From Halopseudomonas sabulinigri (GTDB lineage: Bacteria > Pseudomonadota > Gammaproteobacteria > Pseudomonadales > Pseudomonadaceae), in the NCBI RefSeq assembly GCF_900105255.1, contig NZ_LT629763.1, positions 1,984,001 to 2,048,000 of the forward strand: a stretch of 64,000 bases of DNA, given 5' to 3'. How positions within the stretch are numbered: the first letter of the stretch is position 1; the number at the start of each line of letters is the position of its first letter. Below, piece after piece: positions 1 to 64,000 of this stretch. The position numbers were made by a program, and so were the translations under genes. The notes under the pieces were generated by a model that saw only the letters and a program-made list of their open reading frames with translations, did not search any database and was not told the origin of the DNA.

Positions 1-1
1 T

Positions 2-604
2 GCCTATTCGCAAGAAGGCGGTCTGGCCGTGCTGTACGGCAACATTGCGCAGGATGGCTGCGTGGTAAAAACCGCCGGTGTAGACGAGTCGATTCACGTA
101 TTCGAAGGCCGCGCCAAAATCTTTGAAAGCCAGGACACTGCGGTAAAGGGCATTCTGGCCGACGAAGTCAAAGCGGGCGACATCGTCATCATTCGCTACG
201 AAGGCCCCAAGGGTGGCCCCGGTATGCAGGAGATGCTCTACCCCACCAGCTACCTGAAATCCAAAGGCCTGGGCAAGGACTGCGCGCTGCTGACTGACGG
301 TCGCTTCTCCGGCGGTACCTCTGGCCTGTCCATTGGTCACGCCTCGCCGGAGGCCGCTGCCGGCGGCGCCATTGGCCTGGTGCGCGACGGTGACAAAGTG
401 CTCATCGACATTCCTAACCGCAGCATCAACCTGCTGGTCAGTGATGAAGAGCTGTCGCATCGCCGTATCGAACAGGACAAGCTGGGCTGGAAACCGGCAG
501 AGCAGCGCCCACGCAAGGTAACCACAGCGCTGAAAGCCTACGCCCTGCTTGCTACCAGCGCCGACAAGGGCGCAGTACGCGACAAAAGCATGCTGGAAGA
601 CTGA
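2..604 (+). CDS. ilvD: Dihydroxy-acid dehydratase, C-terminal part
   Basis: This is the last 200 codons of IlvD, which dehydrates 2,3-dihydroxy-acids in the branched-chain amino acid pathway using an Fe-S cluster. The reading frame is open to the left edge from base 2 (AYSQEGGLA...), so the GTG at 29 is internal and not a start. Visible signatures are the YGNIAQDGC segment, [11 protein letters not shown], and [21 protein letters not shown], the well-known IlvD/Edd C-terminal motif. The N-terminal cluster-binding part lies outside the window. A strong intrinsic terminator follows the stop codon, so the gene ends its transcription unit. The family identification is secure from these motifs; cluster type cannot be judged from this fragment. 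Confidence 0.97.
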
Positions 605-615
605 AAAGCCCCCCC

Positions 616-646
616 GGCGCGGACGCTCTGTCCGCGCCATTATTTT
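616..646 (+). terminator. Intrinsic terminator of ilvD
   Basis: A perfect 9-bp GC-rich stem (GGCGCGGAC with GTCCGCGCC), a 5-nt loop GCTCT, then ATTATTTT. It sits 12 bases after the ilvD stop codon. Confidence 0.9.
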
Positions 647-748
647 GCCATTGAACTAGTTGCCGAAAAGTTTAGTCAACTGCTTGGCAGGTGAGGCCAT
701 GTGCCATACCGCTGGTCGGAGATTCCGCCCTCTGACTACATCAAACAG

Positions 749-788
749 CTGTAAGCATTCTGTGATGACGTTAACATTATGGCGTCAT
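749..788 (+). promoter_or_regulatory. Possible Pho-box-like repeats and an inverted repeat upstream of the GGDEF-EAL gene
   Basis: CTGTAAG at 749-755 and CTGTGAT at 760-766 are 7-mers 11 bp apart, the spacing of PhoB half-sites (consensus CTGTCAT). Overlapping them, ATGACG (765-770) and CGTCAT (783-788) form an inverted repeat. No clear sigma-70 promoter is visible. This is pattern matching only; the repeats could be chance or belong to another regulator. Confidence 0.25.
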
Positions 789-836
789 TGAATTGTGCAT
801 GGACGAACAAAACCAAAGATGCCTGGCACGGATCAG

Positions 837-2501
837 ATGGAACATACGACCACCAAATTACTGCTGGTCGAACCCAATACCGAAAAGCGCGAGCAACTGC
901 TCGAGCTGTGCCACGCCCAGCATTCCCCCCTGGAAGTCGAAGTTTGCACCCGCCCGCGCGAAGCTATTTCCCGCCTGGCCAAGGGCAATTTCACTTCCTG
1001 CCTGCTGCCAAATGATGTCGCCCTGCTGCAGGAAGCCCGCCGCGCCGCCAGCAGCACCCTGTATGTGCTGATCAGCGACGGCACCACACCCGAGCAGGAC
1101 AGCGCCGCAATCGAGGATGGCGCCGACGATGTTCTCGCCTTTGCCACGCTGGATGCCGAGCAACTGCAACGCGCGTTGATCCATGCCGCGTTGCGCCGCA
1201 GCAGCGGTGAAAAGCTCGCTCAACTGGCCCGCCAGGACCCGCTCACTGGCCTGGGCAATCGCGCCCTGCTGGAAGACGAACTCGAGCGCATGATCCTCCG
1301 TGGCCAGCGCAGCCCTACCGGTTTCGCGCTGCTGTATATCGACCTCGACTACTTCAAGCAGATCAACGACAGCTTTGGCCATGGCCTCGGCGATCTGCTG
1401 CTGGCGGTCATTGCCAACCGCTTGCGTCGTACCATGCGCCAGGACGACCTGATCGCGCGCATCGGCGGTGACGAATTTGTCGCCCTGCTGAACGACCTGC
1501 ATGATCCGAATGACGCGGCGCTGATTGCCAGCAAGATCATTCACACCCTGAGCGAACCCATCACGCTCAGCGGTCACCACCTGCTGATTTCAGCGAGCGT
1601 TGGCATCGCCACCTTCCCGAACCACGGCAGCACCGCCGCTGAGTTGCTGCAGCATGCTGACCAGGCGCTATATAGAGCCAAGGCCAATGGCCGCAACGCC
1701 TATGCGTTCTATAGCCCACAGGAAGAGACACAGACCCGGCACAACCTCGACGTCGAGCAAGGACTGCGCCACGGGCTGCTGGAAGGCCAGTTCCGTCTGC
1801 ACTACCAGCCGATAGTCGACACTCGCCACGGCGACACCGTTGCCTGGGAAGCCCTGCTGCGCTGGCAACATCCAACGCTCGGGCTGCTCTCGCCCGACGC
1901 CTTTCTCAAACTGGCCGAACACAGCGGTTTGATCCTGCCCATGGGCCATTGGGTGATTGGCCAGGCACTGGACGCCGTGCGCCAGTGGCAGGATGCCGGC
2001 GTGGATTGCCGGCTATCGATCAATCTCAGCGACCGCGAGCTGAAGCAGCCGCGCTTTGCCGATCAGTTGAAGCAGTTGCTGGTGAAGAAACGCGTGCCGG
2101 CGCACCTGCTGCAACTGGAGCTGCGTGAGGACGCCCTACTCAAGCACGCCAGCCAGGCCACTCAGCTGTGCGAAACGCTGGCCGCGCTGGGCGTCGACAT
2201 CTGGCTGGACCACTTTGGTTCGGAATACGGCGCCTTTGGTTATCTCAACCGCTTGCCAATCAAGGGCGTGAAGATCAATGCCCGTGACCTGGCACGTGAC
2301 GGCGATCCCGACAAGGCGGCCTATGTGCAGAATTTGATTACCCTGACCCGCAGCATGAACAAGCAGGTTACGGCCAACTACGTGGAAAGTGCCCACAGCG
2401 CCGATCAGCTATCGAACTGGGGCGGCGACTTTCTGCAGGGCTACTGGATCGGCAAGCCACGCCCGCTGGACGCCATTATCGAAGGCGTTCCCAGCCTCTA
2501 A
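837..2501 (+). CDS. GGDEF-EAL protein with degenerate EAL domain
   Basis: Cytoplasmic protein of about 554 residues with three parts. The N-terminal ~125 residues resemble a receiver fold (KLLLVEPN opening) but lack a convincing phospho-acceptor loop. A GGDEF domain follows, starting at DPLTGLGNRALL, with intact ARIGGDEF and an RQDD inhibitory I-site five residues before GGDEF; this predicts diguanylate cyclase activity with c-di-GMP feedback. The EAL domain has WEALLRW and INLS, but the metal-binding DDFG motif reads DHFG and KID reads KIN, so phosphodiesterase activity is doubtful. I chose ATG 837 because the upstream in-frame residues (from 795) look non-conserved. ATG 819 is an alternative, and no start has a strong ribosome site. 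The 3' end overlaps folA by 4 bases, tail to tail. Confidence 0.9.
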   Translation: MEHTTTKLLLVEPNTEKREQLLELCHAQHSPLEVEVCTRPREAISRLAKGNFTSCLLPNDVALLQEARRAASSTLYVLISDGTTPEQDSAAIEDGADDVLAFATLDAEQLQRALIHAALRRSSGEKLAQLARQDPLTGLGNRALLEDELERMILRGQRSPTGFALLYIDLDYFKQINDSFGHGLGDLLLAVIANRLRRTMRQDDLIARIGGDEFVALLNDLHDPNDAALIASKIIHTLSEPITLSGHHLLISASVGIATFPNHGSTAAELLQHADQALYRAKANGRNAYAFYSPQEETQTRHNLDVEQGLRHGLLEGQFRLHYQPIVDTRHGDTVAWEALLRWQHPTLGLLSPDAFLKLAEHSGLILPMGHWVIGQALDAVRQWQDAGVDCRLSINLSDRELKQPRFADQLKQLLVKKRVPAHLLQLELREDALLKHASQATQLCETLAALGVDIWLDHFGSEYGAFGYLNRLPIKGVKINARDLARDGDPDKAAYVQNLITLTRSMNKQVTANYVESAHSADQLSNWGGDFLQGYWIGKPRPLDAIIEGVPSL

Positions 2502-3028
2502 ACAACCGCTTGCGCGCGCTCAAGTACCTGGTAGGTGTGGGCTGGATAGCCCTCGCCGGCGGCCACCGCACGTTCCTCACTGACGACCCAGTGCGCCTCG
2601 CTGAATGCCGGGAACCAGGCGTCGCCTGCAGGCTCAAGCTCCACGCGGGTCAGGTACAGACGGTCAGCCAGCGGCAGGCACTGCTCGTACAGATTGCCGC
2701 CACCGATGACCATGATCTCGTCTACGCCATCGAGTTCGGCTTGATGCCGCGCGCGCTCCAGGCCCTGTTCGATGCTGCTCACCACCTGGACGCCTGGAAT
2801 CTCCAGCCCGCTCTGCCGGCTGACCACAATGTTACTGCGGCCCGGCAGCGGGCGCCCCAGCGAATCAAAGGTCTTGCGGCCCATGACAATCGGCTTGCCC
2901 CAGGTGGTCGCGCGGAAATACTTGAGATCTTCCGGCAGATGCCAGGGCATCTTGTTATCGCGGCCTATCACCCGGTTGCGGCCCATGGCAGCAATCATCG
3001 CGACCTTGATCGAAGTGTCACTGCTCAT
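2498..3028 (-). CDS. folA: Dihydrofolate reductase
   Basis: Reduces dihydrofolate to tetrahydrofolate with NADPH, regenerating the cofactor oxidised by thymidylate synthase. The 176-residue protein shows the family landmarks: [12 protein letters not shown] near the start, [13 protein letters not shown] (substrate-binding acidic residue and M20 loop), [15 protein letters not shown], and [10 protein letters not shown] (NADPH-binding GG loop). Length is slightly above the E. coli enzyme. The ATG at 3028 overlaps the thyA TGA by 4 bases, so folA is the last gene of a coupled lgt-thyA-folA unit. That arrangement fits their function, because ThyA produces the dihydrofolate that FolA reduces. Confidence 0.97.
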
Positions 3029-3819
3029 ACGGCCACCGGCGCCTTGATGTGCGGGTGCGACTGGTAACCTTCCAGCGTGAAGTCGTCGAAGGTAAAGGCG
3101 AACAGGTCTTTCACCTCCGGGTTCAGGCGCATGGTTGGCAATGGCAACGGCTCACGCGTGAGCTGCAGGTCGGTCTGCTCAATGTGGTTGGAGTACAGGT
3201 GGCAATCGCCGCCGGTCCAGACAAAATCGCCGGGCTGCAGGCCACACACCTGGGCCACCATCAAGGTCAGCAGTGCATAGCTGGCAATATTGAAGGGCAC
3301 ACCCAGGAAGATATCGGCGGAACGCTGATACAGCTGGCAGCTGAGCTTGCCGTCGGCCACATAGAACTGGAACAGCGCATGACAGGGTGGCAGCGCCATC
3401 TGGTCGACCAGCGCCGGGTTCCAGGCAGACACAATCAGGCGCCGCGAGTCGGGATTGCTCTTGATCATCTCGATCAGCTTGCTGATCTGGTCGATCGACT
3501 CGCCATTGGGTGCCGGCCAGGAACGCCACTGATAACCGTAAACCGGGCCCAGATCGCCGTTTTCGTCGGCCCATTCGTCCCAGATGGAAACACCGTTTTC
3601 CTTCAGATAACGGATGTTGGTATCGCCCTGCAAAAACCACAGCAACTCATGCACGATCGACTTGAGGTGGCACTTCTTGGTAGTTACCAGCGGGAAGCCT
3701 GCGCTCAGGTCAAAGCGCATCTGGTGGCCAAAGACGCTATAAGTACCGGTGCCGGTGCGGTCGCTCTTGTAGGTGCCGGTGTCGCGCACCAGGCGCATCA
3801 GATCTAGATACTGTTTCAT
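3025..3819 (-). CDS. thyA: Thymidylate synthase
   Basis: Methylates dUMP to dTMP with methylene-tetrahydrofolate. The protein is 264 residues, the usual length of ThyA. It starts [15 protein letters not shown] and carries [19 protein letters not shown], the nucleophile segment [36 protein letters not shown], and a C-terminal PVAV tail that closes the active site. The frame is open for another 108 codons upstream, but that extension overlaps lgt and is not family-like. ATG 3819 overlaps the lgt stop by 4 bases (ATGA), and the stop overlaps folA the same way, indicating translational coupling. Confidence 0.97.
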
Positions 3820-4610
3820 GCCAAGCGCCCCTCTCGACGGTAAGCCAGCGCCATCATCCAGGCGCCCAGAAGAATCATCGGAATACACAGCAGCTGGCCC
3901 ATGGTCAGCCAGCCGAAGGCCAGATAACCGAGTTGCTCGTCCGGCACCCGGACAAACTCCACAGCAAAGCGGAAGATGCCGTAGCAGATGGCAAACAGAC
4001 CACTGACCGACATGGTCGGGCGCGGCTTGCTGGAGTAGATCCAGAGAATGGTGAACAAGGCCACACCCTCCAGCGCGAACTGATACAGCTGCGAGGGGTG
4101 ACGCGCCAATTGATCCGGATCGGTCGGGAACACCATCGCCCAAGGCAGGTCAGTGGCCTTACCCCAGAGTTCGGCATTGATAAAGTTGCCGATACGCCCG
4201 GCGCCCAGCCCAATAGGCACCAACGGGGCGATAAAGTCCATCAAGCGGAAAAACGCGACCTGCTGCTTGTGTGAGAACCAGAGCACTGCCAGCAACACAC
4301 CCAACAAACCACCGTGGAACGACATGCCGCCCTTCCAGATTTCCAGTATCAGAATCGGGTTGTCGATGTAGGCCGCCAGATCGTAGAACAGCACATAGCC
4401 CAGGCGCCCGCCGGCAATCACCCCCAGCGCAACCCAGAACACCAGGTCTGACAGGGTTTCCTTGTTCCATTCGGGGAAGTAATCGGGCAAACGGCGTTTG
4501 GCCAGCCACCAGGCACCACCAATGCCGATCAGATACATCAGGCCATACCAGTGAATCTGCAGCGGTCCCAGTGATACCGCAACCGGGTCGATATTCGGGT
4601 AGGTCAGCAT
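3816..4610 (-). CDS. lgt: Prolipoprotein diacylglyceryl transferase
   Basis: Inner-membrane enzyme that transfers diacylglycerol from phosphatidylglycerol to the lipobox cysteine of prolipoproteins. The 264-residue protein is strongly hydrophobic with several membrane segments and has the Lgt signatures [11 protein letters not shown] near the N terminus, [11 protein letters not shown], and [15 protein letters not shown] 4610 ([11 protein letters not shown]) was chosen over a GTG two codons upstream because a GAGAG ribosome site lies about 6 bases before it and homologues start this way. It is first in the lgt-thyA-folA unit. The upstream TSUP gene ends only 9 bases away in the same direction and may be co-transcribed. 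Confidence 0.96.
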
Positions 4611-4619
4611 AACCACTCT

Positions 4620-5402
4620 CTAAACAAGGAAATTGATGCCCACGCACAGCAACAACAGGGCAAACAGGCGCTTCAATAGCACTTGCGACAGACGATGCGC
4701 CAGCCGCGCACCAAAACCGGCAAACAGCATACTGGTTGCCGCAATGCCGACCAACGCCGGCAGGTAAATATATCCCATACTCCAGGCTGGTAAGGGGGTT
4801 GCTGCCCAGCCAGTCCAGACAAAACTGGCGGCGCCGGCAATCGCTATAGGCAAGCCGCAGGCCGAGGACGTAGCGACCGCCTGCTGCATGGGCACGCTGC
4901 GCCAGACCAGGAAGGGCACGGTCAGCGAGCCGCCGCCGATACCGAAAATGGCTGAGGCCCAGCCAATCACCACGCCGGCAAGCGACAATGCAGGCTTGCC
5001 TGGCTCAGCCAAGGCTGCCTTGGGCTGCAGCTTGAAGGCCATCTGCACAGCCACGGCAATCGCAAACACGCCGATGATTTTCTGCAGCATGGGGCCGGAT
5101 ATATAGGCCGCCGTGAGCGCACCCAGCACGCAGCCGGCGACTATGCCCAGCGTCATCCAGGCAAACAACGGCCAACGTACCGCACCCAGGCGGTGATGCG
5201 CGCGAATGGCATTGATCGAGGTAAACACGATGGTTGCCAGCGAAGTACCTACCGCCATATGGGTCAGCACCTCAGGCGAAAAGCCCTGCAGAGCAAAGCT
5301 GTAAACCAGCACGGGCACGATGATCATGCCGCCGCCCACGCCAAAGAGCCCAGCTAGCGTACCGGCGAAGCAGCCCAGAACCAGATAGATCAGAAACTCC
5401 AC
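4620..5402 (-). CDS. Sulfite exporter TauE/SafE (TSUP) family membrane protein
   Basis: Integral membrane protein of about 260 residues with the two-fold TSUP repeat: the N-terminal GCFAGTLAGLFGVGGGMIIVP and a second copy VIGWASAIFGIGGGSLTVPFL. Family members export or import sulfur compounds or organic anions; the substrate here cannot be told from sequence. The frame extends 40 codons further upstream, but I prefer GTG 5402 (VEFLIYLVLG), since the conserved region begins there and a GGGGG ribosome-site-like stretch precedes it. It lies just upstream of lgt, as in other pseudomonads. Confidence 0.88.
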   Translation of the reverse strand: MEFLIYLVLGCFAGTLAGLFGVGGGMIIVPVLVYSFALQGFSPEVLTHMAVGTSLATIVFTSINAIRAHHRLGAVRWPLFAWMTLGIVAGCVLGALTAAYISGPMLQKIIGVFAIAVAVQMAFKLQPKAALAEPGKPALSLAGVVIGWASAIFGIGGGSLTVPFLVWRSVPMQQAVATSSACGLPIAIAGAASFVWTGWAATPLPAWSMGYIYLPALVGIAATSMLFAGFGARLAHRLSQVLLKRLFALLLLCVGINFLV

Positions 5403-5612
5403 AACGCCCCCGGCAAAACACACTCGAATACCCGGCACGGCACTCGACAAGGGCGCTAGTTTAGCGGAAAAACCGCACGCACCGTAACCGCTGTCCAGCC
5501 ACTCGTCCGCTGCGACAGCCACCCAGCACCCAGCCTGAATTATAGGCTGCCATCAGCGCTCCCCCAGTGCCGCCGCCAGCAGGTAGACTGGGCACCTCAA
5601 CAGGAGAGCTGC

Positions 5613-6374
5613 ATGTGTCTGATCGCCCTGGCCTGGCAGATGGCCGAGCAATACCCGCTGACCCTGATCGGCAACCGTGACGAGTTTCACCAACGCCCCG
5701 CCCGTCCGGCGCAGCCGTGGGCCGCAGAAGGCATGCCGTATCTGCTCGCCGGCAAGGATCTGGAAGCTGGCGGCACCTGGCTTGGCGTTACCCGCAACGG
5801 TCGCTTCGCCGCGCTGACCAACATCCGCACGCCCGGCGCCATGCGTGGACCGCTGTCGCGCGGCAAACTGGTGCTCGACTACCTCGACAGCGCCCTCTCG
5901 CCCGAGCGGTACTTGGCACCCTTGAGCGCCGAAGCGAGCGATTACGCGGGCTTCAACCTGTTGGTCGGCGACCGTGAGCTGTTGTGGTACCTCAACAGCC
6001 TGGAAGGCCGGCCACGGCGCTTGCCCGCCGGCGTATACGGACTGTCCAATGCGGCGCTGGATACGCCCTGGCCGAAATTGAGCGCCCTGCGTGACCGTTT
6101 GGCTGCGCAGCACGAAGCCGGCGCCGACCGCCTGCTGTCGCTGCTGCACGACGACCAAATTTATGCCGATGCACTGCTACCCAACACCGGCGTTAACCGC
6201 GATCTGGAGCGCATGCTGTCGGCAGCCTTCATCCGGGGCAATCAGGATTACGGTACGCGCGCCTGCAGCCTGTTACGACTGCACACCGCGGGTGAAGTGG
6301 AGTTGATTGAGCAGCGTTTTGGCCCACTGGGAGAGCCCCAGGGGGAAAGTCGGTGGTTACAGCCAGGCCCATGA
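5613..6374 (+). CDS. NRDE family protein (TANGO2-like)
   Basis: 253-residue protein opening MCLIALAWQ and containing the eponymous GNRDEFHQRP motif, TWLGVTRNGRFAALTN, and the FNLLVGD segment. The family includes eukaryotic TANGO2; bacterial function is not established, although the N-terminal Cys and Asn/Arg residues are reminiscent of Ntn-hydrolase-like folds. A good ribosome site (AGGAGAG) precedes ATG 5613. The gene is monocistronic, divergent from the TSUP gene across about 210 bp and convergent with ptsP. Confidence 0.88.
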   Translation: MCLIALAWQMAEQYPLTLIGNRDEFHQRPARPAQPWAAEGMPYLLAGKDLEAGGTWLGVTRNGRFAALTNIRTPGAMRGPLSRGKLVLDYLDSALSPERYLAPLSAEASDYAGFNLLVGDRELLWYLNSLEGRPRRLPAGVYGLSNAALDTPWPKLSALRDRLAAQHEAGADRLLSLLHDDQIYADALLPNTGVNRDLERMLSAAFIRGNQDYGTRACSLLRLHTAGEVELIEQRFGPLGEPQGESRWLQPGP

Positions 6375-6395
6375 GGCCGCTAGTGCACACGCCGC

Positions 6396-8663
6396 TCAGC
6401 GCGCCTGACTAAGTACCTTGCCAAGCCCCATACGGCGCAATGCCAGGTGCAGGGTGCTGAGAATCAGATGCGGGTTATCAAGCTCTATCACCTCATCCAG
6501 CAGCGCCTTGGCGTCAGTCAGTTTGATCTGACGCAGCAACCACTTCACCTTGGGCAGGTTGGTCGCGTTCATCGACAGCACATCGCAGCCCATCGCCATC
6601 AGCAACACAGCCGCCGCCGGATCACCGGCCATCTCGCCGCACACACTCATCGGCTTGCCGGCCTCCCGGCAGGCTGCGGCGACCTTGAGCAAAGCCTGCA
6701 GCACCGCGGGATGCAACGAATGGTAAAGGTCCGCCACGCGTGGGTTGTTGCGATCCACTGCCAACAGATACTGCGTCAGGTCGTTGGTGCCAACCGATAG
6801 AAAATCGACCATCTGGATCAGCTCGCGCGCCTGATACACGGCGGCGGGCACCTCGATCATCACACCCACCGGCGGCATGGGCACATCCACGCCCTCATCC
6901 AGCACTTCACCGTAGGCGCGGTGAATCAGGTGCAGCGCTTCTTCCACCTCGAACAGACTACTGATCATCGGCAGCATGATGCGCAGATTGTTCAAGCCCT
7001 GACTGGCCTTGAGCATGGCGCGGGTCTGCACCAGGAAAATCTCGGGGTGATCCAGGGTAACCCGAATCCCCCGCCAACCGAGGAAGGGGTTATCCTCCTT
7101 GATCGGGAAATAGGTCAGCGCCTTGTCGCCGCCAATGTCGAGCGAGCGCATGGTCACCGGCAGTGGATGAAAGGCTTCGAGCTGCTCGCGATAGGTAGCC
7201 TGCTGCTCCTTCTCACTGGGAAAGCGATCCTGAATCATGAAGGGCACTTCGGTGCGATACAGCCCCACGCCCTCGGCGCCACGGTCCAGCGAGCGCGCCA
7301 CATCGGCCAACAAGCCGGTGTTCACCAGCAGCGGCATGCGATGCCCGTCGGGGGTGACGCAGGGCACATCGCGCAGTTTCTCCAGCCCCTGCACCAGCTC
7401 ACGCTCTTCGCGCACCAGCTCAAGATACTGACGTCTCAGCTCGTGCGACGGGTTGGTATAGACCTCGCCGCGGTTGCCATCGACGATCAGCTCCATACCG
7501 TCTACCCGGGTATAGGGCAGATCGACCGCCCCCATCACCGTGGGAATTCCCATGGCGCGGGCCAGAATGGCTACGTGCGAGCTACCCGAGCCCAGCACCG
7601 AAACCAGGCCGACCAGCTTCTCCTTGGGTACCTGGCCCAGCATCACCGGCGACAGCTCTTCACTGACCAGAATGGTATGTTCCGGAAACACCAGATCCTG
7701 CTGCCCCACCGCCTGCAGGTAGGCCAGAATACGGCGGCCCAGGTCTTTCACATCGGCCGCGCGCTCACGCAGATAGGGATCATCCATCAATTCAAAGCGA
7801 CCGACGTGGGCGCTGACCACTTCGCGCAGCGCCCCCTGGGCCCACTGGCCGGCACGAATACCCTTGATCACCTCGTTACCCAGGGCAGCGTCGTCCAGCA
7901 TCATCAGATAGACGTCGAACAGCGCCAGCTCCTCCGGCCGCAACTGGCTGGACAGCTTGCTGGACAGCGTTTGCATATCGGCGCGCACGCTGTCGAGTGC
8001 GCCGCGGAACAGCCGAATTTCGGCCTCGATATCCTTGGCCTGCTTGTCTGGCACGGCCTTGAGGTCGGCTGGCGGCAGTATTACCACGGCATGGCCTATG
8101 GCAACCCCGGGGGCACCAGCAACGCCGTCGAAGCGCGTGTCCTGTACCACTTCGCCGCCCCAGCCGAGCCCGCCGATGGCGCCGGTGGCTTCCGCGTGGG
8201 CAATAACGCCCGCCAGTTGCGCGCTCATGGTGACCAGAAAGGCTTCTTCGCCCTCATCGAACTGACGGCGCTCTTTCTGCTGAATAACCAGCACGCCCAT
8301 GACGCGGCGGTGGTGAATGATGGGCACACCAAGGAAAGAGGCATAGCGTTCTTCGCCGGTTTCGGCAAAGTAGCGAAAGCGCGGGTGGGAAGCGGCGTCT
8401 TCGAGGTTGACCGGTTCTTCGCGGGTACCCACGTAACCGATCAAACCTTCGTTGGTGGCCAGGGTCACGGCGCGGACCGCATCCTTGTTGAGACCTTCGG
8501 TGGCCATCAGTACGTAACGGCCGATCTCGGGATTGAGCAGATAAACCGAGCACACCTCGGTGCCCATGGCCTCACGAACCCGCTGCACGATAATGTCCAG
8601 AGCGGCTGCCAGATCTCTGGCAGAGTTGACCTCCTGAACAATTCGACGCAGCGTGTTGAGCAT
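6396..8663 (-). CDS. ptsP: Phosphoenolpyruvate-protein phosphotransferase of the nitrogen PTS (EI-Ntr)
   Basis: First enzyme of the regulatory nitrogen PTS. It takes phosphate from PEP and passes it to NPr (PtsO) and then EIIA-Ntr. The ~755-residue protein has an N-terminal GAF domain (about 1-165, from AALDIIVQRVREAMG), the phosphohistidine region SGSSHVAILARAMG, and the PEP-binding TIM-barrel with LYRTEVPFM, SLDIGGDKALTYFP, and GTNDLTQYLLAVDR. ATG 8663 is preferred over a TTG three codons upstream: it leaves 2 bases after rppH and matches the usual MLNTLRRIVQEVN start. The rppH-ptsP pair is conserved in Pseudomonas and suggests co-transcription. Confidence 0.96.
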   Translation of the reverse strand: MLNTLRRIVQEVNSARDLAAALDIIVQRVREAMGTEVCSVYLLNPEIGRYVLMATEGLNKDAVRAVTLATNEGLIGYVGTREEPVNLEDAASHPRFRYFAETGEERYASFLGVPIIHHRRVMGVLVIQQKERRQFDEGEEAFLVTMSAQLAGVIAHAEATGAIGGLGWGGEVVQDTRFDGVAGAPGVAIGHAVVILPPADLKAVPDKQAKDIEAEIRLFRGALDSVRADMQTLSSKLSSQLRPEELALFDVYLMMLDDAALGNEVIKGIRAGQWAQGALREVVSAHVGRFELMDDPYLRERAADVKDLGRRILAYLQAVGQQDLVFPEHTILVSEELSPVMLGQVPKEKLVGLVSVLGSGSSHVAILARAMGIPTVMGAVDLPYTRVDGMELIVDGNRGEVYTNPSHELRRQYLELVREERELVQGLEKLRDVPCVTPDGHRMPLLVNTGLLADVARSLDRGAEGVGLYRTEVPFMIQDRFPSEKEQQATYREQLEAFHPLPVTMRSLDIGGDKALTYFPIKEDNPFLGWRGIRVTLDHPEIFLVQTRAMLKASQGLNNLRIMLPMISSLFEVEEALHLIHRAYGEVLDEGVDVPMPPVGVMIEVPAAVYQARELIQMVDFLSVGTNDLTQYLLAVDRNNPRVADLYHSLHPAVLQALLKVAAACREAGKPMSVCGEMAGDPAAAVLLMAMGCDVLSMNATNLPKVKWLLRQIKLTDAKALLDEVIELDNPHLILSTLHLALRRMGLGKVLSQAR

Positions 8664-8665
8664 AT

Positions 8666-9154
8666 TCAACAACCCGGAAGACTGGTGAGCAGCCGGGGCG
8701 CCAGCTCTTTCATGGCCCGCCGGTAGACATCACGCTTGAATGGAACCACCTGCCCCAAAGGATACCAGTAACTGACCCAACGCCAGCCATCGAACTCCGG
8801 TTTTGCGGTCTTGGTCATGCAAACCCGGTGTTCCTCTGCGGTCAGGCGCAGCAAAAACCACTTCTGCTTCTGGCCCACGCAGATCGGTTGCGAATGATTG
8901 CGGATCAGCCGCTGCGGCAGGCGGTAACGCAACCAGCCTCGGGTACACGCCAGGATTTCCACATCTTCAGGCAACAGGCCTACTTCTTCGTGCAACTCAC
9001 GGTACAGCGCCTGCTCGGGGCTCTCATTGCGCTGAATGCCGCCCTGCGGGAACTGCCAGGAGTCCTGCCCGATACGCCTGGCCCAAAGCACCTGCCCCAA
9101 CTCATTGGTCAGGATGATGCCTACATTGGGTCTGAAACCATCGGGGTCAATCAC
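8666..9154 (-). CDS. rppH: RNA pyrophosphohydrolase (Nudix)
   Basis: Removes pyrophosphate from the 5' triphosphate end of mRNA, triggering RNase E-dependent decay. The 162-residue protein has a complete Nudix box from GGIQRNESP through RELHEEVGL, followed by [15 protein letters not shown] and [11 protein letters not shown], both typical of RppH. The start is GTG 9154 ([12 protein letters not shown]): an AAGGA ribosome site lies 8 bases upstream and the family begins with this sequence, while the further 34 upstream codons are non-conserved. It is followed after 2 bases by ptsP. Confidence 0.95.
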
Positions 9155-9323
9155 AGCCAGTATCCTTCTTTTATATCTTCCGCATTGTTCCACAAAGACG
9201 CCTGAGGCAGCAATTGCAGAAACCGGCAATCCCGCCGCTGCAAAGCGGGAGCGCATTTATGCGATCAGTCGATTATCCTAGCGGCTGTTCTAATTCCGGA
9301 ATCCGACCCTTCAGGAGCCTCTT

Positions 9324-9977
9324 TTGAGCCTTGCCATCTTTGATCTCGACAACACGCTGCTCGGCGGCGACAGTGACCACGCCTGGGGTGAATTCATCGT
9401 TGCCCAGCGCATCGTCGACCCGGAGGCCTATCAGGCCCAGAATGACCGCTTCTTCAATGACTATCTGGCCGGCAAGCTGGATATTCAGGTGTATCTGAAC
9501 TTTTGCCTGCAACTGCTGGGCGAGCACGAACCCGAGCAGCTGGATGCCTGGCACCAGCAGTTCATGGCCGAGAAGATCATGCCGATCATGCTGCCCAAGG
9601 CGCGCGAGCTGATCGAGCAGCACCGGGCGGCCGGCGATACGCTGATGATCATCACCGCCACCAACCGCTTCATTACCGCCCCCATCGCCCGCGCACTGGA
9701 CATTGACATCCTGCTGGCCACCGAATGCGAGCGCGATGGCCAGCGCTACACCGGCCGTACTACCGACGTTGCCTGCTTCCGTGAAGGCAAGGTAACGCGC
9801 CTGCAACGCTGGCTGCTGGAAAACAATCGCTCACTGGAGGGGAGTTACTTCTATAGCGACTCACACAACGACCTGCCGCTACTGAGCATGGTTGACCACC
9901 CGGTGGCCGTTGATCCGGACGACACGCTCAAGGCCCACGCTGAAGCGCAGGGCTGGCCGATCATCAGCTTGCGCTGA
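9324..9977 (+). CDS. HAD-superfamily phosphatase, SerB-like subfamily IB
   Basis: 217-residue hydrolase with the three HAD motifs: FDLDNTLL (nucleophile Asp7 and Asp9), ITATNRF, and [10 protein letters not shown]. The helical cap between motifs I and II fits subfamily IB, which contains phosphoserine phosphatases and related histidinol-phosphate-type enzymes; the substrate is unknown. The start is TTG 9324, since an AGGAG ribosome site sits 6-7 bases before it and the first residue leads straight into motif I. It is divergent from rppH-ptsP and convergent with rlmI across a repeat-containing spacer. Confidence 0.9.
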
Positions 9978-9980
9978 CCC

Positions 9981-10111
9981 CAGCGGCAAGCTACAAGCGG
10001 CAAGCAGATCTGTGCTGGCTTATGGTTGCTAGCCGCAGGAAGTACCGAGCCAACCCAAGCAAACAACATCAAGCATCATTCGCCTTGCTTGTAGCTTGTA
10101 GCTTGCGGCTG
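9981..10111. repeat. Long imperfect inverted repeat in the intergenic spacer
   Basis: Left arm 9981-10005 (cagcggcaagctacaagcgg + caagc) and right arm 10086-10111 are reverse complements apart from about three positions, with an ~80-bp loop. They are built of repeated 'caagc/gcttg' units. A short hairpin GCCCGTC-CTCA-GACGGGC (10111-10128) adjoins it and contains the rlmI stop codon in its loop. A related unit occurs near 58865-58900. This resembles REP-like intergenic repeats of pseudomonads and lies between convergent genes. Confidence 0.75.
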
Positions 10112-10118
10112 CCCGTCC

Positions 10119-11312
10119 TCAGACGGGCGTCACCCGGCAGAACAACGACTTGATGTAACCGGTTTCAGGGATTGCCGGATGCAGCGGGTGGTCGGCGCCC
10201 TGAAAGCCGCGCTCGGTGATCGTCAAGTTGCGGTCCAGGTGGCGGCTGGCGCCGAGCAGGGCTTCTTTCAGCTTGTCTTCTTCCAGGTGCATCGAGCAGG
10301 ACGCCGAGACCAGAATACCGTCCTTGTTGAGCAAACGCATGGCTTGCTCGTTCAAGCGCCGGTACGCCGCTTCGCCGTTGCGGATGTCCTTGCGCTTCTT
10401 GATGAAGGCCGGCGGATCAGCGATAACCACATCAAAGCGCTCACCGGCGTTTTTCAGCTCCTTCAGCGCAGCCATCACATCGCCTTCTACCACCACCATT
10501 TTTTCCGCCACGCCATTGAGCTCGGCGTTGGCCTCCACGCGGTCCAGCGCCGGAGCAGAGCTATCGACACACATCACTTCGCTGGCACCGAAAGCCGCGG
10601 CCTGAACGCCCCAGCCGCCGATATAGCTGTACAGGTCCAACACCCGCTTGCCCGCCACATAGGGCGCCAGCCGCGCGCGATTGGCGCGGTGATCGTAAAA
10701 CCAGCCGGTTTTCTGACCGTCACGCACCGGCGCCTGAAAAGCCACGCCATTCTCTTCCAGCGCGACCAGCTCTGGCATCACGCCGAACGCATCTGCCACG
10801 TAGGACTCCAGGCCCTCCAGCTTGCGTGCGCCGCTGTCATTCTTGAACAGCACCGCTTGCGGCTTGAACACCTGCACCAGCGCCGCGACTACGTCGTCAC
10901 GCACGCGCTCCATCCCGGGTGTACCAATCTGCACCACAAAATAATCGCCAAATCGATCAACTACTAGGCCCGGCAGCAGGTCAGATTCGCCGTACACCAA
11001 GCGGTAGAATGGCTTGTCGAACAGCCGCTCGCGCAGGCTCAGCGCCACCTTGAAGCGGTGCACCAGCAGTGACTTGTCCAGCACGTGGCTGCTGTCACGG
11101 CTGTGCAGACGGGCGCAGATCAGGTTGTTGGGGCTCACGCACACCAGGCCCAGCGGCTTGCCGGTCGAGGTTTCCAGCTGCACTTCCTGGCCGGCCTGCA
11201 GCTCGGTCAGCGGCGTCTGGGCGGTATCCACCTCGTTACTGAAGACCCACAAATGGCCTCCGCGAATGCGTCTGTCGGCATTGTGTTTAAGACGCAGGCT
11301 TGGCAGTGTCAT
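10119..11312 (-). CDS. rlmI: 23S rRNA (cytosine-1962 C5) methyltransferase
   Basis: SAM-dependent methyltransferase of 397 residues, the same length as E. coli RlmI. It has an N-terminal PUA-like domain (residues 1-75, with GGHLWVFSNEV), a central RlmI-specific segment (YRLVYGESDLLPGLVVDRFG), and a Rossmann methyltransferase core with VLDLYSYIGGWG (SAM site), ADPPAFIKKRKD, and the SASCSMHL motif carrying the catalytic cysteine. It acts on 23S rRNA in the cytoplasm. It is monocistronic, convergent with the HAD gene. The identity is well supported by domain order and length. Confidence 0.92.
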   Translation of the reverse strand: MTLPSLRLKHNADRRIRGGHLWVFSNEVDTAQTPLTELQAGQEVQLETSTGKPLGLVCVSPNNLICARLHSRDSSHVLDKSLLVHRFKVALSLRERLFDKPFYRLVYGESDLLPGLVVDRFGDYFVVQIGTPGMERVRDDVVAALVQVFKPQAVLFKNDSGARKLEGLESYVADAFGVMPELVALEENGVAFQAPVRDGQKTGWFYDHRANRARLAPYVAGKRVLDLYSYIGGWGVQAAAFGASEVMCVDSSAPALDRVEANAELNGVAEKMVVVEGDVMAALKELKNAGERFDVVIADPPAFIKKRKDIRNGEAAYRRLNEQAMRLLNKDGILVSASCSMHLEEDKLKEALLGASRHLDRNLTITERGFQGADHPLHPAIPETGYIKSLFCRVTPV

Positions 11313-11448
11313 GGGGGGGTACTCCAGTCGGACGGTCGGATTCAGCAGAAAAATGTCGCCAGCGGGCGATTATACAGGGTGCCAAGCGCGCTAGTCTCCG
11401 GCTAAACTCGACAGTCAGACACATGAGACAGGACTGGACTCTCAGACC

Positions 11449-12333
11449 ATGACCACGGAGCTAACGGATCAGCAAATAACCAGCGCGCTGCAAGGCATCA
11501 GCGTGCCGCCCCAGCCGCAGATCATGGTTGACCTGCAGATGGAGCAGGTCATGCCCGACCCTGACCTCAAGGCCATCGCCCGGCTGATCAGCCAGGACCC
11601 GGGGCTATCCGGCAGCCTGCTGAAGATCGTCAACTCGCCGTTCTTTGGTCTGGCCAACCGCATCACCTCGATTCAGCAGGCGGTCAATCTGTTGGGCGTC
11701 AGCCGGGTCATCAATATCGTCAACGCGCAGTCCATTCGCGGCGAGCTGACCGATGAAAACATCGTCAACCTCAACCGCTTCTGGGATAGCGCGCAGGATA
11801 TCGCCATGACCTGCATGACGCTGGCCAAGCGCATTGGCTGCGTCGAACCCGATGAAGCCTACGCATTGGGCCTGTTTCATAACTGCGGTATCCCGCTGAT
11901 GCTCAGCCGCTTCCCTTACTACATCGAGGTAATGGAAGATTCCTACGCGCAGGATCAGGCACGTATCGTCGATATTGAAAACCAGCGTATGAACACCAAC
12001 CACGCGGTGATCGGCTACTACACCGCCAAATCCTGGCTGCTGCCGCGCCATCTGTGCGAGGCCATCGCCAGCCACCACAACGCGCAACAGCTGTTCCTCG
12101 CGCCCGGCAGCGGCGACGCCACTCAGAAAAACCTGCTGGCCATTCTGAAAATGGCCGAGCACATCTGCCAGGCCTATCGCGTGCTCGGCAACCAGAAGGT
12201 CGATCACGAATGGAACGCCGTAGGTCACGCCATTCTCGAATACGTCGGCCTGTCCGAGTACGACTTTGAGAACCTCGAAGCCATCTGCCAGGAACTGACC
12301 GCTACCGGCGAAGGTCGCTACTACCAGGACTGA
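11449..12333 (+). CDS. HDOD domain-containing protein
   Basis: 294-residue protein consisting mainly of an HDOD domain (about 15-215). It shows VPPQPQIMVDLQMEQ, the ISQDPGLSGSLLKIVNSPFFGL segment, the LGVSRVINIVNAQ motif, and LGLFHNCGIPLML. HDOD proteins are HD-superfamily relatives without a demonstrated nuclease activity, used in signalling, chemotaxis arrays or twitching. No other output domain is visible. The start ATG 11449 begins the conserved region. It stands alone between rlmI (divergent) and the ACT protein downstream (66-bp gap), with which it might share a transcript. Confidence 0.9.
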   Translation: MTTELTDQQITSALQGISVPPQPQIMVDLQMEQVMPDPDLKAIARLISQDPGLSGSLLKIVNSPFFGLANRITSIQQAVNLLGVSRVINIVNAQSIRGELTDENIVNLNRFWDSAQDIAMTCMTLAKRIGCVEPDEAYALGLFHNCGIPLMLSRFPYYIEVMEDSYAQDQARIVDIENQRMNTNHAVIGYYTAKSWLLPRHLCEAIASHHNAQQLFLAPGSGDATQKNLLAILKMAEHICQAYRVLGNQKVDHEWNAVGHAILEYVGLSEYDFENLEAICQELTATGEGRYYQD

Positions 12334-12398
12334 CCCACGCTGCGCCCCCAGGGGCCACTTTCGCACACTGCCATCTGCCGCTTCACAGGAGAGACCGC

Positions 12399-12923
12399 AT
12401 GACCACCCCGCTCGTGATCACCGTAATGTCCGCCGACAAACCTGGCCTGGTTGAAAGCCTGGCTCAGGCCATCAATCAGCACGGCGGCAACTGGCTGGAA
12501 AGCCGCATGGCCCGTATGGCCGGTCAATTTGCCGGGATTTTGCGTGTTGATATCGACAGCGACAAGGTTGAGGCGCTGCGCGTAGAGCTGGATGGGCTTA
12601 CCCACCTGGGCATCAACGTACAAGTGGCCGTCAGCGGCCTGGCCGATGCGCCGGAGCAGCAAACACTGCTGCTCAACCTGGTCGGTAACGACCGCCCCGG
12701 TATTGTGCACGAAGTATCTCAGGTGCTGGCCAGCCACGGCGTTAACGTCGAATCGCTGGAAACCGAGTGCGTACCCGCGCCGATGAGCGCCGACCTGTTG
12801 TTCAAGGCCGAAGCGCAGCTGGGCGTGTACCCGCAGACCGACCTGGATGCGCTGCGCGATGCACTGGAGAATCTGGCGGATGACCTGATGGTCGAACTGC
12901 AGGACCTGCCCCATCCCCAGTAG
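12399..12923 (+). CDS. GcvR-like double ACT-domain regulator
   Basis: 174-residue protein made of two ACT domains: first VITVMSADKPGLVESLAQAINQHGGNWLESRM, second LNLVGNDRPGIVHEVSQVLASHGVNVESLETE. This is the architecture of GcvR, the E. coli accessory repressor that binds GcvA when glycine is scarce. Whether it regulates glycine cleavage here is inference; the gcvTHP genes are about 26 kb away in the window and I see no gcvA. An AGGAGAG ribosome site precedes ATG 12399. Confidence 0.85.
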   Translation: MTTPLVITVMSADKPGLVESLAQAINQHGGNWLESRMARMAGQFAGILRVDIDSDKVEALRVELDGLTHLGINVQVAVSGLADAPEQQTLLLNLVGNDRPGIVHEVSQVLASHGVNVESLETECVPAPMSADLLFKAEAQLGVYPQTDLDALRDALENLADDLMVELQDLPHPQ

Positions 12924-12968
12924 TGAGCCTACGCTGGCCCGCGCAAAGCACGCGGGCCTCGGCGTCAC

Positions 12969-13256
12969 TCAATGCTTGCCGAGTTTCTTCTCGGTAAACA
13001 GATAGTCGCGCAGCTGTTCATCGAACACCGGGTCGCGCCGACGAATCCACTCGATGGTCATCGCGGCGTGTTCCTTTTCTTCATCGCGGTTATGGATCAG
13101 CACCGCCTTGAGCTCTTCATCCTTGCACGCATCGACGCGCTGGTTGTACCAGTCCACCGCTTCCAGTTCTTCCATCAGTGATACCACGGCGCGGTGCATA
13201 TCGCGGGTTTCATCGCTCAGCTCGGCAACGGGTTCATGATAACCTTCGTTCGACAT
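12969..13256 (-). CDS. Encapsulin-type ferritin-like protein (EncFtn family), without encapsulin neighbour
   Basis: 95-residue helical protein closely matching the ferroxidase core of Rhodospirillum rubrum encapsulated ferritin. The segments VVSLMEELEAVDWYNQRVDA and HNRDEEKEHAAMTIEWIRR hold the iron ligands; by alignment to R. rubrum Glu32, Glu62 and His65 these are Glu30, Glu60 and His63. In EncFtn the two-helix subunits form a decameric ring with ferroxidase sites between subunits. The protein ends FTEKKLGKH and has no C-terminal encapsulin targeting peptide (LTVGSLRR-like). No shell gene lies next door. A free cytoplasmic ferroxidase role is inference. Its start is preceded by AGGAGATAGGCT, a good ribosome site. 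It is monocistronic by spacing. Confidence 0.88.
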   Translation of the reverse strand: MSNEGYHEPVAELSDETRDMHRAVVSLMEELEAVDWYNQRVDACKDEELKAVLIHNRDEEKEHAAMTIEWIRRRDPVFDEQLRDYLFTEKKLGKH

Positions 13257-13394
13257 AGCCTATCTCCTCAGGACGTTCACGGATTACACAGGCCCCTCTA
13301 TGGCGGCCTTGATTAACCGGCAGCCAGGCTGCCGAATTGAAAGATGGGTGGGGCCAAAGCCACCGCGCCGCAAGAGTTTCACGCGGCCGCTCGG

Positions 13395-14774
13395 TCACAG
13401 CAAAAAGGTCAGCCCCACCTGGAACAGCCGTTCCACCGCGGGCACATCACGCTGGTCTGGCACAAACACAATCAGATGGTCGCCGTCTTCGATTACGGTG
13501 CTGTCGTGGGCGATGATGACGTTCTCGCCACGCACCACGGCGCCCACCACAGTACCCGAGGGCAAGGCCAGTTCATCCAGACGCCGCCCCACCACCTGTG
13601 AGCTCTGGGCGTCGCCATGGGCCACCGCTTCCATTGCCTCTGCGGCGCCACGGCGCAGCGAATGCACCGCCACCACATCACCCTTGCGCACATGGGTCAG
13701 CAGCGCGCCGATGGTTGCCTGTTGCGGCGAGATGGCAATGTCGATGGCGCCGCCCTGCACCAGCTCAGCGTAGGCCGGGTTGCTGATCAGGGTGATCACC
13801 GTACGCGCGCCCATTCGCTTGGCCAGCATAGACGCCATGATGTTGGCTTCATCGTCATTAGTGACCGCCAGAAACACATCGGTCGCCTCAATGCTTTCCT
13901 CGATCAGCAGTTCCCGGTCCGAGGCGCTACCGTGCAGCACCGTGGTGCGCTGCAACTGCTGCGACAGCCACTGGCAGCGCGGCAGATCGTGCTCGATGAG
14001 TTTGACCCGGTAATCGCTTTCCAGCGTCTGTGCCAGGCGCGCACCTATGCTGCCGCCACCGGCGATGATGATGCGCTTGTAGGGCTTTTCCTGGCGGCGC
14101 AATTCGGTCATGACCGCCCGAATGTCCGATTTGGCGGCCACGAAGAACACCTCGTCGCCTTCCTCGATCACGGTATCGCCGCGTGGCACTACCGAGCGGT
14201 CGCGACGGAAGATGGCCGCTACCCGAATTTCCACCGAGGGTAGCAGATCGCGCAGCGCCGAGATTTCGTGCCCCACCAGCGCGCCACCCGGCAGCGCACG
14301 CAGCGCCACCAGCTGCGCCCGGCCGCCGGCGAAATTGATCACCTGCAGTGCGCCGGGGTAACGAATCAGTTTTTTCAAATGCTGCGTGACCAGCGCCTCG
14401 GGGTTGATCAGCACGTCCACCGGCACCGCCACCTTGGCGAATAGCGCCTTGCCCTGCTCCATGTAGCCCGGCTCACGCACGCGGGCGATCTTGCGCGGCA
14501 CATTGAACAGCGATTGCGCGACCTGACAGGCAATCATGTTGATTTCATCGCTGTTGGTCACGGCCACCAGCATATCGGCATCTTCCGCGCCCGCCCGTGA
14601 CAGCGTGACCGGATGCGAGGCCGGCGCACACAGCACCTTTACGTCAAAGCGCTCCTGCACCATCTGCAGTCGCTGCTTGTCGATATCGACCACCGTAATG
14701 TCATTGGCTTCACCGGCCAGGTGTTCGACCAGACTACGGCCCACCTGCCCGGCACCCAAGACTATGATTCGCAT
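13395..14774 (-). CDS. trkA: Trk potassium uptake system NAD-binding subunit
   Basis: Peripheral regulatory subunit that gates the TrkH channel according to nucleotide binding. The ~459-residue protein is a tandem of RCK modules: the first Rossmann motif IIVLGAGQVGRSL, the second IIIAGGGSIGARLAQ, each followed by an RCK-C domain (the last containing VVGAVVRGENVI). The start ATG 14774 is preferred over GTG 14780 because a GGGGGAG ribosome site lies 5-6 bases before it. trkH lies 39 bp upstream in the same direction, so the two are probably one operon, as expected for subunits of one transporter. Confidence 0.95.
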   Translation of the reverse strand: MRIIVLGAGQVGRSLVEHLAGEANDITVVDIDKQRLQMVQERFDVKVLCAPASHPVTLSRAGAEDADMLVAVTNSDEINMIACQVAQSLFNVPRKIARVREPGYMEQGKALFAKVAVPVDVLINPEALVTQHLKKLIRYPGALQVINFAGGRAQLVALRALPGGALVGHEISALRDLLPSVEIRVAAIFRRDRSVVPRGDTVIEEGDEVFFVAAKSDIRAVMTELRRQEKPYKRIIIAGGGSIGARLAQTLESDYRVKLIEHDLPRCQWLSQQLQRTTVLHGSASDRELLIEESIEATDVFLAVTNDDEANIMASMLAKRMGARTVITLISNPAYAELVQGGAIDIAISPQQATIGALLTHVRKGDVVAVHSLRRGAAEAMEAVAHGDAQSSQVVGRRLDELALPSGTVVGAVVRGENVIIAHDSTVIEDGDHLIVFVPDQRDVPAVERLFQVGLTFLL

Positions 14775-14813
14775 CGACACTCCCCCAGTGTGTTACCCCA
14801 GCCGCGCGCCATC

Positions 14814-16262
14814 TCAGCCGCGCCAGAACATGGGAGTAAAGAGTACCATCAGCGTCAACAGTTCCAAGCGCCCCATCAGCATCGCCAGCGACAGCAACCA
14901 CTTGGCGGCGTCCGGCAGGCTGGCAAAGTTGCCCGCCGGCCCAATAATTTCACCCAGCCCAGGGCCCACGTTGGTCAGCGCCGTGGCCGCAGCGGTAAGG
15001 CTGGTCAACAGATCCAGCCCCATCGTCGCCAACAGCAGCGTCACCACCGCCAGCGTGACGAAGAACAGAAACGAAAAGGCAATGGCCGACAGAATGATGT
15101 CGTCCTGCACCGGCTTGCCGTTGTACTGAGTCACGAACACGCCGTTGGGGTGAATCAGCTTGCGGATTTGTGTGCGCAGGAACAGGTAGCTGAGCTGGAA
15201 GCGAAACACCTTCATGCCGCCGCTGGTCGACCCCGAGCAGCCGCCAATAAAGGTCACCACAAAAAACAGCGCAATACTGAAGGTCCCCCACTGGGTGTAA
15301 TCCCCCGCGGCAAACCCGGTAGTGGTGATGACCGACACCAGATTGAAAGCCGCCTCGGTAACCGCCTGGTAGGGCGTAAACAGGTTCAGGTCGATCAGGT
15401 CGATGGTCAACAACAGGGTCACGGCCAGCAAAATACCCAGAAACCCCAGCACCTGCTGGTTCTTGAACAGCATCAGCGATGGCCGCCGGGCAAAGGCAAT
15501 CAACAGGGTAAAGGGCAACGCACTGAGGATCATGAACAGGGTAGAAACCCAGAGCACCGGTGCATCAAAGCGGCCCATGGAGCGGTCATCGGTAGCAAAG
15601 CCGCCGGTCGATACCGTTGCCATGGCATGGTTGATGGCATCAAACAGCGTCATGCCCACCAGCCAGTAGCTGGTAGTACAGGCGACAGTCAGCGTGAGAT
15701 AGGTGACGACCAGCAGGCGCGCCAGGGACTGAATACGTGGGATCGACTTGTCCGACCAGTCGGACGATTCGGTATGAAACAGCCGCATGCCGCCAATACG
15801 CAGAAACGGCAGAATCGACACCGCCATGCCGATCACACCCAGGCCGCCCAGCCACTGCAGCAGCGAGCGCCACAGCAGCAGGCTGGGCGCGAGGTGTTCA
15901 ATGCCGCTGAGCACCGTAGAGCCGGTGGTGGTAATCCCCGAGACCGCCTCAAACACGGCATCCACCGCGCTAAGCTGAAAGTGGCTGAAGAACAACGGCA
16001 AGGCGCCGACCAGCGACAACAGCACCCAGCTGAGGCTGGTCAGCAGGTACAGCTGGCGGGAAATAAGGTGAAAGCCGGGCGTACGGCAACTGAACACCAG
16101 GAACAGGCCGCAACTCAGCGTAATGCCGCAGGAGATCAGAAAAACCTCCATCTCCGGATCCTGCCGCCACCAGGCGAACGCCGCCACGCAGGCCATCAGG
16201 CCCGACATGATCAGAATCAGAATCCCGCAGACAAACAATACCGGACGTACAAACCGCAACAT
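14814..16262 (-). CDS. trkH: Trk potassium uptake membrane subunit TrkH
   Basis: 482-residue integral membrane protein of the Trk/Ktr/HKT superfamily, which forms the K+ pathway with four pore loops. Pore-loop and filter segments visible include EAVSGITTTGSTVL, ATVSTGGFATDD, NLVSVITTTGFAAGDY, and the final TALTNVGPGLG region. About ten hydrophobic segments are present. Length equals that of TrkH/TrkG proteins. It precedes trkA with a 39-bp gap. TrkG versus TrkH cannot be distinguished by inspection. Confidence 0.93.
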   Translation of the reverse strand: MLRFVRPVLFVCGILILIMSGLMACVAAFAWWRQDPEMEVFLISCGITLSCGLFLVFSCRTPGFHLISRQLYLLTSLSWVLLSLVGALPLFFSHFQLSAVDAVFEAVSGITTTGSTVLSGIEHLAPSLLLWRSLLQWLGGLGVIGMAVSILPFLRIGGMRLFHTESSDWSDKSIPRIQSLARLLVVTYLTLTVACTTSYWLVGMTLFDAINHAMATVSTGGFATDDRSMGRFDAPVLWVSTLFMILSALPFTLLIAFARRPSLMLFKNQQVLGFLGILLAVTLLLTIDLIDLNLFTPYQAVTEAAFNLVSVITTTGFAAGDYTQWGTFSIALFFVVTFIGGCSGSTSGGMKVFRFQLSYLFLRTQIRKLIHPNGVFVTQYNGKPVQDDIILSAIAFSFLFFVTLAVVTLLLATMGLDLLTSLTAAATALTNVGPGLGEIIGPAGNFASLPDAAKWLLSLAMLMGRLELLTLMVLFTPMFWRG

Positions 16263-16428
16263 GTACTGGCCTACCTCGAAAACCGTCTGCTCATGATAGC
16301 CAAAGCCGTGGCACCACGCCGTTAATCTTTACTGCATCGACAAGGTTTTTGAGTTGCTCAAGAGGCCCTGCAACGGGGCTGGCCGTCGCAAACCACCCCG
16401 CCCAAACAGGGCCACGGCCTGGTCTGCC

Positions 16429-18378
16429 TCAGCCAGCCCCTTCGTCCCTGCCCAAGAGCATGGCGACCTTGCCCAGCAACTCGGCGGTACTGAAAGGCTT
16501 GAGCATGATGTCCATGCCGGGCTCGGTGAATTTCACCCGGTTCTTGGCGCTTTCGGCATAGCCCGTCATGAAAAGAACCGGCAGCTCGGGCCGTGCGGCG
16601 CGCGCGTGCTTGGCCAACTCCTTGCCGTTCATGCGCGGCAGGCCAATATCGGTCAGCAGCAAATCAATGGACGGATCGGCCTGGAGTACTTCCAGCGCGC
16701 TTTCAGCGCTCTCGGCAGTAGAGCATCGATAGCCGGCATCCAGCAGGGTCTCGCGCAGCACCACGCTGACGGCGGCTATATCGTCCACGATCAACACATG
16801 TGCTGCGGTAGCGGCCACAGCACGGGGCGTATCGGCCACTACCTCTTCCGACAGCGTCTCGCCCGCCGGTAACCACAGCGTCACTTCGGTAAAGCGTCCG
16901 AGCTCACTGCGCATGCGCGCAATACCGCCCGACTGCCCAGCAAAGCCATACAGCATGGACAGACCCAGCCCGGTCCCCTTGCCGGTTGGCTTGGTGGTAA
17001 AGAAAGGATCGAACACCTTATCCAACACCTCCGGCGCCACGCCGGTGCCGTTGTCTCGCACGCGCGCCGCGACGTAGCGTCCATCGGTCAGTTCAGCATC
17101 GCCGCTCACATCCAGCAACTGGGTGCTGATACGGATCTCGCCACCCTCGGGCAGGGCGTCCCGGGCGTTAATCACCAGGTTGATCAGCGCACTTTCCAGC
17201 TGACTGGCATCAACGTGGGCAATGGCTGGCACCGGCGAAAGATCCAGCACCAGGCTGACATTCTCGCCCACCGAGCGACGGATAAAATCCTCCAGCGAAA
17301 CAACCAGCGCGTTAAGATCGACCGAACTGGCAGCAAGCGGCTGCTGCCGAGCAAAGGCAAGCAGGCGGTGTGTCAGCGCCGAGCCAGTCTTGGCCGACTG
17401 CAACGCGCCTTCGGCATAGCGTTGAATCTGCTCGTATTTACCGCTGTTTACGCGCTCGATGACCAGCTCGAGGCTCATCATCACACTGGTCAGAAGATTG
17501 TTGAAATCGTGGGCTATGCCGCCGGTCAGCTTGCCCAACGAATCCATCTTGCTGGCCTGCAGCAGCTGAGCCTCAGTGCGCTGACGCTCTTGGACTTCAG
17601 CTCGCAACTGCTGACTGACAGTGGCCAGCAACTCTTCCTGGCTGCGCTGTTTGTGCAGCCGCTCGGTGACATCCTCAATAAAAATGAACGACAGGTCGGG
17701 CGCCCGGTATGGCGCGACCTGCCACTGGGTAGTGCGATCCGATTCCTCACCCAGCATGGACAGCAAGCCACTCCAGCGACCACGGTTGCGAATCACTTCG
17801 CGCACAATATCCAGGGTAGCATCTTGATCTTTCACCATGCAGTCGTCCAACTCGTCGCCCGTGCAATCAAGGGCAAGTCGGGTGAAAGCCTGGTTTCGGT
17901 TATGAATATTGAGGGAGGAATCCACCACCACAATGGGCGCGGAGATGTTTTCGAATATCTCGCGGAAATGCTCTTCCCGCTCCTTCAGCGCGGTTTCGGT
18001 ATCGCGTACCCGCAACAGGGTGCCCAAGGTGGCCAACAGCACATCGGGGTCTATCGGATGCACCAGATAGGCATCGGCGCCCGCATCCAGTCCGGAAATG
18101 ATATCGCGGGTATCAATGGAGGCGGCTGAAACATGGATCACGGGCAGCAACGCCGTGCGCGGAGCGGCGCGCAAACGCCGGGCGATATCAAAGCCGCTCA
18201 TATCAGGCAGATTGACATCCAGGATCACTGCATCCAGCCCGTTCGCCTCAATCAGTGCCAACCCATCCGCGCCATTACCCGCTTCGATCACACGGTAGCC
18301 GTGACTTTCCAGCCGTCTGCGCATGGCGTAACGCGTTGCTGCGTTATCGTCTACTATCAGCAGGTGTCGCTCACTCAT
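16429..18378 (-). CDS. Hybrid sensor kinase: receiver-PAS-HisKA-HATPase-receiver
   Basis: 649-residue soluble hybrid kinase and last gene of the stressosome operon. Domains: N-terminal receiver (4-120) with acceptor Asp54 in VILDVNLPDMSG; PAS-like region (about 135-245); coiled linker; HisKA with His290 in GGIAHDFNNLL; HATPase with NLVINARDA and GTGLGLSMLYG; C-terminal receiver with LLLTDIGLPRMNG and MLKPF. Oddity: the first receiver has LVHPID where the conserved switch lysine (KP) is normally found. There are no membrane segments and no DNA-binding output. ATG 18378 follows a GGGGAGG ribosome site by 6 bases and overlaps the upstream kinase stop by 8 bases, implying coupling. It likely receives phosphate or signal from that kinase. 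Confidence 0.9.
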   Translation of the reverse strand: MSERHLLIVDDNAATRYAMRRRLESHGYRVIEAGNGADGLALIEANGLDAVILDVNLPDMSGFDIARRLRAAPRTALLPVIHVSAASIDTRDIISGLDAGADAYLVHPIDPDVLLATLGTLLRVRDTETALKEREEHFREIFENISAPIVVVDSSLNIHNRNQAFTRLALDCTGDELDDCMVKDQDATLDIVREVIRNRGRWSGLLSMLGEESDRTTQWQVAPYRAPDLSFIFIEDVTERLHKQRSQEELLATVSQQLRAEVQERQRTEAQLLQASKMDSLGKLTGGIAHDFNNLLTSVMMSLELVIERVNSGKYEQIQRYAEGALQSAKTGSALTHRLLAFARQQPLAASSVDLNALVVSLEDFIRRSVGENVSLVLDLSPVPAIAHVDASQLESALINLVINARDALPEGGEIRISTQLLDVSGDAELTDGRYVAARVRDNGTGVAPEVLDKVFDPFFTTKPTGKGTGLGLSMLYGFAGQSGGIARMRSELGRFTEVTLWLPAGETLSEEVVADTPRAVAATAAHVLIVDDIAAVSVVLRETLLDAGYRCSTAESAESALEVLQADPSIDLLLTDIGLPRMNGKELAKHARAARPELPVLFMTGYAESAKNRVKFTEPGMDIMLKPFSTAELLGKVAMLLGRDEGAG

Positions 18379-19216
18379 CATCTTCCTCCCCGCTTGGCGA
18401 CACCGGCATGACAAGGTAGAAGGTCGAGCCCACCGTCGGATTGCTCTCTACCCCCACACTGCCACCCAGCAACTCCGCATAACGCTTGCACAGTGACAAG
18501 CCAAGGCCCGTGCCGCGAAGGCGCTTCTGCAACGGTGAGTCGATTTGCACAAAGTCCTCGAACAACTGCCCGTGCAGTTCTTCGGGAATGCCGATGCCCG
18601 TGTCACTCACGGCAAAGCGCACCTCGTTTTCACCCACCAACTGCGCTGACACGCGCACTTCACCACGGAGAGTAAATTTAAGGGCGTTGGAAATAAAATT
18701 GCGCAGAATCTGCGCCAGCTTCTTGTCATCGGTAAACAGCCTAGTGATGCCAACCGGTTCTTCAAACACCAGGTCTACCGACTCACTGTCGACAATCGGT
18801 CTGAATGTACCGCGCAGGGCAGCAAACAGGTCGAACATGTCGAACCAGCCTGGCGATATGGTAATCCGCCCCGCCTCGATCTTGGCCAGGTCGAGCAAGT
18901 CATTGACCATTTCGGTCAACTCCTGCGCCGAGGTTCTGACAAACACCACTTGCTTCTGCTGCTCATCATTGAGCGGGCCATCCAACTGATCTCTGAGCAA
19001 GCCGGTAATGCTCAATATAGAACCCAATGGCGTGCGAAACTCGTGGCTCATATACGACAGGAAGCGGCTCTTCAGCTCGGACGCCTGCTTGAGCTGAAGC
19101 GCCTGGGTATCCAACTCGGCGTAGAGCGCCAGCACGCCCTGGTTGGTTTCTTCAAGTTCCTGCCGCAGTGAGGCATTTTCTGCCTGCAGACGCATAAGTT
19201 CGGTTGATTCAGCCAT
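18371..19216 (-). CDS. Soluble sensor histidine kinase in stressosome operon
   Basis: 281-residue histidine kinase with an N-terminal leucine-rich coiled coil (about 5-48, ELMRLQAENASLRQELEE) instead of membrane segments. The HisKA box is SYMSHEFRTPLGS with His58; the HATPase has NFISNALKF (N box), DTGIGIP (G1), and GTGLGLSLCKRY (G2). It lacks any recognisable sensor domain, so its input is probably protein-protein. The start ATG 19216 overlaps the stop of the phosphatase gene by 8 bases; earlier in-frame codons are antisense noise. Position between the phosphatase and the hybrid kinase suggests it relays the stressosome state. That role is inference. Confidence 0.9.
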   Translation of the reverse strand: MAESTELMRLQAENASLRQELEETNQGVLALYAELDTQALQLKQASELKSRFLSYMSHEFRTPLGSILSITGLLRDQLDGPLNDEQQKQVVFVRTSAQELTEMVNDLLDLAKIEAGRITISPGWFDMFDLFAALRGTFRPIVDSESVDLVFEEPVGITRLFTDDKKLAQILRNFISNALKFTLRGEVRVSAQLVGENEVRFAVSDTGIGIPEELHGQLFEDFVQIDSPLQKRLRGTGLGLSLCKRYAELLGGSVGVESNPTVGSTFYLVMPVSPSGEEDDE

Positions 19217-20219
19217 GGGCCAACTCCAGATCGATAGCCATGATGGTGACATCATCCCGGCCGCGGCAAAAGTCCCGGTGCAGCACCGCGGTAATGGTCG
19301 CAGGGTGCTGCAAAAGCAGGCCGGGGTAATCATTGATGTCCCAACGTGTCTGCAGACCGTCGCTGTACATCAGCAGCAATTGTCCACTTGCCTCCGGGTA
19401 GACAAAGGTATTCATCTTGCGGAACTGACCACCGACGATGCCGGGATAGGACACCAACCCACGCGAGTTAACCGGCGACAGCAACCGCGCACCTATGTTG
19501 CCAATACCTGAGAACTGCAAATTGCCACTATCGCCTTCATATTGTGCGATGGCCGCCGCGCCACCCCGCGTACCAGTCATGCCCCGGTGCAGGGCAGCCA
19601 TCAGCGCATCAGGACTGTCGAATGGCCGCGCAGCGAAAATCTCGCGCCCCGCGCGCGCCGCCGCCTCTGCCTCTTCGCCATGGCCCAGCCCGTCAATCAC
19701 CAGCGCGCTCAGCTTCTTGCCACTCACGCTGAACTGCCAGGTATCGCCGCAAGCGGTTTCGCCCTTCAACGCATGCTGATTGATGCCAAAGCGCACGTCT
19801 TTGACCCCGGCAGGGCATACACGTGCCAGCACAACGGCACCACGTTCATCAGCAAAGACGTCCAGCAACTGTGACTGCCTGGAAATAGACCCCAAACCCT
19901 CACCCTGAGTGCCACCGGTCGAATAGCCATCGCGCAGGCAACGGTGGAGATCAAAGCCGGGGCCCCGGTCGATGGCGACCAGTTCAACACAATTGCCGCC
20001 AGGCAAAACCAATACTCGGCAATGCAACTCGCCGCCGCCGGCGTGCTTGCGAATATTGCTGGTGAGCTCGGTTGCTACCAGCGCGGCGCGGCCGGCGTCG
20101 TTTTGGTCAAAACCGGCCATCTCGGCCAGTTGTTTGGCACAACGCCGCGCCTGGCCGATCTGACTTTCCTCCTCAATCACGATGACGTCAGTGAGGCTTC
20201 CGCCAATGTTCAGCTCCAT
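19209..20219 (-). CDS. ATP-binding SpoIIE/PP2C-family phosphatase (RsbX-like, with N-terminal RsbT/RsbW-type ATPase)
   Basis: 336-residue fusion. Residues ~10-135 form a GHKL ATPase of RsbW/RsbT type (VATELTSNIRKHAGGGEL; AIDRGPGFD; GEGLGSISRQS). Residues ~145-330 form a PP2C-like phosphatase with the metal-binding aspartates CGDTW, VIDGLGHG, YSDGLQ, and GRDDVT. In Gram-positive stressosomes RsbX dephosphorylates RsbS and RsbR and resets the complex; by position after rsbRST this protein is the likely counterpart. Whether its ATPase half is a second kinase is open. The start ATG 20219 overlaps the rsbT stop by 10 bases. Confidence 0.88.
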   Translation of the reverse strand: MELNIGGSLTDVIVIEEESQIGQARRCAKQLAEMAGFDQNDAGRAALVATELTSNIRKHAGGGELHCRVLVLPGGNCVELVAIDRGPGFDLHRCLRDGYSTGGTQGEGLGSISRQSQLLDVFADERGAVVLARVCPAGVKDVRFGINQHALKGETACGDTWQFSVSGKKLSALVIDGLGHGEEAEAAARAGREIFAARPFDSPDALMAALHRGMTGTRGGAAAIAQYEGDSGNLQFSGIGNIGARLLSPVNSRGLVSYPGIVGGQFRKMNTFVYPEASGQLLLMYSDGLQTRWDINDYPGLLLQHPATITAVLHRDFCRGRDDVTIMAIDLELAHG

Positions 20220-20614
20220 TGGACGATCGAAATGCGCGTGCCTTCGCCCAATGCAGTCTCAATATCGAACTCATTGACCAGACGTTTGGAGCCGGTGAGC
20301 CCCAGGCCCAAACCGCTGCCCGAGGTCCAGCCGTCGGTCATCGCCAGGTCCATGTCGGCAATGCCTGGCCCTTGATCCGTAAACACCACGCGCAAGCCCT
20401 TGCGCATGCCTTCTTCCAGCACCTGCCAGGCCATATCGCCCCCGCCACCGTGTATAAGCGTATTACGTGCCAACTCACTGACGGCGGTAACCAGCTTGGT
20501 TTGTGCTACCAGCCGCAAGCCGCAATCCTGAGCCAGTTTGCGGCAAAGCTGACGCGCCATGACGATATCCTGCTCGGTACGGATGGGTTGGGTTCCTTCA
20601 TCCAGTATGTTCAT
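20210..20614 (-). CDS. rsbT: Stressosome serine/threonine kinase RsbT
   Basis: 134-residue GHKL-type protein kinase. It shows the RsbT N box AVSELARNTLIHGGGG, the G1 box TDQGPGIADMDLAMTDG and the G2 box GSGLGLGLTGSKRLV, and has no extra domains, as in Bacillus RsbT. On stress it phosphorylates RsbS and RsbR, leaves the stressosome and activates a partner; in Bacillus that partner is RsbU, which is absent here. It overlaps rsbS by 4 bases (ATGA) and the phosphatase gene by 10, indicating coupled translation. Confidence 0.93.
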   Translation of the reverse strand: MNILDEGTQPIRTEQDIVMARQLCRKLAQDCGLRLVAQTKLVTAVSELARNTLIHGGGGDMAWQVLEEGMRKGLRVVFTDQGPGIADMDLAMTDGWTSGSGLGLGLTGSKRLVNEFDIETALGEGTRISIVQWS

Positions 20615-20973
20615 TGCTGCTGCACTTTTGCGCGCAGCAACTGCATTCCACGGTCTACATCCATTGCGGTAGCTACACCTGGTAAATTCAATCCAAGCTC
20701 AACCAGCGTGATAGCGACTGCCGGCTGCATGCCCACCAACACCGTTTGCGCATCCATGATCTTGGATAGTCCTGAAATGTTGGCGATCATTCGCCCGATA
20801 AAAGAGTCGACGATTTCCAGCGCGGAAATATCGATAAGCACCCCACGCGCCGCTGTCTCACTGATACGCGTGGCCAGGTCTTCCTGCAGGGTAAGCGCCA
20901 ATTGGTCGTGCATCTCTACCTGAACGGTGACCAGCAGATACTCACCCATCCTCAGTATAGGAATACGCTCCAT
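20611..20973 (-). CDS. rsbS: Stressosome scaffold RsbS (STAS domain)
   Basis: 120-residue single STAS domain matching Bacillus RsbS over its length: IPILRMGEYLLVTVQ, ALTLQEDLATRISETAARGVLIDIS, GMQPAVAITLVELG. The phosphorylated serine (Bacillus Ser59, in IDSFIA) is conserved as Ser57 in IVDSFIGR. RsbS builds the icosahedral core with RsbR and sequesters RsbT until phosphorylated. The gene starts 2 bases after the rsbR stop codon and overlaps rsbT by 4 bases. Confidence 0.94.
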   Translation of the reverse strand: MERIPILRMGEYLLVTVQVEMHDQLALTLQEDLATRISETAARGVLIDISALEIVDSFIGRMIANISGLSKIMDAQTVLVGMQPAVAITLVELGLNLPGVATAMDVDRGMQLLRAKVQQQ

Positions 20974-20975
20974 GA

Positions 20976-21824
20976 TCAGCTCGCCTTGGTAACAGTCAGA
21001 TTTGCGCGCTTCAACGCCAGCGCAAAGGCATCGGCCAGATTGGCCTTGGTCACAATACCTTCCAGATCCAGCCCCAAATGCACAATGGTCTGAGCAATCT
21101 GCGGACGCACGCCGCTGATAATGCAGTCAGCGCCCATCAGGCGAATAGCCGTGACGGTTTTCAGCAGGTGCTGAGCAACCAGAGTGTCGACCGTCGGCAC
21201 GCCAGTGATGTCGATGATGGCGATTTCCGAACCGGTGTCCAGAATGCGCTGCAGCAGCGACTCCATCACCACCTGGGTACGCTGGGAGTCCAGGGTGCCA
21301 ATCATGGGCAGCGCCAGGATGCCGTCCCACAGCTTGACCACCGGCGTGGAGAGCTCCAACAACTCTTCCTGTTGGCGCTTGATAACGGATTCACGGGCCT
21401 TCTGGAAAGTGCTTGCGGTAAACAGGCCCATGGAGTCCAGCAGCTCTGACAGGCTAGTGATATTGGTCGTCAGGGTCACCGGATCCAGTTCTGCCTTGCG
21501 TTGCAGCACATCGAATACTGGCCGCTTCAGCGAGAAAATAAAGCTGGCCGTCTGCTGGGCGTCAAAGCCCTGTAGCGCGCGGCTGTGCGATAGCTTCTCA
21601 AGAAACTCACGTGTTTCACTCCAGCCGCTGGCGTTCCACTGGGTGCCGGCGTTCGCAGCGCCGTCAGCAAACAGGGCCAGAAATCCAGAGGTCTGTTTGC
21701 GCAACTCTTCTGGCCGCACCCCTCTGGAAGAACCACTCTCCTCAAGCCCCTCGATCCAGGCCGATTGAACTTCGGCTTGTTGCTTGAGCAGCGCATCGAT
21801 AGCACTTTTATCCAATTTTGACAT
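20976..21824 (-). CDS. rsbR: Stressosome sensor RsbR (RsbRD-type N-terminal domain + STAS)
   Basis: 282-residue sensor and first gene of the operon. Residues ~5-145 match the RsbRD_N type of sensor domain (LRKQTSGFLALFADG; SLKRPVFDVLQ), not an obvious haem globin. A helical linker (ESVIKRQQEELLELSTPVV) leads to a STAS domain (160-275) with IIDITGVPTVDTLVAQHLLK and GVRPQIAQTIVHLGLDLEG. The RsbT target threonine in VDT is kept (Thr214); the second Bacillus site (Thr171) appears as Ser180 in GTLDSQR. The signal sensed is unknown. ATG 21824 (MSKLDKSAID) was chosen because upstream in-frame codons are not family-like. Confidence 0.92.
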   Translation of the reverse strand: MSKLDKSAIDALLKQQAEVQSAWIEGLEESGSSRGVRPEELRKQTSGFLALFADGAANAGTQWNASGWSETREFLEKLSHSRALQGFDAQQTASFIFSLKRPVFDVLQRKAELDPVTLTTNITSLSELLDSMGLFTASTFQKARESVIKRQQEELLELSTPVVKLWDGILALPMIGTLDSQRTQVVMESLLQRILDTGSEIAIIDITGVPTVDTLVAQHLLKTVTAIRLMGADCIISGVRPQIAQTIVHLGLDLEGIVTKANLADAFALALKRANLTVTKAS

Positions 21825-22177
21825 TCGTCCATTCTCGTATGTGAGATTAATCCATTCTGCCTGCCGGGCTTTGTAGCATAGAGCGCCAGCCCAAAGCGAT
21901 CCCGGCCATGGTACTGCCGAAGTCAGGCAAATTGCACCCGATTCCGAACCACCACAGCTCACTGAAAAGACCCGCCAGCGCCGGCTGGAACCGATCAGCT
22001 CAGCTGGGCGTCAGCCAGCCGCGCCGCCGCACGCGAGTTTCAGACAGTGACAACCCGCCTATTACTCCCGAGCTGACGCAGCAACACTTAAAAGTCATGG
22101 CACTGTAACGTTATCGCCACCTTTCTGTCGCATTCTATTGGCCTCCCAATCCGCCCGCCCTGCACACAAGGTAACCA
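21825..22177. other. Divergent intergenic region between rsbR and the PstS-OmpA gene
   Basis: 353 bases with no convincing gene. It must hold the promoter for the six-gene stressosome operon (leftward) and for the PstS-OmpA gene (rightward). I cannot place a clear sigma-70 pair for either. The right-hand part contains the possible PhoB repeats listed separately. Confidence 0.6.
22092..22131 (+). promoter_or_regulatory. Possible Pho box upstream of the PstS-OmpA gene
   Basis: Four 7-mers in 11-bp register: AAGTCAT (22092), CTGTAAC (22103), TCGCCAC (22114) and CTGTCGC (22125). Three match the PhoB half-site CTGTCAT at five of seven positions; the third is poor. The site lies about 45-85 bases before the start codon of a phosphate-binding-protein homologue, which makes PhoB control plausible but unproven. 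Confidence 0.35.
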
Positions 22178-23500
22178 ATGCGCTCAGTTAACCGACGCTT
22201 TCTGTACTCTCTCTGGCTAGCCCTCGTCTGTCTGCCCGGCAACGTCACCGCGCATCAGCTGGAGATTCACGGTTCCAACACCATCGGTGCCACACTGGCC
22301 CCCACCCTGATGACTGCCTTTCTGCAGCAACTGAGCGGGACCGCGGTCACGACCAAAGGCACCGGCACCGCCAACGAGACCGTGCTCAGCACCCTGCGCG
22401 ACGGCGAGCCGCTGTCGGTGCTGGTGGCCGCACACGGCACCAGCACCGGTTATGCCGCGCTGGCAGCCAACAAGGCTGATATCTGGGCCGCCTCACGCCG
22501 CGTCACCGATAAGGAAATCGCCGCCATGGCCAGCCGGGCCGACCTGGTCAGCGCCGCCAGCGAGCACGTTATAGTCATCGACGGTCTGGCGGTGCTGGTT
22601 CACCCGTCCAATCCGGTAAACCAGCTGAGCATCGACACCCTGGCGCGCATCTTTGCCGGCGAGATCAGCAACTGGAGCGCCCTTGGCGGGCCCGACCGCG
22701 CCATCCATCTCTACGCCCGCGACGACCAGTCAGGCACCTGGGATACCTTCAAGTCGCTGGTACTGGCCGGTAAGTACAGCCTGAGCGAGCAGGCAAAACG
22801 TTACGAGTCCAACGATCAACTGTCTGACGACGTCAGCGCCGATCCCGCGGGCATCGGCTTTGCCGGCTTTGCCTCGGTGCGCAACAGCAAACTGCTGGCG
22901 ATAGCCGACGGCAATGCCCCGGCGCTCAAACCCAACAAGCTCTCGGTAGCCACGGAAGACTACCCCCTGTCACGCCGTCTTTATCTGTACACCGCCGGCG
23001 CCAATACGCCGCCATTGGCGCAGGCCTTTATCGACTTTGCCCAAAGCCAGGCCGGCCAGGAACTGGCCGGCACCACCGGCTTCTTCGCGCAAACCCCGTT
23101 CGCCGTAGACCCGGTGTACGACGCCAGCGTGCCTGACACCTTCAAGCGCCTGACCGAGCACTATCAACGCCTCTCGGTCAACATTCGCTTCGCCGAAGGC
23201 CGCACCCGCCTGGATAACAAGGCACAACGGGACCTGCTGCGCATTCAGGATTACCTGCAGCAAAGCGGCAAAAGCGGACGCGACCTGATGCTGATCGGCT
23301 TTGCCGATCAACAAAACGACGAACTGCGCGCGCAGATGATCTCAGAGTTGCGCGCCTTATCGGTCAGCAAAGCGCTACGTGAGCTCGGCACCCAGGTACA
23401 GGGCCACACCGGTTACGGCCACTACATGCAGGTAGCGTCGGGCGGCGGCGACAGCGGTGAACAGCGCAATGGCCGCGTAGAGATTTGGGTGCAGCGCTAG
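22178..23500 (+). CDS. PstS-like phosphate-binding domain fused to OmpA-like C-terminal domain
   Basis: 440-residue exported protein. A signal peptide (1-25, cleavage near VTAHQ) is followed by a PstS-family periplasmic binding domain: LEIHGSNTIGATLAP, IAVLVHPSNP-like region VIDGLAVLVHPSNPVNQ, FAGEISNWSALGG, and ARDDQSGTWDTFKSLVL, which contains the phosphate-contacting Ser-Gly-Thr. The C-terminal ~120 residues form an OmpA/MotB-like domain (INIRF-like NIRFAEGRTRLDNKAQRDL; NGRVEIWVQ) expected to bind peptidoglycan. The fusion suggests a wall-anchored phosphate- or anion-binding protein, not a normal ABC partner; no pstCAB genes are nearby. The start ATG 22178 gives a good signal peptide. Confidence 0.88.
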   Translation: MRSVNRRFLYSLWLALVCLPGNVTAHQLEIHGSNTIGATLAPTLMTAFLQQLSGTAVTTKGTGTANETVLSTLRDGEPLSVLVAAHGTSTGYAALAANKADIWAASRRVTDKEIAAMASRADLVSAASEHVIVIDGLAVLVHPSNPVNQLSIDTLARIFAGEISNWSALGGPDRAIHLYARDDQSGTWDTFKSLVLAGKYSLSEQAKRYESNDQLSDDVSADPAGIGFAGFASVRNSKLLAIADGNAPALKPNKLSVATEDYPLSRRLYLYTAGANTPPLAQAFIDFAQSQAGQELAGTTGFFAQTPFAVDPVYDASVPDTFKRLTEHYQRLSVNIRFAEGRTRLDNKAQRDLLRIQDYLQQSGKSGRDLMLIGFADQQNDELRAQMISELRALSVSKALRELGTQVQGHTGYGHYMQVASGGGDSGEQRNGRVEIWVQR

Positions 23501-23507
23501 CCGCGGT

Positions 23508-24557
23508 TCAGCCAGTCTTGGCCTTCTTCGGCTCCGCTGCCGCCAGGCGCTCCAGAAACATCGCCAGTGCAACCTCTTCCGCCTTGAGCCCCTTGCGCAC
23601 CCGCGGCTTCGGCATCTTGGACAGCTCGCCCAGACTGAAATGCTCCAGCACTTTGGGATGGATATAGCACTTGCGGCACACCGCGGGGGTGTTACCCAAC
23701 TGGCGAGCCACCTCCTTGACCATGGCCACCACATGCCGTTTGGCCTCTGACTCCGGCTGCCATTCCAGCTCCCGCAGCACCGCCAACGCCATGGCTGTGC
23801 CCGCCCAGGTGCGGTAATCCTTGGCGGTAAAATCCGCTCCGGTCAGGCTGTGCAGGTAAGCATTCACGTCGGAGGAACTGACATTGTGCCGCTCGCCCTC
23901 CTCGTCCACATACTGGAACAGATTCTGCCCCGGCAGCTCCTGACAGCGCTTGACCACCCTGGCCATGCGCTTGTCCTTCACGCCGACCTCATGCTCCACC
24001 CCACTCTTGCCGCGAAAATGAAACCGTATCTCGCTGCCGTGCACCTCCACATGCCGCGTGCGCAGCGTGGTCAGCCCGTAGGATTTGTTCTCCCGCGCGT
24101 ACTGCGTATTACCCACGCGAATCAGCGTCGCATCCAGCAGCATCACCACGGTGGCCAGCACCTTCTCGCGGCTGAATCCGCGCTCGGCAATTTGCGTCTC
24201 CAGCTGTTTACGCAGCTTGGGCAGCGCCTTGCCGAACTCCTGCAGCCGCGAGTATTTGTCCATATCACGCACCTCGCGCCAGCGCGGATGATAACGGTAC
24301 TGCTTGCGCCCCTTGGCATCGCGCCCAGTAGCCTGCAGGTGCCCGCGCGGATCAGCACAAATCCACACATCGGTATAGGCCGGCGGCACCGCCAGCGCAT
24401 TCAGCCGCTTCACCTCATCCGCATCGTTGATGCGCTCACCCTCGGGGTCATAGTACTGAAACTTGCCGCGCACCTTCTTGCGGCGGATGCCGGGCTGGGA
24501 GTCGTCGACATAGTGAAGGTCGCGAGGCAGATCGGCTTGCAACGCGGAATCGGGCAT
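23508..24557 (-). CDS. DNA topoisomerase IB (poxvirus type)
   Basis: 349-residue type IB topoisomerase, which relaxes supercoils through a 3'-phosphotyrosine intermediate. Active-site residues can be read by family comparison: Arg147 in TLIRVGNTQYA, Lys183 region (FRGKSG), Arg249 in AKDYRTWAGT, Asn289 in LGNTPAV (Asn replaces the poxvirus His, as in Deinococcus TopIB), and nucleophile Tyr298 in KCYIHP. It opens with LPRDLHYVDDSQPGIRRKKVRGKF, typical of the bacterial proteins. It converges with the PstS-OmpA gene (7-bp gap). Bacterial TopIB is an accessory enzyme with patchy distribution. Confidence 0.93.
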   Translation of the reverse strand: MPDSALQADLPRDLHYVDDSQPGIRRKKVRGKFQYYDPEGERINDADEVKRLNALAVPPAYTDVWICADPRGHLQATGRDAKGRKQYRYHPRWREVRDMDKYSRLQEFGKALPKLRKQLETQIAERGFSREKVLATVVMLLDATLIRVGNTQYARENKSYGLTTLRTRHVEVHGSEIRFHFRGKSGVEHEVGVKDKRMARVVKRCQELPGQNLFQYVDEEGERHNVSSSDVNAYLHSLTGADFTAKDYRTWAGTAMALAVLRELEWQPESEAKRHVVAMVKEVARQLGNTPAVCRKCYIHPKVLEHFSLGELSKMPKPRVRKGLKAEEVALAMFLERLAAAEPKKAKTG

Positions 24558-24735
24558 GGCGTGGTTTTCCTGCGGTTAATCAAATGGGAATATCTGATTG
24601 ACCGCATGGGTGGGCGGTGGTGCCGGAGGGTTTTAGGGAAATTGATGCTGACCGGCAGGCAGCGGTCGATTTGGAGAAAAAGTAGCTGCAACCTCATGCC
24701 GTCGGCAAAATTGAGCCATGCCAGTGTGGGAGTGT

Positions 24736-24775
24736 GGTAAGTGAAGTCAAATGAGATTTTTTGACTCCACTTACC
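24736..24775 (-). repeat. 15-bp inverted repeat downstream of the S41 protease gene
   Basis: Arms 24736-24750 and 24761-24775 (GGTAAGTG-A/G-AGTCAA) with a 10-base loop. The single mismatch becomes a G-U pair in RNA of the minus strand, so the hairpin is fully paired in the transcript of the protease gene, whose stop is 55 bases before it. No U-run follows on either strand, so it is not a classical intrinsic terminator; a 3'-stabilising hairpin or protein-binding palindrome are alternatives. The rest of 24558-24829 shows no gene. Confidence 0.7.
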
Positions 24776-24829
24776 CGAATCACTTCTCACCGGGTTACCC
24801 GACCCTGTGACTATAAAATCAAAACTGGC

Positions 24830-26704
24830 CTATCGGCTCTCATCCTTGCCCAGCATTGCGAGATCAACTGCGACTTCTACCGCCTGCTCTAGCCAGAAGC
24901 TGTCGGTATCGTCACTGTCAGGCCCGGCTGCGGCTAATCGAGCTGCATGCAAGTCCTGCAGCGTCGCAAACGCAGAGGGTTTCAGGCCCATCGTCGGCGG
25001 CGGAGCAACCGCAATCGATTTCGCAGGAAGCGCCAACGGATCGGGCTTGCGCATCAGCGGTAAATCAGAGGGCAGTAGCAAATCAGGCTTGAGCCCGGTT
25101 AATTGAATCCCTTCGCCGTCAACCCGATAGAGTCGGGCGACAGTGATGTACAATTCTCCTGGCTGGGAGATCCCAGTATGCGGCCTGTTAGCCAGCTGAT
25201 GCGGATAGCGAACCAGCCCTGAACCCCAAGTGCCCTCACCAACCAGAACGGCACGGCCTCGATCCCTAAGGGCCGCGGCGAAAAGCTCTGTACCCGATGC
25301 AGAGTTCCGATTGAGCAGAATCACCAGCGGCTGATTATAGACCACCGCCTGCGCGTCCGGCGTCATCGGCTGTGTCCGGTCGTCCCGGCCCTGCATGAAT
25401 ACCACTGTCTCGGGCGCCATGAACCAGGCCGTCAAGTCCACGGCCTCTTTGAGCGACCCACCTCCGTTTCCACGCATGTCCAGCACTATCGCTTCCGCGC
25501 CCTGCCCCTTCAAGTCCGCGAGTACTCGTCCGAGATCACGAGCGGAACTGGCAGGGTTGGCATCGCCTCGCCGGTGCGCTCGATAGTCGAAGTAGAACGA
25601 CGGCACCCGCACCACGCCGACACGTCGGGACCGGCCATCGCGAATGCTCTCGATCAGCGACCCACTGACAGCCGCTTCTTGCAACGGCACCTCTTCGCGC
25701 CGAAGTGCAATGAGCGACACCTCGGCCGGCGCCTCCTTCTTAAGCCGTATTACCTTCAGAAAAACCGTGCTACCCGCTTTTCCGCGTATCAGCTCGACTG
25801 TTTTATCAAGCGACCAACCGAGAACCGTCTGCAACTGCGTGTCAGACTCGCCTACAGCCAAAATAATATCTCCCTGGCGCAGCCCCGTTTCGCGCGACGC
25901 CGGACCAGCGGGAGCAATGTTAACTATCTCGGTGCGATCACCAACTAGCCGCAACGTCAGACCGACACCTACCAGCCCAAGCTGGAAATTGACGCCATGC
26001 TGCGGATAATAGGTACTGGCGCTGTCGTAGGCGGCCACCAGCGCATGCATACAGTCCATACAGGAATCAACCGGATGTTCGGCGAGCATCTCCTGAGGCA
26101 ATTTGCCGTAGCTCGATAACCACACATCGACAGTGGTTCGCCTGTCTAAGCCCAGCTCGGCAGAGCTTGCAACCTGCTGCTGCAACACCGCCTTCCAGCG
26201 AGACTCAAGCTCCGCCATAGAGGCTGCCCATGCTCGGTCAGCTGGCACCACTGGTACAGTCACACTCTCGAACAGGCTTTCCGTGGAGAGCATATCAATC
26301 GCCAGTGCCGCTCTGGCTTTAACGCGACGGTGCAAGCGACGAATCAACTCGCGCGGAGATTCCAAATCGTTTGCTCGATAACGCGACGGCCATTGAGATG
26401 CCGTCGAGGCCGCGGCCTGTAGATCGCTTTCCAGCAAATAGAGCCGATCTGGATCAAGGCGCGCTGCAAGCGCCTCAACAATACGTGTACCGAGGATCTG
26501 GTCCGAAGCGGGTGGCTCTAGATGCACTGCCTGCATTTCGAGGTAAATGAGCTCAGCCAACGAAGTCGCGGGCGCTTCGCGTGCAGCGCGCTGCTGTGCG
26601 CTGTAGCCGGAGGAGGGTTTAACCGGGGCACAGCCAGCGGCGACAGTTAAAATCACCCCGACCGCAACGGCACCCACGCGTCGTACCGAAAATAGCTTAT
26701 ACAT
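24830..26704 (-). CDS. S41-family tail-specific protease homologue lacking the catalytic lysine
   Basis: 624-residue exported protein, probably a lipoprotein (cysteine 25 in VAAGCAPV). It has a Prc-like helical N-terminal region with LDPDRLYLLESDL, a PDZ domain (about 240-325, GVGLTLRL...PASRETGLRQGDIILAVG), and an S41 core with VRVPSFYFDY and VLDMRGNGGGSL. The nucleophile segment NSASGTELFAAAL keeps Ser470 and Asp481 keeps the third Prc residue, but TFGKGTV of E. coli Prc (Lys455) reads TWGSGLV, with Ser495 at the lysine position. The spacing of 25 residues equals that of Prc Ser430/Lys455. It may be inactive or use another base. Base composition is lower in GC than in neighbouring genes. 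It is monocistronic. Confidence 0.85.
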   Translation of the reverse strand: MYKLFSVRRVGAVAVGVILTVAAGCAPVKPSSGYSAQQRAAREAPATSLAELIYLEMQAVHLEPPASDQILGTRIVEALAARLDPDRLYLLESDLQAAASTASQWPSRYRANDLESPRELIRRLHRRVKARAALAIDMLSTESLFESVTVPVVPADRAWAASMAELESRWKAVLQQQVASSAELGLDRRTTVDVWLSSYGKLPQEMLAEHPVDSCMDCMHALVAAYDSASTYYPQHGVNFQLGLVGVGLTLRLVGDRTEIVNIAPAGPASRETGLRQGDIILAVGESDTQLQTVLGWSLDKTVELIRGKAGSTVFLKVIRLKKEAPAEVSLIALRREEVPLQEAAVSGSLIESIRDGRSRRVGVVRVPSFYFDYRAHRRGDANPASSARDLGRVLADLKGQGAEAIVLDMRGNGGGSLKEAVDLTAWFMAPETVVFMQGRDDRTQPMTPDAQAVVYNQPLVILLNRNSASGTELFAAALRDRGRAVLVGEGTWGSGLVRYPHQLANRPHTGISQPGELYITVARLYRVDGEGIQLTGLKPDLLLPSDLPLMRKPDPLALPAKSIAVAPPPTMGLKPSAFATLQDLHAARLAAAGPDSDDTDSFWLEQAVEVAVDLAMLGKDESR

Positions 26705-27089
26705 CCGAATTCCTTATCTTGATCGCAATACAGCGCAACATCCTTGCCAACCGTTTTTTAGAGGCCTTAACCTAAACTCTCCAACGCTAGTACCGTAGCA
26801 AGTCTTGCCGCTCAGGCGCTGGAAAAAAGTGGATTTGCTGCCTACCTCATTTTTCTAACTAATACAGAACACACTGTACAAACCGCTCTTGCGCAGCACC
26901 AGGGAGCGATCAGTAAGCACTGCAGCCCCGCCTGCAGTGCATATCCCGTTGAGCTATCAATCCACAGAACCGCGTACCCTCCTGAATGACACTGTCGGGT
27001 GCGTAACCAGGTGCAGATGAACAGTAATTGTTGTTTATTCCGCGTGAAAGCCTTCCTGCCGCGAGACAGCAATTTACTGCAACACTCTA
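26705..27089. other. 385-bp intergenic region with a perfect hairpin and lower GC
   Basis: No supported gene. A perfect 9-bp inverted repeat GCACTGCAG/CTGCAGTGC with a 6-nt loop lies at 26917-26940. A smaller palindrome TACAG-N6-CTGTA is at 26863-26878. T- and A-rich stretches (for example 26750-26762 and 26850-26862) make this more AT-rich than its surroundings. The left part must contain the promoter of the protease gene. Confidence 0.6.
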
Positions 27090-27482
27090 CTACCTATCCA
27101 GCTCATACCGTTCAACACCCACAAAATCCGGCAGCCAAGCCTCACGCCGGCAGGCCCACACCTCGTAAGTAGGCTTTAGCTGCGCCGTGGAGTCCAGCGC
27201 CCCCAGATGCACTTCAACTTCCTCACCGCTGCTCGCAAACACGGAAGAGCCGCAGCGCGGGCAGAAGTGACGGCCTTGGTAGTGGTGGGTCTCCCCCGTG
27301 ACGCTGACGGCGGTTTGCGGGAAGATGGCGGCGGCGTAGAAGAGCGCGCCGTGGTGTTTGCGGCAGTCGTGGCAATGGCACAAACCAACCCGGTTGGGTT
27401 GCCCGGTGGCCAGCAGGCGCACTGCGCCGCAGAGGCAGCCGCCGCTGAAGGTTGGCGCGCCGCTTTCCTGCGCCGCTACCAT
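27090..27482 (-). CDS. GFA-domain (glutathione-dependent formaldehyde-activating family) protein
   Basis: 130-residue single-domain protein with the GFA zinc ligands GGCLCGAVRL, CHCHDCRKHHGA, and HFCPRCGSSVF. The family is named after Paracoccus Gfa, which promotes S-hydroxymethylglutathione formation, but most members have no proven activity. ATG 27482 (MVAAQESGAPTF) was chosen because it overlaps the DUF6482 stop by 7 bases and leads into the domain; a longer frame exists. It is third in an SDR-DUF6482-GFA operon. Confidence 0.85.
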   Translation of the reverse strand: MVAAQESGAPTFSGGCLCGAVRLLATGQPNRVGLCHCHDCRKHHGALFYAAAIFPQTAVSVTGETHHYQGRHFCPRCGSSVFASSGEEVEVHLGALDSTAQLKPTYEVWACRREAWLPDFVGVERYELDR

Positions 27483-27793
27483 GCGGACGCCAGCGAAAAC
27501 GGCATACGCAGGGGTGCGATCTCGCCCTGGCGGGCGCCGCACATTTCATCGTGTACTACGTGTTGCACCAATACGCAGGGTGGCGCCGGTGGGTCGGCTG
27601 GCAGATCGCGCAGCAGATCACGTACGTGCGTGGTGGAGCGCAGGTGCAAGGTATTGCCGCGCGCATCCTGCAGGGTATGGCAGCCGTTAAGCAGGTGGGC
27701 GCGCACGATATAAATGCCGCCTTCCAGCGAGAGCACTTCAAGCTCACGCACCTGACCCTCGCTGGCCAGTTTGATCAGTTGTTGCAGGTTCAT
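27476..27793 (-). CDS. DUF6482 family protein
   Basis: 105-residue protein of a Pseudomonas-type uncharacterised family: MNLQQLIKLASEGQVRELEVLSLEGG, a TLHLRSTTHVRDLLRDL centre, and VLVQHVVHDEMCG. No catalytic motif, signal peptide or membrane segment. The start ATG 27793 sits 27 bases downstream of the SDR stop and is preceded by an AGGAGG-like site, better than the start seven codons upstream. Function unknown; co-transcription with the SDR and GFA genes is likely from spacing. Confidence 0.75.
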   Translation of the reverse strand: MNLQQLIKLASEGQVRELEVLSLEGGIYIVRAHLLNGCHTLQDARGNTLHLRSTTHVRDLLRDLPADPPAPPCVLVQHVVHDEMCGARQGEIAPLRMPFSLASAW

Positions 27794-27820
27794 TGGGCAC
27801 CTCCTGTTTGCCAACGCCGA

Positions 27821-28522
27821 TTACCAGGGCAATCGCTCTCCGTTATAGGCGAAGAAGCCGCCGCTGTCTGCTGCTGTGCTGTTATCCACTACCCTGAGCA
27901 GTTCTGCCGCGGCCTGGGCGGCCGGCCGCGCCTTGGCCGCGCCACGGAAGGGCTGCGACAGGGGCGATATCACCGTGCCGGGATGCAGGCTGAGTAAACG
28001 CGCTTGGGGATGCTGGCGGGCATGCTCTATCGCCGCCGTCTTGAGCAGCATATTGAGCGCGGCCTTGGAGGCGCGGTAGGCGTACCAGCCACCCAGGCGG
28101 TTGTCTTCGATGCTGCCCACCTTGGCCGAGAGTACGGCCAGGGCGCCACGTGCGTCCAGCAGCGGTAAAAAATGCCGCATCACCAGCGCCGGCCCCAGGC
28201 TGTTGACTTGAAATACCCGTTGCAGCGCATCTGCCTCGATGGCGGACATTGACTTTTCCGGCGCGAGACCAGGCGCGTGCAACAGCCCGGTGGCCAGCAG
28301 AATGAGCTGATAAGGTCCCTGCCCGGCCAGCGCTTGAGCTGCCGCCGCGATGCTGGGCGGATCGGCAAGATCGAGCGCCGGCGTGGACTGGCGGCTGAGT
28401 TCAGTCACCAGGGCGCAGCCGGGGTCTGCCCGCAACTGCGCACAGAACGCCCGCCCCAGCGCCCCAGTACTGCCAATCACCAAGGCGCGGTAATCTGTCC
28501 CGAACGACTGCAAAGCCGGCAT
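27821..28522 (-). CDS. Short-chain dehydrogenase/reductase, CsgA-like
   Basis: About 233-residue SDR. It has the nucleotide-binding glycine motif VIGSTGALGRAF (a TGxxGxG variant), the LLATGLLH strand, and the catalytic Ser-Tyr-Lys set with WYAYRASKAALNM. PG motif follows (SLHPGTV). The substrate is unknown; the CsgA-like subgroup lacks a common reaction. ATG 28522 has a GGGAG site 8 bases upstream; ATG 28537 (five codons earlier) is also possible. First gene of the SDR-DUF6482-GFA operon, with repeated TRTACA motifs in its promoter region. Confidence 0.85.
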   Translation of the reverse strand: MPALQSFGTDYRALVIGSTGALGRAFCAQLRADPGCALVTELSRQSTPALDLADPPSIAAAAQALAGQGPYQLILLATGLLHAPGLAPEKSMSAIEADALQRVFQVNSLGPALVMRHFLPLLDARGALAVLSAKVGSIEDNRLGGWYAYRASKAALNMLLKTAAIEHARQHPQARLLSLHPGTVISPLSQPFRGAAKARPAAQAAAELLRVVDNSTAADSGGFFAYNGERLPW

Positions 28523-28605
28523 GCCGCATTCTCCCATCCTGCCCTGCCCTCACCGAGCCACACCGCCCTCCCGGGCCAGTGCCATTCGCGATGGGGGTTC
28601 AAGGT

Positions 28606-28701
28606 TGTACACAGTCACGCGGTCGACGTGCAATCACCCGCGGCGCCCAGGCTATACACGCTAACGCCTTACGGCGCAACAATCTATACACAAGTTGTAC
28701 A
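28606..28701 (-). promoter_or_regulatory. Repeated TRTACA motifs and a candidate promoter upstream of the SDR operon
   Basis: Four hexamers in the same orientation: TGTACA 28606, TATACA 28653, TATACA 28685, TGTACA 28696. The last two are 11 bp apart, one helical turn. On the minus strand TTGCGC (28679-28674), a 17-bp spacer and TATAGC (28656-28651) form a plausible sigma-70 promoter, placing the 28685/28696 pair just upstream of the -35 element. Repeated TRTACA is reminiscent of CarH/LitR-type MerR operators, but the regulator is unknown. Confidence 0.4.
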
Positions 28702-28725
28702 CAACAGGAGCGACGCTGAATTGCG

Positions 28726-29772
28726 TTACGCCGGCGGCAGCTGAAAGCGCGTCGCGGCAAAGCGGTTTAGCAGCAGGTGCATCAGGTAGACCGCCCCCAG
28801 GGACAAGGTGACCGCGATGGCCAGGGACCAGAAGCGATACAGGTCGCTGTAGAAAAGATCCTGACGGGGTGACAGATACTGACCAAACAGAATGGCCATG
28901 GTGGTGAGTGCCGCCATACCGGCGCCGGTGCCGCCCTCCAGCAGGTGAATGCGCGCGAAGAGCATCAGGCATACCCACAGGCCCACGGCGACAAAGGGCA
29001 GCACGTCGAAGTGATCCATCAACACGAACTGCACCACCAGGCCCAGGTTACATCCCACCAGGGTACCCAGGGCGCGGTTCCAGCCTGCCGGGCCGGCGCC
29101 TTTCCAGTTCAGCGGGAACAGCACCAGTATGCTGGCGACCTGCGCCGACAGCCCGCTTTGCAGGTTGAACACCTGAAAGACAATGAACGACAGGGTGGCT
29201 ACCGTGGTGGCCAGTATCACCTCGTGGCGCTGGTTGGTGAGCGGCTTGGGCGGCATCTGCCGGGGCTGGCGTGGCGCAACGTCGGCAAAAACCACGTGCA
29301 TCAGCATGGCAATGAACAGGGTGGTAAAGACCGAGACGATGTTGGAGGCCACGATATCGCCGATATCCGCCGTGGGGTAGCTGGCAAAGTGCAGCTGCAT
29401 CGACATGTTGACGATCGACATGGCGCCAAACAGGAAGTTACTGCCACGGCTCATCTGCCGGAACAGCAAGGCAAACATGGCCGCGACCAGCATGATCATG
29501 GGGATCGGCTTGTCGCCGAACAGCCCCTGAACCACCAGCACGGCAAAGCTCACCATCAGCATATTGGCAAGAAACTGGCGCATTACATGCGCATTGAGCG
29601 TGGGCACCATGGCCAGCAACAGAATCGGCTGCACGACAAAGAAGGCGCCGTAGTTCCAGCCCATCAGCTTGCACAGCACAAAACCGAGGGTGCCGCCAAA
29701 GGCGATGCGCAGGCACTGGCGTACATCGTTGGCTTCCAGCTGCCGTTTGCTCATCAACAGAATGGGTCGCAT
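28726..29772 (-). CDS. DUF2955 / FUSC-like inner-membrane efflux component
   Basis: 348-residue membrane protein with about ten hydrophobic segments in two sets (residues ~20-165 and ~190-335) separated by a polar loop rich in Pro, Arg and Lys (APRQPRQMPPKPLTNQRHE). It fits the DUF2955 group of the FUSC/aromatic-acid exporter superfamily, which pairs with HlyD adaptors for export of organic acids or drugs. Last gene of the marR-hlyD-DUF2955 unit, 9 bases after hlyD. Substrate unknown; repression by the MarR protein is inferred from the upstream operators. Confidence 0.85.
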   Translation of the reverse strand: MRPILLMSKRQLEANDVRQCLRIAFGGTLGFVLCKLMGWNYGAFFVVQPILLLAMVPTLNAHVMRQFLANMLMVSFAVLVVQGLFGDKPIPMIMLVAAMFALLFRQMSRGSNFLFGAMSIVNMSMQLHFASYPTADIGDIVASNIVSVFTTLFIAMLMHVVFADVAPRQPRQMPPKPLTNQRHEVILATTVATLSFIVFQVFNLQSGLSAQVASILVLFPLNWKGAGPAGWNRALGTLVGCNLGLVVQFVLMDHFDVLPFVAVGLWVCLMLFARIHLLEGGTGAGMAALTTMAILFGQYLSPRQDLFYSDLYRFWSLAIAVTLSLGAVYLMHLLLNRFAATRFQLPPA

Positions 29773-29781
29773 GGCCGCGCC

Positions 29782-30843
29782 TTAGTATATGTAGTGCATG
29801 AGGCTGACCAAGCGGATCTGCACACTGCCGAAGAACTGCGCCAACCCGCCGACCGGGTACAGCTGCACCGTGGCGCGCGCGCCCGAGGGCAGCTGTGATA
29901 GCACCTCCGGCTGCTCCAGCTGCAGGTGAATGCGCTGGCGCTGGGCGTCACGTACCCAGCGATCCGAGGTTTCCGGCGCGGCTAGGTTGCCATCAGGTAG
30001 CAATTGCCCCTGCTGGGTGCCGGCATCCACGGCGGTAACCTGCGCGGCAAATACCTGCCCGGGCAAGGCATCAAACACGATGGCAGCCGATTCGCCCCGC
30101 GCCAGATGCACCAGCGACTTCTCGCGGAAGTCGGCGATCACATCCGCCTCATCACTGACCAGCGCGGCCAGGGAGTTGCCAACGCTGGCGTAGGTGCCGG
30201 GTTTGATCTGCAGGTTGGATACCACGCCTGCGGTTTGCGCGCGTACCTCGGTGTAGCTCAGGTTCAGCTCAGCGCGTTCCAGGTCGTTACGCGCTTGCCG
30301 CAGACGCAGGTTGTCCTCATCGGTGAGGCCACGCTGCACGCGCAGTTGCTCGGCGCGGGCCTTGGCGCTGGCCAGGTTGGATTGCGCGGCCTGATAACTG
30401 GACTGGGCCTGGTCATACATTTGCTGAGACACGTTGCGGCTGGCCACCAGCGTACTCAACCGTTTGTGCTCACGTGCCAGTTCGTTGACTTGAACCTGCG
30501 CCGAACGCACTTCAGCCTCGGCCGCCGCCAGTGAGGCGTCGTAACCGGTGTTGTCGCGCTCGGCGGCTTCCAGCGTCAGCTGCGCCTGCTGCACGGCCAA
30601 CTCATAGGGGCGCGGGTCAATGCTGAACAGCACCTCGCCGGCCTGCACATGCTGGTTGTCGCGCACCGGTACCGCCACCACCTGACCGCTCACCTGCGGG
30701 GCTACGCGAATCACCGGATGCATCACCCGCGCTTGCGGCGTCAGCGGCATCCACAGGTCAGCCGCCAGAAAATAACCAAACGCCAGGGCAAACAGAATCA
30801 GGGCCGCGCGCACCCAGCGCGCAAAGAGCTGATCGGGTGTCAT
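29782..30843 (-). CDS. HlyD-family periplasmic adaptor (EmrA-like)
   Basis: 353-residue membrane-fusion protein with one N-terminal membrane helix (about 11-31, ALILFALAFGYFLAADL), the biotinyl-lipoyl halves RVAPQVSGQVVAVPVRDNQHVQAGEVLFSIDPRPY and LSYTEVRAQTAGVVSNLQIKPGTYAS, a long coiled-coil hairpin (about 85-200), and a beta-barrel with DALPGQVFAAQV. It should bridge the DUF2955 pump to an outer-membrane channel, which is not encoded nearby. The start ATG 30843 overlaps the marR stop by 4 bases. Confidence 0.92.
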   Translation of the reverse strand: MTPDQLFARWVRAALILFALAFGYFLAADLWMPLTPQARVMHPVIRVAPQVSGQVVAVPVRDNQHVQAGEVLFSIDPRPYELAVQQAQLTLEAAERDNTGYDASLAAAEAEVRSAQVQVNELAREHKRLSTLVASRNVSQQMYDQAQSSYQAAQSNLASAKARAEQLRVQRGLTDEDNLRLRQARNDLERAELNLSYTEVRAQTAGVVSNLQIKPGTYASVGNSLAALVSDEADVIADFREKSLVHLARGESAAIVFDALPGQVFAAQVTAVDAGTQQGQLLPDGNLAAPETSDRWVRDAQRQRIHLQLEQPEVLSQLPSGARATVQLYPVGGLAQFFGSVQIRLVSLMHYIY

Positions 30844-31328
30844 TGCGCTACCTCCTTGGTTGCCAGCAGGCTTCGGACGTTGCTCTCCATGGTCAGCAGC
30901 ACCTCGGCAAAGGCATCGAGCTGCTGATCGCTCAAGCCTTGATAGATATCTTCACGTACCTTGGCGATGTGCACGGCCAACAAGCGCACCTGCTCGCGGC
31001 CCTGCGTGGTAAACCACAGACAGTGCACCCGGCGATCGGCCGTATCGCGGCGACGCTCGATCAGCTGCTGGGCTTCCAGCTGGTTTAGGGTGCGGGTGAG
31101 TGACGGCATCTCTATGGCCAGTTCAGTGGCCAGCGCCTGCTGGGTGCAGCCCTCGCCTACCTTGTCCAGGTGCATCATCACCGCCCAGCGTGCCTCGGTC
31201 ATGCCCAGCTCGCCGACCGCGTGGTTGATCGCACCGCGCCACAGTCGATGCACGCGGCCCAGCGCCGCGCCCATGGAGGGCTTGAGGGTTTCATGTAGAA
31301 AGGGGGGTGTGCCGGGCAGCTTGCTCAT
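30840..31328 (-). CDS. MarR/SlyA-family transcriptional regulator
   Basis: 162-residue winged-helix regulator: LGMTEARWAVMMHLDKV, QQALATELAIEMPSLTRTLNQLEAQQLIERR (recognition helix and wing lead-in), and DTADRRVHCLWFTTQGRE (wing). First gene of an operon with hlyD and DUF2955, overlapping hlyD by 4 bases. Two SlyA-type palindromes flank its putative promoter, so autorepression relieved by a small ligand is the likely mode. The ligand, probably the exported compound, is unknown. Confidence 0.92.
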   Translation of the reverse strand: MSKLPGTPPFLHETLKPSMGAALGRVHRLWRGAINHAVGELGMTEARWAVMMHLDKVGEGCTQQALATELAIEMPSLTRTLNQLEAQQLIERRRDTADRRVHCLWFTTQGREQVRLLAVHIAKVREDIYQGLSDQQLDAFAEVLLTMESNVRSLLATKEVAQ

Positions 31329-31368
31329 GCGGTCTCCGAGATCAGTCTGGCAATCAACTGAAAATTGA

Positions 31369-31419
31369 TTAGCTTGCTAAGCACTTATTTTAAATCGCTC
31401 GACACATTTAGCAAGCTAA
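31369..31419 (-). promoter_or_regulatory. Two SlyA-type operators flanking the marR promoter
   Basis: TTAGCTTGCTAA at 31369-31380 and TTAGCAAGCTAA at 31408-31419 are exact reverse complements, 39 bp apart, and each is a 5+2+5 palindrome. TTAGCAAGCTAA is the established SlyA consensus. On the minus strand TTGCTA (inside the right box), a 16-bp spacer and TAAAAT form a plausible promoter between them. A further inverted repeat AATCAA/TTGATT is at 31352-31370. The region is shared with the divergent PH-domain gene. Confidence 0.75.
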
Positions 31420-31561
31420 GTAAAAGCACTTTTCGGCAACACTGCGTGTCCAAGAAGAAACACCGCCGCTTGTCGGGCTGTTGCCGCGCAGCGGATTTGG
31501 TTAGAGTCTCATGCATCCCGGCACAGCGGTGCCGTCCTATTACAGTCTCAGCGAGTGCTTC

Positions 31562-31972
31562 ATGTCCTATATCGAAGAATCCCTTTCCAGCGGCGAAGCC
31601 ATTCACAAGATCTTTCAGCTGCACTGGTTTGCCAAGGTGCCCATGTATATCTGGATCCTGCTTGGTATTCCGACGCTGGGGATTACCTGGCTGATCGCAA
31701 TCTACGAGTATTTCCGGTTGCGCTCGATCGAGCAGGGAGTGACCAACAAACGGGTGATTTTGAAGACCGGCATCATCAGCCGGCAGACTGAAGAAATGAA
31801 ACTGACCTCCATCGAGACAGTAGAGATCGAGCAGAGCGTGTGGGGTCGTATGTTTGGTTACGGCACGGTCAAGCTGACCGGTCGCGGCATCAGCGATGTG
31901 ACCTTCAAGAACATCGACGACCCCATGGCGGTCAAGCGTGAGATTGAAGGCATCAGCAATCCCGCGGCCTGA
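31562..31972 (+). CDS. Bacterial PH-domain membrane protein
   Basis: 136-residue protein. A hydrophobic hairpin (about 28-53, MYIWILLGIPTLGITWLIAI) precedes a bPH2 domain: RSIEQGVTNKRVILKTGIISRQTEEMKLTSIETVEIEQSVWGRMFGYGTVKLTGRG, the usual YdbT/YvbH-like pattern. Function unknown; such domains are found in small membrane proteins of unclear role. ATG 31562 (MSYIEESL) begins the conserved part; a start 17 codons upstream is less likely. It is divergent from marR and convergent with mgtE (12-bp gap). Confidence 0.85.
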   Translation: MSYIEESLSSGEAIHKIFQLHWFAKVPMYIWILLGIPTLGITWLIAIYEYFRLRSIEQGVTNKRVILKTGIISRQTEEMKLTSIETVEIEQSVWGRMFGYGTVKLTGRGISDVTFKNIDDPMAVKREIEGISNPAA

Positions 31973-31984
31973 CCCGCCAGTGGT

Positions 31985-33613
31985 TTAGAGCAGAAACAGC
32001 GTCGCCAGACCGAGAAAGGCGAGAAAGCCGATCACGTCGGTTACGGTGGTGAGAATCACGCTGCCGGCCAGCGCCGGGTCTATCCCCAGCTTGCGTAGCA
32101 ACAGTGGGATCAACAGGCCAGAGAGCGCGGCGCAGAGCAGGTTGAGCAGAATGGCGGCAGCGATGATGGCGCCAATCTGCCAGCTCTTGAACCACAGAAT
32201 CGCCAGTGCGGCGACCACCGCCGCCCACAGCAAGCCATTCAAAAAGCCGATCCCCAACTCCTTGCCCAGCAGCAGGCGCGCGTTACCCCCTTCTACCTGC
32301 CCCAGCGCCAGCCCGCGAATCACCAGAGTCAGCGTCTGGCTGCCGGCAATACCGCCCATGCTGGCGACAATCGGCATCAGCACCGCCAGGGCGACTATCT
32401 GCTCCAGCGTGCCCTGAAACAGGCCGATCACCCAGGCCGCGAGAAAGGCGGTGACCAGGTTGATGCCCAGCCACACCGCACGGCGCCGCGCGCTGGTGAG
32501 CACCGGGGCGAACATGTCGGCCTCATCGTTCAGACCGGCCATATTCATCATCGCGCGTTCGGAGTCTTCACGAATGATGTCCATCACGTCATCCACCGTG
32601 ATGCGGCCCAGCAGCACGTCGTTGTCGTCCACCACGGCGGCGGAGAGAATGTCGAGGTCTTCAAAGCGGCGTGCCACTTCGCTGCTCGACAGCGATACGT
32701 CGATGGCCTTGAACTCGCCATCCATCACCTCGCCCACCTGGGCTTCCGGCGGGCTGGTAACCAGCCGGCTAAGCCGCAGCACGCCCTGATATCGGTTCTT
32801 GCGGTCCACCACCATAACCTTGTCGGTATGGTCCGGTAGGTCTTCCAGCAGGCGCAGATAACGCAGCACCGAACCCACCCGCACATCCGCGCGCACCGAC
32901 AGGTGGTCGGTGTTCATCAGGCCGCCGGCGGAGTCTTCGGGGTAGGACAACATCGACAGCAGTTGCTGCCGCTTGCGCACATCCATGGCTTGCAACAGGT
33001 GACGACCGTTACCGGCAGGCAGATCCTGGATCAGGTCTACCAGATCATCCAAGTCGAGCTTCTGGGCGGCGGCGGCTAACTCCTCCTCATCCATCTCCAG
33101 CGCCAGACGAGCGCGTACTTCCTCATGCAGGTGAACCAGAATCTTGCCGGCGCGCTCGGCGTCGAGCATATCCCAGACGCTAGAGCGCTCATCCGGCGGC
33201 AGGGCTTCCAGCAGGCCGGCGGCCTTGGCCGGGTGCATCTGCTTGAATGCCTTGCCCACGCGCTTGAATTTACCGGCCTCCAGCGCGTCACGCACGCGGG
33301 CAATCTGCGTGGTAGCGCCGTGCTCGTCGTCTTCGTCAAGGTCGTCCGCGAGGTCATCATCCTGCGGATCACGCTGCAGCGCAGTCGCCATCAGGCCATC
33401 GAGGTGGCGCAATACCTGCTCTTCGGTATTGTCATCGACCTGCTGCCAGGCGGCTTGGCGCTGTTCGGGGTCGAGCGCTTCCAGCACGCTGGCGACCTTG
33501 CCCGGATGCATGGCACGCAGCAACTTGCGCACGCGCTTGCGCTTGCCCTTGGCGAGCGCTTCGGCAATGGCATCAAGCTCGGTATGAATGGCGTGGCTGT
33601 CGGCTTCGCTCAT
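31985..33613 (-). CDS. mgtE: Magnesium transporter MgtE with duplicated N-terminal domain
   Basis: 542-residue Mg2+ channel, longer than typical ~450-residue MgtE. Two MgtE_N-like units are visible: residues ~20-75 (RKRVRKLLRAMHPGKVASVLEAL) and ~110-165 (GKFKRVGKAFKQMHPAKAAGLLEAL), joined by a very acidic linker (DPQDDDLADDLDEDDEHG). Then come the CBS pair (about 250-375, including SYPEDSAGGLMNTDHLSV and the ITVDDVMDII segment), the plug helix, and five membrane helices with PIVASMGGIAGSQTLTLVIRGLALGQV, the ion-pathway signature. The N and CBS domains close the pore when Mg2+ is high. Confidence 0.94.
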   Translation of the reverse strand: MSEADSHAIHTELDAIAEALAKGKRKRVRKLLRAMHPGKVASVLEALDPEQRQAAWQQVDDNTEEQVLRHLDGLMATALQRDPQDDDLADDLDEDDEHGATTQIARVRDALEAGKFKRVGKAFKQMHPAKAAGLLEALPPDERSSVWDMLDAERAGKILVHLHEEVRARLALEMDEEELAAAAQKLDLDDLVDLIQDLPAGNGRHLLQAMDVRKRQQLLSMLSYPEDSAGGLMNTDHLSVRADVRVGSVLRYLRLLEDLPDHTDKVMVVDRKNRYQGVLRLSRLVTSPPEAQVGEVMDGEFKAIDVSLSSSEVARRFEDLDILSAAVVDDNDVLLGRITVDDVMDIIREDSERAMMNMAGLNDEADMFAPVLTSARRRAVWLGINLVTAFLAAWVIGLFQGTLEQIVALAVLMPIVASMGGIAGSQTLTLVIRGLALGQVEGGNARLLLGKELGIGFLNGLLWAAVVAALAILWFKSWQIGAIIAAAILLNLLCAALSGLLIPLLLRKLGIDPALAGSVILTTVTDVIGFLAFLGLATLFLL

Positions 33614-33939
33614 CGGCGCGCACTACTCCTGTGGCTGAATCGGACACGAACAGTCAAGGCCCCGCGCGCTATCGCCTCCCCTGTGGGCGAACGACGGGTA
33701 ACGGCCGAAGCCGTCGGGTGGCAGGTGCTGTTTCAGATGCGTCCTAATGTACCCTTGGCAGACGCTGCGCACCAGAACAGGGTCACCACAAACCACCAGC
33801 CGGGTCGGGTTTTGCCAGGCAACAACCCTGCTGCCGGCAAATAAACCCTTGTTGCACACACAAACCACATCAAGGGCACAAACAGCGTCCCCACACTCGC
33901 CACATACCCAAACCAGGTGGCAACCCAGGGAGACGCAAC
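33614..33939. other. 326-bp intergenic region between mgtE and the sortase substrate gene
   Basis: No supported gene. It is a divergent spacer that should hold the mgtE and sortase-operon promoters. I see no clear sigma-70 pair, M-box-like Mg2+ riboswitch or large repeat. The right-hand end is A/C-rich with several CACA runs (33850-33920). A GGGAGA ribosome site lies just before ATG 33940. Confidence 0.6.
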
Positions 33940-35940
33940 ATGAAGTACTTGAACAGATGGATAATGCTCATCAGCAGCCTGCTGGCGCAGGCAACGTGGG
34001 CCAACGAAGCCGGCGAGCCCGGTACCGGCCAGTTCCTGCTGCGCAATGACGCCAGCGCGAGCTGGCAGCCAGCGTTGCTGCTGAACACCGAAATGGATGT
34101 GCAGATCAGCGGGCCGATTGCCGAGGTGCGCATCCGCCAGACCTTCAGCAACCCCGGTGGTGCCTTCGCCGAAGGGCAGTACGTATTGCCGGTCAGCGAG
34201 CAGGCGGCGGTGCACGCCATGACCCTGGATATCGGCGAGCGGCGTATCGAGGGCGCCATTCACGAGCGCGAACAGGCGCGCAAGATCTATCAGCAGGCAA
34301 AGGAAAATGGCCAGCGCAGCGGCCTGGTGGAGCAAAGCCGGCCCAACCTGTTCCGCACCTCGGTTGCCAACATCGGCGCCGGTGAGGTGATCAGCGTCAC
34401 GCTGAGCTATACCGAGTTGCTGGCGCCCGACGCCACCCGTTTCAGCCTGCGCCTGCCGCTGACCATGACGCCGCGCTATGTACCCGGCCCAGCACCGTCG
34501 GATAATCCGCAGCAGCCGGCTGCGCCACGACCCGCTGGTCCGGAAGGCCCGATCACAACAGGCCTTGGCAACAATACCGACTCGCATCAGGCGCAGATCA
34601 ACCTGTATCTGGATTCGGGCATGGAACTGGCGCAGGTACGCAGCCCCAGCCACGCCATCGACACCCGCTACGACGGCCACGGCTACGCGATCGCACTGCG
34701 CCAGAACCCGGTTCCCATGGACCGTGACTTTGTGCTCGACTGGCAGTTGCCGGCCGAAGCTGGTAATCAGGCGGCGCTATTCAGCGAGGCCGTGGGCGAG
34801 GGTTACTACGCGCTGCTGATGCTGTCGCCGGCGGCAAGCTCCAATAACCAGCAACGTCAGCCGCGCGAGGTGTTTCTGATCCTCGACACCTCCGGCTCCA
34901 TGCAGGGCGAGCGCATTCGTCAGGCGCGCAGCAGCGTGGTGTATGCGCTGAGCCGCCTGCAACCCGAAGACCGCTTCAACGTGCTGGAATTCAACAGCGA
35001 GTACAGCATGCTGTTCCGCGAGCCGCAGCAAGCCAATGCCGCAAACCTGCACGAGGCTCGGCGCTGGGTACAGGGCCTGCCGGCCAGTGGCGGCACCGAG
35101 ATGCTGCCGGTATTGCGCGAGGCCCTGACCCAGCCGAACGAGCCCGGCTACCTGCGCCAGCTGATCTTTATCACCGATGGCTCGGTGAGCAATGAGCGCG
35201 ACGTGCTGCAGATGATCCACCAGCGGCTGCGCCAGGCGCGGGTATTTACCGTGGGGATTGGCGCGGCGCCCAACAACTATCTGCTGCGCAAGGCGGCCGA
35301 GGTAGGCCGCGGCCAGTTCACTGCAATCAACGATGCCGATGGCGTCGGCGAGTCGATGAACCGGCTGTTCGAGAAACTGGAATCGCCGGTGCTCACCCAG
35401 CTGGCGCTGCAATTGCCACCCGGCATTGAAGCCGAAACCTGGCCACAGAAACTGCCGGACCTGTACGCCGGTCAGCCGCTGGTAGTCGCGATGAAACTCA
35501 ACCGCCTGCCGGAAGAGATCACCCTCAGCGGCCAACAACCCGAGCCCTGGCAGCAACGCCTGGTGCTGCCGGACCAGCAGAACAGCAAGGGCGTGGCGCG
35601 GCTGTGGGCGCAACGCAAGATCGACGCCATGATGGACAAACTGAACGCCGGGGCCGGTGACGATGAAGTCCGCGATCTGGTGCTGCCGGTGGCGCTGGAG
35701 CATCAACTGATGAGCAAGTACACCAGTTTTGTGGCGCTGGAGCCGGTACCCGCACGCGTAGTCGAAGAGCCGCTGCACAGCCAGCAGATCCCCAATCTGA
35801 ACCCGGTGGATCACCGTGCCTATCCACAAACCTCGCTGGGATTGGCCGGGCTCTGGTCGCTGGCACTGGCCCTGCTGCTGGCAGCCATGCTGGTCCTGTT
35901 CTGGCGCCAGCCGGCAAGCGGGAGCCGCCGCCATGCGTAA
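33940..35940 (+). CDS. Marine proteobacterial sortase target protein (VIT + vWA)
   Basis: 666-residue exported protein. Signal peptide 1-21 (ending ATWA). VIT domain about 35-165 (VRIRQTFSNPGGAFAEGQYVLPV; EREQARKIYQQAK), then a vWA domain about 315-490 with the MIDAS motif ILDTSGSMQGE, GGTEM, and FITDGSVSNE. The C-terminal sorting signal is YPQTS followed by a hydrophobic helix and a basic tail (RQPASGSRRHA). This is the inter-alpha-trypsin-inhibitor-like substrate of class GN sortase. The stop overlaps the sortase start by 8 bases. Likely a surface or periplasmic adhesion-like protein; the acceptor of sorting is unknown. Confidence 0.93.
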   Translation: MKYLNRWIMLISSLLAQATWANEAGEPGTGQFLLRNDASASWQPALLLNTEMDVQISGPIAEVRIRQTFSNPGGAFAEGQYVLPVSEQAAVHAMTLDIGERRIEGAIHEREQARKIYQQAKENGQRSGLVEQSRPNLFRTSVANIGAGEVISVTLSYTELLAPDATRFSLRLPLTMTPRYVPGPAPSDNPQQPAAPRPAGPEGPITTGLGNNTDSHQAQINLYLDSGMELAQVRSPSHAIDTRYDGHGYAIALRQNPVPMDRDFVLDWQLPAEAGNQAALFSEAVGEGYYALLMLSPAASSNNQQRQPREVFLILDTSGSMQGERIRQARSSVVYALSRLQPEDRFNVLEFNSEYSMLFREPQQANAANLHEARRWVQGLPASGGTEMLPVLREALTQPNEPGYLRQLIFITDGSVSNERDVLQMIHQRLRQARVFTVGIGAAPNNYLLRKAAEVGRGQFTAINDADGVGESMNRLFEKLESPVLTQLALQLPPGIEAETWPQKLPDLYAGQPLVVAMKLNRLPEEITLSGQQPEPWQQRLVLPDQQNSKGVARLWAQRKIDAMMDKLNAGAGDDEVRDLVLPVALEHQLMSKYTSFVALEPVPARVVEEPLHSQQIPNLNPVDHRAYPQTSLGLAGLWSLALALLLAAMLVLFWRQPASGSRRHA

Positions 35941-36496
35941 GCTGCTCGCCGCCGCCCTGCTGCTGGCTGCGCTGGGCACTGCTGGCCAGGGGCTCTGGCT
36001 GCAGGGCAAGGCGCTGCTCGCCCAGGTACTGATCGCCCAGGCCTGGGAGCAGCAGCTGGCCAGCGGTGAGCCAGCCAAACCCTGGGCCTGGGCCGATACC
36101 TGGCCGGTCGCCAAGCTGACCGCGCCCAACGGTGAGCAGAGCTACGTGCTCGCCGGCCTCAGCGGCCAGGCCCTGGCCTTCGGCCCCGGCCTGCTGGACA
36201 ACGGCGTGCAACCGGGTGGCATCGGCAGCCTGGTGCTGGCCGGCCATCAGGACAGTCATTTTGCCTTCGTGCAGCACCTCAAGCCCGGCCAGGTACTGCA
36301 GTTGCAGGGCCGCGACGGCCAGACCTATCGCTACCGCATCGCCAGCCAACGGGTGGTCGACAGCCGCAAGGAGAACATCGAGCTGCAATACCAACGCGGC
36401 GAGCTGCGCCTGGTGACCTGCTACCCCTTTGCCGCGCTCACCAGCGGCGGCCCGCAGCGCTTTGTGGTTACTGCCTGGCTGGAGCCTGCCGCATGA
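35933..36496 (+). CDS. Class GN sortase
   Basis: 187-residue membrane-anchored cysteine transpeptidase. One N-terminal membrane helix (about 4-22), then a sortase beta-barrel. The catalytic triad is visible: His105 in VLAGHQDSHF, Cys163 in LVTCYPF, and Arg176 in GPQRFVVTA. It should cleave the YPQTS signal of the vWA protein encoded just upstream, since substrate and enzyme overlap by 8 bases and are dedicated to each other in this family. GN sortases are found in marine Gram-negative bacteria. Start chosen at ATG 35933, where the membrane helix begins. Confidence 0.94.
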   Translation: MRKLLAAALLLAALGTAGQGLWLQGKALLAQVLIAQAWEQQLASGEPAKPWAWADTWPVAKLTAPNGEQSYVLAGLSGQALAFGPGLLDNGVQPGGIGSLVLAGHQDSHFAFVQHLKPGQVLQLQGRDGQTYRYRIASQRVVDSRKENIELQYQRGELRLVTCYPFAALTSGGPQRFVVTAWLEPAA

Positions 36497-36555
36497 TTGC
36501 GCTGCCCCTGCAGAAACCGCCACAATCAGCGGGTCAGTCAAGCAAAGAGCAGCCC

Positions 36556-37269
36556 ATGGGCGACAGGATATTGATCATCGAGGACGAACCGGCGATTGCC
36601 GATGCGCTGCTGTACGCGCTGGCAACCGAAGGCTTTGAAACCCACTGGTGTGCACTGGCACGCGACGGCATGAGCTGGCTGCGGGAGAATCCCGTCGATC
36701 TGCTGGTGCTGGACGTGGGCCTGCCGGATGAGAGCGGCTTTGAGCTGTGCCGCCGGATTCGCCAGTTTTCCGCTGTGCCCATCATGTTTCTTACCGCGCG
36801 CAAGGAGGAGGTCGACCGCATTGTCGGTCTGGAAATTGGCGCCGACGACTACGTGGTGAAACCCTTCAGCCCGCGCGAGATTTCCGCGCGGGTGCGGGCC
36901 ATTTTGCGCCGCACCCGCAGCGACCCACCGCAACCCGGCAGCGCGCCTACCAGCGACGAAACCCCGCTGTTTCTGCATGACAGCGAACGGCGACGTATTC
37001 GCTATCAGCAGCAGTGGCTGGAGCTGACCCGCTACGAGTATCTGATTCTCAGCGCCCTGCTGCGCCACCCCGAGCACGTGCTGAGCCGCGACCAGTTGAT
37101 GGACGCCGCCTGGGACGACCCCAGCGCCAGCCTGGACCGCGCGGTGGACACCCACATCAAGGGCATCCGCACCAAGCTCAAGCGCATCACTCCCACGCTG
37201 GACCCTATCATTACCCACCGCGGCCTCGGCTACAGCATTGATATGCGCGCGGCAGAGACGCAATCGTGA
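36556..37269 (+). CDS. creB: Response regulator CreB
   Basis: 237-residue OmpR-type regulator. Receiver with DD-like IIEDE, acceptor Asp53 in VLDVGLPDESGFELCR, and the VVKPFSPREI switch lysine. The DNA-binding winged helix has LELTRYEYLILSALLRHP, RAVDTHIKGIRTKLKRI, and THRGLGYSI. Similarity to E. coli CreB is high along its length (LTARxEEVDRxxGLEIGADDYV). ATG 36556 is chosen by homology; another ATG at 36493 overlaps the sortase stop as ATGA and could allow coupling. The 4-base overlap with creC shows one unit. Target genes unknown; the familiar creD is absent. Confidence 0.92.
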   Translation: MGDRILIIEDEPAIADALLYALATEGFETHWCALARDGMSWLRENPVDLLVLDVGLPDESGFELCRRIRQFSAVPIMFLTARKEEVDRIVGLEIGADDYVVKPFSPREISARVRAILRRTRSDPPQPGSAPTSDETPLFLHDSERRRIRYQQQWLELTRYEYLILSALLRHPEHVLSRDQLMDAAWDDPSASLDRAVDTHIKGIRTKLKRITPTLDPIITHRGLGYSIDMRAAETQS

Positions 37270-38753
37270 CACTTAGCAATCGGCTGTTGATCGCCTGGTT
37301 TCTGATTGCCGGGCTGGCCACAGTGCTGTTTCTCAGCAGCATTCTCAATCAAGTGCCCTCCTCGGTGCGCCAGGCCAGCGAAGAAGTGCTGGTGGACAGC
37401 GCCAACCTGCTGGCCGAAGTGGCCGAGCTGCACTGGGACCAGGGCTTTGCCGCTGGCAGCCCGTTCAGCCAGGCCGTAGTGCGCTACCGCGCACGGCAGC
37501 TGGATGCGCAGATCTGGTCACGGCACAAGACCCGCAGCGAGCTGGTGATTTATCTGACCGATGAAACCGGCACCGTGCTTTATCACAGCGATCCAAGCGA
37601 AACCGGCGCGGATTATTCGCGCTGGCGCGACGTCTCCCTGACCCTGCAGGGCCAATACGGCGCGCGCACCACCCGGGTGGATCCGGAGGACGAGAGCAGC
37701 AGCTTCATGTACATCGCCGCGCCCGTGTATCAAGGCGAGCAACTGGCTGGCGTGCTGACGCTGGGCAAGCCCAACGCCAGCCTGCATCCGTTCATCACCC
37801 TGGCGCACGGCTATTTCTGGCAGCGTGGTGGCATCATTCTGCTTGGCGCCTTGCTGCTGGGGGCTGGCATGTCTTACTGGCTGACGCGCTCTGTGCGCCG
37901 CCTGGTGGATTATGTGGAACGTGCGCGCAACGGCGAACGTGTCAGCCCGCCAAAACTGGCCGACCGCGAACTGGCACGCCTGGCCCGCGCGACCGAAGCC
38001 ATGCGCCGCGAGATCGACGGCAAGGCGTATGTGGAGCAGTACGTGCACACCCTGACCCACGAGATGAAATCTCCGCTCTCGGCGATTCGCGGCGCCGCCG
38101 AACTGCTACAGGAAGCCAACGTACCCGAACCCATGCGCAGCCGCTTTCTGGCCAATATCGACAGCGAATCGGAACGCCTGCAACGGCTGGTCGACCGCCT
38201 GCTCTCGTTGGCCAGCGTAGAAAAACTTCAACACCTGGAGCAGGCCGATGCTCTGGACCTGGCGGCGCTGCTGGCCCAGGAGCTGGAAGCCAAACGGCCA
38301 CTGGCGCAGAAAAAGAATTTGCAGCTGAACCTCACGCACGCCGGCAGCACCCAGTTGCAGGGCGATGCCTTTTTGCTGGAGCAGGCCATCAGCAATCTGC
38401 TGGATAACGCCATTGAGTTCAGCTTGCCCGGCGGGCAGGTGACGGTGCAGTTGGAAGCAGAGCAGGACCCGCTGCGCTTGCGCATCGGCAATGACGGCCC
38501 GGCGGTGCCGGATTATGCGTTGCACCGGGTGTTCGAACGGTTTTACTCACTGCCGCGCCCGGATGGCCAGCGCAAGAGCACCGGCCTGGGCTTGAGTTTT
38601 GTCAGTGAAGTCGCCAAGTTGCACCACGGTCAGGTGCAGCTGCACAACCGCGAAGGTGGCGGCGTGGAAGCTATCCTGACCCTGGCCAGAAACAGCCGCC
38701 AGCCAGCCGAAGAAGGCTCCCCGGCCGGCGGGCGACGGTCTCAGTCCTCGTAG
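37266..38753 (+). CDS. creC: Sensor histidine kinase CreC
   Basis: 495-residue membrane kinase. TM1 about 7-27, a periplasmic sensor (28-185) with QDYSRW-like [21 protein letters not shown] and [13 protein letters not shown]2 about 189-206, HAMP-like linker, HisKA with His265 in [17 protein letters not shown], and HATPase with [21 protein letters not shown], and [14 protein letters not shown]. The pattern follows E. coli CreC closely. Start GTG 37266 overlaps the creB stop by 4 bases. The 3' end overlaps gcvP, tail to tail, by 13 bases. Linkage to a sortase module suggests it controls or monitors surface-protein sorting; that is inference. Confidence 0.92.
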
Positions 38754-41626
38754 GACTCGATCGGCGGGCAGGCGCAGAACAGGTTGCGGTCGCCGTAGAC
38801 GTTGTCGATGCGGTTCACGCTCGGCCAGAACTTGTTGGCTGCCACCCAGGCCTGCGGGAATACCGCCTCTTCACGGCTGTAGCCGCGCTGCCAGTCACCG
38901 GTGATGTCGGCCAGGGTGTGCGGCGCGTTGTGCAGCGGATTGTCTTCCGCCGTCCACTCGCCCTGCTCGACCTTGCGGATCTCGGCGCGGATGGTGAGCA
39001 TGGCATCGATGAAACGATCCAGCTCGGCCTTTGATTCACTCTCGGTCGGCTCGATCATCAGCGTGCCCGCCACCGGGAACGACATGGTCGGCGCGTGAAA
39101 GCCAAAGTCCATCAGGCGCTTGGCGACGTCTTCCTCGGTAATGCCGGAAGCCGCCTTGAGCGGGCGGATGTCGATGATGCACTCGTGCGCCACCCGGCCG
39201 TTACGGCCGCTATACAGCACCGGATAAGCATCGCCCAGCCGCTTGGCCAGGTAGTTGGCATTCAGAATCGCCACCGCCGTGGCCTGCCGCAGACCAATGG
39301 CGCCCATCAGCGCGATATAGGTCCAGCTGATCGGCAGGATGCTGGCGCTACCCCAGGGCGCAGCGCTGACCGCGCCGTTTTCCGGGTTGGGGCCATCCAG
39401 CGGCACCACCGGGTGGTTGGCAACAAAGGGCGCCAGGTGCGCCTTGACGCCAATCGGGCCCATGCCGGGGCCGCCGCCGCCATGCGGAATACAGAAGGTC
39501 TTGTGCAGGTTCATGTGCGACACGTCGGCACCGATATCCGCCGGGCGCGTCAGCCCCACCTGCGCATTCAGGTTGGCACCGTCCATATACACCTGGCCGC
39601 CGTGCTGGTGAACGATCTCGCAGATCTCGCGAATGCCTTCCTCATACACACCGTGGGTCGACGGGTAGGTAATCATCAGGCAAGACAGCTTGTCGGCGTT
39701 GTCTGCCGCCTTCTGGCGCAGATCGGCCACGTCGACGTTGCCTTGGTCGTCACAGGCCACCAGTACCACACGCATGCTCGCCATCATCGCCGAGGCCGGG
39801 TTGGTGCCATGCGCCGAGGTGGGGATCAGGCACACATCGCGATGCGCATCGCCGTTGGCTTCGTGGAACTTGCGGATCGCCAGCAGACCGGCGTATTCGC
39901 CCTGGGCGCCGGAGTTGGGCTGCATGCAGATGGCGTCGAAGCCGGTAATGCTGCGCAGCATGGCTTCCAGCTCGTCAATCATCTGCTTGTAGCCTTCGGC
40001 CTGGGCCAGCGGAACGAAGGGATGCAACTGACCAAATTCCGGCCAGGTGATCGGGATCATTTCGGTGGTGGCATTCAGCTTCATGGTGCAGGAGCCGAGC
40101 GGAATCATCGCGTGGTTGAGCGCCAGATCCTTGTTTTCCAGCGACTTGATGTAGCGCAGCATCTCGGTTTCCGAGTGGTAGCTGTTGAACACCGGATGCG
40201 TGAGGAACTCGGAGGTACGGCGCAGCGCAGCGGGGATGCCCTGCTCGCTGGCGGCAACCTGGGCGTCCAGTGCGGCGATGTCTTGGCCATGGCTGGCGCC
40301 CGCGACCACTTGCAGCAGGGTCTCTACGGTGGCGCGCGTGCTGGTTTCATCCAGGCTGACACCTACCGCATCGCCGTCGATCATGCGCAGGTTGATGCGC
40401 GCGGCGCGGGCACGCTCGACGATCTCGCCCGCTTTGCCGGGTACGTTCAGCGTCAGGGTGTCGAAGAAGCTCTGATTGCGCAGCGTAACACCGGCGGCTT
40501 GCAGGCCGGCGGCCAGAATCGCGGTCAGACGGTTGACCCGGTCAGCGATCACTTTGAGCCCCTGCGGGCCGTGGTAGACCGCGTAGAAGCTGGCGATATT
40601 GGCCAGCAGCACCTGTGCGGTACAGATATTGGAGTTGGCCTTTTCGCGGCGGATGTGCTGTTCGCGGGTCTGCAACGCCATGCGCAGGGCGCGGTTGCCA
40701 CGGGTATCCACCGACACGCCGATGATGCGGCCGGGCATGGCGCGCTTGTAGGCATCGCGGGTAGCAAAGAAGGCCGCGTGCGGCCCGCCATACCCCATCG
40801 GCACACCAAAGCGCTGAGCCGAACCAAACACCACATCGGCGCCCAGTTCCCCCGGCGCGGTCAGTTTTACCAGCGCCAGCAAATCGGCGGAGACACAGGC
40901 CAAACCCTTCTGCGCCTGTACCTGCTCGATCAGCGGCTTGAGGTCGCGAATCTCGCCCCACGTCGTCGGGTACTGGAACAGCGCACCAAACACCTCGTGC
41001 TCGCCCAGCTGGCTGACGTCATCCACCACCACCTCGAAGCCAAAGGCCTCGGCGCGGGTCAGCACCACGGAAATGGTCTGCGGATGGCAGTCTTCGTCAA
41101 CAAAGAACAGATTGCTCTTGCTCTTGGCGACGCGCTTGGCCAAGGCCATGGCTTCGGCAGCGGCGGTAGCTTCATCCAGCAGCGAGGCGCTGGCCAACTC
41201 CATGCCGGTCAGGTCAATGGTCAGTTGCTGGAAGTTCAGCAGCGACTCCAGGCGGCCCTGCGCGATTTCTGGCTGGTAGGGCGTGTAGGCGGTGTACCAG
41301 CCCGGATTTTCCAGCACGTTGCGCAGGATCACCGTGGGCGTCAGGGTGCCGTGGTAGCCCATGCCGATGCAGGAGGTAAACACCTGATTACGCGAGGCCA
41401 CCTGCTTCAGATAACCCAGTACCTCGGCTTCGCTGCGCGGTGCGCCCAGCTCCAGCAGCTCATTGCGCAGAATGCTCTGCGGCACGGTTTGACCGACCAG
41501 GTCTTCCAGCGTAGCGGCGCCCAGGGTGTCGAGCATGGCTTGCTGCTCGGCGGCGTCGGGGCCGATATGCCGGCGGATAAAGTCGTCGGTCTGTTCCAGA
41601 TCAGTGAGGCTGAACGCGTTACTCAT
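38741..41626 (-). CDS. gcvP: Glycine dehydrogenase (decarboxylating), P-protein
   Basis: 961-residue homodimeric-type P-protein of the glycine cleavage system, which decarboxylates glycine with PLP and passes aminomethyl to the lipoyl arm of GcvH. The N-terminal half opens [15 protein letters not shown] and holds [16 protein letters not shown] and [22 protein letters not shown]. The PLP lysine lies in [16 protein letters not shown] at about residue 710. Length matches the family. gcvT-gcvH-gcvP run in one direction, but a terminator-like hairpin lies between gcvH and gcvP. Its end overlaps creC by 13 bases. Confidence 0.97.
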
Positions 41627-41670
41627 GAGTGGTTACCTGCAAAAGACAAGTGAAGCAAAAGAGGGAAAGC

Positions 41671-41698
41671 AAAAAGCCCCGACGCTAATCAGGGCTTT
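41671..41698 (-). terminator. Terminator or attenuator hairpin between gcvH and gcvP
   Basis: Read on the minus strand: AAAGCCC, a 12-base loop, GGGCTTT, continuing into a T-run (GGGGCTTTTTGC). It lies about 25 bases after the gcvH stop and 45 bases before gcvP. It could lower gcvP expression relative to gcvT-gcvH or be read through. Confidence 0.65.
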
Positions 41699-41722
41699 GA
41701 CTGCAACAGGGAAAACCGCAGA

Positions 41723-42103
41723 TCAGATGGACGCGCTGTAGGCGTCGGCATCCAGCAGCTTGTCCAGTTCGCTGGCGTCGCTGGGCTTGATCTTGAAGAA
41801 CCAGGCATCGCCGTAGGGCGCGCTGTTGACCAGCTCGGGTGAGTCGGCCAGCGCTTCGTTCACCGCGATCACTTCCCCGCTGATGGGTGCGTAGATGTCG
41901 GAGGCGGCCTTGACCGACTCTACCACGGCGCACTCTTCACCGGCGCTGACCTGACGGCCCACGTCCGGGCATTCAACGAAGACCACATCGCCCAGCAGGT
42001 CCTGAGCATGATCGGTAATACCTACGGTAACGGTGCCGTCAGCTTCCAGGCGGGACCATTCGTGGCTGGAGGCGTAACGCAGATCGGCAGGAATGTTGCT
42101 CAT
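41723..42103 (-). CDS. gcvH: Glycine cleavage system H protein
   Basis: 126-residue lipoyl carrier that shuttles the aminomethyl group between P, T and L proteins. It opens [20 protein letters not shown] and contains the lipoyl-lysine motif [18 protein letters not shown] and [17 protein letters not shown]. Length equals that of E. coli GcvH (about 128). It lies 47 bases downstream of gcvT in the same direction. Confidence 0.97.
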
Positions 42104-42150
42104 TGGACTGTCCTCAAAATATAAACGTAAAGTTGTTCGGCTTACTCAGC

Positions 42151-43236
42151 TCACTCAACAACGGACTGGCCGTTGCGCACGAAGCAGGGTTTGACCACCC
42201 GCACATCCAGCTGCTTGCCACGGATTTCGACCTTGGCGCTGCTGCCGGTATTACGCGGCACGCGGGCCAGCGCAATCGAGTAGCCCAGGGTGGGCGAGAA
42301 GGTGCCGCTGGTGATTTCACCTTCGCCAACGCCCTCTACGATGACTTTCTGGTGGCCACGCAGCACGGCCCGCTCGGACAATACCAGGCCCACCAGCTTG
42401 GGCTGATCGCCCGCCTCTTTCTGCGCGGTCACCGCGGCGCGGCCGATAAAATCACGCTCGCTCGGCTCCCAGGCGATGGTCCAGGCCATGTTGGCGGCGA
42501 GTGGCGAGATACTTTCATCCATGTCGGAGCCATACAGGTTCATTCCGGCTTCCAGCCGCAGAGTGTCGCGCGCGCCCAGCCCGCAGGGTTTACAGCCGGC
42601 GGCCAGCAGCGCGTCCCAGAAGGCGGCGGCCTCTTCGCCGGGCAACATGACTTCAATCCCGTCTTCACCGGTATACCCGGTGCGGCCGATAAACCAGCTG
42701 CCCTCGGGCAGGCCCTGGAATGGTTTGAGATCACTGATCAGCGCAGCGCGAGCGTCAGACACCACGCTCTTGGCCACTTCAATGGCGCGCGGGCCCTGCA
42801 CGGCAATCATTGCCAGATCGGGGCGCTCGGTGAGGGTGACGGCGAAGGACTCGGCCTGGCGGTTCATCCACGCCAGATCCTTTTCCCGCGTGGCCGCATT
42901 CACCACCACCCGGTAACCGTCTACGGTGAGGTAGACGATCAGGTCGTCGATCACCCCACCCTCTTCGTTCAGCATGCCGCTGTACAGCGCCTTGCCGGAT
43001 GACTTGAGGCGAGCCACATCGTTGGCCAGCAGAAACTGAAGATAGTTTTGCGCTTCGGTGCCGGTGACATCCACCACCGTCATGTGGGATACGTCGAACA
43101 TGCCCAGATCACGCCGCACCTGATGGTGCTCTTCCAGCTGTGAACCATAGTTGAGAGGCATGTCCCAGCCGCCAAAATCGACGATCTTGGCGCCGGCCGC
43201 GAGGTGCTGGTCGTACAGGGGAGTCCGCAAGGCCAT
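42151..43236 (-). CDS. gcvT: Aminomethyltransferase, T-protein
   Basis: 361-residue T-protein, which transfers the methylene carbon from GcvH to tetrahydrofolate, releasing ammonia. Visible landmarks: [33 protein letters not shown] at the start, [19 protein letters not shown], and a folate-binding C-terminal part ending [14 protein letters not shown]. The start ATG 43236 has an AAGGA site 8 bases upstream; a frame continuing 25 codons further is not family-like. No glycine riboswitch pattern is visible in the 109 bases upstream. It is first in the gcvT-gcvH-(gcvP) unit. Confidence 0.96.
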
Positions 43237-43345
43237 GCAGCAGTCCTTCAGTCTGTAGGATTTCAAAGCCGGGATTGTAGCCGCAAACCGCCACGCTGTG
43301 CAGCCCTTCACCCAACGCCGCGATTAGCGGCGCGGCCAGTGGCGT

Positions 43346-44977
43346 CTAGCCCGGGCGCCGCGCCGAACGCCGGATCAGAATGATCACCGGTGCCAGGCCG
43401 GCCAGCACCAGACTCAGCGCCGGGAGTGCCGCGCGCGGCCAGTCGCCTTCGGCCGTCAGGCTGTGAATGCGCACCGCCAGCGTGTCCCAGCCAAAGGGTC
43501 GCATCAACAGCGTAGCAGGCATTTCCTTGAGCACATCGACAAACACCAGCAGCGCCGCACTGAGAATGCCCGGCAGCAGCAACGGCAGATAGACTCGCCA
43601 GAGTACGCTGAGGCCGCTGTGCCCCAGACTGTGCGCCGCCTCCGGCAAGGCCGGGCGAATGCGCGCCAGGGAGGTATCCAACGGCCCGCTGGCCACGGCC
43701 ATGAAGCGAATCAGGTAAGCCAGCAACAGGGCAAACAGGCTGCCCAGCAGCCAGGGCGCCGGCTCTTGCGCACCCAGCCAGCCGCGCAGCGGAATCAGGA
43801 TGCGGTTATCGGCGAAGCTGAAAGCGAACATGATACCCACTGCCAGCACCGAGCCCGGCAAGGCGTAGCCCAGATTGGCCAGTGCCACCGCCGAGCGCAC
43901 GCGGCGCAACGGCTGCAGGCGCCGCGCCAATACCAGCAACAGTGCAACCGTAACGGTAACCAGCGCAGCAATGCCGCCCAGCAGCAGGGTGTTGCGAATC
44001 AGCGTCCAGTAACGGCTGTCGAAGTCGCTTTTGCCGCTATTGAGTAGCCAGTAAAGCAGCTGCAGCACCGGGATAATGAAGGCGACACAGAGCACCAGCA
44101 GGCAAAAACCGCAGGCCATCCAGGCGCGGACGCCACGCAAACGATAGAGCGCGCCCTGTCGCGGCCGCTCGGCGCCGGGGAAACGTTTGCTGCCCTGCGC
44201 ACGGCGCTCGGCATAGAGCGCCACCAGTACAAACAACAGCAACAGGCTGGCCAGCTGGGTGGCGGTCTGCAAACTGAAAAAACCGTACCAGGTTTTATAG
44301 ATGGCCGTGGTGAAGGTGTCGTAATTGAACACCGAGACGGCGCCAAAATCGGCCAGGGTTTCCATCACGGCCAGCGCGGCGCCCGCGCCAATTGCCGGCC
44401 GCGCCATCGGTAGAGCCACGCGCCAGAAGGCCTGTAACGGGGTATGACCGAGTACCCGCGCGGCTTCCAGCAAGCCGCGGCCTTGGGCCAGAAAGGCGCC
44501 GCGCGCCAGCATGTACACGTAGGGATAGAACACCAGCACCAGCACCAGTATCACGCCACCGGTGGAGCGAATCGACCACATGCGAAAGTCGTTGCCCAGC
44601 CAGCCACGCAGCAGCGTCTGCAAGGGGCCGGCAAAATCCAACAGGCCAATCATCACAAACGCCAGCACGTAGGCCGGAATCGCGAAGGGCAGCATGAGCG
44701 CCCAGTCGAACCAGCGCCGCCCCGGGAACTCGCAGAGGCTGGTCAACCAGGCCAGGCTGACGCCCAGCAACACCACGCCGGTGGCAACACCTATCGTCAG
44801 CACCAGGGTATTGCTCAGCAAGCGGGCCATCTGCGTCTGTAGCAGGTGGGTCCAGATCGGTACGTCCAGACTGCCCCAGCTCAATACCAGCACCAACAAC
44901 GGCAACAGCACCAGGGCCGCGGCGACGTAGGCAACCCAGCGCCAGTGGCGTTTATCGGATGTGGATGGATACAGCAC
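43346..44977 (-). CDS. Iron(III) ABC transporter permease, FbpB-type
   Basis: About 543-residue inner-membrane permease with two repeated BPD-type halves, about twelve hydrophobic segments and two EAA-like loops: LEAARVLGHTPLQAFWRVALPMARPAI and EAAHSLGHSGLSVLWRVYLPLLLPG. This tandem form is typical of FbpB/HitB/SfuB ferric permeases. GTG 44977 is the best start: GGGAG lies 6 bases upstream. The gene follows the binding-protein gene after a hairpin terminator. No ATPase gene is adjacent, so the ATP-binding subunit must be encoded elsewhere. Confidence 0.92.
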   Translation of the reverse strand: MLYPSTSDKRHWRWVAYVAAALVLLPLLVLVLSWGSLDVPIWTHLLQTQMARLLSNTLVLTIGVATGVVLLGVSLAWLTSLCEFPGRRWFDWALMLPFAIPAYVLAFVMIGLLDFAGPLQTLLRGWLGNDFRMWSIRSTGGVILVLVLVFYPYVYMLARGAFLAQGRGLLEAARVLGHTPLQAFWRVALPMARPAIGAGAALAVMETLADFGAVSVFNYDTFTTAIYKTWYGFFSLQTATQLASLLLLFVLVALYAERRAQGSKRFPGAERPRQGALYRLRGVRAWMACGFCLLVLCVAFIIPVLQLLYWLLNSGKSDFDSRYWTLIRNTLLLGGIAALVTVTVALLLVLARRLQPLRRVRSAVALANLGYALPGSVLAVGIMFAFSFADNRILIPLRGWLGAQEPAPWLLGSLFALLLAYLIRFMAVASGPLDTSLARIRPALPEAAHSLGHSGLSVLWRVYLPLLLPGILSAALLVFVDVLKEMPATLLMRPFGWDTLAVRIHSLTAEGDWPRAALPALSLVLAGLAPVIILIRRSARRPG

Positions 44978-45000
44978 AGCAACTCCCGCGAGCACAGATA

Positions 45001-45029
45001 CAAAAACGCCCGGTCGATTGACCGGGCGT
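45001..45029 (-). terminator. Terminator/attenuator between fbpA-like and permease genes
   Basis: A perfect 10-bp stem ACGCCCGGTC/GACCGGGCGT with a 4-nt loop. On the minus strand it is followed by GTTTTTG. It lies about 40 bases after the binding-protein stop and 24 before the permease start. It could give more binding protein than permease, as is usual for ABC importers. Confidence 0.85.
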
Positions 45030-45069
45030 GCAGTATATCGGCAAAAACCGATCCAGGCTTTGCCTGCGA

Positions 45070-46071
45070 TCAGTGCCAGCCGGCGCGGTCCATCATCATG
45101 ATGGCTTCGGCCTGACGGCGACCAGCCACTTCAACGTTGATGGTATCGGCCTTGAAATCACCCCAGGAGGCGACTTCGGCAGAGGGCGCGACTGATTCGT
45201 TGGCCGGGAACTCCTGGTTCACATCAGCAAACACCCGCTGTGCTTCTTCTGTGGTCAGCCACTCAAGGAAGGCAACCGCGCCCTTGCGGTGCTTGGCGTA
45301 ATGGGTCACACCGGCGCCAGAGATGTTGACGTGCACACCACGGTCGGCCTGGTTTGGCCAGAACAGCTTGACCGGCAGGTCCGGGTTGGCGACTTCCAGT
45401 CGACCGAAGTAATAGCTGTTGACGATACCTACATCGCACTGGCCAGCAGCAATCGATTGCAACAGGGCGGTGTCATCGGGGAACACCGGGGTCGCCAAGT
45501 TATTCACCCAGCCTTCCAGCACTTGCGCGGTACGCTCGGCGCCCAAGGTTTCGATCATGGTGCCGGTGAGCGACTGGTTGTAGACCTTTTTCGCCGTGCG
45601 CAGACACAGACGGCCCTGCCACTCACTGTCGGCAAGGGCTTCGTAGGTGCTCAAGGTGGCGGGATCAACGCGCTCAGTGGAGTAGGCGATAGTCCGCGCA
45701 CGCAGGGACAGGCCGGTCCAGTAGCCATCGGCGGAGCGGTACTGCGCCGGGATGTTGGCATCGATCACATCGGATTCCACTTTGCGCAGCACGCCCTGCT
45801 GCTCGGCCTGCCAAAGGTTACCGGCATCCACGGTGATCAGCAGATCAGCGGGGGTATTGGCGCCCTCGGCCTTCAGGCGTGCGAGCAGCGGCGCTTCGCT
45901 GTCGGTGATGAACTGAATGGTGGTGCCGGTCTTTTCGGTATACAGATCAAATACCGGCTTGATCAGATGATCCTGGCGTGCGGAGTAGACCACCAGTTCC
46001 TTGGCTTGGGCCAGGCTGCCCAGAGTGGTGAGGGCAAACCCGATCACCACTGCATTGCGAATCACTGACAT
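45070..46071 (-). CDS. Iron(III)-binding periplasmic protein, FbpA-type
   Basis: 333-residue binding protein with a signal peptide (1-22, cleaved near [12 protein letters not shown]). It belongs to the FbpA/HitA/IdiA ferric-ion group: [39 protein letters not shown], and the tyrosine pair [10 protein letters not shown], which supplies the iron ligands in FbpA. ATG 46071 has an AGAGG site about 7 bases upstream; 30 in-frame upstream codons run through the promoter. A Fur-box-like sequence lies 33-54 bases before the start, so iron repression is expected. Confidence 0.93.
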
Positions 46072-46103
46072 GAGAACGCCTCTTGGTCGATAAAATGAAG
46101 CCA

Positions 46104-46125
46104 GATGATAATGATTAGGCTTTAG
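46104..46125 (-). promoter_or_regulatory. Fur-box-like sequence upstream of the FbpA gene
   Basis: GATGATAATGATTAGG contains overlapping GATAAT/GAT hexamers (GATAATGAT matches the first nine bases of the consensus GATAATGATAATCATTATC; the right half is weaker, about 12 of 19 overall). It sits between 33 and 54 bases upstream of an iron-uptake gene. Confidence 0.5.
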
Positions 46126-46173
46126 CTTATCAACGTACGAGTGTTGCCATGCGTTACACACAGGCGGTTTTGC

Positions 46174-47427
46174 CTAAGCGCGTGCGAGACTGGGCCGCTC
46201 CCCACTGAGCCCCATAGCCCGGCGGATGACCTCCGCCTTGAGCAGGGGCGCAGTGTCGAACAATTGCATACCGGCATTGCGCAACCAGCGCAGCGGCAAG
46301 GCCTGGGCGTGAAACAACCGCTCAAACCCTTCCATCGCCGCCATCACCGCCAGGTTGTGGCCCATGCGCGCGCGCTCGTAGCGTTGCAATACCGCCAACT
46401 CGGCCAGGCTCTCGCCGCGCTCCAGCGCCGCGTGCAGCACGTCGCTGAGTTCAGCCGCATCCAGCAGGCCCAGATTGACGCCCTGCCCGGCCAGCGGGTG
46501 AATGCTGTGCGCGGCGTCACCTATCAACGCCAGACCGGGCATTACGTATTCCTTGGCGTGGCACTGGCGCAGCGGAATACAGACGCGTCGATCGGTAGCG
46601 CGCACCGGGCCCAGGCGAGCTTCCAGCGCATCGGTCACCGCCTTACAGAAAGCGGCATCATCCAGCGCCATGATGCGCTGGGCTTCGTCGGGCACCAACG
46701 ACCAGACGATGGAGCAATAGTGCTTACCGTTGCGCTCGGGCAACGGCAGATAGGCCAGCGGCCCGCTGGGCAAGAAACGCTGCCAGGCGGTGTGCTGGTG
46801 CGGCTGCGACAATTCCAGCGTGGTGACCACGGCGTGATGCAGATAATCCCATTGCCGCAATGCAAAACCCGCCAGCTCGCGCAGGCGGGAACGCGCGCCA
46901 TCCGCCGCGACCACCAGCGGTGCCTGCAAACGTTGACCGCTCTCGCAATCCACTCGCCAACCGCTGTCTTCGCGCACCAGCCCCTGCACTCGCAGGCCTG
47001 GCAGCAGGGCTACGCTGCTGCTGGTCAGTTGCTGCAGCAGCGCGTTCTGTATCTGGTAGTTCTCGACTATATGACCCAGCCGCAGCTCGCCCAGGTCCTG
47101 CGCATCAAAGCTCACCTCGCCAGTGCCTTCCGCATCCCACACGCACATGTTGCGATAGGCCGACACGGCATCGCCGGGTAACCGGGGCCAGGCGCCCAGT
47201 GACTTGAGCACCTGCTCCGAGGCAGCGCTCAGCGCACTGACGCGCGGGTCATATCCGGAGGCTGTCGCGGGGGCGACCATCGGCTCCAGCGGCTGACTAT
47301 CAAGCAGCCCGATGCTCAGCCGTGTGTCGGCCAACGCGCAGGCCATTGCACTGCCGACCATCCCGGCACCCACCACCAACACGTCGTATTGCTGCGCTGC
47401 CTGCTTCGGCTCAGCCGCTGTATTCAT
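46174..47427 (-). CDS. ubiI: Ubiquinone biosynthesis FAD-dependent hydroxylase UbiI/VisC type
   Basis: 417-residue flavoprotein mono-oxygenase of the UbiH/UbiF/VisC/COQ6 group. It has the dinucleotide motif VLVVGAGMVGSAMA, the DG motif VVAADGARSRLRE, and the GDAAHSIHPLAGQGVNLGLLD signature. It is placed second after ubiH, with a 4-base ATGA overlap, as in other pseudomonads where this is the visC/ubiI gene (C5 hydroxylation of the quinone ring). Distinction of UbiI from UbiF rests on synteny. Confidence 0.88.
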   Translation of the reverse strand: MNTAAEPKQAAQQYDVLVVGAGMVGSAMACALADTRLSIGLLDSQPLEPMVAPATASGYDPRVSALSAASEQVLKSLGAWPRLPGDAVSAYRNMCVWDAEGTGEVSFDAQDLGELRLGHIVENYQIQNALLQQLTSSSVALLPGLRVQGLVREDSGWRVDCESGQRLQAPLVVAADGARSRLRELAGFALRQWDYLHHAVVTTLELSQPHQHTAWQRFLPSGPLAYLPLPERNGKHYCSIVWSLVPDEAQRIMALDDAAFCKAVTDALEARLGPVRATDRRVCIPLRQCHAKEYVMPGLALIGDAAHSIHPLAGQGVNLGLLDAAELSDVLHAALERGESLAELAVLQRYERARMGHNLAVMAAMEGFERLFHAQALPLRWLRNAGMQLFDTAPLLKAEVIRRAMGLSGERPSLARA

Positions 47428-48614
47428 CCTTTCAACCCCATGGCCTGACGTGCGAAAACGCGCTTGAGCGGCGAGACAATGTCCATGCCCAGCAAGCCCA
47501 GATTGCGACCCGCTGCCAGCACTGGCCGCTGGTTGCTGAACAACCGGGTCAAGCCGTCGCTCAGGGCGATGGTCTGACGCTGGTCGCGCTGCTGCTGCTG
47601 CAGATAACGCTGCAATAGACGCAAATCACCCGGCGACTGCGCGGAGCTGGCCGCGAGCAGGCAATCGGCCAAAGCCATGGCGTCGCGCAGCGACAGATTG
47701 AAACCCTGACCGGCAATCGGATGCAGGCTATGGGCAGCGTTGCCCAACACCACCAGGCCGGAGCGCACCTGCTCTTCGGACTCGGTCAGACTGAGCGGGT
47801 AACTGTAACGGGTGCCCACCTTCTTCAACGCGCCCATGCGATAACCGAAGGCATCCTGCAAGCGCACCAGAAAGGCTGCATCGGGTAGCGCCGCGACCAG
47901 CTCTGCCTCGTCTTCCGGCAAGGTCCAGACCAGCGCACTGCGATTCTGCGACAGTGGCAGCAGCGCCAGCGGGCCGCTGGGCGTAAAGCGCTCGTAGGCC
48001 ACGCCGTCGTGCCCGGCTGCCGTGGTGACGTTGGCGATGATCGCCGTTTGGCCGTAGGGTCGGGAGTCGCGGTGAATGCCCAGCTGCTCCAACAAGCCGG
48101 AGCGGCCACCGTCAGCGATTACCACCAGGTCGGCCTGTTGCTGCAGCTCACCCTGTTCGGTGCTGACGCTCAGTTGATGACCCTGCGCAGTGGCGGCAAC
48201 CCGGGTTACCTGGGCCGGCGCCTGCCAACTGACTACCGCGTGATCCAGGGCGCCGAGCAGCGCCTCACCCAGCACCGCATTCTCGACCACGTAACCCAGC
48301 GCGGGCACGCCTTCACGCTGCGCCGAGATCCGCGTGACACCCGGATGTCCGCGGTCGGAGACATGAATATGCTGAATCGGCTCGACACGCGCCGCCAGTT
48401 CATCCCAGACCCCCAGACGTTCGAGCAACAGCCGACTGCCGTGGGATAACGCCGTGGAGCGCGCATCGTAGCTGGGTTGCACGCTACCGCTACGCGGCGG
48501 CTGCGCCTCGATCAGTTGCAGTTGCCAGCCGTGCTGGCGCGCGCCAGCCTGCAACGCCAGCGCCAGGCTGGCACCCACCATGCCACCGCCGACGATGCTG
48601 ACCAGCTGGCTCAC
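47424..48614 (-). CDS. ubiH: 2-octaprenyl-6-methoxyphenol hydroxylase
   Basis: 396-residue FAD mono-oxygenase that hydroxylates the aromatic ring in ubiquinone synthesis. Motifs: VSIVGGGMVGASLALAL, VVIADGGRSGLLEQLG, and GNAAHSLHPIAGQGFNLSLRD. The order pepP-ubiH-ubiI on the transcript is the conserved arrangement in E. coli and Pseudomonas, which supports UbiH over other paralogues. Both ends overlap neighbours by 4 bases (ATGA). Confidence 0.93.
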   Translation of the reverse strand: MSQLVSIVGGGMVGASLALALQAGARQHGWQLQLIEAQPPRSGSVQPSYDARSTALSHGSRLLLERLGVWDELAARVEPIQHIHVSDRGHPGVTRISAQREGVPALGYVVENAVLGEALLGALDHAVVSWQAPAQVTRVAATAQGHQLSVSTEQGELQQQADLVVIADGGRSGLLEQLGIHRDSRPYGQTAIIANVTTAAGHDGVAYERFTPSGPLALLPLSQNRSALVWTLPEDEAELVAALPDAAFLVRLQDAFGYRMGALKKVGTRYSYPLSLTESEEQVRSGLVVLGNAAHSLHPIAGQGFNLSLRDAMALADCLLAASSAQSPGDLRLLQRYLQQQQRDQRQTIALSDGLTRLFSNQRPVLAAGRNLGLLGMDIVSPLKRVFARQAMGLKG

Positions 48615-49951
48615 GCGGGCTCGGCCTCGGGCTGACGTGCTGCCGCCATCAGGGCCTCGATCTCGTCGGGATCCTTAACCACCTTGCCGGTGAGCACTTC
48701 ACAGCCGGTCTTGGTGACCACCACATCATCCTCGATACGCACGCCGATACCGCGCCATTTGCGCGGCACAGTGTCGTCATCCGGGGCAATATAGATACCC
48801 GGCTCAACCGTCATCACCATTCCCGGCTCCAGGGCGCGCCAGACACCGCCGACCCGGTACTCGCCCACATCGTGCACATCCATACCCAGCCAATGGCCTA
48901 CGCGGTGCATATAAAAGCGGCGGTAGGCTTCGGTTGCGATCAGCTCCTCGACATCGCCCTTGAGCAGACCCAGCTCAACCAGACCCGCGGTAATTACCCG
49001 CAGACTGGCATCGTGTGACTCGTTCCAGCTGCGATCCGGGCCAATCACCTCGAACGCGGCGTACTGCGCCGCCAGCACTATGTCGTAGATGGCTCGCTGT
49101 TCGGGGCTGAAACGCCCGTTCGCTGGGAACGTCCGCGTGATGTCACTGGCATAGCAGTCGAGTTCGCAGCCAGCATCGATCAGAATCAGATCGCCGTCGC
49201 GAATCTGCGCGGTATTTTCGGTGTAGTGCAAAATGCAGGCGTTGCGCCCCGCGGCGACAATCGAAGCGTAGGCCGGCGAGCGACTACCATGGCGCATGAA
49301 GGTGTGCTGCAGTTCGGCTTCGAGCTGGTATTCATACATGCCGGGGCGGCACACCTGCATGGCGCGGGTATGCGCCTCGCAGGAAATATCGGCGGCGCGC
49401 TGCATGACTTTCAATTCGCCTGCGCTCTTGTACAGGCGCATGTCGTGCAACAAATGATCAAGCGCGACAAATTCACTCGGCGGCTGCGCACCCAAACGCG
49501 CCTTGCTGCGGATCAGGTTGATCCAGTTGGTCAGGCGGCGATCAAATTCAGGGTTGGCGCCCATGGCGTAGTAGACGCGCGTGCGTCCCTCGATCAAGCC
49601 CGGCAGGATGTCGTCGATGTCGGCAATGGGGAAGGCATCACTCGCGCCGTACTCGCTGACGGCGCCATCCTGGCCCGCGCGATAGCCATCCCATAGCTCG
49701 CGTTCCTTATCCTTCTCACGGCAGAACAACACGTAATCGCCATGCTCACGACCAGGAATCAATACCGCGACAGCCTCGGGCTCGGGGAATCCGGTGAGGT
49801 ACTGAAAGTCACTGTCCTGGCGATAATTGTGTTCCACATCACGGTTGCGCACGTAGACCGGCGCGGCCGGCAGAATCGCGATGCTGTTGGGTTCCATCTG
49901 GTTCATCAGCGCCTTGCGGCGGCGAGCGTAGTCCTGCTTGCTGATTTGCAT
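48611..49951 (-). CDS. pepP: Xaa-Pro aminopeptidase P
   Basis: 446-residue manganese aminopeptidase that removes N-terminal residues preceding proline. Metal ligands can be seen: Asp pair in LIDAGCELDCYASDITRTFP, His in HRVGHWLGMDVHDVG, Glu in TVEPGIYI, and Glu in IRIEDDVVVT. The N-terminal creatinase-like domain has IAILPAAPVYVRNRDVEHNYRQDSDFQYLTGFPEPEA. ATG 49951 (MQISKQDYARRR) was chosen; the 21 upstream codons overlap the UPF0149 tail. It is second in the UPF0149-pepP-ubiH-ubiI unit. Confidence 0.95.
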   Translation of the reverse strand: MQISKQDYARRRKALMNQMEPNSIAILPAAPVYVRNRDVEHNYRQDSDFQYLTGFPEPEAVAVLIPGREHGDYVLFCREKDKERELWDGYRAGQDGAVSEYGASDAFPIADIDDILPGLIEGRTRVYYAMGANPEFDRRLTNWINLIRSKARLGAQPPSEFVALDHLLHDMRLYKSAGELKVMQRAADISCEAHTRAMQVCRPGMYEYQLEAELQHTFMRHGSRSPAYASIVAAGRNACILHYTENTAQIRDGDLILIDAGCELDCYASDITRTFPANGRFSPEQRAIYDIVLAAQYAAFEVIGPDRSWNESHDASLRVITAGLVELGLLKGDVEELIATEAYRRFYMHRVGHWLGMDVHDVGEYRVGGVWRALEPGMVMTVEPGIYIAPDDDTVPRKWRGIGVRIEDDVVVTKTGCEVLTGKVVKDPDEIEALMAAARQPEAEPA

Positions 49952-49962
49952 GAAGACCTCGA

Positions 49963-50535
49963 TCAATGCAGTGAGGCAGGGGGCGTATCCTGCTCGGTGG
50001 TCGCCGGCTGGCACTCACTGAATACCATGAGTACGGCCATGCGCACATATTCCATGACTTCCATGAAGTCGACCTCGTTGGCCTCCGACTCGTCCAGGTC
50101 GGTTTGCACCTGTGAGATGGCGACAAAATCCCGCAGCACGCTGTCAGCCTCTTCACTCAGCTCACCACTGCGCTCGACCAGACCAAAGCCGGCCAGGAAG
50201 CCCTCACACCACTGCCCTAGGGCTTCAGTACGGTGATCAATGGTGGCCGCGTCGTCGGGTAATACCAGGGTGAGATCAAAGCCACTGCCGGTCAGTTCCG
50301 CCAGGCTGGCATCATATAACTGGATCAGCGCGACCTTGCCAGCCTCAGCCAGACTACCACTGCCATCGAGTAGCTCCTGCGCCACGCTCAGCCAGGTAGT
50401 GTGATCAAGCCGCGCACCGGCAGACAGGCGACCGACCAAATGGCCATGCAGCTCGGCCGGTCGACCCACCGCCCCCACATCACTGCAGAGCTGGGCATAA
50501 CGGTCGTAATCAAAAACGGCGGGCATCAAAGCCAT
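49963..50535 (-). CDS. UPF0149 (YgfB) family protein
   Basis: 190-residue protein of the YgfB family: an all-helical fold, GHLVGRLSAGARLDH, and QWCEGFLAGFGLVER, followed by an acidic stretch (VQTDLDESEANEVDFMEVMEYVRMAV). In P. aeruginosa YgfB affects ampDh3 expression and beta-lactam resistance; elsewhere its role is not settled. It is first in the unit with pepP, ubiH and ubiI, as in E. coli (ygfB-pepP-ubiH-ubiI), and divergent from the TIGR02449-zapA genes. Confidence 0.92.
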   Translation of the reverse strand: MALMPAVFDYDRYAQLCSDVGAVGRPAELHGHLVGRLSAGARLDHTTWLSVAQELLDGSGSLAEAGKVALIQLYDASLAELTGSGFDLTLVLPDDAATIDHRTEALGQWCEGFLAGFGLVERSGELSEEADSVLRDFVAISQVQTDLDESEANEVDFMEVMEYVRMAVLMVFSECQPATTEQDTPPASLH

Positions 50536-50734
50536 AGTGGTTCCGGGCCTCCAGGAAGTGAGAAACAGACACTGCCTCGGCTCGGGAATACAGGTATGCT
50601 ATTACCCGCACGCGGACGCTCGAAGCAGATGAACTAATGTGGGTCTATTGTGCCTGCCCGGCACGGGGTAAATCTACCGCCCTGCCACCGGCATGGCCAA
50701 TCCGGACGCCGCCCAATAGCGCATTGCGCGAGGT

Positions 50735-50763
50735 TTGACCACCTTGCGGGCCGCCTCTATAGT
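50735..50763 (+). promoter_or_regulatory. Sigma-70 promoter of the TIGR02449-zapA unit
   Basis: TTGACC (50735-50740), a 17-base spacer and TATAGT (50758-50763), 22 bases before the start codon at 50786. Both hexamers match the consensus at five of six positions. Confidence 0.8.
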
Positions 50764-50785
50764 GGCTCAACACCGGGAAGACAGA

Positions 50786-51004
50786 ATGGCACCAATGGAC
50801 GCACCCGATATCAACGCCCTCTCACAGCGTATTACCCAACTGATCGATCTCTGCGACCAGCTCAAACTGCAGAACCAGCACCTGCTTGCCCAGGAGCGTC
50901 TGTGGCGGGATGAGCGTGTGCAGCTAATTGAAAAGAACGATTTGGCCCGTCAGAAGGTCGAAGCCATGATACTGCGACTTAAATCCCTGGAGCACGACTC
51001 ATGA
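50786..51004 (+). CDS. TIGR02449-family small coiled-coil protein (ZapB-like)
   Basis: 72-residue, almost wholly helical protein with heptad hydrophobics (ISQRITQLIDLCDQLKLQNQHLLAQE pattern, residues ~10-65). It belongs to the family found next to zapA in pseudomonads, and its size and coiled coil recall ZapB, so a role at the division ring is plausible but inferred. ATG 50786 has a GGGAAG site 6 bases upstream. The stop overlaps zapA by 4 bases. Confidence 0.85.
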   Translation: MAPMDAPDINALSQRITQLIDLCDQLKLQNQHLLAQERLWRDERVQLIEKNDLARQKVEAMILRLKSLEHDS

Positions 51005-51303
51005 GCCAACCCCTAACTGTCACCCTGCACATACTCGACAAGGAGTATCGCGTCAGCTGCCCGCCGGAAGAGCGAAGCAACCTCGAGCAGGCTGCCCGCC
51101 ACCTTGACACCACCATGCGCGACATCCGCAACAGCGGCAAGGTCATTGGCGTTGAACGCATTGCGGTCATGGCGGCGCTGAATATCAGCCACGAGATGCT
51201 GACCGGCAATCACGATCAGAGCGGCGCTCTGGATGATCAGAAAGCGCAGATCAACGATCTGGTCAAACGCCTGGACCAGGCGCTGGAAAACCATCAGGGC
51301 TGA
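51001..51303 (+). CDS. zapA: Cell division protein ZapA
   Basis: 100-residue protein that cross-links FtsZ filaments at midcell. It shows the ZapA pattern: VTLHILDKEYRVSCPPEERSNLEQAARHLDTTMRDIR, then IAVMAALNISHEML, and a C-terminal coiled coil (LDDQKAQINDLVKRLDQALEN). The ATG overlaps the upstream stop as ATGA. The order zapA-6S RNA-fthC is conserved across gammaproteobacteria. Confidence 0.95.
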   Translation: MSQPLTVTLHILDKEYRVSCPPEERSNLEQAARHLDTTMRDIRNSGKVIGVERIAVMAALNISHEMLTGNHDQSGALDDQKAQINDLVKRLDQALENHQG

Positions 51304-51424
51304 TCCTGCACCCGCCGCCTGCGCACCTTTACACACCGTACCGCCTGACCAGAATGCCCCAACATAAAGCCAATTTGCCCGCTGACATCGAAGTCGGCGG
51401 CGGTTTTCTGTATAGTGGGCAACA

Positions 51425-51597
51425 TCCCTGGGGTGTTGGCCAGTCGGAGATGTCCCTGAGCCGATACTCCTGTACCAGGAGGCCACGCGTTGTTGCCAGT
51501 GTGCATGTCCGCATGACGGAAAGCCTGAGGCAGCGCCGTGTCCCCCACCTTGAACTTTCGGGTTCAAGGGCTAACCCGGCAGCGGCACTCTGGGGAC
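51425..51597 (+). ncRNA. ssrS: 6S RNA
   Basis: About 173 nt between zapA and fthC, the standard location of ssrS. The ends can form an 11-bp closing stem (51425-51435 with 51586-51596, including G-U pairs), and the interior has long self-complementary arms around TGTCCCTGAGCCGATACTCC on one side and the GGAAAGCCTGAGGCAGCGCC strand on the other. A -10 element TATAGT lies at 51411-51416; no good -35 is visible. 6S RNA mimics an open promoter and sequesters sigma-70 RNA polymerase in stationary phase. fthC follows 7 bases later and may be processed from the same transcript. Confidence 0.9.
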
Positions 51598-51604
51598 CTT
51601 TTTC

Positions 51605-52219
51605 ATGACACCCGACTCCCGCAAGCAATTACGCAAACAACTGCGCACTGCTCGCCGTAGCCTGAGTCGGGCTGCGCAACAACGTGCCAGTCTTCAACTG
51701 GTGCGCCGCCTCAGCCAAAGCCGCCTGCTCCTGCGTAGCCAGCACCTTGCCTTCTACCTTGCCGCCGACGGTGAAATAGACCCTGCCCTGCTGCTCGCGC
51801 ACTGTCGCCGCCTGCGCAAGACCTGCTATCTGCCGGTACTGCACCGCTGGCCAGCGACCGGCATGGGTTTTCAACGCCTGCTCCCGCAGCAGCGCTGGAC
51901 GCGGAACCGCTACGGTATCCGTGAACCGCTGGCCAACCGCAAATTACAGGTAAAGCCCTGGCGTCTTGATCTGGTGCTGATGCCGCTGGTGGGATTTGAT
52001 GACGCCGGCAACCGCCTGGGAATGGGGGGTGGCTTCTATGATCGCACTTTTGCCTACCGTCACCGGCGCCAAAATTGGCAGAAGCCGGTGCTACTGGGGC
52101 TGGCGCATGCTTGCCAAAAAACGGCGTCGCTGCCTGTCGCCAGCTGGGACGTACCAGTGGACGGGATTGTCAGCGATCGGGAGCAGCTACTGCTGCGCCC
52201 GGGCCTGCAGCGTTCTTAA
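51605..52219 (+). CDS. fthC: 5-formyltetrahydrofolate cyclo-ligase
   Basis: 204-residue enzyme (YgfA family) that converts 5-formyl-THF to 5,10-methenyl-THF using ATP. It opens KQLRKQLRTARRSLS with typical basic residues and carries LVLMPLVGFDDAGNRLGMGGGFYDRTFA, the family signature near the substrate site. It follows 6S RNA by 7 bases as in E. coli ssrS-ygfA. It adds to the folate-linked genes of the window (folA, thyA, gcvTHP). The stop overlaps the minus-strand small ORF by 4 bases. Confidence 0.93.
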   Translation: MTPDSRKQLRKQLRTARRSLSRAAQQRASLQLVRRLSQSRLLLRSQHLAFYLAADGEIDPALLLAHCRRLRKTCYLPVLHRWPATGMGFQRLLPQQRWTRNRYGIREPLANRKLQVKPWRLDLVLMPLVGFDDAGNRLGMGGGFYDRTFAYRHRRQNWQKPVLLGLAHACQKTASLPVASWDVPVDGIVSDREQLLLRPGLQRS

Positions 52220-52353
52220 CGCTGCTCGGGGAGCGTGGGCACAACGTCCTGCGTCGAGGATTTATCCAGGTAACTCTGGGTGTACCCCGTTGTCACCACC
52301 CCCAAGCCGAAAACTATAACCAATACCCACAACATATCTGGTTTGCGTCGCAC
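52216..52353 (-). CDS. Small membrane protein of 45 residues
   Basis: GTG-started frame coding for MRRKPDMLWVLVIVFGLGVV, then TTGYTQSYLDKSS and a tail ending PTLPEQR. It has a basic N terminus, one membrane helix (residues ~7-24) and a polar C terminus. A near-perfect AAGGAGG ribosome site lies 7 bases before the GTG at 52353, which is the main reason to call it. The stop overlaps the end of fthC by 4 bases, tail to tail. I recall similar short Pseudomonas proteins of unknown function at this locus, but cannot verify that here. Function unknown. Confidence 0.75.
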   Translation of the reverse strand: MRRKPDMLWVLVIVFGLGVVTTGYTQSYLDKSSTQDVVPTLPEQR

Positions 52354-52514
52354 GCGTTGCCTCCTTCTGGATCTGGCAATCTATTATTAGCCTGCAGCGG
52401 CATGCAGCTGATCCACCCCAACGGATCTCGAGACACTTCATGCCAACGTATCAGTGCGTTTGATTTATACCCTTTTAAAAACCTTGTCAAGGCTTGAGAC
52501 AATTGGAGCGCAGC

Positions 52515-52970
52515 ATGGCCTATTGGCTGATGAAATCGGAACCGGACGCTTTTTCCATCGACGACCTTAGCGCTGCGAACAAGGCCCCCTGGGATGGTGT
52601 GCGCAATTACCAGGCTCGCAACTTCATGCGCGAGATGCGCCCTGGTGACCACTTTCTGTTCTACCATTCCAGCTGCCAGCCGCCAGGACTAGCTGGCATC
52701 GGCGAAATCGTCAGCGCGCCTTATCCCGACAGCACCGCAATCGACCCGCAAAATCCGTATTACGACCCCAAGGCCAGCGCCGAACGCCTACCCTGGGTGG
52801 CGGTGGACGTCAGCTTTGGGAGAAAGTTCCCAGCACTACTTGCATTGGCCGACATCCGCCAGCTCAACGGCCTGGAAGAGCTCCCTTTGCTGCACAAGGG
52901 CAACCGCCTGTCTGTCATGCCGATAACCACCGAACAATGGGCGATACTGACTACAGCTGCCCAAGCCTGA
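52515..52970 (+). CDS. EVE-domain protein
   Basis: 151-residue single EVE domain (PUA-related fold that binds modified bases in nucleic acids): MAYWLMKSEPDAFSIDDL, WDGVRNYQARNFMREMRPGDHFLFYHS, PPGLAGIGEIVSAPYPD, and WVAVDVSFGRKFP. ATG 52515 has GGAG 7 bases upstream and starts the conserved MKSEP region. Its role in bacteria is not settled. It is close to fthC as in other pseudomonads. Confidence 0.92.
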   Translation: MAYWLMKSEPDAFSIDDLSAANKAPWDGVRNYQARNFMREMRPGDHFLFYHSSCQPPGLAGIGEIVSAPYPDSTAIDPQNPYYDPKASAERLPWVAVDVSFGRKFPALLALADIRQLNGLEELPLLHKGNRLSVMPITTEQWAILTTAAQA

Positions 52971-53057
52971 CAGTGGCGAAAGTGTGCTTTTGTCTCGGTG
53001 ACTGGCCTGAATGAAAGCATTGTGCTATCAGTAAATCATGACCCGTAGAGTGCCGAC

Positions 53058-54923
53058 ATGTCCTTTCGCTCAGCCAGCCGTAACTCTAAGCAAACATTTG
53101 CGCTGATCGCTTTGCTCTTCGCCCTGCTACTGGCCGCCATCTTCTATCTCTGGCAGGCACTGCTGGCGGCGGAACAGACGCAGGCTCAGGCACGTCTGCA
53201 ACTTGAAGCCAACAGCCTGGCGGCACAAATCGAAGGGCGCTTTCAGCAGCAGACTGGCACCCTTATACGTCTTGCCGAACGCTGGGACTTTCAACGCGAA
53301 TCCCCGCACCTATGGCAGGCCGACGCCGATCGACTGCTGCGCGACTTCCACAACTTTCAGGCCATCGAATGGCTCGACAGCAGCTACCGCATGCGCTGGA
53401 TTCAGCCATTGGCCGGCAACGAGGCGGTGATCAACTTCGTTTACCATCCGGACCACCCCAATTACCCTGTCCTGGTAAGAGCGCAGACCACCGGCAAACC
53501 ACATTTGAGCAGCCCCTTCAAACTGGTGCAGGGCGGCCAGGGCCTGGCCTACTATGTACCGCTGTACAAGGTTGAAGACGGCGAGCGCACCTTTGATGGC
53601 TTTCTGCTGGGTATCTTCCGCGTCGAAGTTCTTCTGTCAGACCTGCTACGCGACCTGCAGGCCAACCGTCTGAGTATCGAACTGGAAGAACGCGGCCAAA
53701 CACTGATGAACCGCCCGACCAGCGACCAGCTAGCCGACAGCTGGCGCGTCAGCAGCCCCGTGGTGCTGGGCGAAAATCACAACTTTGTATTGGTAGTACA
53801 TCCCACGCGGCACCTGCTGGACACCGCCACCACCCACCTGCCATTGATGATCATGCTCAGTGGATCACTGGCTGCTCTACTGCTGTGCTACTCACTCTGG
53901 CTCGCCATTCAGGGCGCGCGCCGCAATGCCATCCTGAAAAACACCAACCGCCAACTGCAAGCGGAGGTAGTGCGCCGCCAGAGCACTGAAGAAAGCCTGA
54001 AGAACAACCAGGCACGCCTGAAGCTGATCATCGACATGACCGACCACAGCCACGACGCCCTGTTCATTATCGGCCTGGAACCGCAGGAGCTGGTCTACAT
54101 CAATCGGACCTGCTGGCAGAGCCTGGGCTACAGCGAAGCACAGCTGCGCCAACTGGCCACAATCGCCCCCAAGGACATCATGCCTGAGGTCGGCTCCTGG
54201 ATGAAGGCAGTAAAGAGCCTGATCCACAACCAGGGCGATGCAATCTTTCAACAACACGTGGTACACGCGAATGGCCAGGTGACACCGCTGGAAATCAGCG
54301 CCAGACACCTGCGGCGCCTGGGCCGCGACTATCTGATCTGTGTCGGCCGTAATAATAGCGAGCAACTGGAGATCGCTGAGCGACTGCAGCGCCTGTCGAA
54401 TCAGGACGGCCTGACCGGCCTGTACAACCGCCGCTACTTTGACAAGACACTACTCAGCGAGTGGCGCCGCCTGCGCCGTGAAAACATACCGCTGGGTTTA
54501 TTGATGCTGGATGTCGATCACTTCAAGCGCTTCAATGATCTGCTCGGCCATCAAGCCGGCGATGACGCCCTGCAGCGTCTGGCGAATGCCATGAGCAGTT
54601 GCCTGATGCGCGAAGGGGATTGCGTTTGCCGCTACGGTGGTGAGGAGTTTGCCGTGATATTGCCGGGTGCGGACCTGCCCCAGTGCATGCAGGTGGCACG
54701 GCGAATCCATGAGGCGGTCGAGCTGATGGCGTTACCCCACCCTGACACCAGCATCGATAGCGGCCTGCTCAGCGTCAGCATCGGTGCGGCAAGCCTGCAG
54801 CCCATGCCGGAGTGGAGCCCGCACGACCTGATCAAGCAGGCCGACGCTGCACTGTATCGCGCCAAGGCCGAAGGCCGTAACCGCACCTGCGATGCAGAGA
54901 CCGGCGAAGACGAGACCGATTAG
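53058..54923 (+). CDS. Membrane diguanylate cyclase: CHASE-PAS-GGDEF
   Basis: 621-residue c-di-GMP cyclase. TM1 about 13-35 and TM2 about 262-285 bracket a periplasmic CHASE-like sensor (HNFQAIEWLDSSYRMRWIQPLAGNE). A coiled coil and PAS domain (about 320-430, IDMTDHSHDALFIIGLEPQELVYINRTCWQSLGYSEAQL) precede a GGDEF domain starting at NQDGLTGLYNRRYFD. The active site is RYGGEEFAVILPG, and an RxxD inhibitory site (REGD) lies five residues before it, so the enzyme looks active and product-inhibited. The stop overlaps ilvA, tail to tail, by 4 bases. Confidence 0.92.
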   Translation: MSFRSASRNSKQTFALIALLFALLLAAIFYLWQALLAAEQTQAQARLQLEANSLAAQIEGRFQQQTGTLIRLAERWDFQRESPHLWQADADRLLRDFHNFQAIEWLDSSYRMRWIQPLAGNEAVINFVYHPDHPNYPVLVRAQTTGKPHLSSPFKLVQGGQGLAYYVPLYKVEDGERTFDGFLLGIFRVEVLLSDLLRDLQANRLSIELEERGQTLMNRPTSDQLADSWRVSSPVVLGENHNFVLVVHPTRHLLDTATTHLPLMIMLSGSLAALLLCYSLWLAIQGARRNAILKNTNRQLQAEVVRRQSTEESLKNNQARLKLIIDMTDHSHDALFIIGLEPQELVYINRTCWQSLGYSEAQLRQLATIAPKDIMPEVGSWMKAVKSLIHNQGDAIFQQHVVHANGQVTPLEISARHLRRLGRDYLICVGRNNSEQLEIAERLQRLSNQDGLTGLYNRRYFDKTLLSEWRRLRRENIPLGLLMLDVDHFKRFNDLLGHQAGDDALQRLANAMSSCLMREGDCVCRYGGEEFAVILPGADLPQCMQVARRIHEAVELMALPHPDTSIDSGLLSVSIGAASLQPMPEWSPHDLIKQADAALYRAKAEGRNRTCDAETGEDETD

Positions 54924-56449
54924 CCGAGATAGAGGCGATACGCCGGGTTGTCGGTCTCATCCCAGTACTGATAGCCAATGCCATCCAGCGCTTCAGCCAC
55001 CAGGTGCCGCTCATGCTCGGGCACCTGCAGGCCTGCCACCACCCGACCGTAGGCGGCACCGTGGTTACGATAATGGAACATCGAGATGTTCCAGCGCCCG
55101 CCCAGCTTATTCAAGAAGTTGAACAGCGCTCCCGGCCGCTCAGGGAACTCGAAACGGAACACCACTTCATCGGTGACATGATCAGCATGCCCTCCCACCA
55201 TGTGCCGCACGTGCAGCTTGGCCAGCTCGTTGTCGGTCAGATCCAGCACTGGGAAGCCTTCGCTGCCAAGCTGGGCAACCAGCTGGTCGCGCGGATCCAG
55301 CTCCGGGTGGGTTTGTACCCCGACAAAGATGTGCGCCTCGCTGCCGCTGTGGTAGCGGTAATTGAATTCGGTAATCGCGCGTTTGCCGATGGCTTCGCAG
55401 AAGGTTTTGAAGCTGCCGGGCTTCTCCGGAATGGTCACCGCCAGTAACGCTTCGCGCTTCTCGCCGATCTCGGCTCGTTCGGCCACGTGGCGCAAACGGT
55501 CAAAGTTCACATTGGCGCCGGAGTCGATCGCTACCAGCACCTTGCCAGTGCACCCCTCGCGCGCCACGTACTTCTTGATCCCGGCCACACCAAGACAACC
55601 GGCCGGCTCGCAGATGGAGCGGGTGTCGTCGTAGATATCCTTGATCGCCGCGCACATTTCATCGGTGGTGACGGTGATTACTTCGTCCACGTAATGCCGG
55701 CAAACCTCAAAGGTATGTTCGCCAATCTGCGCGACCGCCACGCCGTCGGCAAACAACCCCACCTGGCTCAGCACCACACGCTCACCGGCCGCCAACGCGG
55801 CCTTGAGGCAAGCCGAATCTTCCGGCTCAACACCAATCACCTTGATCTCAGGCCGCAGGTACTTCACATAGGCCGCAATACCGGCGATCAGTCCGCCGCC
55901 ACCGACCGGGACGAAAATGGCATCAACCCCGGCGTGCACCTGACGCAGGATCTCCATCGCCACCGTGCCCTGGCCGGCAATGGTGTCCGGATCATCGTAG
56001 GGGTGGATGTAAACGTAGCCCTTTTCCTTCACCAGTTTTTGCGAGTACGCCAAGGCCTCGTCAAAGGCATCACCGTGCAGTACCACCTTGCCGCCTCTGG
56101 CGCGCACTGCCTTGACCTTGATCTCGGGCGTGGTGCGCGGCATCACGATAGTCGCCTTGACCCCCATATGCCGGGCGGCAAAGGCCAGACCCTGCGCATG
56201 ATTGCCAGCGGAGGCCGCCACGACACCGCAGGCGCGCTGCGCGTCGGTCAGCTGCGCCAACTTGTTGTAAGCACCCCGAATCTTGAAGGAAAACACCGGC
56301 TGCAGATCCTCGCGCTTGAGCAGCACGGTATTACCCAGCCGTTCGGACAAAAACGGCGCGGCGTGCACCGGAGTTTCGACGGCTACATCGTAGACGCGCG
56401 AGCAGAGGATTTTCTTGACGTAGGTTTCAAGGGTCGGAGCTTGCAGCAT
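54920..56449 (-). CDS. ilvA: Threonine ammonia-lyase, biosynthetic
   Basis: 509-residue PLP enzyme that deaminates threonine to 2-oxobutanoate for isoleucine synthesis. The catalytic lysine lies in [14 protein letters not shown] phosphate is held by VGGGGLIAG, and the C-terminal third (about 335-509) contains two ACT-like domains ([39 protein letters not shown]) for isoleucine/valine control, the mark of the biosynthetic form. It is divergent from rpiA, as in other pseudomonads. It complements ilvD at the window start. Confidence 0.96.
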
Positions 56450-56536
56450 GGGCGAGGTCGGCTTGTTCAGGGTGAAAAAACCGCCAGTCTAGCGAATCCC
56501 GCACTGCACGACTACACGGGAGCCGCCGCATCCCCG

Positions 56537-56542
56537 TATAAT
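56537..56542 (+). promoter_or_regulatory. -10 element of the rpiA promoter
   Basis: A perfect TATAAT, 42 bases before the rpiA start. No good -35 hexamer lies at the expected distance, so only the -10 is supported. Confidence 0.5.
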
Positions 56543-56584
56543 CCGTCTTTTGCCGCCAGACTTATCCCGCCCGAGGAGCCGAAC

Positions 56585-57259
56585 ATGACCCAGGACGAAC
56601 TCAAACAAGCCGTAGGCCAGGCCGCCGTAGACCGCCTGCTACCGCACCTGGACGACCAGAGCATCATCGGCGTGGGCACCGGTTCCACCGCCAATTGCTT
56701 CATCGATGCACTGGCCAAACACAAGCTCGCCTTCGACGGCGCGGTCGCCAGCTCCGAGGCAACCGCCGAACGCCTGAAAAGCCACGGTATCGCGGTGTAT
56801 GAACTGAACAGCGTTGGCCACCTGGATTTCTACGTGGATGGCGCCGATGAGAGCAACGAGCGCCTCGAGCTGATCAAGGGTGGCGGCGCCGCCCTGACCC
56901 GGGAAAAGATCGTCGCCGCCGTCGCCAAAACCTTTATCTGCATCGCCGATGAAAGCAAATTGGTGCCGGTGCTGGGCGCCTTCCCATTGCCGGTGGAAGT
57001 GATCCCCATGGCGCGCAGCCACGTGGCCCGCGAGATCGTCAAGCTGGGCGGTGACCCGGTCTACCGTGAGGGCTGCGTGACCGACAACGGCAATGTGATT
57101 CTGGACATTTACAACCTGTCGATCGTTAACCCCCAGCAGCTGGAAAGCGATCTGAACGCGATTGTTGGCGTGGTGTGCAATGGCCTCTTCGCTGCCCGCC
57201 CGGCAGACGTGCTGCTACTGGGTACCAAGGACGGCGTGAAAGCCCTGGAGCGCAGCTGA
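56585..57259 (+). CDS. rpiA: Ribose-5-phosphate isomerase A
   Basis: 224-residue isomerase interconverting ribose 5-phosphate and ribulose 5-phosphate. It shows [57 protein letters not shown] (catalytic Asp and Glu region), [12 protein letters not shown], and [12 protein letters not shown] at the end. ATG 56585 has a GAGGAG site upstream; the longer open frame reaching back over ilvA is antisense. Convergent with the SdiA-regulated gene (6-bp gap). Confidence 0.97.
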
Positions 57260-57265
57260 TCCGGG

Positions 57266-58159
57266 CTAGTTGCCCGGCACAAAGCGATAGAACAGATTGG
57301 GCTCACTGACCAGGTAGAGTCGGCGCTGCTCATCCATCGCCAGCCCTTCAGCCTGCGGTATGGTGCGCTGCAGGCCGCTCATACCGCGCCACAGGCCAAG
57401 CAGGCTGAGTGGCTCTCCCGCCTTGTCGTACTCCACGACCATATGCGACTCATCGCTGAGCAGCAGCAGGTGACCGGTCTCATCATGCATGCTCAGTGAC
57501 GACAGATCATGCATGAACAGGCGCGGCGAACCTGGGGATTTCAGTTCCTGAATCTGCACCGCCAAGGGCTCGCCGACGCGGGCATCGACAAAGCCGGTCA
57601 CCGAAAGCACGCGCAGCGGATCGCGCTCCTTGACCACCAACAAGCGCTGGGTGCGGCCATCCCAGGAAAGCCCTTCAAAGCCTTTGTTACCGTTCAGATC
57701 CAGTCCGATAGTCAGGCTGGGCGCGCCCGCCACGTCTATGACCGATACGTCCGGCGGCACATCCAGTACCAGCAGGCGCTGACTGCGCTCCTCAGCCACC
57801 ACGTAGCGATTACCGACGACGTGGGTCAGGCCTTCCATATCCTGTACACCCTGTACGCGCACCTTGCGCAGCAACTCGCCCGACAGGCTGAGTTCTACCA
57901 GCAGCGGCTCGCCATTGAGGACTGCAAACAGCGTCTGACTCTCGCTGTTATAGGTCAACGCCGACACGTCGTCGTCCAGCCCTGCGATCTGCACACCTTC
58001 AAGGTCTACCTGGTAGTCATCCAGCTGCAGACCACTTGCCTGTGACGGCTGCGCGCCCAGACGCCAGGCGTGCCACAGCAAACTGTCGAGATGCAGAAAA
58101 TGCAGCGCTCCCGCCGCCAGCACCAGCAATACCAAAAGCCCTGCCAACAGCTTTTTCAT
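57266..58159 (-). CDS. SdiA-regulated domain (YjiK-like) protein
   Basis: 297-residue protein with an N-terminal membrane anchor or signal (4-22, LLAGLLVLLVLAAGALHFL) and a beta-propeller-like SdiA-regulated domain: VSALTYNSESQTLFAVLNGEPLLVELSLSGELL, DMEGLTHVVGNRYVVAEERSQRLLVLD, NKGFEGLSWDG, and AEGLAMDEQRRLYLVSEPN. The family is named after an E. coli gene under SdiA control; its role is unknown. It may form a unit with the upstream FAH-family gene (22-bp gap). Confidence 0.88.
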   Translation of the reverse strand: MKKLLAGLLVLLVLAAGALHFLHLDSLLWHAWRLGAQPSQASGLQLDDYQVDLEGVQIAGLDDDVSALTYNSESQTLFAVLNGEPLLVELSLSGELLRKVRVQGVQDMEGLTHVVGNRYVVAEERSQRLLVLDVPPDVSVIDVAGAPSLTIGLDLNGNKGFEGLSWDGRTQRLLVVKERDPLRVLSVTGFVDARVGEPLAVQIQELKSPGSPRLFMHDLSSLSMHDETGHLLLLSDESHMVVEYDKAGEPLSLLGLWRGMSGLQRTIPQAEGLAMDEQRRLYLVSEPNLFYRFVPGN

Positions 58160-58181
58160 TTAAAACTCTGAATTCGGTAGC

Positions 58182-58850
58182 TTAGCCCGCAATACGGGTA
58201 TTGACCTGCAGCTTGCCGGGGATGGTCAATTGCAAACGATCACCCGCGTTCAGGACGCCTACACCCGCAGGCGTACCGGTAATAACCACATCGCCCGGCA
58301 AAAGGGTGAACTGGGTAGCGATGTGCGTTATCAACGCCAGGATCGGCGTAATCATTTCCGCCGCAGTGCCCTGCTGCCGGGGCTCGCCATTGATATCCAG
58401 CCGCAGCGCCAACTCGCTCAGCTCACCCGCCTCGGCTGCTGGATAAAAGGGCGTCAACGGGCAGGCGCCGTCGAAGCACTTGGCCCGCTCCCAGGGGTGC
58501 GCCTTGGCCTTGAGCTGATCCTGCAGCTCGCGCAGGGTCAGGTCCAGCGCCAAACCCACGCCGATAACAGCCGTCTGCGCTTCGCCATCGCTGACCTCGC
58601 CAGACAGGCGCTGGCCAATCAACAGCGCAATCTCGGTCTCGTAATGCACCGGGCCGCGCCCCTGAATCAGCGACAACTCCTCAGCGATCGGCACTACCGA
58701 AGTGGCTGGCTTGATAAACAGCAGCGGCTCGGTCGGCACCGGATTGTTCAGCTCACGGGCATGTTCGGCGTAGTTGCGCCCAACACACACCACCTTGCCC
58801 ATTGGCAGATCGATCACACCGCCATCAACATACTGATGCTGATACGTCAT
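58182..58850 (-). CDS. Fumarylacetoacetate hydrolase family protein
   Basis: 222-residue metal-dependent hydrolase/decarboxylase of the FAH superfamily: GKVVCVGRNYAEHARELNN, PLLFIKPATSVV, VHYETEIALLIG (metal-binding Glu-x-Glu), KCFDGACPLTPF, and ITPILALITHIATQFTLLPGDVVITGTPAGVG. Small members of this size act on acylpyruvates or oxaloacetate (FAHD1/YcgM-type); the actual substrate is not clear. It is separated from D2HGDH by a repeat-containing spacer. Confidence 0.9.
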   Translation of the reverse strand: MTYQHQYVDGGVIDLPMGKVVCVGRNYAEHARELNNPVPTEPLLFIKPATSVVPIAEELSLIQGRGPVHYETEIALLIGQRLSGEVSDGEAQTAVIGVGLALDLTLRELQDQLKAKAHPWERAKCFDGACPLTPFYPAAEAGELSELALRLDINGEPRQQGTAAEMITPILALITHIATQFTLLPGDVVITGTPAGVGVLNAGDRLQLTIPGKLQVNTRIAG

Positions 58851-58856
58851 AGCCCA

Positions 58857-58910
58857 CTCTCAATTTTGCTTATGCTTTTGCTTGCGGCTTGCGGCTGGAA
58901 GCTCTCAATT
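58857..58910. repeat. 9-bp direct repeat flanking a 'gcttgcggctt' repeat unit
   Basis: CTCTCAATT occurs at 58857-58865 and again at 58902-58910, flanking 36 bases made of ttgctta-tgctttt-gcttgcggcttgcggctgg. The core 'gcttgcggctg' also occurs at 10101-10111. The right-hand copy includes the D2HGDH stop codon. The layout resembles insertion of a short repeat with target duplication. Confidence 0.55.
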
Positions 58911-60296
58911 GAATATCTTGCCCGGGTTCATGATGCCGTTGGGGTCAAATACCGCCTTGATCGACTTCATCACCGCGATTTCAGCCGGGCTGCGGCTGTA
59001 GGTCAGGTAGTCGCGTTTGGTCATGCCCACACCGTGTTCGGCAGAAATCGAGCCGTTGTACTTCTCGACAATCTCGAATACCCACTTGTTGACCGTGGCG
59101 CACTTGTCGAAGAACTCATCCTTGGACAGGTTCTCCGGCTTGAGAATATTCAGGTGCAGGTTGCCGTCACCAATATGGCCAAACCAGACGATCTCGAAAT
59201 CGGGGTAGTGCTCGCCGACGATCGCGTCGATATCGTGCAGGAATGCCGGCACTTTACCGACGGTGACCGAAATATCGTTCTTGTAGGGCGTCCAGTGCGA
59301 GATGGTCTCGGAGATGAACTCGCGCAGCTTCCACAGATTCTGCAACTGCTGCTCGCTTTGGCTCATCACGCCGTCCAGCACCCAGCCCTGCTCGACGCAG
59401 TGCTCGAAGGTTGCCAGCGCCTGATTGGCGATGTCTTCGCTGATGGCTTCAAATTCCAGCAGCGCGTAGAAAGGGCAATCGGTTTCAAACGGCGCCGGCA
59501 CGTCGCCACGGCCCATGATCTTGGCCATCGCCTTGTCGGAGAAGAACTCAAAGGCGGTCAGGTCGAGCTTGTCCTGAAAGGCGTGCAAAACCGGCATGAT
59601 GGAGTCAAAGTCCGGCGTACCCAACACCATCGCCGTCAGGTTCTTCGGCGCGCGCTCCAGGCGCATGGTGGCTTCAACCACAAAGCCCAGGGTGCCCTCG
59701 GCGCCGATGAACAGTTGGCGCAGATCATAGCCGGTGGCGTTCTTGATCAGATCCTTGTTCAGCTCCAGCAGCTCGCCGGTTCCGGTGACCACTTTCAGAC
59801 CGGCCACCCAGTTGCGCGTCATACCGTAGCGAATCACCTTGATACCGCCGGCATTGGTGCCGATATTGCCGCCAATCTGGCTGGAACCCGCCGAGGCAAA
59901 GTCGACCGGGTAATACAGCCCCTGCTCCTCGGCAAAGCTCTGCAGCTGCGCCGTGACCACGCCCGGCTGACAGACCACGGTGCGGTCAAAGGCGTTGAAG
60001 TCGCTGATCTGATTCATGTAATCAAAGGAGACGACAATTTCACCATTGGCCGCGACTGCCGCGGCAGACAGCCCGGTACGCCCGCCCGAGGGCACCAGCT
60101 CCAGCTTTTGCTCATTGGCAAAACGCACAATCGCCTGCACCTGCTCTACGGTTTTCGGGAACACGATCGCCAACGGCGCAGGCTCGAAATGCTTGGTCCA
60201 GTCCTTGCCCCAAGCATTGAGCGACTCGGCATCGACGCGCACCTTGTCCGGCTCAACCAGGGTCTTGAGGGTATCGATCACGGCTTCTGGGGTCAT
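58905..60296 (-). CDS. FAD-binding D-2-hydroxyglutarate dehydrogenase
   Basis: 463-residue flavoprotein of the GlcD/D2HGDH group: the PP-loop LVPSGGRTGLSAAAVA, CQPGVVTAQLQSFAEEQGL, GGNIGTNAGGIKVIRYGMTRNWVAGL, IGAEGTLGFV, and the C-terminal metal ligands FGHIGDGNLHLNIL and SAEHGVGMTKRDYL. It lies head to head with serA. In P. stutzeri this enzyme is known to oxidise the D-2-hydroxyglutarate made by SerA, driving the otherwise unfavourable first step of serine synthesis; the same pairing is inferred here. Confidence 0.9.
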   Translation of the reverse strand: MTPEAVIDTLKTLVEPDKVRVDAESLNAWGKDWTKHFEPAPLAIVFPKTVEQVQAIVRFANEQKLELVPSGGRTGLSAAAVAANGEIVVSFDYMNQISDFNAFDRTVVCQPGVVTAQLQSFAEEQGLYYPVDFASAGSSQIGGNIGTNAGGIKVIRYGMTRNWVAGLKVVTGTGELLELNKDLIKNATGYDLRQLFIGAEGTLGFVVEATMRLERAPKNLTAMVLGTPDFDSIMPVLHAFQDKLDLTAFEFFSDKAMAKIMGRGDVPAPFETDCPFYALLEFEAISEDIANQALATFEHCVEQGWVLDGVMSQSEQQLQNLWKLREFISETISHWTPYKNDISVTVGKVPAFLHDIDAIVGEHYPDFEIVWFGHIGDGNLHLNILKPENLSKDEFFDKCATVNKWVFEIVEKYNGSISAEHGVGMTKRDYLTYSRSPAEIAVMKSIKAVFDPNGIMNPGKIFN

Positions 60297-60472
60297 GGCG
60301 GGCTCTCAAACAGAATTCATGCAGCGCCTGAGTACATTTCATGCAGCGACAGGCATCAAAAAAGGCAGATTATGCTAGCATACGCGGCTTCCGAAACAGG
60401 ACACTTCTGTCGGACTAAATCGCAGAAGTCTTTGCTCGGCTCATCTTAATCAGCATTCGGGTAACTGACACC

Positions 60473-61702
60473 ATGGCCAAAACCTCGCTGGACAAAAGCA
60501 AAATCAAGTTTCTGCTCCTCGAGGGCGTACACCAGACTGCCGTCGACACACTGAAGGCAGCGGGTTACACCAACATCGAGTATCACACTGGCTCCCTGCC
60601 GGAAGAGCAACTGAAAGAAGCCGTCGCCGACGCGCACTTCATTGGTCTGCGCTCGCGTACCCAGCTCACTGCCGAGGTGTTCAGCCACGCGCAGAAACTG
60701 GTTGCCGTCGGCTGCTTCTGCATCGGCACCAACCAGGTTGACCTGGATGCTGCCATGGAAATGGGCGTGGCCGTGTTCAACGCGCCCTACTCCAACACCC
60801 GCTCGGTCGCCGAACTGGTGTTGGCCGAAGCCATCCTGCTGCTGCGCGGCATTCCCGAGAAGAACGCCGCCTGCCACGAAGGCGGCTGGATGAAGAGCGC
60901 CACCGACTCCTACGAGATTCGCGGCAAGAAGCTCGGCATCATCGGTTACGGCTCCATCGGTACGCAGCTGTCGGTACTGGCCGAAGGCCTGGGCATGAAG
61001 GTGTACTTCTACGACGTGGTCACCAAACTGCCGCTGGGCAACGCCACCCAGGTGGGCTCGCTGACCGAGCTGCTGGGCATGGCTGACATCGTCACCCTGC
61101 ACGTACCGGAGACCTCCGCCACCAAATGGATGATGGGCGAGAAAGAGATTCGCGCCATCAAGAAAGGCGGCATTCTGATCAACGCCGCGCGCGGCACCGT
61201 GGTCGACATCGACGCCCTGGCCGGCGCCCTGCGCGACAAGCACCTGAACGGCGCAGCAATCGACGTGTTCCCGGTAGAGCCACGCGCCAACGGCGACGAG
61301 TTTGTCAGCCCATTGCGCGAGTTCCAGAACTGCATTCTGACCCCGCACATCGGCGGCTCGACCATGGAAGCACAGGCCAACATCGGTCTGGAAGTAGCCG
61401 AGAAGCTGGTGCGCTACAGCGACAACGGCACCTCTATCACCTCGGTCAACTTCCCCGAAGTGGCGCTGCCCTCGCACCCGGGCAAGCACCGCCTGCTGCA
61501 CATTCACGAGAACGTGCCGGGCGTCATGAGCGAGATCAACAGCGTGTTTGCCGCCAACGGCATCAACATCTGCGGTCAGTTCCTGCAGACCAACGAGAAG
61601 GTTGGTTACGTGGTGGTGGATGTAGACGCCGAGTATTCTGACCTGGCGCTGGAGAAGATCCAGCAGGTCAAAGGCACCATTCGCGTACGGGTATTGTTCT
61701 AA
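60473..61702 (+). CDS. serA: D-3-phosphoglycerate dehydrogenase
   Basis: 409-residue first enzyme of serine biosynthesis. Motifs: VGCFCIGTNQVDLDAA, the NAD site KLGIIGYGSIGTQLSVLAEGLGM, catalytic HVPETSATKWMMG and NAARGTVVDIDAL, TPHIGGSTMEAQ, and a C-terminal ACT domain (about 337-409, HRLLHIHENVPGVMSEINSVFAANGINICGQ) for serine feedback. It is divergent from D2HGDH across 176 bp and ends at a strong terminator. Confidence 0.97.
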   Translation: MAKTSLDKSKIKFLLLEGVHQTAVDTLKAAGYTNIEYHTGSLPEEQLKEAVADAHFIGLRSRTQLTAEVFSHAQKLVAVGCFCIGTNQVDLDAAMEMGVAVFNAPYSNTRSVAELVLAEAILLLRGIPEKNAACHEGGWMKSATDSYEIRGKKLGIIGYGSIGTQLSVLAEGLGMKVYFYDVVTKLPLGNATQVGSLTELLGMADIVTLHVPETSATKWMMGEKEIRAIKKGGILINAARGTVVDIDALAGALRDKHLNGAAIDVFPVEPRANGDEFVSPLREFQNCILTPHIGGSTMEAQANIGLEVAEKLVRYSDNGTSITSVNFPEVALPSHPGKHRLLHIHENVPGVMSEINSVFAANGINICGQFLQTNEKVGYVVVDVDAEYSDLALEKIQQVKGTIRVRVLF

Positions 61703-61744
61703 ACCGGCTCGATGCCCGATACGTCGGGCGCAAGCAGCATGAGA

Positions 61745-61774
61745 GGGGTGCAACGTCGGTTGCGCCCCTTTTTT
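61745..61774 (+). terminator. Intrinsic terminator of serA
   Basis: Stem GGGGTGCAAC/GTTGCGCCCC (10 bp with one G-U), loop GTCG, followed by six T (61769-61774). It is 42 bases after the serA stop. Confidence 0.92.
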
Positions 61775-61886
61775 ATGAGTTTTAGCGCCGGCCCGGCACG
61801 CCTAGCCCAGGCGCTCAAAAGCGACCCAGCCAAGTGGCAAGACAGAGCCCTTGGTTGTAATACGCTGGAAACCTGACGCTGGTTGA

Positions 61887-63242
61887 ATGACGCTTCAACC
61901 CAAGCAGCGAACCCTCTCCATGGCCGCCATCCAGTCCCTCGCCGCCCTGCTCAAGCCCGTCGAGTCACTGAGCCCCCAGATGACCATCAGCGACGTGGCC
62001 GACCAACTATTGCTGCCCAGCCACAAGGCGTTTCTCTCTCTACCCGTGGTCGACGAGCAGCAACGTCCGCTGGGGCTAATCAGCCGCTATCGCCTGCAGG
62101 ATATTTTCATGCAGCGCTTTGGTCGCGACCTCTGGGGCAAGCGTTCGGTCACTGAAGCGGCCAACCCCGACTCGCTGGTGATCGCGCTCGACACGCCACT
62201 CGATGAAGCGGCACGTATCGTGACAGCGCAGCTGCAATACCCGATTACCGAAGACTTCATTCTGATCGACGGCAAGGGCTGTTATCAGGGGCTGGGTACG
62301 GTGCTCGACCTGCTCAAGGCCATGGAAAGCCGCATCGATCAGCGTAACCGCGCACTCAACCGCGCCCTGCAGGAGCTGAAGAGCTCCCAGGCCCACCTGA
62401 TCCAGTCAGAAAAGATGGCCTCGCTCGGGCAGATGGTGGCGGGGGTTGCCCACGAGCTGAATACCCCATTGGGCTATGTAAAGAACAACGTTCAGCTGCT
62501 GCGTGATCTGGTACAGCCGCTGTTGGAACTGGCCGAAGCCCAGGCGCAATTGAGCCAATGCCTGACCGACCCCGACAGCGCAAGCGAGTTGGTCGAAAGC
62601 GCCTTCGCCCGCGTGCAGGACGCCACCGAGCTGGCCTCCCCCGCCACCTTCGAGGAGGACTTCACGCCAATGGTGGACGATACCCTGTACGGCCTTGAGC
62701 AAATCGGCGAACTGGCCGTCAGCCTCAAGGACTTCGCCCGTCTCGACCGCGCCATGAGCGAAGACATCAACCTCAATGACTGCGTGCGCAGTGCCCTGGT
62801 CATTGCTCGCAATGCCTTGAAAGACAAGATCAAGGTGGTCACGCGGCTGGGCGAGCTGCCGGCCATCACCTGCACGCCGTCGCAGATCAACCAGGTGCTG
62901 CTGAACATGCTCACCAACGCCGCTCAGGCGATGCCGGACGGTGGCCAGATTCTGATCAAGAGTTGGGCCGATGGGCAGCGCGCCTATCTATCGATTCAGG
63001 ACAACGGCCAAGGCATAGCGAAGGACATTCAGCAGCGCATTTTCGACCCCTTCTTCACCACCAAGGCGGTGGGCGAAGGCACCGGGCTGGGGCTGGCGAT
63101 CAGTTACAAAATCGTGCAGCAGCACGGCGGCAATATCCGCCTAGCCTCCGAGCCCGGGCGCGGCACCCGCTTTGTCATCAGCTTGCCGCTAAACCAGCCC
63201 GGCTCGCTGCAACCTCAGCTAACGCTACAACGGAGCGCTTGA
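61887..63242 (+). CDS. CBS-domain sensor histidine kinase
   Basis: 451-residue soluble kinase. N-terminal CBS pair (about 18-150): SPQMTISDVADQLLLPSHKAFLSLPVVDEQQRPLGLISRYRLQDIFM and a second half ending FILIDGKGCYQGLGTVLDLL. A coiled coil (IDQRNRALNRALQELKSSQ) leads to HisKA with EKMASLGQMVAGVAHELNTPLGYVKNN and a HATPase with NMLTNAAQAMP, DNGQGI, and GEGTGLGLAISYKIV. CBS pairs bind adenosyl ligands, so the input may be an energy or nucleotide signal. ATG 61887 is weakly supported; ATG 61920 (MAAIQSL) is an alternative. The stop is one base from the next gene, so kinase and regulator are coupled. Confidence 0.88.
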   Translation: MTLQPKQRTLSMAAIQSLAALLKPVESLSPQMTISDVADQLLLPSHKAFLSLPVVDEQQRPLGLISRYRLQDIFMQRFGRDLWGKRSVTEAANPDSLVIALDTPLDEAARIVTAQLQYPITEDFILIDGKGCYQGLGTVLDLLKAMESRIDQRNRALNRALQELKSSQAHLIQSEKMASLGQMVAGVAHELNTPLGYVKNNVQLLRDLVQPLLELAEAQAQLSQCLTDPDSASELVESAFARVQDATELASPATFEEDFTPMVDDTLYGLEQIGELAVSLKDFARLDRAMSEDINLNDCVRSALVIARNALKDKIKVVTRLGELPAITCTPSQINQVLLNMLTNAAQAMPDGGQILIKSWADGQRAYLSIQDNGQGIAKDIQQRIFDPFFTTKAVGEGTGLGLAISYKIVQQHGGNIRLASEPGRGTRFVISLPLNQPGSLQPQLTLQRSA

Positions 63243-63243
63243 T

Positions 63244-64000
63244 ATGACCCCGTCCGATCCCGTGCGTATTCTGTTTGTTGATGATGAAGAGCGCATTCTG
63301 CGTAGCCTGTCGCTGCAATTCCGCCGCCAGTATCAGGTCATTACCGAGTCCGATCCGAGCAAGGTCATGGCGCGCCTGCAGGCAGAACCAGTGGCCATTA
63401 TCGTCAGCGATCAGCGCATGCCGCAGATGAGCGGCAGCCAACTGCTCAGCCAGGTACAGCATGCCTTTCCCCACAGTCTGCGCATCCTGCTGACCGGTTA
63501 CTCCGACCTCGACGCCGCAGTCGATGCGCTCAACAGTGGGGGTATCTTCCGTTACCTGACCAAGCCCTGGGAGCAGCAGGATATGGCCGACACGCTCGCG
63601 CAAGCCGCCGAGATCGTGCGCCACCGCCGCCGTTTTCTGGCCCAGCCACCCAGCCCTGCAGTGCCGCCAGAGGCGCACACGCGCAGGGTTCGTTTGCTGC
63701 TGGTCGATGATGATCAGGAAAGCCTGCAGCTGAGCCGCGACATCTGTGGTCGCTTGGGCGTCGAGTTGTTACCGGTGAGCACGCTGGCTGGTGCAGTGAG
63801 CAAACTCAATGAAGAAGAAGTGGATATCCTGCTCAGCGACATCCGCCTGGGCAACGACGACCTGCGACCGCTGCTGATGTCACTCGCCCAGGCGCATCCG
63901 AACCTGTTGAGCATCGTGGTGACGCCCTTCCAGGATACGCAACTGCTGCTGAAGCTGATCAATCAGGCGCAGATATTCCGCTATCTGCCCAAGCCGATTC
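63244..64000 (+). CDS. Response regulator with two receiver domains (runs off the window)
   Basis: First 252 codons, open to the window edge. Receiver 1 (about 8-125): RILFVDDEERILRSL, acceptor Asp in IIVSDQRMPQMSG, and YLTKPWEQQD. Receiver 2 (about 150-252): RLLLVDDDQESLQL, LLSDIRLGNDDLRPLLM, and FRYLPKPI at the edge. The first receiver is of the SDQRMP type, often found before HD-GYP or enhancer-binding outputs; whatever follows is beyond the window. The start ATG 63244 is one base after the kinase stop, making it the cognate partner. Confidence 0.85.
   Translation, partial: MTPSDPVRILFVDDEERILRSLSLQFRRQYQVITESDPSKVMARLQAEPVAIIVSDQRMPQMSGSQLLSQVQHAFPHSLRILLTGYSDLDAAVDALNSGGIFRYLTKPWEQQDMADTLAQAAEIVRHRRRFLAQPPSPAVPPEAHTRRVRLLLVDDDQESLQLSRDICGRLGVELLPVSTLAGAVSKLNEEEVDILLSDIRLGNDDLRPLLMSLAQAHPNLLSIVVTPFQDTQLLLKLINQAQIFRYLPKPI

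Follow-up and report, generated by a model that had tools for sequence, protein, structure and literature searches.

Stressosomes with a two-component output have already been published, with mutants, in the Gram-negative bacterium Vibrio vulnificus, where mutants of the core and of the kinase are reported to have similar phenotypes (PMC10014275, PMC9237108). A preliminary description of the locus studied here regarded a stressosome wired to a histidine phosphorelay in a pseudomonad as poorly described, a view that, as worded, the V. vulnificus reports do not bear out. Where a two-component system has no RsbU_N domain, the question is how the stressosome signal reaches it: V. vulnificus RsbT, tested against the kinase VvD1 downstream of it, is reported to have shown no positive interaction (PMC9237108). 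RsbT is described as switching RsbU on by driving flexible linkers to fold into a short coiled coil (PMC12143880). In the locus examined here, the principle of a stressosome with two-component output is not new, but the conserved helix that begins its first kinase, and the linkage of that helix to a phosphatase fusion, appear to be.

The window, the whole 64,000-nucleotide stretch of Halopseudomonas sabulinigri DNA that was analyzed, contains a minus-strand block (21824 to 16429) of six tightly packed genes encoding RsbR, RsbS, RsbT, an ATPase-phosphatase fusion (T'X), a histidine kinase (K), and a hybrid kinase (H). All six lie where the preliminary description had placed a stressosome operon. 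Its account of six overlapping genes is accurate for four junctions, which overlap by 4, 10, 8, and 11 bases, but not for rsbR and rsbS, which are separated by 2 bases (20974 to 20975). A promoter scan of the operon gave 1 promoter-like site against a mean of 2.2 in shuffled sequences, and nothing usable. The locus is a complete stress-sensing operon, and its signal most likely goes to the histidine kinase pair rather than to a sigma factor.

The first three genes, all on the minus strand, encode the stressosome core. RsbR (P1; 20976 to 21824) combines an all-helical, globin-like RsbRD_N sensor with a STAS domain (Pfam, 1.4e-20 and 4e-14), RsbS (P2; 20611 to 20973) is a STAS scaffold/antagonist (3.2e-8), and RsbT (P3; 20210 to 20614) is a GHKL switch kinase (HATPase_c, 9.4e-11). 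RsbS and RsbR match their counterparts from solved stressosomes at 3.2e-33 and 1.4e-33, respectively. RsbS Ser57 is serine in 30 of 32 aligned rows and threonine in the other 2, RsbR Thr214 is threonine in 31 of 33 rows and serine in 2, and ATP-site residues E47, N51, and D80 of RsbT are kept in 32/32 rows. By sequence, the core has the parts that define an RsbRST set: an RsbR with sensor and STAS domains, an RsbS with a phosphorylatable serine, and an RsbT with an intact ATP site. Ser57, Thr214, and RsbR Ser180 are all at the positions first assigned to them, but Ser180 is not the oddity in place of threonine that it was taken for. Because serine occupies this column in 33/33 rows, it is the rule of this class rather than a local replacement, and an alignment places serine at the same first site in the solved V. 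vulnificus RsbR.

Pfam named RsbRD_N, and no globin family, for the RsbR sensor. Haem sensing by this domain appears unlikely because no histidine column in the N-terminal part of the alignment is more than 45% conserved; the window RsbR has only H80 there. The structure model (pLDDT 71) has a fold that is similar both to globin sensors with haem and to those without, and its helical-bundle matches, with Z values near 13, could reflect a common arrangement.

Of the two findings that the preliminary description had named as refuting it, the first, a sigma or anti-sigma target of RsbT elsewhere in the genome, was searched for and not found. No RsbU_N domain exceeded the cut-off, no RsbW-sized protein other than RsbT was found among 23 HATPase_c_2 places, and none of 13 sigma factors reached the 234 bits set as the cut-off for SigB/F/G (the top score listed was 133), so a sigma factor of this type was rejected as the stressosome target. 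The six HATPase_c_2 proteins over the cut-off were RsbT, T'X, a 570-amino-acid REC-PP2C-HATPase protein, and three frames of 400 to 481 amino acids. RsbV-like STAS proteins exist elsewhere in the genome, which was not found to hold the RsbU_N-PP2C, RsbW, and SigB set of a SigB general stress response operon.

T'X (P4; 19209 to 20219, minus strand) joins a second RsbT-type ATPase (HATPase_c_2, 1.2e-6; E51, N55, and D84) to a PP2C domain (SpoIIE, 1e-6; D176, D287, and D322), with all six residues kept in 33/33 aligned rows. Among solved structures, the PP2C half best matched 3zt9 (7.4e-13), which we take to be Moorella RsbX, and also matched Bacillus RsbX (3w40, 6.5e-9), making it RsbX-like. The ATPase-PP2C fusion was correctly recognized at the outset; as a T'-RsbX fusion, it is more likely a reset enzyme than an output.

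The last two minus-strand genes encode a kinase pair. K (P5; 18371 to 19216) is a soluble HisKA-HATPase_c kinase (1.3e-18 and 3.7e-27) with its phosphorylatable position at His58 and no sensor domain found by Pfam scan. H (P6; 16429 to 18381) is arranged as REC1 (Asp55), PAS (PAS_4), HisKA (His291), HATPase_c, and REC2 (Asp578), and the Pfam scan found no GGDEF or EAL domain in H and no RsbU_N in either kinase. The second refuting finding, a kinase and hybrid not conserved along with the rsb genes, was not borne out either: a second REC-kinase gene was present at 15 of the 17 phylum-sample loci that bear the helix, window included. The operon is inherited as a unit, with S, T, X, K, and H distances over 16 loci correlating pairwise at r 0.91 to 0.97. 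One relative's operon (L065) ends in a REC-GerE (LuxR-type) response regulator.

Within the genus, the operon is patchy, occurring in its own genome and in 6 of 36 congeners. Five proteins flanking it in the window were compared with the few-kb flanks of 16 loci, and only a PBP-OmpA neighbor recurred, in full at L016 and as a 62-residue piece at L017; a single ancestral genomic site in the genus was rejected on this result. Because the flank proteins so rarely recur beside relatives' loci, the operon has probably moved. L016 and L018 have neighboring genes in common.

Of special interest is the start of K, a helix with the pattern ELxxTNxGVxALYxEL that is continuous with the first HisKA helix (residues 18 to 38; 19103 to 19165, minus strand; core ELEETNQGVLALYAEL, residues 20 to 35). 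Conservation is 0.90 in the helix versus 0.80 in the HisKA and 0.81 in the ATPase parts of K, and seven positions are invariant (E20, T24, N25, G27, A30, L31, and E34). A structure model predicts an unbroken helix over residues 2 to 58, at a mean pLDDT of 57 from a two-row alignment (about 60 at residues 31 to 40 and lower after).

All strong helix matches in the samples searched were in the gene directly after T'X. The helix was borne by 17 genomes of a 398-genome sample, and an order sample added 2 more, with at most 16 to 17 first-look candidates scored per genome in these searches; the own genome, where 43/43 candidates were scored, gave one match. Profile A1 was built from loci found via T'X, so the 17 linked matches are partly by construction. 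The informative evidence is the lack of strong matches elsewhere in the 398 genomes, the two new order genomes, and a plasmid search with the window helix alone, in which 23/23 records had the helix in the gene after T'X. Among the best 20 T'X loci, window included, 17 had the helix and 3 did not. Six fetched loci with a separate X and a kinase gene (L070, L074, L080, L081, L082, and L084) had none, nor did their genomes match in the 398-genome search, and separate-X stressosomes were rejected as helix bearers (0/6). Weak matches included a second place in G349 (8e-4) adjoining an rsbR (L089), places in G1025 and G1043 (about 3e-5) and G950 (0.002) with no rsb genes within the fetched stretch, and further places in G135 (two, 0.005) and G375 (0.009).

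From gene content, residues, co-inheritance, helix linkage to T'X loci in the searched samples, and natural fusions, we infer a route in which each binding and phosphotransfer step is proposed, as are the nature of the signal, the direction in which K is affected, and the end point of the relay. RsbR and RsbS would form a stressosome holding RsbT. A signal at the globin-like, probably haem-free sensor would cause RsbT to phosphorylate RsbS Ser57 and RsbR and then be freed, and free RsbT would bind the N-terminal helix of K and switch its autokinase, as RsbT acts on the RsbU linker. Phosphate would move from K to REC1 at the N terminus of H and drive or gate the kinase and second receiver of H, with the last relay step made elsewhere in the cell. 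The genome has a single HPt-sized HPt protein (G000:C1:1459503), and an HsbR/HsbA-like partner switch is one candidate end point for the relay. T'X would dephosphorylate RsbR and RsbS to reset the stressosome, and its ATPase half may add a counter-kinase. We give this route, from stressosome-held RsbT through the K helix to the K/H phosphorelay with reset by T'X, a probability of about 0.55; the negative RsbT-VvD1 result in V. vulnificus (PMC9237108) counts against docking of RsbT on a kinase.

Natural fusions support an RsbT-type ATPase acting on the kinase, with the helix as the likely contact. Of the 17 phylum-sample loci, 8 have an RsbT-like ATPase domain fused ahead of this helix and kinase, and so do both new order genomes and plasmids from Sphingomonas and Deinococcus radiodurans (MP1 in the latter). 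At L057, L176, and L178 the fused domain is weak or partial, below the Pfam threshold; L175 and L096 gave no match to RsbT, and the window-type K has no fused ATPase domain at all. The preliminary suggestion that RsbT or the ATPase half of the phosphatase acts on the kinases thereby gains backing as to an RsbT-type ATPase, while which of the two is involved is not settled by the fusions. A less likely but real rival reading is that the helix partner is the T' half, making T'X both reset phosphatase and kinase regulator. The presence of the helix at 17/20 T'X loci and its absence from the six separate-X kinase loci fit T' as well as T; the T' ATP site is fully kept (33/33 rows), and X-K distances correlate at r 0.96 versus 0.91 for T-K, a small gap uncorrected for protein length. 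However, the kinase-fused domains are RsbT-like by score (D. radiodurans, 99 bits versus window RsbT and 42 versus window T'; Sphingomonas, 88 versus 42), fall outside the T' clade of an ATPase tree that does not firmly place them with T over T' (split 72/85), and coexist in relatives with separate T and T'X genes.

It is improbable that K and H are instead an input, sensing a second signal and modifying the stressosome or T'X, with output elsewhere through, for example, other PP2C/STAS modules. H has a PAS domain, the V. vulnificus authors name the VvD1 PAS as a further entry point (PMC9237108), and the genome offers other possible RsbT targets, namely a pair of REC-PP2C genes that each adjoin a STAS gene and a HAMP-PP2C protein whose Cache match is below threshold. 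However, those PP2C proteins have no reported RsbU_N, K has no recognizable sensor, the L065 operon ends in a regulator, and the parts that follow the helix vary by lineage (two kinase types and, on a Streptomyces plasmid, GAF-PP2C rather than a kinase), which better fits an output module. Transient Ser/Thr phosphorylation of K by RsbT without lasting docking on the helix, as suggested for V. vulnificus downstream kinases without RsbU_N (PMC9237108), is more doubtful still, leaving unexplained both the RsbT-like fusions and the strict conservation of a noncatalytic helix with only one Ser/Thr among its seven invariant positions.

Beyond the RsbT-to-K route itself, we tentatively propose, at somewhat less than even odds, that ELxxTNxGVxALYxEL is an undescribed stressosome-specific docking helix, or RsbT-reading module. 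An ancestral RsbT-like-helix unit would have been joined in turn to HisKA kinases, H-type kinases, and a GAF-PP2C phosphatase, and the window lineage would have lost the ATPase part, so that free RsbT docks in trans; as part of the same reading, this operon type would occur in Pseudomonadota, Deinococcota, and Actinomycetota. Because the candidate contact is so short, each of its residues can be mutated in turn, and the naturally fused relatives, including one in D. radiodurans, are ready test proteins.

Among known systems, V. vulnificus rsbRSTX with VvD1/VvD2 likewise places a two-component pair after its RST-X core and is described without SigB (PMC10014275, PMC9237108); in the window, too, an RsbX-like PP2C directly follows RsbT, with kinase genes directly downstream. 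As described, however, the V. vulnificus RsbR is a haem-binding globin sensor rather than an RsbRD_N sensor without a conserved histidine, its RsbX is a single domain (PMC9237108) rather than fused to an ATPase, and its likely output is c-di-GMP turnover; the window has a kinase with the ALYxEL helix and a hybrid with two receivers and no GGDEF or EAL domain in the Pfam scan. Bacillus subtilis RsbRST-RsbU-RsbVW-SigB shares the RsbR/S/T core, the phosphorylation sites, and an RsbX-type reset enzyme, but its RsbU_N, RsbW, and SigB elements have no counterpart among the matches from this genome. In the Moorella thermoacetica stressosome, RsbT is reported to act on a non-PP2C enzyme, a diguanylate cyclase, as proposed here for K, but through an RsbU_N domain (PMC4976288, PMC12143880). 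In stressosome operons that encode histidine kinases with RsbU_N, the kinase is likewise a proposed RsbT target through an N-terminal dimer or linker (PMC12143880, PMC9237108), whereas K has the bare helix only, which in relatives is preceded by an RsbT-like ATPase domain.

The stressosome operon of the window consists of six genes arranged head to tail on the minus strand (21824 to 16429), encoding RsbR (282 aa), RsbS (120 aa), RsbT (134 aa), an ATPase-PP2C fusion (336 aa), a soluble HisKA-HATPase_c kinase (K, 281 aa), and a REC-PAS-HisKA-HATPase_c-REC hybrid kinase (H, 650 aa). The preliminary description of six overlapping genes was accurate for four junctions, which overlap by 4, 10, 8, and 11 bases, and not for rsbR and rsbS, which are separated by 2 bases. 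All six proteins scored above Pfam cutoffs, RsbR and RsbS matched solved stressosome subunits, and the PP2C half of the fusion matched solved RsbX-type phosphatases (3zt9 and 3w40). Because the N-terminal half of the fusion is a second RsbT-type ATPase (T'), the protein is called T'X. In the divergent neighbor of the operon (22178 to 23500), PBP-superfamily and OmpA domains are fused; one congener, L016, retains this gene next to its operon, at 74% identity.

Residues were counted in alignments of the window with up to 32 loci, omitting rows without the given gene. The key phosphorylation sites were kept as first proposed, with RsbS Ser57 present in 30/32 rows (Thr in 2) and RsbR Thr214 in 31/33 (Ser in 2). 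RsbR Ser180, originally viewed as replacing a second Thr, was Ser in 33/33 rows and is therefore the native site of this class rather than a loss; solved Vibrio vulnificus RsbR also aligns with Ser at this position. Catalytic residues were invariant in RsbT (E47/N51/D80, 32/32 rows), the PP2C half of T'X (D176/D287/D322, 33/33), and K (His58, 28/28). The T' residues E51/N55/D84 were likewise kept in 33/33 rows, so that the second ATPase also looks active.

A search of the host genome (4.03 Mb, one contig, 99.99% complete) extended to the whole chromosome the earlier statement that no sigma-B cascade is present. RsbU_N had no match above cutoff and one below it (E = 0.195). HATPase_c_2 was found in 23 places, where the sole RsbW-sized frame was RsbT; the six above cutoff were RsbT, T'X, a REC-PP2C-HATPase protein that we take to be HsbR-like, and three frames of 400 to 481 aa. 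The seven STAS domains belonged to RsbR, RsbS, an HsbA-like protein, one protein adjoining a REC-PP2C gene, and three others. Sigma-70 region 2 occurred in 13 places (RpoD, RpoS, RpoH, FliA, RpoE, SigX, FecI-like, and other ECF factors), none of which was a SigB/F/G-type factor above cutoff (best score shown, 133 versus 234 bits).

Relatives of T'X were found in 7 of 58 genomes around the window (the host and 6 of 36 congeners, with 0 of 21 from other families), in 44 of 398 genomes of a phylum sample and 26 of 369 of a class sample, both including the host, and in 99 plasmid records, of which 30 were listed. Loci were compared from 39 of the 43 other phylum genomes, leaving out G132, G136, G160, and G346. 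Among the 20 best-scoring phylum-sample genomes, including the host, rsbR, rsbS, and rsbT accompanied T'X in 19 (exception, G274), and a kinase bearing the conserved N-terminal helix of K came next after T'X in 17 (exceptions, G171, G101, and G274). K and H were also conserved with the rsb core: a second REC-kinase gene was present in 15 of 17 helix-bearing loci (exceptions, L058 and L060), and, judging by the correlation of S, T, X, K, and H distances over 16 loci (r = 0.91 to 0.97; 17 listed, with L021 dropped because a contig end cuts H), the gene set travels together. Operon flanks were mostly unlike among the congeners fetched and a Xanthomonas vasicola plasmid carries the same six genes, making transfer between lineages likely. 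The RsbR STAS part of this plasmid is 96% identical to that of the window over 118 residues.

Other arrangements also occur. In place of the helix kinase, G171 encodes what is by likeness an HWE/HisKA_2-type kinase with an RsbT-like domain. Phaeobacter accounts for 58 of the 99 plasmid records, and in the one described, from Phaeobacter piscinae (L095), the gene after rsbR-S-T-T'X encodes, by Pfam, an HWE/HisKA_2 kinase that carries an RsbT-like domain and lacks the helix. Three loci (L075, L079, and L090) have rsbR and a single RsbT-RsbX fusion, with no separate rsbT found there, directly joining the switch kinase to its own reset phosphatase. In L070 and L074, rsbT is accompanied by another rsbT-like gene and by a PP2C gene of its own, an arrangement that may represent T'X in unfused form; the additional rsbT-like genes fell outside the T' grouping in an ATPase tree. 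In Deinococcus radiodurans, T'X is one frame in strain R1 (L094) versus two overlapping annotated frames in BND-54 pMP1 (L179, 2904 to 3958).

The N terminus of K was predicted, in a low-confidence model, to be one unbroken helix (residues 2 to 58) that leads into HisKA. Seven positions of the helix core (ELxxTNxGVxALYxEL) did not vary among 24 sequences taken from Pseudomonadota, Deinococcota, and Actinomycetota, and the helix is more conserved (0.90) than the catalytic parts of K (0.80 and 0.81). K was the sole match to a helix profile in the host genome (43/43 candidates scored). All 17 strong matches (E < 1e-18) in the 398 phylum-sample genomes lay directly after T'X; since the profile was built from T'X-linked loci, held-out results weigh more than these 17. 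In an order sample of 371 genomes, 14 matched (9 seen before), including two new strong matches, both in complete operons (L180 and L181), and three weak new matches with no rsb genes within the stretch fetched (L182 to L184). A plasmid search with the window's helix alone matched 23 records (17 Deinococcus, 15 of one species; about nine species altogether), and a T'X-type gene adjoined in 23/23, 22 from paired T'X/helix search rows and one by a separate look. Weak phylum-sample matches were in G135 (two), G375, and G349 (8e-4), the last in an RsbT-like–kinase fusion divergent from another rsbR (L089, G349:C1:498000-512000) in a genome that also has the full operon. An Embleya plasmid kinase (L176, 3919 to 5685) contains the helix duplicated in tandem.

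Natural fusions bear on what the helix might contact. At 8 of 17 phylum loci (L056 to L063), the helix-bearing protein carries an RsbT-like domain ahead of the helix. The same holds for the two new order genomes and for plasmids of Sphingomonas and D. radiodurans, and these loci also hold separate rsbT and T'X genes. The fused domains scored higher against window RsbT than against T' (99 versus 42 bits in D. radiodurans and 88 versus 42 bits in Sphingomonas). A tree built from 74 ATPase domains put the 13 kinase-fused ones it included into one group (support, 90/97) outside the T' group (99/95, taking in 26 of 28 T' rows), but did not firmly place them as sisters of RsbT (72/85). The catalytic part behind the helix varies from a HisKA kinase to an H-like kinase with an AHDFNN box and REC (L058, L060, and L092) or GAF-PP2C (Streptomyces L096). 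The fused ATPase was weak or partial, below the Pfam threshold, in L057, L176, and L178, and matched RsbT in neither L175 nor L096, although a worn remnant could be seen by eye in L096. The helix persists in all of these loci and in the window type, where the fused ATPase is absent. By analogy with the RsbU linker, which RsbT orders into a coiled coil according to the accessible text of PMC12143880, the helix can be read as an element that RsbT-type proteins dock onto and that transmits their signal.

By Pfam, H contains neither a DNA-binding nor a c-di-GMP domain. The operon of one relative (L065) terminates with a REC-GerE (LuxR-type) regulator, pointing to a transcriptional end of the pathway in at least this case. 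Of 12 HPt matches in the host genome, only one was in an HPt-sized frame, located with REC-PP2C-HATPase and STAS genes (L138, G000:C1:1457500-1464500) in what is presumably an HptB/HsbR/HsbA-like set. This lone protein beside an HsbR/HsbA-like pair is the obvious candidate acceptor for the C-terminal receiver of H.

The RsbRD_N half of RsbR was predicted to be all helical (moderate model, pLDDT 71). Its fold resembled globin-type sensors, among which were stressosome entry 3zta (Z = 14.8, 139 residues, 3.3 Å) and 2bnl, the N-terminal domain of Bacillus subtilis RsbR (Z = 12.8), where Z values of this size can come from a common helical arrangement. Because no column of the RsbR N-terminal part has His in >45% of 22 sequences, heme as in V. 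vulnificus is unlikely.

Full-text searches of the openly available literature, which excludes subscription papers such as the 2005 RST output-module survey, turned up no mention of the helix, of RsbT-kinase fusions, or of this operon in pseudomonads, and neither did the accessible portions of PMC10014275, PMC9237108, PMC4976288, and PMC12143880. Stressosome output through a phosphorelay, presented earlier as poorly described in a pseudomonad, is as an idea already in print for another class (accessible text of PMC10014275 and PMC9237108). In V. vulnificus, genes for a two-component pair lie downstream of rsbRSTX, and core and kinase mutants have similar phenotypes, as far as the available text of PMC10014275 describes. 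The available text of Heinz et al. (PMC9237108) reports eleven downstream architectures at heme-globin RsbR loci, including phosphorelays, and no positive interaction between RsbT and VvD1. The window operon differs from these systems: V. vulnificus RsbR binds heme, which is unlikely for the window sensor, and RsbX is single-domain at the heme-globin loci (PMC9237108, same text), whereas in the window it is fused to the T' ATPase.
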